DNA from: Pseudanabaena sp. BC1403
GTDB taxonomy: Bacteria; Cyanobacteriota; Cyanobacteriia; Pseudanabaenales; Pseudanabaenaceae
DNA: 38,725 nt
NCBI RefSeq assembly: GCF_002914585.1
Contig: NZ_PDDM01000036.1
Coordinates: 1-38,725 of the forward strand
Direction: 5' to 3'
The notes beneath the pieces are model-generated. The model ran no database searches, was not told where the DNA came from, and saw nothing but the letters and a program-made list of their open reading frames with translations. Both the position numbers and the translations under genes were made by a program. Below are positions 1-38,725 of this stretch, piece after piece. Position 1 is the stretch's first letter. Each line of letters starts with the position of its first letter.

Positions 1-245
1 TAAACCTGTCTCCTGTTCTGTTGTTCGTTAATTGTCTATCCTAAGATCCTCCATCTTTTGGCTTCTTTTTATTCATGCAACAACGCCTCAGCATAATTAA
101 AAAACTATATTAAAACCTATACCGCCTGCACAATGGGCAGCACGTTTTTTTTGCTTTATATTTAATAGCGCCTAGCCACCTATTTAGAAGAAATATAGAA
201 GAAGTTCATGTTAAACTTGACAGAAATACCGTGAGGGTAATTTAA
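1..245. other. AT-rich leader upstream of the pentapeptide-repeat gene
   Basis: I see no convincing gene in this stretch, and any upstream gene lies outside the window. A GAGGG motif at 233-237 sits eight bases before the ATG at 246 and looks like the ribosome binding site of the next gene. No clear promoter stands out against the AT-rich background. Confidence 0.5.
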
Positions 246-2504
246 ATGGCTGTATGGGGACAAATATGCAGGGTTTTAAGGATTAATCGAAAGAAAAGCA
301 ACGATTTTAAGACAGTCAAAAATGATGTCGATAGTAACGAAAAAAATCTTCAAGGGGTATGCCTAGATGGTCAAGATTTATCGGATAAGGATCTAAGTGA
401 AGCAAATCTTCAAGGTGCTAGCTTAAATGGAGCGAATTTACGTGGAGTGAATCTGCAAGGAGCAAATCTAAATGGCGCTAGTTTAGATAATGCAAATCTT
501 CAAGGTGTAAATCTTGGTGGTGCATCAATGAACAGGGTAAGCCTTCGTGGTGCGAATTTAAGCTTTGTAAACCTTGATGGTGTAAGTTTGCGTGGTGCAG
601 ATTTGACTAGAGCAGATTTAAGAGAAGCTAATTTGAGGGGGGCAATACTTCGACGAGCTGATCTTGAATATGTAAACATGAATGGCGCTGATCTCGAAGG
701 AGCAAATTTAGGAGGTGCAAATTTTTATAATGTGAGTTTGCAAGGAGCTAAACTTCGTGGAGCAATCGCAAGGGGAACCAATTTTTGGGGTGCGAAATTG
801 CATCGCGCTGATTTTCGTTCTGCAAGTCTTCTTGGAGCCAAATTTGAAGAAGCAATTCTAACTGAGGCAAATTTAGATGAAGCAGATATGTTAAGGACAA
901 AATTTAAAAATGCAAATTTAGAGAATGCAAGTCTTCGAGGGAGTAAGTTAAACAACTCTGATATTGAGGGTGCAAATTTGTGTCGAGCAAACTTAGATGA
1001 TGCGGTGATGATACAGACGAATCTTGAGAATGCAAATTTAGAGGAAGCGAGCCTTCAAAGAGTTAAATTAAATAATTCTATGATTAGAAATGCAATCTTG
1101 TGTAATGCCAACTTGGAAGGGGCGGAGATTTGGGAATCAAATTTTAGTCATGCAAATTTAAATGGAGCAAATCTTAAAAAGGTAAAAGCAAAGAGAGCAA
1201 ACTTCTATAAAGCCACATTGATCGAGGCTAATTTAACAGAAGCTATAATCACTTGTACAAATTTTGAAGAAACAAATCTTACTGATGCATGGATTGAAAA
1301 CACGGAAATGATTCGTATAAATCTAACAAATGCAAACTTAGGAAACGCAATTCTTAAAAGGAGTGTACTTAGTAATTCTGTTATTAGAGGTGCAAAGATG
1401 CACGGAGCAAATCTTGAAAAAGCTTATATCCGCGAAGCTGACTTAAGTGATGTTGATTTAAGAAGCGCAAATCTACATGGTGCTATGCTTGATGGGTCTA
1501 AATTTTCCAACGCGAATCTCGATAAAGCCAATCTTTCAGGTGCAAGATTGCGAGGTGCTTACCTAGATTCAGCTAGTTTAATCGAAGTAAATTTAGAGGG
1601 TGCAGAAATGCATCGAGTTCAACTAGAAAGAGCAAACTTGAGTTGTGCAAAACTATATAATGCAGAAATAGAAGGAGCAGATTTAGCTTATGCAAATTTA
1701 AATTTTGCTCAGCTTAGAGAAGTAAAGCTCAACGGCGCTGATTTACGATTTGCAAATCTCAGTGAAGCAGATCTAAGCGATTCTGACTTGCAAGGAGCTA
1801 ACTTAAGTTTTGCAAACCTAACTAAAGCCAATTTAACAAGATGTTGCCTGATAAGAAGTGATTTAAGTGCTGTTTGTTTAAAGGAATCAAGCCTAGAAAA
1901 ATCTGATTTGACTGGAGCCAAACTTTCAATAGCAAATTTGGAGCAGGCAGTATTAATTCATGCAAGAATGGTAAGAACAAATTTCGGTGATGCTAACTTA
2001 GCATCCACTCAATTACAAAATACAAATCTAACCTGCGCCTATCTTAGTGGAGCAAATTTGCAAGGGGCAAACTTAGATGGGGCTAATCTGCAAGATGCAT
2101 CTGTTATCGGTGTATATTTTGATGAAGAGATTTCGATTGGAGGATTACTTCCTAAAGATTTTGACCTTACTTACGATGAACGTCTCTCAGATGCAAACAA
2201 AGTCTTAAATATACTGAAAGACATTATCCTTAAAGAGCTCAGGAAAAGATCAAAATATTTAGTAGATAGAGAAAATTTTTTGGGTAGTCAAGAATGTAAT
2301 CGCATCATTCTAGAATTTACACCATACATTGATCGTTTTGATAAAGCTATTAATCCAGTCTCGGATACACTTTCGGATAACAATGATGATAATTTAGATC
2401 AACTGACTAAGGAACAAATTGTTGAGGAATTCAGCAATATAAATGATGTAATACAAAGGATGAAAGATATAGTTGCAAGGCTGCTAACTTCACTACATAT
2501 TTAG
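246..2504 (+). CDS. Very long pentapeptide-repeat protein (752 aa)
   Basis: This is a pentapeptide-repeat protein expected to fold as a right-handed quadrilateral beta-helix. The pattern A(N/D)LxX is obvious. The central hydrophobic residue falls on every residue number divisible by five from Leu35 to Phe625, which is about 119 repeats or nearly 30 coils with no break in phase. The first ~30 residues are basic and non-repetitive. Residues ~640-752 form a charged, probably helical C-terminal domain that I do not recognise. There is no signal peptide or membrane segment, so a cytoplasmic location is likely. The start is supported by GAGGG at 233-237. It converges on glnN across a shared terminator. 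The biochemical role is unknown: some family members mimic DNA and bind gyrase, but most cyanobacterial ones are uncharacterised, and this one is far longer than the gyrase-binding type. Confidence 0.93.
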   Translation: MAVWGQICRVLRINRKKSNDFKTVKNDVDSNEKNLQGVCLDGQDLSDKDLSEANLQGASLNGANLRGVNLQGANLNGASLDNANLQGVNLGGASMNRVSLRGANLSFVNLDGVSLRGADLTRADLREANLRGAILRRADLEYVNMNGADLEGANLGGANFYNVSLQGAKLRGAIARGTNFWGAKLHRADFRSASLLGAKFEEAILTEANLDEADMLRTKFKNANLENASLRGSKLNNSDIEGANLCRANLDDAVMIQTNLENANLEEASLQRVKLNNSMIRNAILCNANLEGAEIWESNFSHANLNGANLKKVKAKRANFYKATLIEANLTEAIITCTNFEETNLTDAWIENTEMIRINLTNANLGNAILKRSVLSNSVIRGAKMHGANLEKAYIREADLSDVDLRSANLHGAMLDGSKFSNANLDKANLSGARLRGAYLDSASLIEVNLEGAEMHRVQLERANLSCAKLYNAEIEGADLAYANLNFAQLREVKLNGADLRFANLSEADLSDSDLQGANLSFANLTKANLTRCCLIRSDLSAVCLKESSLEKSDLTGAKLSIANLEQAVLIHARMVRTNFGDANLASTQLQNTNLTCAYLSGANLQGANLDGANLQDASVIGVYFDEEISIGGLLPKDFDLTYDERLSDANKVLNILKDIILKELRKRSKYLVDRENFLGSQECNRIILEFTPYIDRFDKAINPVSDTLSDNNDDNLDQLTKEQIVEEFSNINDVIQRMKDIVARLLTSLHI

Positions 2505-2545
2505 AAGTGATAAATAAAGATAAAGTGACCTTGTTTTCTATAAAC

Positions 2546-2573
2546 AAAAAGCGGCGCAATGCGCCGCTTTTTT
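2546..2573. terminator. Bidirectional terminator between the pentapeptide gene and glnN
   Basis: The stem GCGGCGC (2551-2557) and GCGCCGC (2561-2567) encloses an AAT loop. It has a T run on its right and an A run on its left, so it can serve both converging genes. Confidence 0.85.
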
Positions 2574-2593
2574 ATTGGTTGCAGGAATTGAAA

Positions 2594-4765
2594 TTACTTA
2601 ATGAAAAGCATTTCTTGGTAGGTAGGCAATGGCCAGAGGTCATCAGCAACTTCACCTTCCAAAGCATCAACATAGCCACGGATTCCATCCATTAAAGGTC
2701 GGACAGTATGAGAGAGATACTGCATATGATCTTCAGTAGTAGCGAAATCGTGTTTTGCCAAAGCGTCACTGAGCTTGCTAACTCCATCGATCGCAAGCTT
2801 AGTTAAAGAAGCAACCTTCTCGATGGTTTCTTTATCAAAGTCAACACCAAGCTCCTTCAAGCTGAGAGAAGTATTGCTGAGATCAGTGAGATAACGGGTT
2901 GCCGCAGGATAAATCAAAGTCTTCACCATGCTGACAACAAGCTTAGCTTCAACTTCAATCGACAGAATGTACTGCTCAGCGTAAGTCTCAAAGCGGCTAG
3001 CTAACTCAACAGGAGTTAAAACACCTTCTCTACTGAACAATTCTTCGATGTAAGATTCCTTGAGAACAGGCAATGCATCGGGGGTAGCGCGAAGATTGGC
3101 TAAGCCACGCTCTACAGCGAGTTTATGCCATTCTTCAGAGTAGCCGTTACCATTAAAAATTACTGCGCCATGAAGTTCCATTACTTCTTTAAGAACAGCA
3201 GTAATCGCAGCATTCAAATCAGCACCCTTAGCCATTGCTCCTTCAAGCTTTTCAGCCATCCAGTCGAGAGACTCGGCAAGGATAGTATTCATGGCGACGA
3301 GGGGGCCAGCTACGGATTGATTAGAACCCACAGCGCGGAACTCAAAACGATTACCAGTGAAAGCAAAAGGTGAAGTACGGTTGCGATCGCCTGGATCTTT
3401 TGGCAAGATTGGCAAGGTATCAACACCAATATTCATCGAACCTTTGGCAGATGAACTCTTCAGATCGCCTTGAAGAATTTGCGCGAATACATCCTCAAGT
3501 TGCGAACCAAGATACATCGAGATAATCGCAGGAGGAGCTTCGTTTGCACCTAAGCGGTGATCATTGCCAGCAGTTGCAACTACGGAGCGGAGCAGAGGTC
3601 CATATTTGTGAACCCCACGAATGACTGCACCACAGAAGACCAAGAATTGGGCATTGGCGTGAGGTGTATCACCTGGGTCAAGCAAGTTACCTTGAGTAGA
3701 GTTGCCAACTGACCAGTTAACATGCTTGCCAGAACCATTAATGCCTGCAAATGGTTTTTCATGGAGTAAGCACATAAAGCCATGTTTCTTAGCTGTGAAA
3801 CGAAGCAGAGTCATGATCATTTGTTGGTGATCAGTAGCTACGTTAGCAGCTTCAAAAAATGGCGCAATTTCAAATTGTCCGGGGGCAACTTCGTTGTGGC
3901 GAGTTTTGGCAGGAATGCCAAGACGATACAAGCGCTCTTCAACATCTTGCATGAAGACTTGCACACGCTCAGGGATTGCGCCAAAGTAATGGTCGTCAAA
4001 CTGTTGTCCCTTAGCTGAGGGCTTCCCAAATAGGGTACGACCAGTTAGTAAAATATCTGGACGAGCATTAGCAAAATTAGAATCGATCAAGAAATATTCT
4101 TGTTCAGCACCACAGCTAGAGTTGAGGGGGGCAATATCTTTCTCACCCATCAGTTTTAAGACTTTGGTGGCAGCTTTATTCATAGCTGCATTCGATCGCA
4201 ACAATGGAGTCTTCTTGTCTAGAGCTTCGCCAGTCCAAGACACGAAAACTGTAGGAATACACAGGGTAGAACCATTGTCGGTCTCCATGATATAAGCAGG
4301 GCTAGTGACATCCCATGCTGTATAGCCACGTGCCTCAAAGGTAGAACGGATACCGCCGTTGGGGAATGAGGAACCATCAGGTTCACCTTGTACAAGGACT
4401 TTACCAGCAAATTCGGTGATCGCCGACCCATCGCTCTGAACTGAGATAAAGCCATCATGCTTTTCAGCAGTAATGTTGGTCAAAGGATAAAAGACGTGGG
4501 CGTAATATAATGCACCTTTGGAAATTGCCCAATCTTTCATCGCTAAGGCGATCGCGTCAGCTACTGAGCTATCAAGAGTTTCACCAGTTAGAATTGTTTT
4601 CTTGATCGATTTGAAGACTGTCTTAGGAAGACATTCTTGCATCTTGCTCAGAGTAAACACATCGGTCGCCCACATCTCTTCCAAGCGCTTTGGTGCTTTC
4701 TTGGGCATTGGCTCGCGATTGGTGATCTGATAAATGGCTTGAATGCGCGACTCGTTTCCGCTCAT
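2594..4765 (-). CDS. glnN: Glutamine synthetase type III
   Basis: GlnN catalyses ATP-dependent formation of glutamine from glutamate and ammonium. At 723 residues it has the length of the GSIII class (GSI is ~470). The [10 protein letters not shown] segment (219-228) supplies metal and substrate ligands. The stretch [16 protein letters not shown] (337-352) is the GSIII version of the glutamine synthetase signature. The ATG at 4765 gives the usual N-terminus. In non-heterocystous cyanobacteria glnN is typically induced by nitrogen starvation through NtcA, and in one Pseudanabaena strain it is reported to be the only glutamine synthetase (literature from memory). An NtcA-like promoter upstream is listed separately. 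Whether a glnA also exists in this genome cannot be told from the window. Confidence 0.97.
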
Positions 4766-4837
4766 GATTATTTTAGGGATTAATTATTGTCAGATTTTTT
4801 CAATCATACTCAAGATATATTTATCAAATGGCTAAAA

Positions 4838-4879
4838 AAGATACCGAATCGATTACACATGATTGGTATAGCAACGCAC
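4838..4879 (-). promoter_or_regulatory. Candidate NtcA-activated promoter of glnN
   Basis: Read on the minus strand, GTG-N8-TAC (4879 to 4866) is followed after exactly 22 bases by TATCTT (4843 to 4838). This fits the NtcA class II layout GTA-N8-TAC-N22-TAN3T with one mismatch in the first half-site. Transcription would start near 4831, giving a leader of about 65 bases before the glnN ATG. The match is by eye, and the GTG half-site is a known but weaker variant. Confidence 0.55.
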
Positions 4880-4933
4880 AAAATTTAATGATGTAATGAT
4901 ACTGTTGGCAATATTGCTTGTGATTTACAAAAG

Positions 4934-6568
4934 ATGATGAATGCGATCGCCATTGATTTTGGTAGTAGTAACACTCTGATTGCGCGATGGAATATTGCCA
5001 CAAATCAGCCTGAAACCATAATTTTTGAGAATCTTAATCGTCCTGCACCTTTAAATGGTCTTGTCCCATCATTGATGTATGTGCAGAATGCCCAAGCAGA
5101 AATAGTCGAAATCGGTCAGCGGATCATCGATCAAGGTAAAGATCGCCCCCAACCCAGATTATTTAATCAAATCAAACGGCGGTTAGTGGCAAATGTAAAT
5201 TATGTTCCTAAACTTGATGGAGTTAAAGTAACACCTGAATGGTTAGGCAATCAGTTTTTGCGCGAACTTTCTAAGGAACTGCGATCGCAGCAGATTTTTC
5301 CATCGGAAATAATCTTGACAGCTCCTGTACAGGCTTACGAAAAATATTTGCGATGGCTAGATGAATGTAGCGCTGAGATATTTGCGCCCAATCTGCCGAC
5401 ATTGCAAACGCCGCGTATTCGTATTCTTGATGAACCAACGGCTGCGGCTCTTGGTTATGAGGCGATCGCGCCCAGTGCATTAGTATTAGTAATCGATTTT
5501 GGCGGTGGCACATTAGATTTATCACTGGTGCGATTACCTAAGAGTGAAAACATTGCCAAATGGGGAGAGGAAATCGGGGTCAATCGCAATGAATGGACAG
5601 AGTATAAAGCAGAGGCGATCGCGAAGACAGGTTATACAATCGGTGGCGAAGATATCGATCAATGGTTAGTCCAAGATTATTTAGAAAGTCGTGAAGAAAC
5701 TGCTGATATAAATGCAGATACTAATTTAAGCATTCTTAAGTTTTTAATGGAACGGATTAAAATCACACTTTCAGAAACAGAAATAGCTTCCGAAATCTTT
5801 TTTGATCTAACTACGCAATCTGCGATCGAGATCAATTATACTCGCCAACAATTAGAGAAGTTATTAGAGAGAAAAGGATTTTATCGAGTTCTGCAATTAG
5901 CGATCGATGAATTAATCAATCGCACCTTTAATAAAGGAATTCTCAAAGGGGATATTAAACATATTCTCTTAGTCGGTGGTTGTACGCTGATTCCATCAGT
6001 ATGTTCATTTGTTGAAAACTATTTTAAAATGGGGAAAGTATATAGTCATAAGCCCTTTGAAGCGATTGCCCATGGTGCTTTGATGCTCAGTCAAGGTTTA
6101 GCTCTTCAAGATTATCTATTTCATTCCTATGCCATTCGCTATTGGGATCGCAGTGCGGAGCAGTGGAAATATCAACAACTATTTCGCCGAGGACAGGTCT
6201 ATCCCACTCGCCGTCCCGTAGAGTTATTACTCAGAGCAACTCAACCAAATCAACCCGAAATTGCACTCACCATTGGTGAAATGGAAAGCCGCCCCATCGG
6301 GGCAGCAGAAATAAGTTTTGATGGCGATCGCATAGTCATGCAATTTGGGCAAAAAGCTAAAGAAGCTTTTCAACCATTACAAGCTGATGCTAATGGCGTA
6401 GGAATGCCACAGGCGATCGCCATACTCGATCCGCTAGGTCAGCCCGATTGCGATCGGCTCAAAGTTTTATTTAGCATTAGCGATAAGCGCGAATTACTAG
6501 TAACGGCAATCGATTTACTCACTCAACGTCAATTGTTAACCGATTATCCTGTCGCAAAGCTCCAATAA
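4934..6568 (+). CDS. Hsp70-family ATPase-like protein
   Basis: This 544-residue protein belongs to the actin/Hsp70 ATPase superfamily. Phosphate-1 is AIDFGSSNT (6-14), connect-1 is DEPTAAALGYEA (166-177), phosphate-2 is VIDFGGGTLDLSL (186-198), and the adenosine motif is LLVGGCTLIPS (345-355). Connect-2 is FEAIAHGAL (375-383). The region after ~400 is a short beta-rich tail rather than a full DnaK substrate-binding domain plus helical lid, so it is a divergent Hsp70-like protein and not DnaK itself. Two ATG codons are adjacent (4934 and 4937), and either could be used. It is divergent from glnN and ends at a terminator shared with the next gene. Client and partner proteins are unknown. Confidence 0.9.
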   Translation: MMNAIAIDFGSSNTLIARWNIATNQPETIIFENLNRPAPLNGLVPSLMYVQNAQAEIVEIGQRIIDQGKDRPQPRLFNQIKRRLVANVNYVPKLDGVKVTPEWLGNQFLRELSKELRSQQIFPSEIILTAPVQAYEKYLRWLDECSAEIFAPNLPTLQTPRIRILDEPTAAALGYEAIAPSALVLVIDFGGGTLDLSLVRLPKSENIAKWGEEIGVNRNEWTEYKAEAIAKTGYTIGGEDIDQWLVQDYLESREETADINADTNLSILKFLMERIKITLSETEIASEIFFDLTTQSAIEINYTRQQLEKLLERKGFYRVLQLAIDELINRTFNKGILKGDIKHILLVGGCTLIPSVCSFVENYFKMGKVYSHKPFEAIAHGALMLSQGLALQDYLFHSYAIRYWDRSAEQWKYQQLFRRGQVYPTRRPVELLLRATQPNQPEIALTIGEMESRPIGAAEISFDGDRIVMQFGQKAKEAFQPLQADANGVGMPQAIAILDPLGQPDCDRLKVLFSISDKRELLVTAIDLLTQRQLLTDYPVAKLQ

Positions 6569-6605
6569 TCATTTTTGGCGGCGCTTCGCGCCGCCAAAAA
6601 TGATT
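6567..6605. terminator. Long bidirectional terminator hairpin
   Basis: GGCGGCGC (6577-6584) pairs with GCGCCGCC (6588-6595) around a TTC loop. The pairing extends through AATCATTTTT and AAAAATGATT to give an 18-base-pair perfect stem. It starts inside the stop codon of the Hsp70-like gene and ends one base before the stop codon of the converging gene. Confidence 0.85.
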
Positions 6606-6606
6606 G

Positions 6607-7287
6607 TTACAGTGCTAGCTCTAAGGAGAAGCCCACACGACTGTCATAAATCAAAGACGATCGCCGCCATTCAATTTTTGTACCCAATCGTAAATTTCTG
6701 GTGATTGCATAGCTAGTTGAGAGTGCAGTTGTGCTCATCTCAAGATTGCCACTGGGAGAAGTAAAAGTGTGACTTAGCCGCAAATCAGAATTATTGGGTG
6801 ATAAAACCAAAATTCCTAGCAATCCTACATCTAAGCCTGAAATTTGTGGGCGATCTAGCTGATTAAATTGACGATATCCCACAAGCGGCGCAATATTCCA
6901 ATAAGAGCCCAATGGTAAAGCATAGTAACGAATATTTGCCTGCAACTCACTTTCTCGACCACTAAACTCATTCTGATAGCTTCCACTCACCGTCAAAGGC
7001 GACTGCCCCACAAACAAATCCTCAACCCCAGCCCCAACTCCAAAAGAATTATTGCGCGAGGTAAGGCTAATCCCCAACTTTGTATTAAAACTAGGCGTAT
7101 TGTAAATATCTTCTAAAAGATCAGGGGGTTTCTCTAGCCACCGTTGCAATACAGGACTACTCTCGATCACTTGGCGATCGATTTCTAAATCATTGGCACG
7201 TCGTGACATTTTGACATCGCCATAGACTGCGGTGCTAATACTAAAGTAAGAAATTGCAGCTATCGCGATCGCCCAAGGTTTTGTCAT
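6607..7287 (-). CDS. Secreted, probably outer-membrane beta-barrel-like protein of unknown function
   Basis: I do not recognise the family. The 226-residue product starts with a signal-peptide-like segment (residues 1-23, ending AVYGD). From about residue 65 it shows alternating hydrophobic strands rich in Ser, Asn, Gly and Tyr, such as LGISLTSRNNSFGVGAGV and LRLGTKIEWRRSSLIYD. This is typical of a small outer-membrane barrel or porin-like autotransporter fold. The C-terminus (FSLELAL) alternates in the same way. It converges with the Hsp70-like gene. The cellular location is inferred from these patterns only. Confidence 0.75.
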   Translation of the reverse strand: MTKPWAIAIAAISYFSISTAVYGDVKMSRRANDLEIDRQVIESSPVLQRWLEKPPDLLEDIYNTPSFNTKLGISLTSRNNSFGVGAGVEDLFVGQSPLTVSGSYQNEFSGRESELQANIRYYALPLGSYWNIAPLVGYRQFNQLDRPQISGLDVGLLGILVLSPNNSDLRLSHTFTSPSGNLEMSTTALSTSYAITRNLRLGTKIEWRRSSLIYDSRVGFSLELAL

Positions 7288-7461
7288 AAATTTTGAGTTA
7301 ACTATCGTAGTTTAAGTAAAGTGGACGCGCCCATGAATTAATTATGCACAGATATTCTCCTATTGAACCTCTAGATTCAACCGCCAAAATACTTTTATAG
7401 CGATCGCCGCCCTGTTATAAACACCAACAAGGAGATGCAGCGATTTGCAACTATTTTCAAG
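7288..7461. other. Intergenic spacer before the hairpin cluster
   Basis: I see no gene here. It holds one GCGATCGC-type HIP1 site near 7400 and AT-rich sequence that probably includes the promoter of the minus-strand gene ending at 6607. The rest of this 577-base gap is occupied by the repeats listed next. Confidence 0.5.
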
Positions 7462-7578
7462 ACCAAATATCAATTCTCGAAAGTGTGACTATAATTGCGA
7501 GAATTAAAAAGCAAACCCAATAAGGGTTTTATAACAATTTTCAAAATGGCAATGCCATTTTGAAAATTGTTATAAAAC
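7462..7578 (+). repeat. Dispersed hairpin-tailed repeat, copy A
   Basis: A tail resembling ACCAAnnTnnnAATT...AAAGTGTGAC (7462-7489) leads into GAATTAAAAAGCAAACCC and AAGGGTTTTA, then a perfect hairpin with 25-base arms (7526-7550 and 7554-7578) around an AAT loop. The same ordered blocks recur in inverted orientation near 25321-25421 and 27638-27720, which makes this a repeat family. It is MITE-like in size, and no transposase is nearby. Confidence 0.7.
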
Positions 7579-7628
7579 TAGAAAGAGAGAGGGGAGCGCA
7601 AAGCGCCCCTCTCTCTTTCTAGTTTTAT
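7572..7628. repeat. Second long hairpin sharing an arm edge with copy A
   Basis: The left arm ATAAAACTAGAAAGAGAGAG... (7572-7599) pairs with the right arm (7603-7628) around an AAA loop, with only a two-base bulge. The first seven bases are also the end of the preceding hairpin, so the two structures compete for them. The long pyrimidine/purine arms have no following T run. Confidence 0.7.
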
Positions 7629-7780
7629 CTAACTACGACTCAGAAGTTCTCATGATCAAAATCGGTTGTTTGAAAGCCCGCCGTTGGCGGGCTTTCAAAC
7701 AACCGATTTTGTTGTTTCCAGCGCCGAAGGCGCTGGAAACAACAAAATCGGTTTCATAATGAGAATAGCTAACTACGACT
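7629..7780. repeat. Two mutually exclusive 25/3/25 hairpins between 12-base direct repeats
   Basis: Hairpin three is 7658-7682 paired with 7686-7710 (loop GTT). Hairpin four is 7701-7725 paired with 7729-7753 (loop GAA). Both are perfect over 25 base pairs. Bases 7701-7710 (AACCGATTTT) belong to both, so only one can form fully at a time. The pair lies between two copies of CTAACTACGACT at 7629-7640 and 7769-7780, and inverted TTCTCAT-type sequences lie just inside those copies. Confidence 0.75.
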
Positions 7781-7864
7781 ATAGTCGCTGTAAAGCTGAG
7801 AGTTTTTTGATTATGCTAATAAATATGCGGTGCAAAGTCATTCAGACAGTAAACGGGAATAAAA

Positions 7865-9526
7865 ATGCATAGGTCAGGCTGGTTTGTCGGTTGGATTTTA
7901 TTATGTATGTCTACTACCCCTGCAACTTGGGCTTTAGACAAATCAGTCGATCGCCAAGGCATAGATGCAAGAACTTTACAAAAAGCACCCTATAACCTTA
8001 CTGGCAAAGACGTATTTATCGGACAAGTTGAGCTAAGCCGTCCTAGTCGTTTTGCCGTAGATAAAATCTCCAATAAACTTTTGCAACTAGACCGCATCAT
8101 TGTTCAACCCTACGAAGTCTTTTTTCGTGACGGTAAAGCTATCCCGAATCGCAATGTCGATGATCATTCCGCCCAAGTTGCCGCTGTGATCATTAGCCAA
8201 CATAAAATTCGTCGTGGGGTTGCCCCAGATGCCAAGCTGCTATCCTCAGCTTATTCACAACGTCGCCAAGATGGACAACCTGAAGCCTGCATCGCGGCTC
8301 AGCACGTTGCCCGACAATACAACGGTACTGTTCGCGCTATTAATTTCAGCTTTGGGGAACTCCTCAGTGAAGACCCTCGCCCTAATGCAAAACTCGATGG
8401 CGATGCTTTATTAACTCTATGCGTTGATTGGCTCGCTGCAACCTATAACACTTTACCGATCGTTGCTGGTAACCAAGGCAAAGGTGGTATTCCCATCCCC
8501 ACAGATCTATATAACGGTTTTACGGTCGGATTTACCCATGAGGTCGATGGCATTTACCGTCAACTCGATCGCGGCAACCTAATTGATGAGCCATATCTCG
8601 ATCGCAACAGCAATGGAAAATATGATCAAGGTGAAGTCTTTAGCGATCTCAATAAAGATGGGAAATGGACATCAGGAGTCGAAAGCCCCATCGATGGTAG
8701 GCGCTCAATGGCAATACTAGCTCCTGGAAATAACCTTAAACTACCGACCTTGCAAGGTAAATTTAAAAATGCTAATGGTTCCAGTTTTGCTACCCCCCAT
8801 GTTGTCGGGACGATCGCACTCCTACATGAATATGCCAATCGCCAAATCACAAGTGGCTACTGGAGTATTGATGCGCGTCGTCATGAATTAATTAAAGCTG
8901 TGCTAATTAACTCTGCTGATAAGCTCAAGGATATTGGCGATGGCAAAATTCTCGGCATGTCGAAGACTATTCTGGATGCTTTTGGCAAAACATGGATCGA
9001 CACCGAAGCCTATTCTAGCCGTGAGACACCCCTCAGTCGTAGTCTGGGGGCAGGTCAACTCAATGCCAATCGCGCTTTTCAGCAATTTCAAGCAGGGCAA
9101 CAATCTCCAAATAATGGCTCAGCTAATATCTCTGCGATCGGCTGGGATACAAATATTGTCGAAGTTGATAAATACCAAGAATATGTTTTTAGTGATCCCT
9201 TAGTTGCTGATAGTTTTATTTCGGCAACTCTAACTTGGGATCGTCAAGTTAAGCTCAACGACAAAAATGGTAATGGGTTATTTGATATTGGCGAAGAGTT
9301 CAGCGATGAGGATTTTAATAAAGTTGAGTTGTATTTGATGCGATCGCAAGATACCGATATTTCCCAAAATATCTGGTCATCAGCTAGCAAAATTGACAAC
9401 TTACAGCATATATTCATAAAAATCCCCATAACAGGCAAATACAAACTTAGAGTTGTTTTTAAGTCTCCCCAAACAAATATAGTTAGCCAACGCTATGGCT
9501 TAGCTTGGTGGGCAAAAAACTCTTAA
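7865..9526 (+). CDS. Secreted S8-like serine peptidase with calcium-loop insert
   Basis: This is a 553-residue subtilisin-fold protein with a signal peptide (1-24, ending TWALD). His101 lies in DDHSAQVAAVI, the oxyanion Asn203 in VAGNQG, and the nucleophile Ser307 in NGSSFATPHVVG. The usual catalytic-Asp strand reads FIGQVELSRP, with Glu56 where Asp is expected. Between Asn203 and Ser307 there are two EF-hand-like DxNxNG loops (246-257 and 261-273), and a third (466-477) lies in the C-terminal beta domain, so calcium binding is likely. The export signal places it in the periplasm or outside the cell. It is followed by a strong terminator. The family is conserved in fold, but its substrate is unknown. 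Confidence 0.88.
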   Translation: MHRSGWFVGWILLCMSTTPATWALDKSVDRQGIDARTLQKAPYNLTGKDVFIGQVELSRPSRFAVDKISNKLLQLDRIIVQPYEVFFRDGKAIPNRNVDDHSAQVAAVIISQHKIRRGVAPDAKLLSSAYSQRRQDGQPEACIAAQHVARQYNGTVRAINFSFGELLSEDPRPNAKLDGDALLTLCVDWLAATYNTLPIVAGNQGKGGIPIPTDLYNGFTVGFTHEVDGIYRQLDRGNLIDEPYLDRNSNGKYDQGEVFSDLNKDGKWTSGVESPIDGRRSMAILAPGNNLKLPTLQGKFKNANGSSFATPHVVGTIALLHEYANRQITSGYWSIDARRHELIKAVLINSADKLKDIGDGKILGMSKTILDAFGKTWIDTEAYSSRETPLSRSLGAGQLNANRAFQQFQAGQQSPNNGSANISAIGWDTNIVEVDKYQEYVFSDPLVADSFISATLTWDRQVKLNDKNGNGLFDIGEEFSDEDFNKVELYLMRSQDTDISQNIWSSASKIDNLQHIFIKIPITGKYKLRVVFKSPQTNIVSQRYGLAWWAKNS

Positions 9527-9529
9527 AGA

Positions 9530-9565
9530 AGTAAAAGCCTCGCTATGCGAGGCTTTTACTTTTTT
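9530..9565 (+). terminator. Terminator after the S8-like peptidase gene
   Basis: AGTAAAAGCCTCGC (9530-9543) pairs with GCGAGGCTTTTACT (9547-9560) around a TAT loop and is followed by a T run. It lies just after the stop codon. Confidence 0.9.
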
Positions 9566-9600
9566 ACATATAAATTCAGCTAGCTTAACCCGAACTAATG

Positions 9601-10245
9601 TTATTTAGGAGCCGCAGCATTAGGGCGCACAAACTGTGCATCCACAAAACCTAGCTCAAACAACTGCTGATAAGCTTGTGAGCCCAAATCGCGAGTTGGC
9701 GCTTGACTACGAATCAACTGAATTAACAAAGGCACAGCCAATTCAGGCTGATTTTTGGCGCGATAGACTACGGCAAGCTGATAGGTTGCCTCATCACGCA
9801 ACTGAGCTGTTTGTAAAGCCTTGCGACGATGGCTATCAGAAATGCGATTATCAATTCCTGAAAAGCTTGTCGTTAACTCTTGATAAAAATTTGATAGCTG
9901 GTTAAACACTTGGCGCGCATCTTGCAACTTAGTAACAGCTTGATCGTAATTTTGCTGACTAATTGCAGTCATCGACTCCGACATCAATCGCTGTCCACCC
10001 GAAATACTAAACACACTACTCTCAAGAGAATTGGGCTTAGTAGGCTCTAAAGGCTGAGCTTGGGGAGAAGCGACGGGCTGTGACTGGGCTAGAAGTTGCT
10101 GTGCTGAAGCAACATTTGGCGCGATCGCCCCTAGAGACAGCCAAGCAGCAGAAACAAGAGAAACAACTGCGGCTGGCAAAGCAAACTGAAACGGGCGAGG
10201 ATTAGCGAAAGATGTGGACATAGGTTGCAAATTCTGGATGCTCAC
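9601..10245 (-). CDS. Exported TPR-like helical protein of unknown function
   Basis: The 214-residue product has a hydrophobic export or anchor segment at ~22-48 ending AQQLLAQ, then a Gln/Pro-rich linker. From ~80 to 200 it has an all-helical region with repeats resembling tetratricopeptides (QQNYDQAVTKLQDARQVF and AKNQPELAVPLLIQLI). A second Met at residue 9 (10221) is an alternative start that would leave a more typical signal peptide. It is divergent from the ATP synthase operon. I infer a periplasmic scaffolding role from the repeats only and do not recognise a named family. Confidence 0.75.
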   Translation of the reverse strand: MSIQNLQPMSTSFANPRPFQFALPAAVVSLVSAAWLSLGAIAPNVASAQQLLAQSQPVASPQAQPLEPTKPNSLESSVFSISGGQRLMSESMTAISQQNYDQAVTKLQDARQVFNQLSNFYQELTTSFSGIDNRISDSHRRKALQTAQLRDEATYQLAVVYRAKNQPELAVPLLIQLIRSQAPTRDLGSQAYQQLFELGFVDAQFVRPNAAAPK

Positions 10246-10606
10246 AGAAAGTAATGAATTTTAAGCGAAAACTTAGTCAGGCAATTAAAAAAACAAATTT
10301 AGAAGCTAATTTAATTTTTTAACTTATTTTTTCAGAATTCGTCTAAAACTTTTTGCTATGGTAACACCCCAACATAGACTAAATACCTATTATAAAGTAT
10401 CCGCCAAAAAGTATAGGCAATGGCTTTGTGCCGCCGCATAGTTATTTGTTGAAGAGTTGTAAAGCAAATGTGGCATCTTGCGTGATATTCTTAGTAACGT
10501 TGTAGGCAGCTACATCCAAGTCTTTAGACACCCAATTTCGTTTGAGTAATATCTCAAATAACAGTTCTTCACTCAAATAATCAGCAATTTTCGCTAAAAG
10601 TCAACA
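10246..10606. other. Intergenic region upstream of the ATP synthase operon
   Basis: This 361-base divergent gap should carry the promoters of the minus-strand TPR-like gene and of the atp operon. TATTATAAA-type sequence near 10388 could be part of a promoter, but no -35/-10 pair is clear. A small minus-strand open frame (10442-10576) is listed separately. Confidence 0.4.
10442..10576 (-). pseudogene. Possible small gene or gene relic (44 codons, TTG start)
   Basis: On the minus strand a protein-like frame reads LSEELLFEILLKRNWVSKDL and continues to LFNK followed by TAA at 10444-10442. The composition looks coding rather than random. However, there is no ATG: the best start is TTG at 10576, and an in-frame stop lies ten codons further upstream. 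Its start is only 30 bases from the atp1 start, so an active gene here would crowd the atp promoter. I regard a decayed gene as somewhat more likely than a live small protein. Confidence 0.3.
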
Positions 10607-11041
10607 GTGAAGATTATTCCCGCAAAAAACAGTACAGCTTCGCAGGCGATTGTGGACAGCTCATCTTCATCAGTTTCTGATGGAATGGATGAATACAATC
10701 GTCTCAAATTAAAGCTGTTAATGCTAACCATCATCTCTGGACTAGCTATTGGTCTGGTTGTGTTGTGCGTGTATGGATGGAACATTGCACTCAGCTATTT
10801 TGTCGGTGCAGTGGTCGGTGCTATCTATCTTAGGATGCTTTCCAAAGGGGTAGATCGTTTGGGTAAACAGTCCAAGCGACTCGGTTATGCTCGCTTTGGC
10901 GTATTTGTAGTTCTAATAGCGATCGCCGCCAAGTCAGAACAATTGCAGGTTTTGCCAGCATTTTTTGGCTTTATGACCTACAAACTTGCTGTTTTAGCGA
11001 TTCTTGCTCAAGATTTGACAGGTGTGTCTCATTCTCGCTGA
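10607..11041 (+). CDS. atp1: ATP synthase accessory protein Atp1 (UncI-like)
   Basis: This is the small membrane protein that opens ATP synthase operons and helps assemble the c-ring. The 144 residues contain four hydrophobic segments (~36-58, 64-82, 95-110 and 115-137), the expected UncI topology. The reading frame opens at GTG 10607, with no earlier ATG. The internal Met24 would remove only a disordered Ser-rich N-terminus and is a possible alternative. The gene lies 32 bases upstream of the subunit a gene. Confidence 0.88.
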   Translation: MKIIPAKNSTASQAIVDSSSSSVSDGMDEYNRLKLKLLMLTIISGLAIGLVVLCVYGWNIALSYFVGAVVGAIYLRMLSKGVDRLGKQSKRLGYARFGVFVVLIAIAAKSEQLQVLPAFFGFMTYKLAVLAILAQDLTGVSHSR

Positions 11042-11073
11042 TTTGACCTCTTACAGGTTGTAACATATCGAAC

Positions 11074-11835
11074 ATGATCGATCCAGTAATTTTTAGCCAT
11101 CAAAACAGTTTTGCCGCACTAGAAGTGGGTAAACACTTTTATTGGCAGTTCGGTAACCTAGCGGTACATGGTCAAGTATTAATCGTTAGCTGGATTGTAA
11201 TGGGCGTAGTACTTGTTGCTGCAATCATCGGATCTAGCACGGCCAAAGCTGACCAACATGTTCCCGCAGGTTTTCAAAATTTCATGGAATATGCTCTGGA
11301 ATACGTTCAGAGCATTGCCAAAGACCAAATTGGCGAGAAGCATTATAGAGAATGGGTACCATTTGTTGGTAGTCTATTCTTGTTTATCTTCGTATCAAAT
11401 TGGGCTGGAGCACTAGTTCCTTGGAAACTAATTAAGCTACCTGAAGGCGAACTAGGCGCACCTACTGGTGACATTAATACAACTGTTGCCTTGGCTTTGT
11501 TAGTCTCTCTAGCCTATTTCTATGGGGGATTGAAGAAGCGTGGACTGGAATTTTTTACCAGATATGTTCAAGCTTCACCGTTTCTCCTCCCTTTATGGGT
11601 TCTAGAAGACTTTACGAAACCACTCTCCCTGAGCTTCCGTCTTTTCGGGAACATTCTCGCGGATGAGCTAGTAGTTGGCGTTATGGTTCTCCTAGTGCCT
11701 TTGTTTGTTCCTATGCCATTAATGGTTTTGGGACTATTTACAAGCGCAATCCAAGCCTTGATTTTCTCAACACTTGCCGCGTCTTACATTGGTGAAGCAA
11801 TGGAAGGTCATGGAGATGAAGGTCATGAGCATTAG
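11074..11835 (+). CDS. atpB: ATP synthase F0 subunit a
   Basis: Subunit a (cyanobacterial name atpI) forms the proton half-channels against the c-ring in the thylakoid and plasma membrane. At 253 residues it has the normal length. The conserved helix reads [20 protein letters not shown] (177-196), with the essential Arg at 189. The C-terminal helices carry [16 protein letters not shown], and the tail is His/Glu-rich ([10 protein letters not shown]). The 115-base gap before the c gene holds three imperfect TTGTATTT repeats. Confidence 0.97.
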
Positions 11836-11944
11836 ATAGCATTTGACTTTTCATTTCTATAATTTCACAATTGTATTTTTATCTTGTATTTCGCTCTTGT
11901 ATTCTGTAAATTCTTCTCTCCAGCAAATTAACTAAAAAAAGTAA

Positions 11945-12199
<255 letters not shown>

Positions 12200-12211
12200 G
12201 AGTTAATCAGA

Positions 12212-12243
12212 AAGAAGCTATGAGTGTCTGCTCTTAGCTTCTT
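12212..12243 (+). promoter_or_regulatory. Hairpin with a five-codon mini-ORF between subunits c and b'
   Basis: AAGAAGCTA (12212-12220) pairs with TAGCTTCTT (12235-12243). An inner GAG/CTC extension follows a single T-T mismatch, and the loop is TGTCTG. No T run follows, so it is not a classic terminator. An AAGAAG motif in the 5' arm precedes ATG at 12220, which opens ATG AGT GTC TGC TCT TAG, a mini-ORF wholly inside the hairpin. Confidence 0.6.
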
Positions 12244-12280
12244 CATGACTCTAACAACAGAATCTTTTGGCAAAATAACT

Positions 12281-12778
12281 ATGATACTTTTGAACCTTGT
12301 CTCAACTGTTCTGCTTGCTGCGGAAGCTGTCGAGCAGAAGGGTGGATTATTTGATGTCAATGCCACTCTCCCCATTATGGCGGTGCAGTTCATTGTTTTT
12401 GTGGCAATTCTCAACGTTATTTTCTTCAAGCCTCTAAGTAAAGCGATCGATGATCGTGACGATTATGTTAGAGAGCAAATTATTGGAGCGAAAGAACGTC
12501 TAGAGAAAGCTGAGTTAGTTGTAAAGCAATATGAGCAAGAGCTTGCTACTGCTCGTAAAGCCACTCAAAACGTTTTAGCTACCGCTCAAGCGTCCGCAAA
12601 TAAGATTCGCAACGAACGTATTGATGCAGCTATGGCAGAAGCAAAAGCAAAAGTTGCAACTGCTAAGGCTGAAATCGAAAAACAAAAGCAAGATGCTACA
12701 GCATCTTTGGATACGGAAGTGGAATCACTCAGTCGCCAAGTTCTAGAAAAGCTTTTGGGTAACTTAGTAAGATCCTAG
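12281..12778 (+). CDS. atpG: ATP synthase F0 subunit b'
   Basis: Subunit b' is one half of the b/b' peripheral stalk found in photosynthetic bacteria and plastids. From ATG 12281 the product is 165 residues, close to filamentous cyanobacterial homologues. It has an N-terminal leader (MILLNLVSTVLLAAEAVEQK), GGLFDVNATLPIMAVQF, one transmembrane helix (~31-50) and a long Ala/Lys/Glu coiled coil. The frame is open further up to GTG 12224 (184 residues) and has another ATG at 12245, but those extensions lie in or next to the hairpin and lack similarity. The ATG at 12220 is in another frame and stops after five codons. Confidence 0.93.
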   Translation: MILLNLVSTVLLAAEAVEQKGGLFDVNATLPIMAVQFIVFVAILNVIFFKPLSKAIDDRDDYVREQIIGAKERLEKAELVVKQYEQELATARKATQNVLATAQASANKIRNERIDAAMAEAKAKVATAKAEIEKQKQDATASLDTEVESLSRQVLEKLLGNLVRS

Positions 12779-12843
12779 TCTTCATAATCCTAGATAGCTT
12801 CGGTCTGGCTTCTGGCTGATATTGAGTAATAGAAATAACGTTT

Positions 12844-13377
12844 ATGATTAGCAATTTCGTTTTACTTGCTAGCGAAGCAGGCGAGTCTTCAGGAATTGGT
12901 TTTAATACCGATATTCTTGAAACTAATGTAATTAACTTAGTAATTGTCGTAGCTTTCCTGGTATATGCAGGTCGCGGTTTTCTTGGCAAGATCCTCTCAA
13001 ATCGCTTGGAGTCCATCCAGTCAGCGATTGGTGATGCAGAGAAACGTCAAAAAGAAGCAACAGATAAGCTAGCAGTGCAGCAAGGAAAATTGGCTCAGGC
13101 AAAAACTGAAGCGGATAACTTGCGTAAACAGGCTGAAACTGATGCTAAGCACGCGGCTGATTTAATTTTGGCAACGGTAGATGCAGATATTGCTCGTTTG
13201 CGAGAATCTGCCGATCAAGAGATTGCAACAGAACAAGAAAGGGTAATCGTGCAATTGCGTCAGCAAGTTGCCGACAAAGCTCTTGCTAGTGTGCAGTCAT
13301 ATTTTGATCGCGGTTTGAGTGAATCTACTCAAATTGAACTAATCGACCGTAGCATTGCCCTTTTAAGTTCTGACTAG
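12844..13377 (+). CDS. atpF: ATP synthase F0 subunit b
   Basis: This is the second peripheral-stalk subunit, 177 residues. A short N-terminal segment (MISNFVLLASEAGESSGIGF) is followed by NTDILETNVINLVIVVAFLV, which forms the membrane anchor (~27-45). A long charged coiled coil (~55-160) then reaches the delta subunit. It heterodimerises with b'. It is followed eight bases later by the delta gene. Confidence 0.96.
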   Translation: MISNFVLLASEAGESSGIGFNTDILETNVINLVIVVAFLVYAGRGFLGKILSNRLESIQSAIGDAEKRQKEATDKLAVQQGKLAQAKTEADNLRKQAETDAKHAADLILATVDADIARLRESADQEIATEQERVIVQLRQQVADKALASVQSYFDRGLSESTQIELIDRSIALLSSD

Positions 13378-13385
13378 GAGAAAAC

Positions 13386-13943
13386 ATGAAATCTAGTTCT
13401 GTTAGTCAAGCAGTCGTTGCTCCCTATGCTGAGGCTTTGATGTCCTTAGCCCAAGAGCAAAATCATTTAGATGCGATCGCCAAAGATGTACGTTTAATTA
13501 GCGAAACTCTTACTGATTCAGTTGAATTAACTCAACTTTTCGCAAGTCCTCTAGTTGGTGCAAATGTCAAAAAAGGCGTAATTGAAAGTGCATTTGGTTC
13601 TTCGGTTAACGTTTTGACCAAAAGCTTTCTACTTCTATTAGTGGATCGCAAACGCATTGCCTTCTTGAGCGAAATCATCAGTCAGTTTCAAGCTTTATTG
13701 CGTGTGATTGATGGCGTAGCTCTTGCAGAAATTACATCTGCTTTAAAATTGAGCAGATCTCAAGAGGATAGCCTTCGCGATCGCGTCAAAGCGATGACTA
13801 AATCTAAGAGCGTCCAGCTTGACATAACCATCAATCCTGATTTGATCGGTGGCGTAATCATCAAAGTTGGCTCTCAGGTAGTAGATGCAAGCATTCGTGG
13901 ACAGCTACGCCGTCTTAAGACAAGCTTAACCGCAGGCGTTTAG
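13386..13943 (+). CDS. atpH: ATP synthase F1 subunit delta
   Basis: Delta (cyanobacterial name atpD) caps the F1 head and binds the b/b' stalk. The 185-residue protein has the family's helical N-terminal domain (VVAPYAEALMSLAQEQ, 10-25). The OSCP-type C-terminal signature is DLIGGVIIKVGSQVVDASIRGQLRRL (roughly 152-178). A GGAG ribosome binding site overlaps the end of the preceding stop codon region (13377-13380). Confidence 0.96.
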   Translation: MKSSSVSQAVVAPYAEALMSLAQEQNHLDAIAKDVRLISETLTDSVELTQLFASPLVGANVKKGVIESAFGSSVNVLTKSFLLLLVDRKRIAFLSEIISQFQALLRVIDGVALAEITSALKLSRSQEDSLRDRVKAMTKSKSVQLDITINPDLIGGVIIKVGSQVVDASIRGQLRRLKTSLTAGV

Positions 13944-13955
13944 AAGGTCAGAGTA

Positions 13956-13983
13956 ATTACGAATTACGAATTACGAATTACGA
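13956..13983. repeat. Four perfect heptamers ATTACGA
   Basis: There are four head-to-tail copies of ATTACGA in the gap between the delta and alpha genes. This is the style of the short tandem heptamer (STRR) repeats known from filamentous cyanobacteria. Imperfect TAATAGCTAA-like repeats follow at about 14000-14020. Confidence 0.85.
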
Positions 13984-14067
13984 ACCAATCATCAAAAAGC
14001 TAATAGCTAACTGCTAATAGCCAAATTCTCAAATATAAAAAACAAATCGATCGCTGATAACTGGTAA

Positions 14068-15594
<1,527 letters not shown>

Positions 15595-15600
15595 TCCACA

Positions 15601-15650
15601 AATAAGCTAATAAAAAAGAGGGCATATGCCCTCTTTTTTATTAGCTTATT
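15601..15650. terminator. 50-base perfect palindrome ending the ATP synthase operon
   Basis: Bases 15601-15625 are exactly the reverse complement of 15626-15650. The core is AAAAAAGAGGGCAT/ATGCCCTCTTTTTT, which works as a rho-independent terminator with its own A and T runs. The arms extend to AATAAGCTAAT/ATTAGCTTATT. Confidence 0.9.
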
Positions 15651-15653
15651 TTA

Positions 15654-15681
15654 TTGAAAATGAAATTCTAAACTCTATGAT
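15654..15681 (+). promoter_or_regulatory. Promoter of the restriction-modification operon
   Basis: TTGAAA (15654-15659) and TATGAT (15676-15681) are separated by 16 bases and lie about 30 bases upstream of the methylase ATG. This is a good sigma-70-type match immediately after the atp terminator, so the module is probably transcribed independently. Confidence 0.6.
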
Positions 15682-15713
15682 ATGCTGCTAATCAAGTAGT
15701 CTTTTGTACTTCG

Positions 15714-16619
15714 ATGTCTAACTTACCGCATCCAGTTCAATATCAGGGTAGCAAGAGAAATCTCGCTTCATTTATTCTTGGCTTTTTTCCTGACAAGATA
15801 GATAGACTGGTTGAACCTTTCGCGGGGACTGGAGCAATTAGTATCGCAGCATCGGCTAAACAATACGCACAAAGATTTTGGTTAAATGATCTTAATCAGC
15901 CCCTAATAGAATTACTCCAGTTGATTATTGATGATCCGCGTGAGATCGCTAATACTTACGCAGATATATGGAATGAGCAGCATAGTGATTCAATAGGTCA
16001 CTATTTTGAAATTAGAACAAGATTTAATCAAACTAACGATCCAAAATTGTTTTTATATTTACTAGCTAGATGCGTAAAAGGTTCTGTACGTTATAACTCT
16101 GAAGGTCTATTTAATCAGAGTCCAGACAAGAGACGCAAAGGGACAATTCCTGCAACGATGAGTAAAAATATTACGGGGGTTTCTAGCCTATTAAAAGGTA
16201 AATGTCAGTTTACGGCTTGGGATTATCGTAAAGTATTAGCGGCAGTCCAGAAAACTGATCTGGTTTATCTCGATCCGCCTTATCAGGGTGTATGTGGAAA
16301 TAGGGATTCAAGATATTTATCGGGTATTGATTTTGATAATTTTGTTCTCGCTCTTGAGAGTCTCAATGATCGGGGCATTAGGTTTGTAATTAGTTATGAC
16401 GGCAAGTTAGGGAATAAGGCTTTTGGTCAGATTTTACCTGAGAGATTGGCTCTTAAAAGAATTGAAATTGAAGTTGGGAGATCGTCGCAGTCAACTTTAT
16501 TAGGTAGAGAAGAAAAAACCATTGAGTCTTTGTATTTATCACCAAATCTGATAAAGGATAAGTTGATCGATTTGGCTAGCTATAGGTATGAACAGCCAAG
16601 ACAATTGACGTTGGTGTGA
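15714..16619 (+). CDS. DNA adenine methyltransferase, D12/Dam class (alpha order)
   Basis: This transfers a methyl group from S-adenosylmethionine to adenine N6 in a specific DNA site. The 301-residue protein has, in order, motif X (QYQGSKR, 9-15), motif I (EPFAGTGA, 34-41), a target-recognition region (~95-165) and the catalytic motif IV DPPY (187-190). That is the alpha arrangement of the Dam/M.DpnII family. The downstream HNH gene begins three bases after its stop, so the pair looks like a type II restriction-modification operon and this enzyme would protect the host. The recognition site cannot be read from the sequence. GATC is the commonest for the class. Confidence 0.92.
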   Translation: MSNLPHPVQYQGSKRNLASFILGFFPDKIDRLVEPFAGTGAISIAASAKQYAQRFWLNDLNQPLIELLQLIIDDPREIANTYADIWNEQHSDSIGHYFEIRTRFNQTNDPKLFLYLLARCVKGSVRYNSEGLFNQSPDKRRKGTIPATMSKNITGVSSLLKGKCQFTAWDYRKVLAAVQKTDLVYLDPPYQGVCGNRDSRYLSGIDFDNFVLALESLNDRGIRFVISYDGKLGNKAFGQILPERLALKRIEIEVGRSSQSTLLGREEKTIESLYLSPNLIKDKLIDLASYRYEQPRQLTLV

Positions 16620-16622
16620 AAA

Positions 16623-17354
16623 ATGGATAGCTCTCAGCCATTACCCGATGATTTTTTGCAGATTTGTCGATCTGTGACTGCCAAAAGACCGAAAGCGGTA
16701 ATTGACCATATTCTCCAATATGGTTTTATTACAACTGAGGATCTGAAAGGAACCTATGGTTATAATCATCCGCCGAGAGCCGCTAGGGATGTGCGCGAAC
16801 ATGGTATTCCCTTAGAAACTTTTCGGGTGGTCGGAAGTGATGGTAGAAAGATTGCTGCCTATAGGTTTGGAGATATTAGCAAGACAAGATTTTCGAGGTT
16901 GTCTGGTCGGACGGGGTTATCAAAGCAGATTAAGGATGAGTTGATTAAGAGTTATGGTTGTCGATGTTTTATTTATCTAGAGCAAGTGGATGAGCGCGAG
17001 CTGCAAATCGATCATCGTGTTCCTTTTGAGGTTGATGGTGAACCAGATTTAGCACCTGAAAACTTTATGCTTTTATGTGGTTCTGCGAATCGAGCAAAGT
17101 CTTGGGCTTGTGAGCATTGCCAAAATTGGATTGAGCTTAAGGATAAGTCTATTTGTTTGTCATGTTACTGGGCATATCCAGAAAATCATGTACATATTGC
17201 AATGCTACAGGTGAGGCGCATAGATCTGTTGTGGGAGGAGGATGAGGTGGCGGTGTATGAGGCTTTGAAGCAAAGGGCGATGAGTTTAGATAAGGCAATC
17301 CCTGAGTTTGTTAAGGAAATTATCGAACAGGAAATTAGTCGTGATGAAGATTAG
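16623..17354 (+). CDS. HNH endonuclease, probable type II restriction enzyme
   Basis: The 243-residue protein has three parts. An N-terminal winged-helix-like DNA-binding region (~20-85) reads YGFITTEDLKGTYGYNHPPR and then a DVREHGIPLETFRV wing. An HNH core follows (Asp130-His131, Asn147, Asn156, Lys159, with Cys113, Cys115 and Cys152). A C-terminal zinc-ribbon-like segment has Cys163-x2-Cys166 and Cys178-x2-Cys181. It starts three bases after the methylase stop with no clear ribosome binding site of its own, so translational coupling is likely. That order, methylase first, fits a need to protect DNA before nuclease appears. Assignment as a restriction enzyme rests on context plus domains. 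Confidence 0.82.
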   Translation: MDSSQPLPDDFLQICRSVTAKRPKAVIDHILQYGFITTEDLKGTYGYNHPPRAARDVREHGIPLETFRVVGSDGRKIAAYRFGDISKTRFSRLSGRTGLSKQIKDELIKSYGCRCFIYLEQVDERELQIDHRVPFEVDGEPDLAPENFMLLCGSANRAKSWACEHCQNWIELKDKSICLSCYWAYPENHVHIAMLQVRRIDLLWEEDEVAVYEALKQRAMSLDKAIPEFVKEIIEQEISRDED

Positions 17355-17536
17355 GTAATTTTTTGCACATACTGATATTTTCAAGCCACCTTTCAACTTG
17401 ATTTTGATACAAAAATTATAGATATTTAGAGAAAAGATAGATTACTATCATTCCTATCTAGCAGTCTATTGAAAAAAACAGATCGCAAAAATTTATCATT
17501 TTCCTTAGGTTCATCTTAAATATTAGCCAAGCAAAT

Positions 17537-18361
17537 ATGAAACTTAACTACGGTCTTTACTCCAGTATTGTCGGCGGTTTATTTGCAATTTCTTCACAAT
17601 TTTTTAGCGAAGCAGTCTATGCAAGATCAGCAGTAGATGCTTCTGTATGTCAACAGAGTGGAGAATACGTGACTTTTGCATGGCATCCAGTCTTCAAGGG
17701 CGCACCTCGTCTTCAAGTATTAGATCGTTTTGATAAGGAAGGTAAGCACGAACATATTTTCTTTTGCAGTGACGGTATAATTTCTGATAACGTTGGGTTT
17801 GGTTCGGATAGTCAAAGATTTACCTACTCTAGACAAGCGTTAGATAAAGGGCTTGCTCCCGACAAAAGTAAAATTGATGACTTCAAACCAATTGATAGTG
17901 AGCGGTATGACTCAAAAATTATTCGATTGGTTTTAGAAGAGGGATTTCCAGGAATGAAATGTGATCTGAGAAATGATGGTCAATATTTTGTACTTGGTAA
18001 CAATTGTCAAAAATTTACATCTGAAACCCGCAACAAGTATTGGCGAAAAATGTTTGTTGGCAATTGGATTGGAGAAGGTTATGGTTGTGAACGCGGAGGG
18101 TTAAGTGAGAGGGTTCGTATTAATATAGATGGCAATTCTCTAACTGCAACTAAAATTACTGGAGACAACTGTGTGCCATCAGGTAATGTGACTTTTAGAG
18201 GGACAATTCCAAATTCTGTTTCTAAAGGTAGCTCTTTTCCAGTTACGTGGACTATTGGCACACCTGATAGACCAGCAAGCGGAAGCACTTCTCAACCATT
18301 AACTATTTTAGATGCTAATTCATTCAGTTCTTTTGGAGCTAAGTTTACAAGAGTAAAGTAA
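17537..18361 (+). CDS. Secreted six-cysteine protein of unknown function
   Basis: I do not recognise this 274-residue protein. Residues 1-29 form a signal peptide (ending AVYAR). The mature part holds six cysteines (38, 77, 142, 157, 184 and 212), consistent with three disulfides. The second half (~173-272) reads like a small beta-barrel: MFVGNWIGEGYGCERGG, VRINIDGNSLTATKITGDNC, VTFRGTIP, FPVTWTIG. The upstream gap is AT-rich (17355-17536) without another gene. The surroundings (restriction-modification genes on one side, HIP1 repeats on the other) suggest an accessory gene. Confidence 0.7.
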   Translation: MKLNYGLYSSIVGGLFAISSQFFSEAVYARSAVDASVCQQSGEYVTFAWHPVFKGAPRLQVLDRFDKEGKHEHIFFCSDGIISDNVGFGSDSQRFTYSRQALDKGLAPDKSKIDDFKPIDSERYDSKIIRLVLEEGFPGMKCDLRNDGQYFVLGNNCQKFTSETRNKYWRKMFVGNWIGEGYGCERGGLSERVRINIDGNSLTATKITGDNCVPSGNVTFRGTIPNSVSKGSSFPVTWTIGTPDRPASGSTSQPLTILDANSFSSFGAKFTRVK

Positions 18362-18378
18362 TCATAACTTTGAATTTT

Positions 18379-18470
18379 GCTGAATAGCGATCGCTGTTTA
18401 GTGATTTGAATGATGGGACGATCGCATTATTTTTACTTTTGGAGAATAGGCGATCATGGAGTGATCGCTG
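18379..18470. repeat. HIP1-containing 63-base repeat, locus 1
   Basis: Two degenerate units begin at 18379 and 18441, each of the form GNNGAATAGGCGATCGCT...GATTTGAAT...GCGATCGCATTATTTTT. The same unit recurs at loci 2 and 3 within 2.5 kb. Confidence 0.7.
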
Positions 18471-18558
18471 GTTTAAGCGATGGAAGGGGCGATCAGTTAG
18501 AGTGCGAAGAAACTCTAAAACTAGTGGAAGACTTATGGATAAATATTCATAAAGCTCC

Positions 18559-19923
18559 CTAAATATGGAAATTTTGAGGTTGATGGATTTTGGCAATGGG
18601 AACATTTGCAAGTTCGGGTAGCCAATGTTTGAGATATTCACCTTGAGGATCGTAGTCGCGTGCTTGCTTGACAACATTGAACATTCGCGAATCGCGACCA
18701 TCATTACCAATCCCTGCTAAATAGTTCCAATTACCCCAATTACTGCAAGGATCGTAATCCAATAATCGAGATTCAAACCATTCCGCTCCCATGCGCCAAT
18801 CGATACCAAGATTTTTAGTGAGAAAGCTTGCCACATTTTGACGACCGCGATTGGACATAAAGCCTGTGGCGGCGAGTTCACGCATATTCGCATCTACTAA
18901 AGGAAAGCCTGTATTTCCAGTTTGCCAACGGGTAAATCTTTTCCAGTTCTGTTGCCAAGAAATGTCAATGTTGCGTAAGCCTGTGCGAAGGAACAACCGA
19001 TCGCCATGTTTAGCGGCGACAAAACGAAAATAATCACGCCATAGTAGTTCAAAAATTAGCCAGTAGGTAGAATCATTAGCAAGGCGATCGCTTTCGTATT
19101 GTTTAACTTGAGCATATATATAGCGGAGACTGAGACAGCCTAAAGCAAGCCAAGGTGAGAATTTGGAAGAGTCATCGGCGTAGAGCATTCCATTACGGGT
19201 TTGTTTGTAAACTTGGAGGCGATCACTTTGCCAGAAGTAATGATCTAGACGTTTTAGTGCTGCGGTTTCGCCGCCTTTAAATTGGAGTACAGCGCGATCG
19301 CATGGTTCGATTTCCTCAAGTCCCAATTTTGCTAAGCTAGGGATTTCGCCAACATCAAGGCTTTTAGGTAGTGGATTAAGGTGATCGGGGGTTGGGAAGG
19401 TTTTGCGAATAACTAAATTAGGTTCAACTTGCTTGCGAAAGTGGGTGAAGAGTTCGGGAAGTTGAGGGATTTCAAAGGGTAAATCATCAAAATGTAATAG
19501 GGTAGTTCCTGAAAATTTTTTGAAATCAACATTTTGTTTTTTGAGAAGAGAATATAGATTTTTTTCAACGGTCTTTTCTTCAGATGTAATTTCGGCTTGG
19601 TAATAGATAGAACTAATTTCATGTTCTTGAATTAGTTCAGGAATTATGGTTTCAGGTTTACCAAACCGAATGATCAAATCGGAGTTAAGCGATCGCAGAT
19701 TTTCGCGTAAATTTGCGACACTCTCGATCAAAAATTTAGCGCGAAATGCACCTGTTTTCTCGAAGCCAAAACTAGTTTCAGCAAAGTGTCTGGGGTCAAA
19801 GCAATATATTGGAAATATTTGTAAGCCTGCTTGTTGAGCTACTTGAGAAGCTCCATATAGGCTTTCATTATCATGAATTCGCAGATCGTTGCGAAACCAA
19901 ACTAAGATATTTTGATTAGTCAT
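18559..19923 (-). CDS. DASH-type cryptochrome/photolyase
   Basis: This flavoprotein of the photolyase superfamily repairs cyclobutane dimers, mostly in single-stranded DNA, and may act in blue-light signalling. The N-terminal Rossmann domain (6-135) reads LVWFRNDLRIHDN. The FAD region carries KFSPWLALGCLS (254-265) and LLWRDYFRF (293-301). The cry-DASH hallmark blocks are WQTGNTGFPLVDANMREL (333-350), GFMSNRGRQNVASFL (354-368) and LDYDPCSNWGNWNYLAGIG (388-406). At 454 residues it lacks the ~30-40-residue tail of typical cry-DASH proteins and ends soon after VPIAKIHQP. It is flanked on both sides by blocks of the HIP1 repeat. Confidence 0.92.
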   Translation of the reverse strand: MTNQNILVWFRNDLRIHDNESLYGASQVAQQAGLQIFPIYCFDPRHFAETSFGFEKTGAFRAKFLIESVANLRENLRSLNSDLIIRFGKPETIIPELIQEHEISSIYYQAEITSEEKTVEKNLYSLLKKQNVDFKKFSGTTLLHFDDLPFEIPQLPELFTHFRKQVEPNLVIRKTFPTPDHLNPLPKSLDVGEIPSLAKLGLEEIEPCDRAVLQFKGGETAALKRLDHYFWQSDRLQVYKQTRNGMLYADDSSKFSPWLALGCLSLRYIYAQVKQYESDRLANDSTYWLIFELLWRDYFRFVAAKHGDRLFLRTGLRNIDISWQQNWKRFTRWQTGNTGFPLVDANMRELAATGFMSNRGRQNVASFLTKNLGIDWRMGAEWFESRLLDYDPCSNWGNWNYLAGIGNDGRDSRMFNVVKQARDYDPQGEYLKHWLPELANVPIAKIHQPQNFHI

Positions 19924-20042
19924 CGTTCTACAATTTGGAATTGGCGATTGAGTAGGTTCATGCTCGCTGAAATTGTGAGACTAATGGCGAGATATGTTCC
20001 CATGATAATCAACTTGGTGGTTTGAATAAGACTTATTTTAAT

Positions 20043-20163
20043 TTTTGGTGAATAGGCGATCGCTATTTGGTGGTTTGAATAAGAGGGCGATCGCATTATT
20101 TTTGCTTTTGGTGCATAGGCGATCGCTGTTTGGTGGTTTGAATTAGGGGGCGATCGCATTTGA
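20043..20163. repeat. HIP1-containing 63-base repeat, locus 2
   Basis: Two close copies start with GGTGAATAGGCGATCGCT (20047) and GGTGCATAGGCGATCGCT (20110), 63 bases apart. Each continues with TTTGGTGGTTTGAAT and GGGCGATCGCATT. They fill the gap between the cryptochrome start and the protease-module genes. Confidence 0.85.
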
Positions 20164-20209
20164 TCGAGTAAGCTAGAAGCACAAGATCTCAGATTATGGA
20201 GACACTAAC

Positions 20210-20425
20210 ATGACATTAGCCGAAGTAATTCCAGCAGCACGACGACTTACTGCGATCGAAAAGCTCAAACTAATTCGTGTTCTTGTAGAAGACTTAGATA
20301 TTGCTGAAGATATTGCGCCAATTGAACCATTTAAAACCTATGACCTGCCGACTCCTTACGATATGTTTGGTGCTGGTGCAATTTTAATGGAAGCTCTCAA
20401 ACAAACAGACACAACTCATCAATAA
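20210..20425 (+). CDS. Small helical partner protein of a retropepsin-like module
   Basis: This 71-residue protein has an amphipathic N-terminal helix (TLAEVIPAARRLTAIEKLKL then IRVLVEDLD), a short proline-containing linker and a C-terminal block YDMFGAGAILMEALKQ. The N-terminus resembles many small antitoxin-like or regulatory proteins of cyanobacteria. The stop is three bases before the ATG of the protease-like gene, so the two are almost certainly co-translated. I know of no defined function. A role as an antitoxin or chaperone for the partner is inference from size and gene order. Confidence 0.75.
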   Translation: MTLAEVIPAARRLTAIEKLKLIRVLVEDLDIAEDIAPIEPFKTYDLPTPYDMFGAGAILMEALKQTDTTHQ

Positions 20426-20428
20426 CTT

Positions 20429-20833
20429 ATGAGATTCAAGTACTCCACCAGTAGCCCAAATCAAAACGAATTTGATAGCCTTCCAAGAATTCCACTGACA
20501 TTTCAGCAAGGCGAGCACATAGTTGAGACAGTTGGCTTAGTCGATAGTGGCGCTACGATTAACGTCTTGCCCTATGAAATTGGATTGCAATTAGGTGGTG
20601 GTTGGAATGACCGCAAGGCTATCATTCGATTAACAGGTAATCTTGGTAATCAGCAAGCAATACCATTTTCTGTAATCTCTCAGATTGGAGGATTTGAACC
20701 AATCAAATTAGTGTTTGCTTGGACAAATAACCCAAATGCTCCATTAATTCTTGGTCAAACCAATTTTTTTCTTGAATTTGATGTTTGTTTCTACCGTTCC
20801 AAGTCAGAGTTTGAAATTAATCCAAAATCGTAA
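20429..20833 (+). CDS. Retropepsin-like aspartic protease, clan AA (134 aa)
   Basis: The single-domain fold shows the catalytic triad Asp-Ser-Gly in GLVDSGATINVLPYEIGLQL (about residues 35-54). The second conserved hydrophobic-Gly element is PLILGQTNFFLEFDV (about 109-123). These are the two elements of retroviral-type aspartic proteases, which act as homodimers. There is no signal peptide, so it would act in the cytoplasm. It follows the small helical gene by three bases. Bacterial members of this type are common in cyanobacterial genomes but uncharacterised as a pair. Substrates are unknown. Confidence 0.8.
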   Translation: MRFKYSTSSPNQNEFDSLPRIPLTFQQGEHIVETVGLVDSGATINVLPYEIGLQLGGGWNDRKAIIRLTGNLGNQQAIPFSVISQIGGFEPIKLVFAWTNNPNAPLILGQTNFFLEFDVCFYRSKSEFEINPKS

Positions 20834-20835
20834 AT

Positions 20836-20967
20836 CTGGCGATCGCATTGTTTTATTTTTGATGAATAGGCGATCGCTGTTTGGAGATTTGAATAAGGGG
20901 GCGATCGCATTATTTTTGCTTTTGGTGCATAGGCGATCGCATTGTTTTGTTTCTTGTGAATAGGCGA
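20836..20967. repeat. HIP1-containing repeat, locus 3
   Basis: Units GATGAATAGGCGATCGCT (20861) and GGTGCATAGGCGATCGC (20924) are 63 bases apart. A half-unit TGTGAATAGGCGAT follows at 20955. The block fills the gap between the protease gene and the decayed brnT. Confidence 0.8.
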
Positions 20968-21003
20968 TAATAAAACGAGTTAGTTTAATCAGTCACAACC
21001 TTC

Positions 21004-21081
21004 ATGCAATTTGAGTGAGACGAAACAAAAAATATTGAAAACATTCGTAAATGTGAGATTGAGGTTGCAGATATTCCCGCA
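21004..21081 (+). pseudogene. Relic of a BrnT toxin gene, in frame with brnA
   Basis: Translating from ATG 21004 gives MQFE, a TGA stop at 21016, then DETKNIENIRKCEIEVADIP. BrnT RNase toxins open with FEWDExKNxxNIxKHxI, so the stop replaces the conserved Trp (TGG to TGA) and Cys replaces the His. Only about 26 codons of the usual ~90 remain, and they run in frame into the BrnA open frame, indicating an internal deletion. The toxin cannot be functional. Confidence 0.7.
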
Positions 21082-21423
21082 ATGAACAAAAAACAACATA
21101 ATCCGAATTCATTTCCGCAAGAAGAGCTACCCATCATGAACAGAGAAAATTTGAACAGTACCTCTCGAACTGACTTAGCAGCATTGGTGGCAATGTCAGA
21201 TAAGGATATTGATTATTCAGATATTCCTCCACTAACAGATGAATTTTTTGAACGTGCAACTTTATGCATTCCCGTAGATCAAACTCACAACTTAGTTCAA
21301 CTAGATCCAGATGTACAGCAATGGTTTCAGGATCAAGGAGATCAGTATAAAACTTTGATTAACAGTGTTTTACGCCAATATATTGAGGAAAAGGCTAATG
21401 CTGACCGACCCAAACCGCTATAA
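21082..21423 (+). CDS. brnA: Orphan BrnA-type antitoxin
   Basis: BrnA antitoxins neutralise the BrnT ribonuclease and repress their own operon. The family pattern is clear: TDLAALVAMSDKDIDYSDIP then PLTDEFFERA, followed by a ribbon-helix-helix dimerisation segment LDPDVQQWFQDQGDQYKTLI (74-93) and a final helix. The frame opens at ATG 21082 (113 residues). ATG 21136, with AAGAAG upstream, gives 95 residues and matches the usual BrnA start better. The partner toxin is reduced to a relic directly upstream, so this is a solitary antitoxin, perhaps retained as a repressor or against a second BrnT. Confidence 0.82.
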   Translation: MNKKQHNPNSFPQEELPIMNRENLNSTSRTDLAALVAMSDKDIDYSDIPPLTDEFFERATLCIPVDQTHNLVQLDPDVQQWFQDQGDQYKTLINSVLRQYIEEKANADRPKPL

Positions 21424-21471
21424 TTAGTCAGACATCTATCAATTTCCAAACTTTTATATAACATCGATCGC

Positions 21472-23523
21472 ATGGTCTTTTCGCCGCCCGCCAACCCAAC
21501 CACCAACATCACTTATACCCCTATCACATTTCCCCTTGCAGCTGTGGTCGGTCAAGAAGCGATTAAAACCGCTTTACTGTTAGCAGCGATCGATCCTTGT
21601 ATCGGTGGCATTGCCCTCGCGGGTAGACGAGGGACAGCAAAATCCGTACTTGCGCGTGGTATTCATGCTTTATTACCTCCCATTGAAGTTGCGATCCACT
21701 CTCTAAGTAATTGCGATCCGACTAATCCAGATGAATGGGATGATGCTTTGGTTGAAGCGATGCAAGGAAAAGAACTTAGCGAAATCAAAACTAAAGTCAT
21801 TCCTGCGCCATTTATCCAAATTCCATTAGGAATTACCGAGGATCGGCTGATTGGTTCGGTAGATGTAAGTCGGTCTGTGCGCGAGGGGCAGACTGTATTC
21901 CAGCCAGGAATTCTAGCAGAAGCTCATCGCGGCGTTCTCTATATTGACGAAATTAATTTACTCGATCCACAAATTTCTAATTTATTGCTTTCGGTTCTCT
22001 CCACAGGCTATAACCAAGTCGAACGCGAAGGTATTAGCTATCAACATCCTTGCCAACCTTTGCTAATTGCTACCTATAACCCAGCAGAGGGGACATTAGG
22101 CGAGCATTTGATGGATCGAATTGCGATCAATCTTTCTGCGGATGGAGTTCTCTCTCTCGATCAACGAGTGGAAGCAGTAGATATGGTGTTGGGTTATGCC
22201 AATTCCCCTGAAGCATTTTTGAGTGGTTATGACTCGGATATTGATGATCTGCGAACACAGATTATTTTGGCGCGAGAATGGCTGAAAGACATCACAATTT
22301 CGAGAGCGCAGATTCAGTATCTTGTAGCAGAAGCGGTGCGGGGTGGAGTCCAAGGACATCGGGCTGAGTTATTTGCTCTGCGAGTAGCTAAAGCAGCGGC
22401 GGCGTTAGAAAGCCGAACTCAGGTTAATGCTGATGACTTGCGTCAGGCAGTGGAGTTGGTAATCGTGCCGCGATCGCCTCTTTCTCCTGATCAACAACAA
22501 CCTGAACAGCAGCAACAGCAGCAATCACCACCTCCGCCACCTCCCAATCAGGACGAAGGAGAACAGGAGCAGGAGGAAGATCAAGAGGATCAGGAACAAG
22601 AGCAAGATCAGGATGAATCCCCTGAAATTCCTGAAGAATTTGTCTTCGATCCTGAAGGTGTAATTCTTGATCCTGAAGTGCTATTTTTTGCTCAGTCAAT
22701 GCAGAAGCAAGGGCGTTCAGGTACACGCAACGTGATTTATTCCCAAGAGCGTGGGCGTTATATCAAGCCAATTTTGCCTCAAGGTAAAAGCGATCGCATT
22801 GCTGTCGATGCCACTCTCCGAGCCTCGGCTCCCTATCAAAAGGCAAGAAGATTGCGCCAACCCCATCGTAAAGTCATCGTTGAGGATGTCGATATCAGAG
22901 CGAAGAAGTTGGCTCGTAAAGCGGGAGCCTTGACGATTTTCTTAGTAGATGCTTCTGGATCGATGGCATTGAATCGGATGCAATCAGCTAAGGGTGCTGC
23001 TTTGCGAATGTTGACTGATAGCTATCAAAACCGTGACCAAATTGCTTTGATTCCATTTCGAGGTGAAAAAGCAGATGTATTGTTGCCACCTACCCGTTCC
23101 ATTGAAGCAGCTCGTCGTCGTTTGGATACCATGCCCTGCGGTGGTGGTTCGCCGCTAGCGCATGGCTTGACTCAGGCAGTAAGAGTGGCGATGAACGCGA
23201 GACAGTCAGGTGATGTCGGTTCGGTGACGATTGTGGCGATTACTGATGGTCGAGGCAATGTGCCCCTAGCGCGATCGATGGGCGAGCCAATTGATCCAGA
23301 AAACAAGCCTGATATCAAAGCGGAATTGATCGATATATGTCGAAAAGTTCGCGCTTTGAATTTAGGGCTTTTAGTAATTGATACGGAAAATAAATTCGTG
23401 TCTACAGGCTTTGCCAAGGAACTCGCCGCCGCAGGTGGTGGGAAGTATTATCATTTACCCAAGGCGACAGATCAAGCGATCGCGAATGTCGCGCTTAGTG
23501 CGATCTCTGATCTGCGACAATAA
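21472..23523 (+). CDS. chlD: Magnesium chelatase subunit D
   Basis: ChlD partners ChlI and ChlH to insert Mg2+ into protoporphyrin IX, the first committed step of chlorophyll synthesis. The 683 residues show an N-terminal AAA+ domain with the D-type Walker A GRRGTAKS (51-58). A Gln/Pro-rich then strongly acidic linker follows (~339-392). The C-terminal von Willebrand A domain has the MIDAS motif DASGSMA starting at Asp493 and a further TDGRG metal loop near 591. The degenerate Walker motif and linker distinguish ChlD from ChlI. It ends at a terminator shared with the converging gene. Confidence 0.98.
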
Positions 23524-23527
23524 AAAC

Positions 23528-23568
23528 CAATAAAAAAATCGCCCGCTAAGCGGGCGATTTTTTTATTG
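23528..23568. terminator. Bidirectional terminator between chlD and the SpoIID-family gene
   Basis: This is a perfect 19-base-pair stem (23528-23546 with 23550-23568) around a TAA loop. Its core ATCGCCCGC/GCGGGCGAT is flanked by A and T runs. It begins four bases after the chlD stop and contains the stop codon of the opposite gene. Confidence 0.9.
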
Positions 23569-25173
23569 TCGAGGCGTGTAATGTTCGGGACGTAGTTTTT
23601 GTAACTGCGCGTTCGTGTAATAAAAATTGAGAATGCGATCATAAGACCAGCCCATACGAGCTAAATTATAAGAACCTGTTTGGCTCATGCCCACTCCGTG
23701 TCCCAAGCCGCCTCCAACAAAAGCATATCCAGTCAAAACGTTATTTTGATAAATCGGCTCTAGTTTAAAGAAAGTGCTATCAGGTGGATCGAAGGCATCG
23801 ATAATTTCATCTTTTTTGACGAAGATTATGCCCGTATCCGTGGTGACTACCATTTCTAAAACTCTGCCTGAGGCTGCTCTTTTGGAGACTTGCAACTGTT
23901 TAATCGCATCAAAATTAGTGGTACTGTCTCCAGAGAATCGCAAAAACTTTTTCAAAGAAATTTGTAATTCTTCTAATGTGCCGATTCTGCGCCAACGCAG
24001 ATTTTTCCATCCCACCTCATTAAATCCCTGCTGACGTTCCAAAAATGCTTTGAGATTTTTGGCATCAGCAATATTTGCCGATCGCTGATTTTCAGGACGA
24101 TTGGCAAGATCTAGTACCGATTGCAGATAGGGGCGTGGAGTTCCATCCCAAATGTCGTTATAGTCTGCGGTAATGCCACCTGTCGTTGACGAATAGAGCG
24201 CATCGATCGCCCGATTGTTATAGGTCAGCACTAATCCGCTGGTATCTGCGATCGCGCGATCGGCGACTTCAGTAGTATCTTCTAAGCCTCGATATACTTG
24301 GCACTGCGTATCAGCACAAAGTTCGTATTCATCGACCTTAAAGCGATGCAAACTAGCCAGCACATAAGTACGCGCTAGGATTGCTTGGGCTTGTACGGAT
24401 GCATAAGGGGCATTGTAACCAATTTCATGGGGAACTACGCCGCGCACATAAGTTTCTAAAGGAACGTTATTGACCAAGGTAAAACTTTGATGGGCATTAG
24501 GTTGTAACCTCAAACTACCTGCATAAGCTCGATTGCTAATCTCAGCCTTATTCTCTCTTTGATAGCTAACTTCGATAATGCCTGCACTGCTGCTGATATC
24601 AAGGCGATCGCGGTTATATCGAAAATCTCCCACTATCCATGACGCAATCGTTTTTTGGGGCAAGATCCGACGATCAAGCTGAACTGTCAGATTGCCTTGC
24701 GATCGCAGAGTATAAAACATCAAATAACGCAACAGCATCGAGTCATACATATCGCGCTTTGCCCATACTTGCCAACGCCTTGGTTGAACAATTTCGGTCT
24801 GGATGCCTTTCTCGTTCCAATGGAAAGCGCTCGCCGCCGCATTCTCAAAACTACGATGATTACTGAGGACGATCTTCTCATCCAGAATTGGCTGAGGCAA
24901 TTGCTGTGATGCAGTTTCGATGACTAGGCGATCGGTTGTTAGGGTTTGCGTACTTTTACCATCTGCCGATGGAAATGAGAGTGTTAACTTGCCACCTGAT
25001 GTTGCCTTGAGTGTGAGCCGATCCTGTGGTCTTTCACCAAAACGTTGCACAATACCAATTTTCAGAATTGGGTTAGAGTCAACTTGAGCTTGGACAAGTT
25101 CGACTGCTGTAAGCGTAAACGAACAAACTGTTACAATTACGGTTTGGCGAATAATACCGAAAGTTTTTAGCAT
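23563..25173 (-). CDS. SpoIID/LytB-domain protein, probable peptidoglycan lytic enzyme
   Basis: SpoIID proteins cleave peptidoglycan glycan strands whose peptides have been removed, acting in the cell wall. The 536-residue protein has a signal peptide (1-30) and an N-terminal beta-rich region. The SpoIID domain begins near 230: NVPLETYVRGVVPHEIG contains Glu250 at the position of the catalytic Glu of Bacillus SpoIID. Then follow AQAILARTYVLAS, ALYSSTTGGITADYNDIWDG and the C-terminal GHGVGMSQTGSYNLARMG. Cyanobacteria do not sporulate, so a role in cell-wall remodelling or septal pores is inferred. Confidence 0.93.
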   Translation of the reverse strand: MLKTFGIIRQTVIVTVCSFTLTAVELVQAQVDSNPILKIGIVQRFGERPQDRLTLKATSGGKLTLSFPSADGKSTQTLTTDRLVIETASQQLPQPILDEKIVLSNHRSFENAAASAFHWNEKGIQTEIVQPRRWQVWAKRDMYDSMLLRYLMFYTLRSQGNLTVQLDRRILPQKTIASWIVGDFRYNRDRLDISSSAGIIEVSYQRENKAEISNRAYAGSLRLQPNAHQSFTLVNNVPLETYVRGVVPHEIGYNAPYASVQAQAILARTYVLASLHRFKVDEYELCADTQCQVYRGLEDTTEVADRAIADTSGLVLTYNNRAIDALYSSTTGGITADYNDIWDGTPRPYLQSVLDLANRPENQRSANIADAKNLKAFLERQQGFNEVGWKNLRWRRIGTLEELQISLKKFLRFSGDSTTNFDAIKQLQVSKRAASGRVLEMVVTTDTGIIFVKKDEIIDAFDPPDSTFFKLEPIYQNNVLTGYAFVGGGLGHGVGMSQTGSYNLARMGWSYDRILNFYYTNAQLQKLRPEHYTPRQ

Positions 25174-25244
25174 GTCAAGCTCAAGATGTCAGGGAATATA
25201 CTGTATTTTGCAATGTGCTAACTATAGCTGTTAAAAGTATCTTA

Positions 25245-25320
25245 GAGCACGTTTGAGAAGTTAATACGTTCTAATTTTTGAGATAGAGTCAGTGTTTTAT
25301 CCTCTAAATCCCCCAATTCT
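25245..25320 (-). repeat. Truncated copy of the foldback MITE-like element
   Basis: It starts with GAGCACGTTTGAGAAGTT, matching the terminal repeats of the element at 33395-33544. It ends with CCTCTAAATCCCCCAATTCT, matching the reverse complement of that element's right half in the same order and at nearly the same distance (76 versus about 75 bases). The other half is missing, cut off exactly where the dispersed repeat copy B begins. Confidence 0.65.
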
Positions 25321-25465
25321 ACCAAAACACAAAGTGGCGCAGCCATTTTGTGTTTTTAAAACCCTTAAAGCGTTTGGCTTTTAATTCACTAAAGCCTGTG
25401 TCACACTTTTGTAAATTGGTATAAAACCAAAAAGTTGCGGCACTAAGCACCACAACTTTTTGGTT
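25321..25465 (-). repeat. Dispersed hairpin-tailed repeat, copy B
   Basis: Read on the minus strand there are four parts in order: a hairpin with arms AACCAAAAAGTTG (25425-25465), TATACCAATTTACAAAAGTG, the core GTGAATTAAAAGCCAAACGC plus AAGGGTTTTA, and a hairpin near ACAAAATGGC...GCCACTTTGT (25325-25352). It fills most of the 343-base gap upstream of the MFS gene end. Confidence 0.65.
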
Positions 25466-25516
25466 ATGATTTTTTCTAACATGACTGACGACAGCTATAC
25501 AATTACGACAAGTATT

Positions 25517-26875
25517 TTAACCGTCTTTTCCCAAACGGATTTCAATCTCCTCTAGAGTAAGCCCTTTTGTCTCTGGAACTAGGAAAAAGACCAGCAACCA
25601 AGTACTCATACCAATCAATCCATAAAGCCAAAAAGTACCTGCTTTCCCAAACCATTGAATCAATGTCAAAAAGCTAATGGAAGTAATTAAACTGGCACTC
25701 CAGTTGGCAACTGTTGCTATACTCATCGCTTTAGCTCGGAGCTTCGACGGATAAATTTCGGCAATCAGCAACCAAAAAACAGATGCTAAACCAATTACAA
25801 ACGACGAAACGTAAATCATTAAGCTGGCAATAGTAAGCCATCCCATACTCACATCTGGCGATTGTGAAAAGTAGAAAACCAGACCTAAGATGCTTAAGCT
25901 CACCACCATTCCCAATATTCCGCATAGCAATAATGGCCGCCTTCCTACGCGATCTACTAACCAAATGGCTAATACCGTTGACAAAAAATTGATCATCCCT
26001 ATTCCAATAGTTGCCAGAATTGCGATCGATGAAGACTTGAAACCAGACAATTGCAGAATAGTAGGGGTAAAGTAAACAATCGTGTTAATACCTGTAAATT
26101 GCTGCAACATGGCTAAACTAACGCCAATAAAAAGAGCAGGTCTAATGCTTGGTTGGAGCAATTCAGACCAGTTACCAGATCGCTGCTGTAAGACGGTTTG
26201 AATTTCTGATATTTCTTGATCTACATTGGTTGCACCAGAAATTTGGATGAGAACTTTACGGGCTCTGTTCATATGATTATGGTTAATTAACCATCGGGGA
26301 CTTTCAGGCATTCCTAAAATGCCTACAATTAAAATACTTGCAGGAACGACTGAGAATGCTAAAATCCAACGCCACGGTTCTACAGTTGAGCTGAGAGCAT
26401 AGCTAATTGGATAGGAAATAACTAGCCCCGTTGAGAGGGCAAGTTGATTTAGAAAAACTAAAGATCCTCTTTTATCAACGGGTGCTATTTCAGATATATA
26501 AAGTGGGGTGACAAAGGAGATAGCCCCCAGTCCTATACCAACGAGTACTCGTCCGACTACTAGCAAAAAAAGCATCGGAGCCATAGCACTACATATTCCT
26601 CCAATCGAAAAGATGATGGAGAATAGTGACAGGGTATAACGTCGCCCTAAGCGATCGCTGAGAATTCCTCCTGCTACGGCTCCCACTATTGCACCTAGTG
26701 AGACAGAACTTACAAGTACACCTTGCCACAATGGAGAGAGTGCAAATTGCTCGCTAATAAACAAAATAGAACTAGATATGGCTCCGATATCGTAGCCAAA
26801 CAACAAGCCACCCAGAGCAGAAATTACAGCAGCAATATAGATAATGCGAAAATTCTTCTGACGGGTATTTATCAT
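25517..26875 (-). CDS. MFS transporter, sugar porter family
   Basis: This is a 452-residue twelve-helix permease of the XylE/GLUT type. Signatures are GGLLFGYDIGA (22-32), DRLGRR (74-79), PESPRWL (190-196), the sugar-contact helix QQFTGINTIVYF (258-269), VDRVGRR and the exit motif VPETKG. The substrate would normally be a hexose or related polyol moved with protons across the plasma membrane. The ATG at 26875 overlaps the queC stop by four bases (ATGA), so it is translationally coupled to preQ0 synthesis genes. That context is unusual for a sugar porter, and the true substrate is open. Confidence 0.92.
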   Translation of the reverse strand: MINTRQKNFRIIYIAAVISALGGLLFGYDIGAISSSILFISEQFALSPLWQGVLVSSVSLGAIVGAVAGGILSDRLGRRYTLSLFSIIFSIGGICSAMAPMLFLLVVGRVLVGIGLGAISFVTPLYISEIAPVDKRGSLVFLNQLALSTGLVISYPISYALSSTVEPWRWILAFSVVPASILIVGILGMPESPRWLINHNHMNRARKVLIQISGATNVDQEISEIQTVLQQRSGNWSELLQPSIRPALFIGVSLAMLQQFTGINTIVYFTPTILQLSGFKSSSIAILATIGIGMINFLSTVLAIWLVDRVGRRPLLLCGILGMVVSLSILGLVFYFSQSPDVSMGWLTIASLMIYVSSFVIGLASVFWLLIAEIYPSKLRAKAMSIATVANWSASLITSISFLTLIQWFGKAGTFWLYGLIGMSTWLLVFFLVPETKGLTLEEIEIRLGKDG

Positions 26876-27591
26876 GTTTGCTCTTGACCAAGTTCAGGTT
26901 GGCGGAATTTCCAAATAGGATCTTCAACTCCTGCTTGGGAAAAACCACGATCGCGGATCAGACAGGCATGACATTTACCGCAACCACCCTTGATCCCAGC
27001 GTAACAAGTATGAGTTAGTGCAAAAATTTCCTCGAAGCGATCGCCTAATACATCAACTGCAAGATCGACGCTCTCGGCTTTGGTTAATTTCATTAAGGGA
27101 GTATGAATGATAAAGGAATCAGGAACGCCCCATATGCCTTCTCCAATAGCTTTCGCCATAAAATCGATAAATACTTGACGGCAGTCATAGTAACCTGCAA
27201 AGTCAGCTTCACAGACCCCTATAAAAATATCTTTAATACCAAGGACAGCAGCCCGATTGCCTGCCAAGGTAAGAAACAAGATATTACGTGCTGGCACAAA
27301 CGTTGGTTCAACTCCTCCAGGCAGTTCCTCAGTGGAATCATATTGCCCTAAAGGATTGTCTGACACAAGAGGAGATGTCCCTTTTAAAATGGGACCTAAT
27401 TGAATGATTTCGTGACTCGTCAAGTTAAGAGATTTGGCGATCGCGATCGCACTTTCCAATTCAACTACATGGCGTTGTCCATAATCAAATGTAATCGCAT
27501 GGACTTCATCAAACTGCTTACAAGCAAGAGCAGCACAAGTTGTTGAATCCTGCCCACCGCTAAGAACACATAATGCTTTCGATCGTGTCAT
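26872..27591 (-). CDS. queC: 7-cyano-7-deazaguanine (preQ0) synthase
   Basis: QueC converts 7-carboxy-7-deazaguanine to preQ0 with ATP and ammonia. It has the PP-loop LSGGQDST (10-17). The zinc site is formed by Cys196, Cys204, Cys207 and Cys210 in HTCYAGIKGGCGKCHACLI. At 239 residues it has normal length. An AGGAG lies seven bases upstream of the ATG at 27591. It is third in the minus-strand que operon, separated from queD by a repeat-filled gap, and it overlaps the MFS gene. Confidence 0.97.
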   Translation of the reverse strand: MTRSKALCVLSGGQDSTTCAALACKQFDEVHAITFDYGQRHVVELESAIAIAKSLNLTSHEIIQLGPILKGTSPLVSDNPLGQYDSTEELPGGVEPTFVPARNILFLTLAGNRAAVLGIKDIFIGVCEADFAGYYDCRQVFIDFMAKAIGEGIWGVPDSFIIHTPLMKLTKAESVDLAVDVLGDRFEEIFALTHTCYAGIKGGCGKCHACLIRDRGFSQAGVEDPIWKFRQPELGQEQT

Positions 27592-27637
27592 GATGATCTC
27601 CTAATTTAAGTAAGAACTTCAGCTCTAAAAGTTAAAT

Positions 27638-27720
27638 CGGTTCATACAATGCACAAATTGTGCAGTCATTTTGTACATTGTATAAACCCTTGTCGTGTTT
27701 GTCTTTTTAATTCACCAAAG
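27638..27720 (-). repeat. Dispersed hairpin-tailed repeat, copy C, inside the que operon
   Basis: On the minus strand CTTTGGTGAATTAAAAAGAC and AAGGGTTTATAC match the core of copies A and B. They are followed by an imperfect hairpin with arms like ATACAATGnACAAA. It fills the gap between queD and queC, so the cotranscript would carry the hairpin. Confidence 0.6.
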
Positions 27721-27735
27721 AGTTAATGGTTCAAG

Positions 27736-28167
27736 TCACCCCATAGTAATAGCATGGCTCTCCTTAATAAATTGCAAACTTGATTTAGGGGTTAAAGTGT
27801 AGACGCAGCTTGAAGTACAAGTCTCATCAATTCGGACAGCAAGCAATCCTGACAATCCTTGTTTATCAAGTTGTTCAAAAATCCATCGTGCAATCTCTTC
27901 ACTAGTAGGGTTCTCTAAACCAGTAGTTTTGTTAAGAAAATAATGATCTAAATAGTCATCCAATAAAGGCTTCAGGAAATGCTTAATATCTGCATAGTCA
28001 ATCAACATGCCAGCTTTAGGTCCAGATTCATGCAACGCAGTTCCACTAACGTAAACTACTCCACGCCAGCTATGTCCATGCAGTCGGGCACATTTACCAT
28101 CATGGTGAGGGAGTTCGTGGGCAGCCTCAAAGCGAAACTCTTTACCGAGAATCCATTCATTCGTCAT
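27736..28167 (-). CDS. queD: 6-carboxytetrahydropterin synthase
   Basis: QueD turns dihydroneopterin triphosphate into 6-carboxy-5,6,7,8-tetrahydropterin, the first dedicated step to preQ0. Zinc ligands His17, His30 and His32 and the catalytic Cys26 are visible in FEAAHELPHHDGKCARLHGH. The 143-residue length is typical of QueD rather than eukaryotic PTPS. Its ATG overlaps the queE stop by four bases. Confidence 0.96.
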   Translation of the reverse strand: MTNEWILGKEFRFEAAHELPHHDGKCARLHGHSWRGVVYVSGTALHESGPKAGMLIDYADIKHFLKPLLDDYLDHYFLNKTTGLENPTSEEIARWIFEQLDKQGLSGLLAVRIDETCTSSCVYTLTPKSSLQFIKESHAITMG

Positions 28168-28793
28168 GCAACACCTATGTATTTATGAGTTTGTAGAGAG
28201 AGTCTGTAATTTGGATTTTGTTTAAGCAAATCTAGAATAATTGAAACGGCGCGATCACGCACATTCCATTCTGGCTGTAAAAATATTGGACGATCTTTGA
28301 CTGTCAGTAAGTAATCATTGTAAAATTCCAATTCCTGCCCCGTACTAATTACAAATTTGATTTCGTTTGCACGTTCCCAAAAGAGTTCTTTGACGGGATA
28401 GGATGGACTGAGATGATGCTTTGGTGAAAGAGTGATCCAAGCTGATGATGGAATCTCTTGCCAGAAAGCTCCAGAGGTTTCAATATTAACCTGTCTATCT
28501 GTATCCAATAATGCTTGCACCAGTTGTGGTAACTGCTTATGGATAAAAGGTTCTCCTCCACTAATCACAACCCTAGAAGATTGTAATTCCTTGATTAATT
28601 CTGTGAACGATTTGATCTCTCTAGGTGCATTAGCTCCCCCATCACTGTAGCCAGTGTCACACCAACTACAACGAACTGGACAGCCTGATAGACGAATAAA
28701 ATCTACTAGAGCGCCTATCCAGAAACCTTCCCCCTGCACAGTGCTCTGAAAAGTCTCATGAATAGGTACTTGGAGTACCTCTTGTATTGACAT
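28164..28793 (-). CDS. queE: 7-carboxy-7-deazaguanine synthase (radical SAM)
   Basis: QueE catalyses the radical-SAM ring contraction of 6-carboxytetrahydropterin to 7-carboxy-7-deazaguanine. The iron-sulfur cysteines are Cys38, Cys42 and Cys45 in SGCPVRCSWCDT. The SAM-binding GGEP follows near 79-82 (VVISGGEPF). At 209 residues it is the compact QueE form. It is the first gene of the minus-strand operon queE-queD-queC-MFS, with an AGGA about eleven bases upstream. Confidence 0.96.
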   Translation of the reverse strand: MSIQEVLQVPIHETFQSTVQGEGFWIGALVDFIRLSGCPVRCSWCDTGYSDGGANAPREIKSFTELIKELQSSRVVISGGEPFIHKQLPQLVQALLDTDRQVNIETSGAFWQEIPSSAWITLSPKHHLSPSYPVKELFWERANEIKFVISTGQELEFYNDYLLTVKDRPIFLQPEWNVRDRAVSIILDLLKQNPNYRLSLQTHKYIGVA

Positions 28794-28872
28794 TATTGGG
28801 ACATTCCTGACAATGACCTGAATTAAATTAAGTGCTAAATGAATATTTGGTGATCAATATATAAGGTATATG

Positions 28873-28894
28873 TGCAGAAAGTCAAGTTTCTGCA
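28873..28894. promoter_or_regulatory. Inverted repeat in the queE/ycf36 divergent promoter region
   Basis: TGCAGAAA and TTTCTGCA flank the six-base centre GTCAAG, next to TATA-rich sequence that could hold the -10 of queE. It could be an operator or a small hairpin, and the regulator is unknown. Confidence 0.4.
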
Positions 28895-28979
28895 TAGCAC
28901 CAATTCCCGAGAGTCTAGTCATCGCTCAAACCCATTGAAACGAGTTACACTGACAGAATATTTGATCATCATATAACTC

Positions 28980-29462
28980 ATGACCTGCCCAGTTCCCAAA
29001 GATCAACAACCTCTCAATGAATATGTCGAGCTTAAGGAAGCTTTCTTCTATCGCTGGGCAAAGCTGGCGCGATCGCAATATTTGCGAATATTGTTATTCA
29101 TGTGGCTAGGATTCACAGTTATTTTTTCGCCAGTGGCTATGAGCATTGAGTCACCAAGCCGACATTTGTGGCAATTTATCTGTGTGGCGAGTATTGGCGG
29201 CACTGTGGGGCTAATTTTGCCAGTGTTGTTATTACTATCGGGATGGAGTCATGTGAAGCAACGGCTTGATAGCGCTAAAATTTTTTATGAAGAATCGGGC
29301 TGGTATGACGGACAAACTTGGGAAAAGCCAGAATCAGATTTAGTCAAGGATCGCCTGTTAGTTACTTATGAGATTAAGCCTGTTTTAAATAGATTACAAA
29401 AAACACTTTTGGGAATCATCGGATTTCTTGCACTTGGCTTTGGGGCTCTAAATATTTTATAA
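28980..29462 (+). CDS. ycf36: Ycf36/CGLD27 family membrane protein (DUF1230)
   Basis: This 160-residue protein belongs to a family conserved in cyanobacteria and plastids. The opening MTCPVPKDQQPLNEY and the core SGWSHVKQRLDSAKIFYEES continuing to GWYDGQTWEKP are the family hallmarks (1-15 and 87-117). There are two or three membrane segments (~36-53, 66-88 and 142-158). The algal member CGLD27 is linked to growth under low iron, and the molecular activity is unknown. It is divergent from the que operon and ends at a terminator. Confidence 0.85.
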   Translation: MTCPVPKDQQPLNEYVELKEAFFYRWAKLARSQYLRILLFMWLGFTVIFSPVAMSIESPSRHLWQFICVASIGGTVGLILPVLLLLSGWSHVKQRLDSAKIFYEESGWYDGQTWEKPESDLVKDRLLVTYEIKPVLNRLQKTLLGIIGFLALGFGALNIL

Positions 29463-29471
29463 AACCAGTTT

Positions 29472-29513
29472 TTTGCTTTGCATCGCCTTCGGCGATGCAA
29501 AGCAAATTTTTTT
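29472..29513 (+). terminator. Terminator after ycf36
   Basis: TTTGCTTTGCATCGCC (29472-29487) pairs with GGCGATGCAAAGCAAA (29491-29506) around a TTC loop and is followed by seven T. It lies ten bases after the stop codon. Confidence 0.9.
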
Positions 29514-29667
29514 GTCTTTTTATGCCCAATAGGGTGAAGCTAATTTTGCAAAACAAGACTTAACATATGTTTACAAGCAAATTAATATGTATAGCAAAAC
29601 TTCAATAAAGCGTGCTTAGTCACATTTGACGAAGTTTTAAGCTTGAGACTAATTGAGGCAAGGGAAT

Positions 29668-30024
29668 ATGACTGTTTTAGACCAATATTTTGAACTTTCC
29701 GATCGCGCTAATGGTGACGAGCAAGCATTTAACGAATTGGTAGAGCTATTCGCTGAGCAAGCCGAGGTTCATCCATCGGGAGCAAAGAAAGTAGTTGGCA
29801 AAGATGAAATCTCGCAACTATATCGTAAATTTTTTCAATCCTATTCTGGGATGCAACGTGTTTGGACGACCAGAAAGACCGAGAATGGACTAGAAGCTAT
29901 TTGGGCGATCGCAGGTAAGCGAGATAGTGGTGAACTATTCGCGATGCAAGGCAGACATATTGCCGAAATCGATGCCCAAGGCAAAATCTACGCCTTAGAA
30001 GTTCATGTATCCAAAGCTAGCTAA
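29668..30024 (+). CDS. NTF2-like (SnoaL-type) small protein
   Basis: From ATG 29668, which has AAGGGA just upstream, the product is 118 residues. The fold pattern is that of the NTF2/SnoaL superfamily: an N-terminal helix (VLDQYFELSDRANGDEQAFN), a helix with FAEQAEVHPSG, then four or five strands (RVWTTRKTENGLEAIWAIAG, GRHIAEIDAQGKIYALEVHV). The open frame extends to a TTG five codons earlier, which I consider unlikely as the start. Its last 20 bases overlap folC in another frame. The ligand or activity cannot be told. Confidence 0.8.
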   Translation: MTVLDQYFELSDRANGDEQAFNELVELFAEQAEVHPSGAKKVVGKDEISQLYRKFFQSYSGMQRVWTTRKTENGLEAIWAIAGKRDSGELFAMQGRHIAEIDAQGKIYALEVHVSKAS

Positions 30025-31279
30025 CCCATCGATTGAAGAATATCTTGCCAGTTTTGATAAATTTGGCATTCACCTAGGTTTAGAGCGCATTCAACAACTG
30101 CTCGATACTTTAGGCAATCCCCATCAACAAATTCCCGTGATTCATGTCGCTGGCACAAATGGAAAAGGTTCTGTTTGTGCTTTTTTGTTGTCAATTTTGC
30201 GAGCCGCAGGCTATCGAGTTGGGCGCTATACTTCGCCGCATTTACTTGATTGGCGCGAACGAATTACGATTAATGGCGAATGGATTAGTAATGCAGATCT
30301 ATTAGAGGCTTTGCATCAAGTTGATTCGGTGATCGCATCAGAGTTTCCACCAACGCAGTTTGAAGTGATTACAGCGGCGATGTGGTGGTATTTTGCTCAA
30401 CAAAAATCACAGCAAAATCTGGATATTGCGATTATTGAAACAGGTTTGGGCGGTAGATTAGACGCGACTAATGTATGCGATCGCCCTCTAGTCTGTGCAA
30501 TTACCTCAATTGGGCTAGATCATTGTCAGCAATTGGGAAACACCCTAGGTGCGATCGCATCAGAAAAAGCAGGAATCATCAAACCTAAATGCCCTGTAGT
30601 CATTGCCGATAATCATCCTGAAGCGATCGCTTCTTTGCAAACAAAATCAACAGCATGTGATGCGCCAATAACTTGGGTTAATGCGGCTACTCGCACAGCC
30701 ACAGGTGCTATATGGCAAGATTTTGCATATTCTCTACCGTTACTGGGAAACCATCAATTAACTAATTCTGCGATCGCGATCGCTGTAGTTCAATCGTTGA
30801 GAACGCAAGGTTGGCAAATTAGCGATGATGCGTTGCGGACAGGAATGGCAAATACCGAATGGGCAGGGCGATTGCAATGGATAGAATTTAACTTGAATGG
30901 AAAGTCGCGCAAAATCTTAATTGATGGAGCACATAATGTAGCGGCGGCAGAATATCTCCGACAATTTGTAGATGAGTCTTTCCCAAATCAACGGAAGCTT
31001 TGGGTAATGGGAATTCTGAATACAAAGGATCAATCTGGAATTCTCAAAGCACTGCTGCATCCTGATGATTTATTGTATCCAGTACCTGTTCCTAATCCCG
31101 CAACGACATCACCTCAGGATTTAGCGAAGATTGCCTCTGCAATCCTCAAGACGGAGCCTCATACTTATGACGATTTGCAATTAGGACTAGCCGCCGCTTT
31201 TGATGATCAGCGATCGCTTGATATTGTAATCCTCTGCGGTTCATTATATTTAGTTGGTGAGTTTTTTAGTCAACAGTAA
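30005..31279 (+). CDS. folC: Bifunctional folylpolyglutamate/dihydrofolate synthase
   Basis: FolC adds glutamate to dihydropteroate and to folates using ATP. The Mur-ligase-type P-loop is AGTNGKGS (49-56). The block LDHCQQLGNTLGAIASEKAG follows with metal and ATP contacts, and the C-terminal domain has DGAHNVAA. The 424-residue length is typical. The ATG at 30005 overlaps the preceding NTF2-like gene by 20 bases, which suggests coupling. Confidence 0.96.
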   Translation: MYPKLANPSIEEYLASFDKFGIHLGLERIQQLLDTLGNPHQQIPVIHVAGTNGKGSVCAFLLSILRAAGYRVGRYTSPHLLDWRERITINGEWISNADLLEALHQVDSVIASEFPPTQFEVITAAMWWYFAQQKSQQNLDIAIIETGLGGRLDATNVCDRPLVCAITSIGLDHCQQLGNTLGAIASEKAGIIKPKCPVVIADNHPEAIASLQTKSTACDAPITWVNAATRTATGAIWQDFAYSLPLLGNHQLTNSAIAIAVVQSLRTQGWQISDDALRTGMANTEWAGRLQWIEFNLNGKSRKILIDGAHNVAAAEYLRQFVDESFPNQRKLWVMGILNTKDQSGILKALLHPDDLLYPVPVPNPATTSPQDLAKIASAILKTEPHTYDDLQLGLAAAFDDQRSLDIVILCGSLYLVGEFFSQQ

Positions 31280-31414
31280 AATGTAGATAAACATTTGTGT
31301 TGCCATACTGCCAGATTGTGACATGCGAATGGGAATCACTACTTTAGCGCCATGCTGGGCAGGGCTTGTTGATTAATAGCGTAATATAAAACTTAGAGCC
31401 GTTAAAATCCAATT

Positions 31415-33394
31415 ATGAACCAGCGATCGCTAATTTTTCCAATTATTCTTGCTAGCCTTGCATTCACAACTTCACCTGCGGCGGCTCAATATTCAGGTTT
31501 AGGTAAAGATAGCCTCGATCCTGCAATTCTGAAACAGTATGCTCCTACAGCATTACCACCAGCGATAACGCGCCCAATTGAATCCATTTTGGATGTGCGA
31601 TCGCCCGGGCTAGGCATGGTGACACCCGATGGGAAGCAGATGTTCTTTACATGGGGAATTACGGGAACTGTGCAAGTATGGAGACTAGATGGAGCGCAAA
31701 AATTCCCTGTACAAGTAACAGGCGGACAGGATGCCACAACCATTTCAGGAATGACTCCTGACGGTAAATACTTAATACTGTCACGCGATCGCCAAGGCGA
31801 AGAAAATCCAGGGCTATATTTGCAATCGACAAAGGGCGGAGAATTAGAGCCAATTCAGCACTTAAAAGGTGTGCGGACTTCGCTGCAATATGTAGGAAAT
31901 GACTCACGCATTATTTATTTCAGTGCCAATGACATCAAGCCCGACTCGGATGTAATCTACCGTTATGATTTGCAGACCAAAAAGAAGGTGCAAATCTCTG
32001 GTGGTGATGGCATTTGGTGGATTGCTGATGTATATGTGAATCCTCAAACAGGCGATCGCGAAAAGTTTCTCTTTGCCAAAGCCACAGGTAGCCAATCGCA
32101 GGAATATTACGAATACGATGTTAAAACTAGACAAACTACGCCTCTAATCGGTCAAAACGAGAAAGAAGAATACAGTATTAGCTACGGTGTAAAGGCTGAT
32201 GAATATCTCGTACTAACCCAAAAATTCAGCGAATTTCGCCGCCTTTATCATTACAAAGACAAAAAATTCACACCAATTACACCAGAGCTAAAAGCAGATG
32301 TAGCTGACTTTAATATTGACAATCAACGCCAACGCATTCTTTACTCAATTAATGATGGAGGTTACTCTCGTTTAAGGGCGATCTCGGCTAATACCTTCGA
32401 GGAAATTAAGTTACCCGATTTTACAAACGCCGATCATGTCTACACAGGCTCCACTACTCGCAATGGCCGCTTTACGACTATCGGTGTAGAAACTGCCAAA
32501 GCCCCACGTCTCAGCTATATTTACGATTGGCAAACTCAGAAACTAACCCAATGGGTACTGCCTAGCACTCCCGAAATCGATACTAGCAAGTTTGCCGCAG
32601 CTAAGCTCGAAAACTACACAACGCGAGATGGCACACCGATTCCCATGTTTGTGTATAGTTCTCCTCAATGCGAAAACACTGTCCAAAATCCACTCGAAAA
32701 GCCATGTCCAGTCATCGTGCACTTTCACGGTGGGCCAGAAGGACAAAGTACACCAGGGTTCAATCGTTATGCACAATTATTTGTGAATGCAGGATTTGTA
32801 TTTGTGGAACCAAATGTGCGCGGTAGTGATGGCTATGGTAAAACTTGGCTCAATGCTGACAATGGACGCGATCGCCTGAAGGTTGTCACAGACATCGAAG
32901 ATGCGTCGATTTATATCCGCAAAAATTGGCAGATTAACGGGATCACGCCCAAAATCGGTATTGTTGGCGGGAGCTATGGTGGCTATTCTGCTCTACTCGG
33001 GATGTCCAAATTTTCAGGTAGTTATGATGCAGGTGTATCTATTGTGGGGATTAGCAATCTAGTCACTTTTTTAAATAACACCGCACCTTATCGCCGCATT
33101 CTTCGCATTAGTGAATATGGTGATCCTGTTAAGGATCTTGATGCTCTAATTGAGTTATCACCTGTGACCTATAGCGATCGCATCAAAGCTCCCTTGCTAA
33201 TTATCCAAGGTGCTAACGATCCGCGTGTTCCTGTTGGGGAAGCCATCCAAATTCAAAAAATTCTAGAGCAGAAAAAAATTCCCTCGCAACTCGTCATCTT
33301 CCCCGATGAAGGTCACGGCTCTAGCAAGCGCAGCAACCAAGTTTTGCAAATTGGATATACTCTCGACTTCTTCAAAAAGTATTTACAAAAATAA
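31415..33394 (+). CDS. Secreted S9-family prolyl-oligopeptidase-like peptidase
   Basis: The 659-residue protein has a signal peptide (1-24, ending PAAAQ). An N-terminal beta-propeller (~50-390) shows repeated TPDGKxxxxxxD blades. The C-terminal alpha/beta-hydrolase domain has nucleophile Ser520 in GGSYGGYS, Asp602 in GANDPRVP and His634 in DEGHGSS. This is the acylaminoacyl-/dipeptidyl-peptidase type, acting on short peptides in the periplasm. A MITE-like element begins directly after its stop codon. Confidence 0.93.
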   Translation: MNQRSLIFPIILASLAFTTSPAAAQYSGLGKDSLDPAILKQYAPTALPPAITRPIESILDVRSPGLGMVTPDGKQMFFTWGITGTVQVWRLDGAQKFPVQVTGGQDATTISGMTPDGKYLILSRDRQGEENPGLYLQSTKGGELEPIQHLKGVRTSLQYVGNDSRIIYFSANDIKPDSDVIYRYDLQTKKKVQISGGDGIWWIADVYVNPQTGDREKFLFAKATGSQSQEYYEYDVKTRQTTPLIGQNEKEEYSISYGVKADEYLVLTQKFSEFRRLYHYKDKKFTPITPELKADVADFNIDNQRQRILYSINDGGYSRLRAISANTFEEIKLPDFTNADHVYTGSTTRNGRFTTIGVETAKAPRLSYIYDWQTQKLTQWVLPSTPEIDTSKFAAAKLENYTTRDGTPIPMFVYSSPQCENTVQNPLEKPCPVIVHFHGGPEGQSTPGFNRYAQLFVNAGFVFVEPNVRGSDGYGKTWLNADNGRDRLKVVTDIEDASIYIRKNWQINGITPKIGIVGGSYGGYSALLGMSKFSGSYDAGVSIVGISNLVTFLNNTAPYRRILRISEYGDPVKDLDALIELSPVTYSDRIKAPLLIIQGANDPRVPVGEAIQIQKILEQKKIPSQLVIFPDEGHGSSKRSNQVLQIGYTLDFFKKYLQK

Positions 33395-33544
33395 GAGCAT
33401 GTTTGAGAAGTTTTGCTTTAGCCCCCCTAGCCCCCCAATTCTGGGGGGAACCAGATTAAAGTCCCCCAGAATTGGGGGATTTAGGGGGCAGAAAAATTGG
33501 CTTTAGCCGAAAAACTTATATGCATTAACTTATCAAACACGCTC
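33395..33544. mobile_element. 150-base MITE-like foldback element
   Basis: The terminal inverted repeats are GAGCATGTTTGAGAAGTT (33395-33412) and, inverted, GAGCGTGTTTGATAAGTT (33544-33527), matching at 16 of 18 bases. Inside is a second inverted pair rich in CCCCC/GGGGG (…CCCCCCAATTCTGGGGGG and CCCCCAGAATTGGGGG), a motif common between cyanobacterial genes. There is no transposase gene. A truncated relative lies at 25245-25320. Confidence 0.7.
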
Positions 33545-33624
33545 AAATTGATAGTTTGTGGAAGTGTTCACCTTTGGTGAATACTCCCACGAACTATTTA
33601 GGATTGTTATATGGTCAGGTAAAA

Positions 33625-33897
33625 TTGAAGAAAAAGAATAATTTAGCTTGTATTTTGATTTGCCAAAAATCAGACTGTTGGAAAAATGGTGGCAAAGAGG
33701 TTTATCAGCGCTTGGAAGAAGAATTACGCGATCGCGGCTTAAGTAATCGCGTCCAAATCCAAAAGACAGGATGCCAGAAGCGATGCAAACAAGCACCTAA
33801 TTTGGTAATCATGCCTAATAAGGATCACCATAGCTATGTTAAGTCGTCACAGGTTGAGAGCTTACTAAATCGATATTTTGGCGATCGCTTCAACTAA
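33625..33897 (+). CDS. Small thioredoxin-like [2Fe-2S] ferredoxin
   Basis: The product has the thioredoxin-like 2Fe-2S ferredoxin pattern: ILICQKSDCWKNGG supplies a C-x4-C pair and KTGCQKRCKQAPNLVIMP a C-x3-C pair, then helix SSQVESLLNRYF. The best start is TTG 33625 (MKKKNNLACIL), with AGG five bases before it, giving 90 residues. The open frame extends to TTG 33556 but that part shows no family similarity. It probably shuttles electrons in the cytoplasm. It lies just downstream of the MITE-like element, which may influence its promoter. Confidence 0.82.
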   Translation: MKKKNNLACILICQKSDCWKNGGKEVYQRLEEELRDRGLSNRVQIQKTGCQKRCKQAPNLVIMPNKDHHSYVKSSQVESLLNRYFGDRFN

Positions 33898-33959
33898 AGG
33901 TTAAACAGGGGCTAAACTAGGTTTAATAAATTATAAATTTTTGTAGACACTAAGAAAGC

Positions 33960-35060
33960 GTGATTGATACTCGTCTCGATCTTTACCCTGCCTCTACAGT
34001 TCCTCATGGTTGGCCAGGACTGATATGTCGCTATGCGGATTATTTGCCAGTTACTGACCAGACCCCGATCGTAACTTTGCATGAAGGCAATACCCCCCTT
34101 ATTCCTGCGATCGCTCTAAGCCAGAGGCTCGGACGCAATATCAAAGTCTTGCTCAAATATGACGGGCTTAACCCTACTGGCAGCTTTAAAGATCGTGGCA
34201 TGACCATGGCAATCTCTAAAGCCAAGGAGGCTGGTTCGACAGCAGTAATTTGTGCAAGTACAGGTAATACATCGGCGGCAGCAGCTGCCTATGCTAAGCG
34301 TGGGGGATTGAAGGCTTTCGTATTAATTCCTGACGGCAAAATTGCCCTCGGCAAATTGAGTCAAGCTCTAATTTATGGTGCAGAAGTAATTGCGATCGAT
34401 GGCAACTTTGACCAAGCCTTAGAAATCGTGCGGGAAATGTCTGAGAAATTCCCGATTACTCTAGTTAATTCTGTCAATCCTTATCGTCTAGAAGGACAAA
34501 AAACGGCTGCCTTTGAACTGGTGGAAGCGATCGGTGATGCTCCTGATTGGCTCTGTATTCCCATGGGAAATGCAGGAAATATCACCGCCTATTGGATGGG
34601 ATTTTCGCAGTACCATGCATTAGGGAAGTCTACGAAGTTGCCTCGCATGATGGGCTTTCAAGCGGCTGGTTCCGCACCGTTAGTGACGGGCAAAATTTTT
34701 GATCAACCTGAAACGATCGCTACTGCGATCAGAATTGGTAATCCTGCCAACTGGGCAAAAGCTCTCAGGGTAAGGGAAGAAAGCGACGGTGCTTTTAATA
34801 GTGTCACTGATGTTGAGATTTTGTCAGCCTACAAGTTCTTAGCAGGTGAAGAGGGTGTATTCTGTGAACCTGCAAGTGCAGCTTCGGTCGCTGGTTTGCT
34901 GAAAGTTAGTGATCAAATTCCTTCAGGAGCAACAATTGTCTGTGTCTTAACAGGCAATGGCATAAAAGATCCTGACACTGCGATCGCTTGCGCCGAATCT
35001 AAATTACACAAAGGCATCGCGCCAGATATTACGAGTGTTGCAAAAGTAATGGGCTTTTAA
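33960..35060 (+). CDS. thrC: Threonine synthase
   Basis: ThrC makes threonine from O-phosphohomoserine using pyridoxal phosphate. The PLP lysine is Lys77 in [11 protein letters not shown]. The substrate-binding [18 protein letters not shown] block follows (about 100-115), and the cofactor-binding Gly-rich PMGNAGNI is at ~196-203. At 366 residues it is the short bacterial form without the plant N-terminal SAM domain. The start is GTG 33960, which preserves the conserved N-terminal WPGLICRY region. A terminator directly follows its stop. Confidence 0.96.
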
Positions 35061-35091
35061 AAAAAGAACCTCCCAACGGGAGGTTCTTTTT
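35061..35091. terminator. Bidirectional terminator between thrC and the Uma2 gene
   Basis: AAAAAGAACCTCCC (35061-35074) pairs with GGGAGGTTCTTTTT (35078-35091) around an AAC loop. It begins right after the thrC stop and overlaps the stop of the facing gene by two bases. Confidence 0.9.
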
Positions 35092-35707
35092 ATTGCAATG
35101 TTTTGAGTACTGCTGACATATCGCCATTTAGGATTGCGGTTACGTTGAGCCTTAAGCCCTCAAATTCGCGACTATGCATAATTCCAGCATCATCGGGAGC
35201 TAACTCCACGTATTTATCATTTTCTAAAATAAACCAATCGATCGCTTGATCCAATGTCCGCCAGACAATGTACTCTTTTACCCCATTACGTTCATAAGCA
35301 CGTTTTTTAGCGTGCAAATCATAGGAAACAGTACTCGCGGCAATTTCGACAATTAATTCAGGTGAACCTGTAATATAGCCATCCTCATCGACTTGAGCAT
35401 TACCACCTAGCCGAAATAAGACTGCATCTGGTTGCGGTTCGTTATCAGCATCAAGGCGAACTGTCGGCTCTATACCAACTTTTAATCCAGTCATCATTGC
35501 TTGGTATGCAATCAACCAACCAATGATTCGACCATGTGGTTCTGCATGGGGAGTAAAACGTAGGGGAGATGCCACGTAAACAAGTCCTTCGATTAGTTCT
35601 GCTTTTTTGATACTTGAGGCTGTATAACGCCGTTCAAATTCAACACGATCTAAGCGATCGCCATTTTCGAGAATAGTTAATGTTGCCGCAGAATTAGCAA
35701 TAACCAT
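35090..35707 (-). CDS. Uma2-family putative nuclease (DUF820)
   Basis: This 205-residue protein has the PD-(D/E)xK-type core of the Uma2 family, which is greatly expanded in cyanobacteria. It shows Glu80 before a strand, Pro93-Asp94 in QPDAVLF, Glu117/Glu121 in PELIVEIAAS and Lys134/Lys135 in HAKKRAYERNGVKEYIVW. Cytoplasmic and probably DNA-binding, but no biochemical role is established. It starts six bases after hisD on the same strand, so it may ride on the hisD transcript. A truncated relative lies at the right end of the window. Confidence 0.87.
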   Translation of the reverse strand: MVIANSAATLTILENGDRLDRVEFERRYTASSIKKAELIEGLVYVASPLRFTPHAEPHGRIIGWLIAYQAMMTGLKVGIEPTVRLDADNEPQPDAVLFRLGGNAQVDEDGYITGSPELIVEIAASTVSYDLHAKKRAYERNGVKEYIVWRTLDQAIDWFILENDKYVELAPDDAGIMHSREFEGLRLNVTAILNGDMSAVLKTLQ

Positions 35708-35713
35708 AGCTAA

Positions 35714-37012
35714 CTAAAGATCTTGTAGTCGTAATCTTACCGAATCACCGTGGGATGGTAAGCCTTCAGCTTCGGTGAGTAGGGCGATCGCACCTGAAAC
35801 TTCTTTCAAGGCTTCAGGACTGTACTGAATCAAACTGGAATGCTTGAGGAAAGTCTCGACCCCCAGCGCCGATGAATAACGCGCCCCACCACAGGTTGGC
35901 AAAGTATGATTTGGTCCCGCTAGATAGTCACCCACGGCTTCAGGTGTGGCATGTCCGATGAAAATTGCCCCCGCGTGACGGATTTGATCAACTAGCTGCC
36001 AAGGTTCTTCGACTTCGAGTTCCAGATGTTCGGGCGCAAATTGATTGGATAGCTCGGCGGCGGTTTTGAGGCTATCGACAACGACAATTAAGCCATAATG
36101 AGCGATCGCTTTCTCAGTCATCAAGCGACGTGGATGACTTTCTAACATGCGATTCACTTCTTCGCAAACACGATTAGCAAGGCGAGAATCATTGGTAAGT
36201 AGAATCGAAGCTGCCATCTGGTCATGTTCGGCTTGAGCTAGCATATCTGCCGCTACATAAGTAGGATTAGCACTAGCATCGGCAATAATTAAAACTTCAG
36301 ATGGCCCTGCGATCGAGTCGATCCCTACCCTTCCAAATACCTGTTTCTTGGCAAGAGTGACATAGATATTCCCTGGGCCTGTGATCATATCGACCTTGGG
36401 GATAGTTTCAGTGCCATAAGCCAAAGCTGCGATCGCCTGCGCTCCACCCACACGATAAATTTCTTCTACCCCCGCCACCTGAGCTGCTACTAAAATCGCA
36501 GGATTGATCGTGCGTTCTTGTCCAGGCGGCGTAACCATCACAATCTTTTTCACGCCTGCTACTTTTGCAGGTACGGCATTCATCAAAACAGTACTTGGAT
36601 AGGCTGCTTTTCCCCCAGGAATATAAATACCAGCCGAGTCAACAGGTGTATAGCGCTTGCCCAACACTACGTCTTTATCGCCAAAGTGCACCCAGCTCTG
36701 TGGTACACGCATTTTGTGAAATTCTTCGATACGCTGATGCGCTAATTCGATTGCTTTCAGCAGCCCGCCTTTGACTTGCTGATAAGCAGCATCAAGTTCT
36801 GATCCACTTACACGCAGTTCAGCCGCCGTAAAGTCTTGTCCGTCAAACTCAGAGGTGTAATGCAAAAGGGCGCTATCGCCTTTGCGTCTAATCGTTTGAA
36901 TGATTTCGGTGACGGTGGCTTCTTTATGGATCATCTGATCGTCATAGATGCGATCGCAAATCCGCTTGATTTCGGATTCTGCTTCAGTTCTCTGGGTGAC
37001 AATTCGTAGCAT
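35714..37012 (-). CDS. hisD: Histidinol dehydrogenase
   Basis: HisD oxidises L-histidinol to histidine in two NAD-dependent steps, the end of histidine synthesis. The 432-residue length is standard. The signature region runs GIYIPGGKAAYPS (128-140), TGPGNIYVTLAK (211-222), GIDSIAGPSEVLIIAD (230-245) and LAQAEHD (258-264), where Gln260 and His263 are the expected zinc ligands. FAPEHLELE follows later. It stands alone from other his genes, as is usual in cyanobacteria, and is divergent from the cobD-like gene. Confidence 0.98.
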   Translation of the reverse strand: MLRIVTQRTEAESEIKRICDRIYDDQMIHKEATVTEIIQTIRRKGDSALLHYTSEFDGQDFTAAELRVSGSELDAAYQQVKGGLLKAIELAHQRIEEFHKMRVPQSWVHFGDKDVVLGKRYTPVDSAGIYIPGGKAAYPSTVLMNAVPAKVAGVKKIVMVTPPGQERTINPAILVAAQVAGVEEIYRVGGAQAIAALAYGTETIPKVDMITGPGNIYVTLAKKQVFGRVGIDSIAGPSEVLIIADASANPTYVAADMLAQAEHDQMAASILLTNDSRLANRVCEEVNRMLESHPRRLMTEKAIAHYGLIVVVDSLKTAAELSNQFAPEHLELEVEEPWQLVDQIRHAGAIFIGHATPEAVGDYLAGPNHTLPTCGGARYSSALGVETFLKHSSLIQYSPEALKEVSGAIALLTEAEGLPSHGDSVRLRLQDL

Positions 37013-37124
37013 AGATTGTGACGTAAGAAGCGATGATTAATCCTAGCTTAACCTGTATTCCTGTAAGTTGTGGGGATAAGCGGCGTAAATTAATAATGAA
37101 TTCAAAGCAACTAATATAAAACTT

Positions 37125-38219
37125 ATGCAAGTAACTGATCGCTCACGTCCAATGCATGGGGGAAATCGTCAATGGGCGGCGAGTTTTGCTGGTATTGCGC
37201 CAGAACAAATTTTAGATTTTTCGGCAAGTATTAACCCGCTTGGCCCACCAAAGTCTGCGATCGCGGCGATTCAATCGCACTTAACTGAGCTTAATCATTA
37301 TCCAGATCCTGAATACACATTACTCAGACAAGCTTTAGGAAAGTTTCACCAGCTATCGCCAGAATGGATTTTGGCAGGAAATGGTGTGGCGGAGCTATTA
37401 ACTTGGGTGGGGCGCGATCTTTCGCAACTATCGGCAACAGTTCTATTTACGCCAGCTTTTACCGATTATTATCGCGCTCTCAAAACTTTTGATTGTCAAG
37501 TAGAAAAGCATCCAATTCTATTTAATAATCAAGATTTAAATTTACAGGTAGAACTCCCACAAATCATCAATTCCCATACAAAAGGAATATTAATCAATAA
37601 TCCCCACAATCCTACTGGGTATTTATTTTCTAGGGATAGTCTTTTACCTTATCTAGAACAATTTGCTCTAGTAGTAATTGATGAAGCTTTTATGGATTTC
37701 CTTTCTCCAGAACAGCAGCAAAGTTTAATTGATTTAGTTCCATTGCATCCGAATTTAGTGATTTTGCGATCACTAACTAAATTTTATAGCTTGCCAGGGT
37801 TACGACTTGGCTATGCGATCACTCATCCAGATCGTTTACAGCGCTGGCAAGCATGGCGCGATCCTTGGTGTGTAAATGCTTTGGCGGTAGCAGCAGGAAT
37901 TGCTGTACTTGAAGATCATGAATTTCAACAGCAAACATGGACTTGGCTAGCAGTCGCAAGATCTCAACTATTTACAGGTTTATCGCAAATAACTGGTTTA
38001 AATCCCTTACCCAATGCTGCCAATTATCTATTAGTAAAAACAGAAATTGCAGGTTCCATTTTACAAAAGGAGCTATTGCAAAATGAGCAAATTCTCATTC
38101 GTGATTGTCTGAGTTTTCCTGAATTAGGCGATCGCTATTTTCGAGTTGCTATACGCCTAGAAATCGAAAACAAGCGATTAATAGAATCACTAAGTTGTCT
38201 ATCCTGTAAAATCAAGTAA
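37125..38219 (+). CDS. cobD: Threonine-phosphate decarboxylase-like aminotransferase (CobD/HisC family)
   Basis: This is a PLP-dependent class I/II aminotransferase-fold protein of 364 residues. The N-terminal RPMHGGN and DFSASINPLGPP (31-42) favour the cobalamin enzyme CobD over HisC. NNPHNPTG (158-165), Asp186 and Lys219 in SLTKFYSLPGLRLGY bind PLP. CobD makes the (R)-1-amino-2-propanol phosphate linker of cobalamin, but cyanobacteria make pseudocobalamin, so the annotation is by similarity. ATG 37125 is chosen. It is divergent from hisD. Confidence 0.88.
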   Translation: MQVTDRSRPMHGGNRQWAASFAGIAPEQILDFSASINPLGPPKSAIAAIQSHLTELNHYPDPEYTLLRQALGKFHQLSPEWILAGNGVAELLTWVGRDLSQLSATVLFTPAFTDYYRALKTFDCQVEKHPILFNNQDLNLQVELPQIINSHTKGILINNPHNPTGYLFSRDSLLPYLEQFALVVIDEAFMDFLSPEQQQSLIDLVPLHPNLVILRSLTKFYSLPGLRLGYAITHPDRLQRWQAWRDPWCVNALAVAAGIAVLEDHEFQQQTWTWLAVARSQLFTGLSQITGLNPLPNAANYLLVKTEIAGSILQKELLQNEQILIRDCLSFPELGDRYFRVAIRLEIENKRLIESLSCLSCKIK

Positions 38220-38235
38220 CCGAAATATTGTCAAA

Positions 38236-38263
38236 GTAGGGGCTATTCATGAATTGCCCCTAC
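38236..38263. repeat. Widespread cyanobacterial GGGGC-type palindrome
   Basis: GTAGGGGC and GCCCCTAC flank the centre TATTCATGAATT, forming a 28-base palindrome with one mismatched pair. Near-identical palindromes occur between genes in many filamentous cyanobacteria (knowledge from memory). It may end the cobD-like transcript. Confidence 0.75.
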
Positions 38264-38422
38264 GGTAGAATGAGACTAAGGATTTAGGTATATATTTCAG
38301 CTCAGCTTGGATCGCCCACGAAGGAATGCTTGCTGCTGTGGCTTTTCGCCCATGAATGAACTCTATCCTGCTCTCCAAATTCTAAAATCTCTTGGAAAGT
38401 TAAACTAATGGATAAGTTCATT

Positions 38423-38656
38423 CTACTTTCCCACTTTTAACCAGCCAAATACCTGATCTACAGTTAAATTTAATTCTGTTTCCAAAAAATTAGGTACAAG
38501 TAATTTCTGAGCAGCATTTATTTCACTATTGATTTCGATGGGTTGGCGATCGCGTTGAAATATTAACAGCGATCGCTCTTTAGGAAATAGTAACCATCCC
38601 ATCTCTGTGCCATGTTTGAGGCAATGCAAAATATTACTGCCCACATTCCGCTCTCA
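38423..38656 (-). pseudogene. C-terminal fragment of a Uma2-family gene
   Basis: The translated end reads ILHCLKHGTEMGWLLFPKER, and after a short gap LTVDQVFGWLKVGK. These are the final strands and helix of Uma2/DUF820 proteins. The catalytic N-terminal two-thirds is missing. An in-frame TGA sits at about 38656-38654, and the sequence further upstream shows no Uma2 similarity. The longest open frame begins with GTG 38644 (73 codons). It is most likely a decayed gene. Confidence 0.65.
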
Positions 38657-38725
38657 AAATAAGTAAAAAAACAATTAGGAATCAGGGAGAGGGAGAAGAT
38701 AATAGCGACGACAAGCGGAGGGAAA

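What the first reader, a model, noticed from the sequence alone, without database searches (positions are those of the whole stretch)
20210..20833. Two-gene module: small helical protein plus retropepsin-like protease
The genes are three bases apart, both small and soluble, and set among repeats and a toxin-antitoxin relic. The protease has the DSGA active site and the ILGxxxF element of a dimeric aspartic protease. A protease controlled by a co-translated helical partner would be a toxin-antitoxin-like or regulated-proteolysis system that I believe has not been described.
Basis: partly seen in the sequence, partly recalled or inferred. Interest (0 to 1): 0.62.

Follow-up and report, generated by a model that had tools for sequence, protein, structure and literature searches.

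The report
Cyanobacterial protease with its paired regulator
Two neighbouring genes in a cyanobacterium, for a small helical protein and an enzyme related to HIV protease, are kept together as a pair in many cyanobacteria and a few other bacteria and decay as an antidote and a poison would; the pair is already listed as an untested candidate anti-virus system.

Summary
In detail: two co-directional genes 3 bases apart, 20210-20425 (71 aa, helical in models) and 20429-20833 (134 aa, retropepsin-like, DSGA and ILG motifs; predicted fold closest to Rickettsia APRc). The pairing is not chance: in a 386-genome cyanobacterial survey 91 of 93 open close-family proteases have an intact partner directly upstream, and the other 2 also lack their N-terminus. 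Pairs also occur in assemblies of Planctomycetes and Armatimonadota and on 3 cyanobacterial plasmids. The catalytic Asp is kept in 142 of 142 distinct pairs. Decay is one-sided: 14 surveyed pairs have a broken protease beside an intact partner, 0 the reverse; 20 intact partners stand alone. One natural chimera joins the partner's N-terminus to a VapB-type tail before a VapC-like toxin. This favours a toxin-antitoxin-like module with the protease as effector. It is not undescribed: PADLOC-DB lists the pair as candidate anti-phage system PDC-M52; I found no paper describing its mechanism. A separate retropepsin family has another small partner, DUF5678, adjacent or fused, which keeps an adaptor reading alive. 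Toxicity, binding, protease activity and anti-phage function are untested.

The parts
20210..20425 (+). Partner gene (PDC-M52A-like), 71 aa: N-terminal helical hairpin plus tail with a conserved (S/T)PY...A..L pattern
   Evidence: ORF; recurs directly upstream of the protease; the window partner matches PDC-M52A only weakly (E 0.033), relatives clearly (46 of 53 partner-bearing members of A3); helices in the models
20426..20428 (+). 3-base gap between stop and start; the two ORFs are in one frame
   Evidence: in 142 distinct intact pairs the commonest spacing, with start codons chosen by script, is an 8-base overlap (59), then gaps of 5 (21) and 3 (12)
20429..20833 (+). Retropepsin-like aspartic protease gene (PDC-M52B), 134 aa
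   Evidence: ORF; PDC-M52B E 1.5e-40; retropepsin fold
20543..20554 (+). Active-site motif D39-S-G-A
   Evidence: read; Asp and Gly of this motif kept in 142 of 142 distinct intact pairs
20747..20767 (+). ILGQTNF element (residues 107-113)
   Evidence: read; its L, G, N and F are invariant across the 14 diverse proteases
20037..20126 (+). Upstream copy of a 90-nt repeat (rich in GCGATCGC, the HIP1 motif; name recalled)
   Evidence: genus relatives share about 20090-20884
20851..20940 (+). Downstream copy of the same repeat, 93% identical
21082..21423 (+). Neighbour, not part of the module: BrnA antitoxin without an intact BrnT
   Evidence: PF14384 E 9.2e-09; short upstream scrap

Best explanation
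The pair is a toxin-antitoxin-like effector module, the catalogued candidate PDC-M52. The downstream gene makes a cytosolic dimeric retropepsin-like protease that cleaves one or more cell proteins when free. The upstream gene, translated just before it, makes a short-lived helical protein whose N-terminal hairpin is an antitoxin-type module and whose conserved (S/T)PY...A..L tail binds the protease and blocks its active site or its dimerisation. Loss of the partner, for example during phage takeover or stress, would release the protease and arrest the cell. Shown: the pair, its conservation, catalytic residues, fold prediction, one-sided decay, the chimera with a VapB-type antitoxin, the catalogue entry. 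Inferred: dimerisation, inhibition, toxicity, lability, trigger, anti-phage role.
For: Fixed coupling: 91 of 93 open close-family proteases in the 386-genome survey have an intact partner upstream; 3 of 3 full-length close ones in a Planctomycetes-phylum survey and 3 of 3 in an Armatimonadetes-phylum survey; 3 of 3 plasmid records. Catalytic Asp 142 of 142. One-sided decay: survey 14 broken-protease/intact-partner pairs against 0 the other way, plus 20 intact lone partners against 2 proteases without partner; if lesions fall by gene length the chance is 0.0026 for 14 of 14 and 4e-5 for 34 of 36; without two cases broken only by one early nonsense codon it is 0.006 for 12 of 12. Chimera L136: partner residues 1-47 (60% identical) joined to a VapB-type tail (NF050009 E 2.3e-06, below its curated cut-off), overlapping a PIN toxin (PF01850 E 4.1e-11). 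Up to 5 matches per genome and a patchy spread, 69 of 386 genomes. PDC-M52 match. A type II restriction-modification pair lies about 3 kb upstream.
Against: No experiment shows toxicity or binding. The tail that should bind the protease has low confidence in the window model (pLDDT 53-59 over residues 31-70), and the tool gives no inter-domain error. No DNA-binding domain was recognised in the partner. No phage record matched (0 of 50,697), and only 3 of 72,556 plasmid records did. In a separate retropepsin family the partner (DUF5678) can be fused to the protease, which fits an adaptor as well as an inhibitor. The decay test is not corrected for shared ancestry; in the genome contigs set 1 of 11 one-sided cases goes the other way (L016), and one partner counted intact (L038) runs past its usual stop; both are low-coverage assemblies. 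A full-length match to the VapB chimera was found in 1 of 386 genomes.
Confidence: 0.5

Rival explanations
1. Regulated proteolysis: the partner is an adaptor or activator that brings a specific substrate to the protease or helps it dimerise. The pair processes one cell protein, as RimB trims RpsF, and is not a toxin.
For: In another retropepsin family the small partner DUF5678 is fused to the protease in a cyanobacterium (L219) and in Planctomycetes-phylum genomes (L305, L310), and encoded next to it elsewhere (L264, where DUF5678 scores below its cut-off, and L302; L304). Known bacterial retropepsins with a function, RimB and RloA, have specific roles in operons (PMC11957791, PMC12239564; passages seen). 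Purifying selection on both genes.
Against: If the partner were needed for activity, its loss would leave an inert protease and decay should hit either gene first; observed 14 to 0 in the survey. Patchy distribution, several copies per genome and many ruined copies do not look like a housekeeping processor.
Confidence: 0.27
2. Dedicated phage sensor-effector: the partner senses infection and the protease attacks a phage or host protein only then, without being an addiction module.
For: PADLOC candidate PDC-M52; PDCs are described as candidates found by guilt-by-embedding, mostly unvalidated (PMC12988326, passages seen); restriction-modification genes about 3 kb away.
Against: No phage challenge data. 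The nearest neighbours are a photolyase, the BrnA gene and a magnesium-chelatase-like gene, not a dense defence island (9 neighbouring ORFs scanned).
Confidence: 0.13
3. The partner is a dedicated substrate or trans-acting propeptide: the protease cleaves the partner's tail, and the freed N-terminal hairpin acts as a regulator.
For: The tail carries a conserved hydrophobic (S/T)PY pattern and has low model confidence in the window protein; partner and protease diverge together (distance-matrix correlation 0.90).
Against: Correlated divergence is expected from joint inheritance. No cleavage evidence. Intact lone partners (20 in the survey) would have no local cleaver.
Confidence: 0.1

Closest known systems
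PDC-M52 (PADLOC-DB candidate anti-phage system, genes M52A and M52B)
   Same: Same two genes in the same order; window protease matches M52B at E 1.5e-40; 55 members of A3 match M52B (the list given has 55 protease-bearing rows) and 46 match M52A (53 partner-bearing rows).
   Different: A catalogue entry only: no mechanism or test found. The window's own partner matches M52A weakly (E 0.033). Retropepsin nature, one-sided decay and VapB chimera come from this work. Nine A3 members also match PDC-M08B weakly (best E 0.00044; not followed up).
APRc, retropepsin-like protease of Rickettsia conorii (PDB 5c9f)
   Same: Closest solved fold: TM 0.77 on the target, 17% identity for the window model; Z 13.5 over 126 residues for the L139 model.
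   Different: Numbering of the solved chain (107-234) suggests part of a longer protein; no upstream partner known to me (recalled).
RimB and RloA bacterial retropepsins
   Same: Bacterial retropepsin-like proteases with a DTG site; RloA is dimeric by crystal and SEC-MALS (PMC12239564); RimB sits in an operon and stimulates RimK (PMC11957791) (passages seen).
   Different: RloA has a signal peptide; the operon partners are RimK and a phosphodiesterase (rim) or an inactive transglutaminase and an ATP-grasp protein (rlo), not a 70-aa helical protein.
AAA-ATPase/subtilisin-like protease TA modules (mycoplasma TA132/3; IetS of Agrobacterium)
   Same: A protease acts as the toxin of a two-gene TA system, neutralised by its neighbour (PMC8562856, passages seen).
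   Different: Serine protease of 757 aa and an AAA-ATPase antitoxin of 353 aa in the mycoplasma; no resemblance to the proteins here.
VapBC type II toxin-antitoxin of cyanobacteria
   Same: One natural chimera (L136) uses the partner's N-terminal module as the front half of a VapB-type antitoxin before a PIN toxin.
   Different: The window pair has no PIN toxin and no VapB tail.
DUF5678-retropepsin modules
   Same: Small upstream partner next to, or fused with, a retropepsin-like protease.
   Different: No PF18929 match in the window partner or the partner relatives scanned; the cyanobacterial proteases of that family are 25-29% identical to the window's.

Membership tests
PDC-M52 (PADLOC candidate) | M52B protease profile | tested here: met
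   E 1.5e-40 for the window protease
PDC-M52 (PADLOC candidate) | M52A partner profile | tested here: inconclusive
   Window partner E 0.033 over residues 1-26; own-genome paralogue 5e-9; 46 of 53 partner-bearing members of A3 match at E 0.01
PDC-M52 (PADLOC candidate) | The two genes adjacent and in order A-B | tested here: met
   PADLOC's own system rules were not seen
PDC-M52 (PADLOC candidate) | Protection against phage | not testable with these tools
   needs a phage challenge
Retropepsin-like aspartic protease (clan AA) | D-[ST]-G active-site motif | tested here: met
   DSGA in the window; Asp and Gly 142 of 142, middle residue T or S in 141 of 142
Retropepsin-like aspartic protease (clan AA) | Retropepsin fold | tested here: met
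   predicted models; sequence alone is below the Pfam cut-offs
Retropepsin-like aspartic protease (clan AA) | Works as a homodimer and cleaves peptides | not testable with these tools
Type II toxin-antitoxin system | Short co-directional gene pair, small partner first, tight spacing or overlap | tested here: met
Type II toxin-antitoxin system | Antitoxin cannot be lost while the toxin is active | tested here: inconclusive
   decay 14 to 0 in the survey, 10 to 1 in genome contigs; indirect, not corrected for ancestry
Type II toxin-antitoxin system | Toxin is toxic and the antitoxin binds and neutralises it | not testable with these tools
   AlphaFold2 of the read-through fusion gives no confident docking; needs expression tests
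Type II toxin-antitoxin system | Antitoxin or complex binds its own promoter | not tested
   no known DNA-binding family recognised
PF09720 Unstab_antitox / PF10047 DUF2281 antitoxins | Profile score above the curated cut-off | tested here: not met
   window partner no hit; only weak hits for L136 and L236 (E 0.0099-0.11)
DUF5678-retropepsin module | Partner carries DUF5678 | tested here: not met
   no PF18929 hit for the window partner or the partner relatives scanned

The most novel reading that the evidence does not exclude
Bacteria have a class of toxin-antitoxin or abortive-infection systems whose effector is a retropepsin, a relative of HIV protease, held in check by a small co-translated partner. 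Two unrelated partner types (M52A and DUF5678) have been recruited to the same kind of protease, and the M52A front half is exchangeable with antitoxins of RNase toxins.
Probability: 0.35. Interest if true: 0.75.

Novelty: new variant of a known kind. Interest (0 to 1): 0.52.

Why it matters
If the protease is a checked effector, it would add an aspartic protease to the known toxin activities and give cytosolic bacterial retropepsins a common purpose. It would turn an untested catalogue entry (PDC-M52) into a defined hypothesis with simple genetic tests, and it points to a second, parallel DUF5678-retropepsin arrangement in other bacteria.

Tried and rejected
Rejected: chance neighbours (the pair recurs at tight spacing). 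A phage gene: no match in 50,697 phage records at E 0.01 and no significant PHROG (best E 0.078). A retroelement relic is not excluded by search: the flanks were not searched for reverse transcriptase. The protease being common without its partner: only a separate family of about 205 aa, 25-29% identical, lacks it (9 places in the survey); the one member examined carries DUF5678 fused in front. Weak NCBIfam hits (allantoate amidohydrolase for the protease, MPN385 for the BrnA ORF) and other stray Pfam hits were taken as chance.

Led nowhere: sequence search against solved structures (one unconvincing hit each); structure of the complex (tail or loop of low confidence, no inter-domain error given, coordinates not available); alignment A2 appeared to misalign the partner rows and was replaced by A3; DUF5678 in the window's own genome (no match, and its controls were silent too, so no proof of absence); literature searches for retropepsin or aspartic/aspartyl protease with toxin-antitoxin and cyanobacteria gave nothing on this pair in what was listed. 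The library holds open-licence papers only and no bioRxiv preprints, so the 2024 preprint that introduced the PDC candidates (reference 15 of PMC12988326) was not seen. PDC-M52 was a term: none of the 40 listed of 339 papers shows an occurrence, and a paper with it would also hold 'PDC-M' and so rank ahead of the one-term papers. A partner search of plasmids gave 5 records, some without the protease hit; those were not followed up.

Caveats on counts: both profile models were built from the fetched loci themselves. 'Intact' means one open frame covering most of the profile with a start codon nearby; one search used slightly different start rules. Of 191 survey rows 27 were dropped as duplicates by identity of an 81-base stretch, which can also merge different genomes (L229 was merged with L123), and 1 of 83 genome contigs rows. 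The two sets share some genomes (for example L064 and L100). Two of the 14 one-sided cases (L107, L110) are broken only by one early nonsense codon; without them 12 of 12, chance 0.006. One of the 20 lone partners (L137) lies near a contig end; without it 33 of 35, chance 6e-5. A lone partner may have a protease too decayed to see; several have stubs (L123, L238, L245, L250). The 9 distant-family places are not counted as close-family proteases.

Full report
What is there. The organism is a cyanobacterium close to Pseudanabaena: the nearest named relatives of the protease, 85% identical, are in Pseudanabaena and Oscillatoriales assemblies. The same genome holds a second, diverged pair (partner 38%, protease 47% identical) elsewhere. 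Both window genes are under purifying selection against genus relatives (dN/dS 0.05-0.29).

The protease. Pfam matches are below threshold, but the AlphaFold2 model (protease part about pLDDT 90) matches Rickettsia APRc best, followed by pepsins, retroviral proteases and Ddi1. A diverged relative from another genome (L139) gives APRc Z 13.5 over 126 residues. In 142 distinct intact pairs the catalytic Asp and the Gly of the motif are invariant.

The partner. It is a helical hairpin followed by a loop and a third helix in both models; in the window model the second half has low confidence. Across subfamilies the C-terminal half keeps a (S/T)PY....A...L pattern with different surroundings (KTYDLPTPYD in the window type, SYPVWSPYDAF in another). 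No Pfam or NCBIfam family claims it.

Is the pair real? In the survey of 386 cyanobacterial genomes (further loci fetched; profiles; census; 191 rows, 164 after removing duplicates) there are 91 intact pairs, 14 pairs with a broken protease and intact partner, 0 with an intact protease and broken partner, 4 with both broken, 20 intact partners without protease, 10 partner fragments, 14 protease fragments, 2 open proteases without partner (L090, L183) and 9 members of a distant family. L090 and L183 lack the first 6 and 13 profile positions as well as the partner. In the 75 loci from genome contigs (83 rows, 82 after removing one duplicate) there are 51 intact pairs, 10 broken-protease pairs, 1 pair with broken partner (L016), 2 with both broken, 12 protease fragments, 3 lone intact partners and 3 partner fragments; one of the 51 (L038) has a partner that runs past its usual stop. 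L016 and L038 are low-coverage assemblies (titles). Outside cyanobacteria, 5 of 294 genomes of the Planctomycetes phylum gave hits; the three full-length close ones have the partner, the other two are distant or marginal. In the phylum of an Armatimonadetes assembly 5 of 251 gave hits; the three full-length close ones have the partner, one genome has fragments and one a distant protease. These two surveys were centred on genomes already known to have the protease, and many are draft assemblies. All three plasmid records with the protease carry the partner, which public annotation calls 'hypothetical protein'. No phage record matched.

How decay speaks. If lesions fell in proportion to gene length (134 against 71 codons), 14 of 14 in the protease has probability 0.0026; counting lone partners and lone proteases, 34 of 36 gives 4e-5; leaving out two cases broken only by one early nonsense codon, 12 of 12 gives 0.006. 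The lesions sit at many different places, so many are independent, but the test is not corrected for ancestry. Several lone partners keep a stub of the protease behind them. An active protease without its partner seems not to be tolerated, while the partner alone is. That is the expected mark of a toxin and antitoxin; an adaptor or activator would not predict it.

A natural chimera. In a genome of the same genus, L136 joins the partner's N-terminal 47 residues (60% identical) to a VapB-type tail, overlapping by 4 bases with a PIN-domain VapC-like gene. The other VapB-tail proteins listed carry different N-terminal parts, mostly of Phd/YefM type by eye (recalled). A full-length match to the chimera was found in this genome only, of 386. 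It suggests that the partner's front half can serve as an antitoxin front half and that its own tail is the part specific to the protease.

Against an easy answer. The distant retropepsin family found has DUF5678 fused in front in the one cyanobacterial member examined. In two loci from the Planctomycetes- and Armatimonadetes-phylum surveys DUF5678 is the adjacent upstream gene, in one of them with a score below the family's cut-off. Of 8 DUF5678 places in 119 Planctomycetes-phylum genomes, 6 have a retropepsin-like match fused or following, three of these only weakly (E 0.0008-0.004). Some bacterial retropepsins thus travel with a different small upstream partner, and fusion is as natural for an adaptor as for an inhibitor.

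What is known. PADLOC-DB 2.0.0 contains this pair as PDC-M52A/PDC-M52B (window protease E 1.5e-40, window partner only E 0.033, paralogue partner 5e-9; 46 members of A3 match M52A, 55 match M52B, and 9 match PDC-M08B weakly). PDCs are candidates from a guilt-by-embedding screen, most without experimental validation (PMC12988326, passages seen). No paper listed holds 'PDC-M52'. A survey of TA systems in Synechocystis 6803 has no word beginning 'aspart' in its main text (PMC4963859, passages seen). Protease toxins have a precedent in the AAA-ATPase/subtilisin modules (PMC8562856, passages seen). Bacterial retropepsins with known roles are RimB and RloA (PMC11957791, PMC12239564, passages seen).

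Local setting. The module is bracketed by 90-nt repeats. Comparing 9 kb around it, three genus relatives (L007, L008, L009) are similar over the module and its repeats but not beyond (L008 has no left flank to compare); in two others (L080, L083) similarity extends to BrnA. About 3 kb upstream lies a type II restriction-modification pair.

Verdict. A real, conserved, catalogued but mechanistically undescribed two-gene module. The evidence leans to a checked protease effector of toxin-antitoxin type, at about even odds; binding, toxicity and purpose remain to be tested.

Noticed in passing
window 15714-17354: Type II restriction-modification pair: methyltransferase (MTase_II E 7.7e-73) and restriction enzyme (REase_II E 4.8e-56), after an ATP synthase-like gene.
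   Followed up: partly
window 20960-21423: BrnA antitoxin kept while only a short scrap that may be its BrnT toxin remains upstream.
   Followed up: partly
window 18369-18455, 20037-20189, 20851-20940: Copies of a 90-nt repeat rich in GCGATCGC; three strong matches in this window and only weaker ones among those scored elsewhere in the genome (40 of 344 candidates scored).
   Followed up: partly
L219, L264, L302, L304-L307, L309, L310: DUF5678 next to or fused with retropepsin-like proteases, some matches weak: a parallel partner-protease arrangement in other bacteria.
   Followed up: partly
L136 992-1644 (-): Natural chimera: M52A-type N-terminus with a VapB-type tail, overlapping a PIN-domain VapC-like gene.
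   Followed up: yes
L236 1527 onward (+): A lone partner gene is followed by genes that read as HicA and HicB (identification by eye, recalled).
   Followed up: no
L308 1039-1647 (-): DUF5678 fused to what reads as a response-regulator receiver domain (by eye), with no protease match.
   Followed up: no
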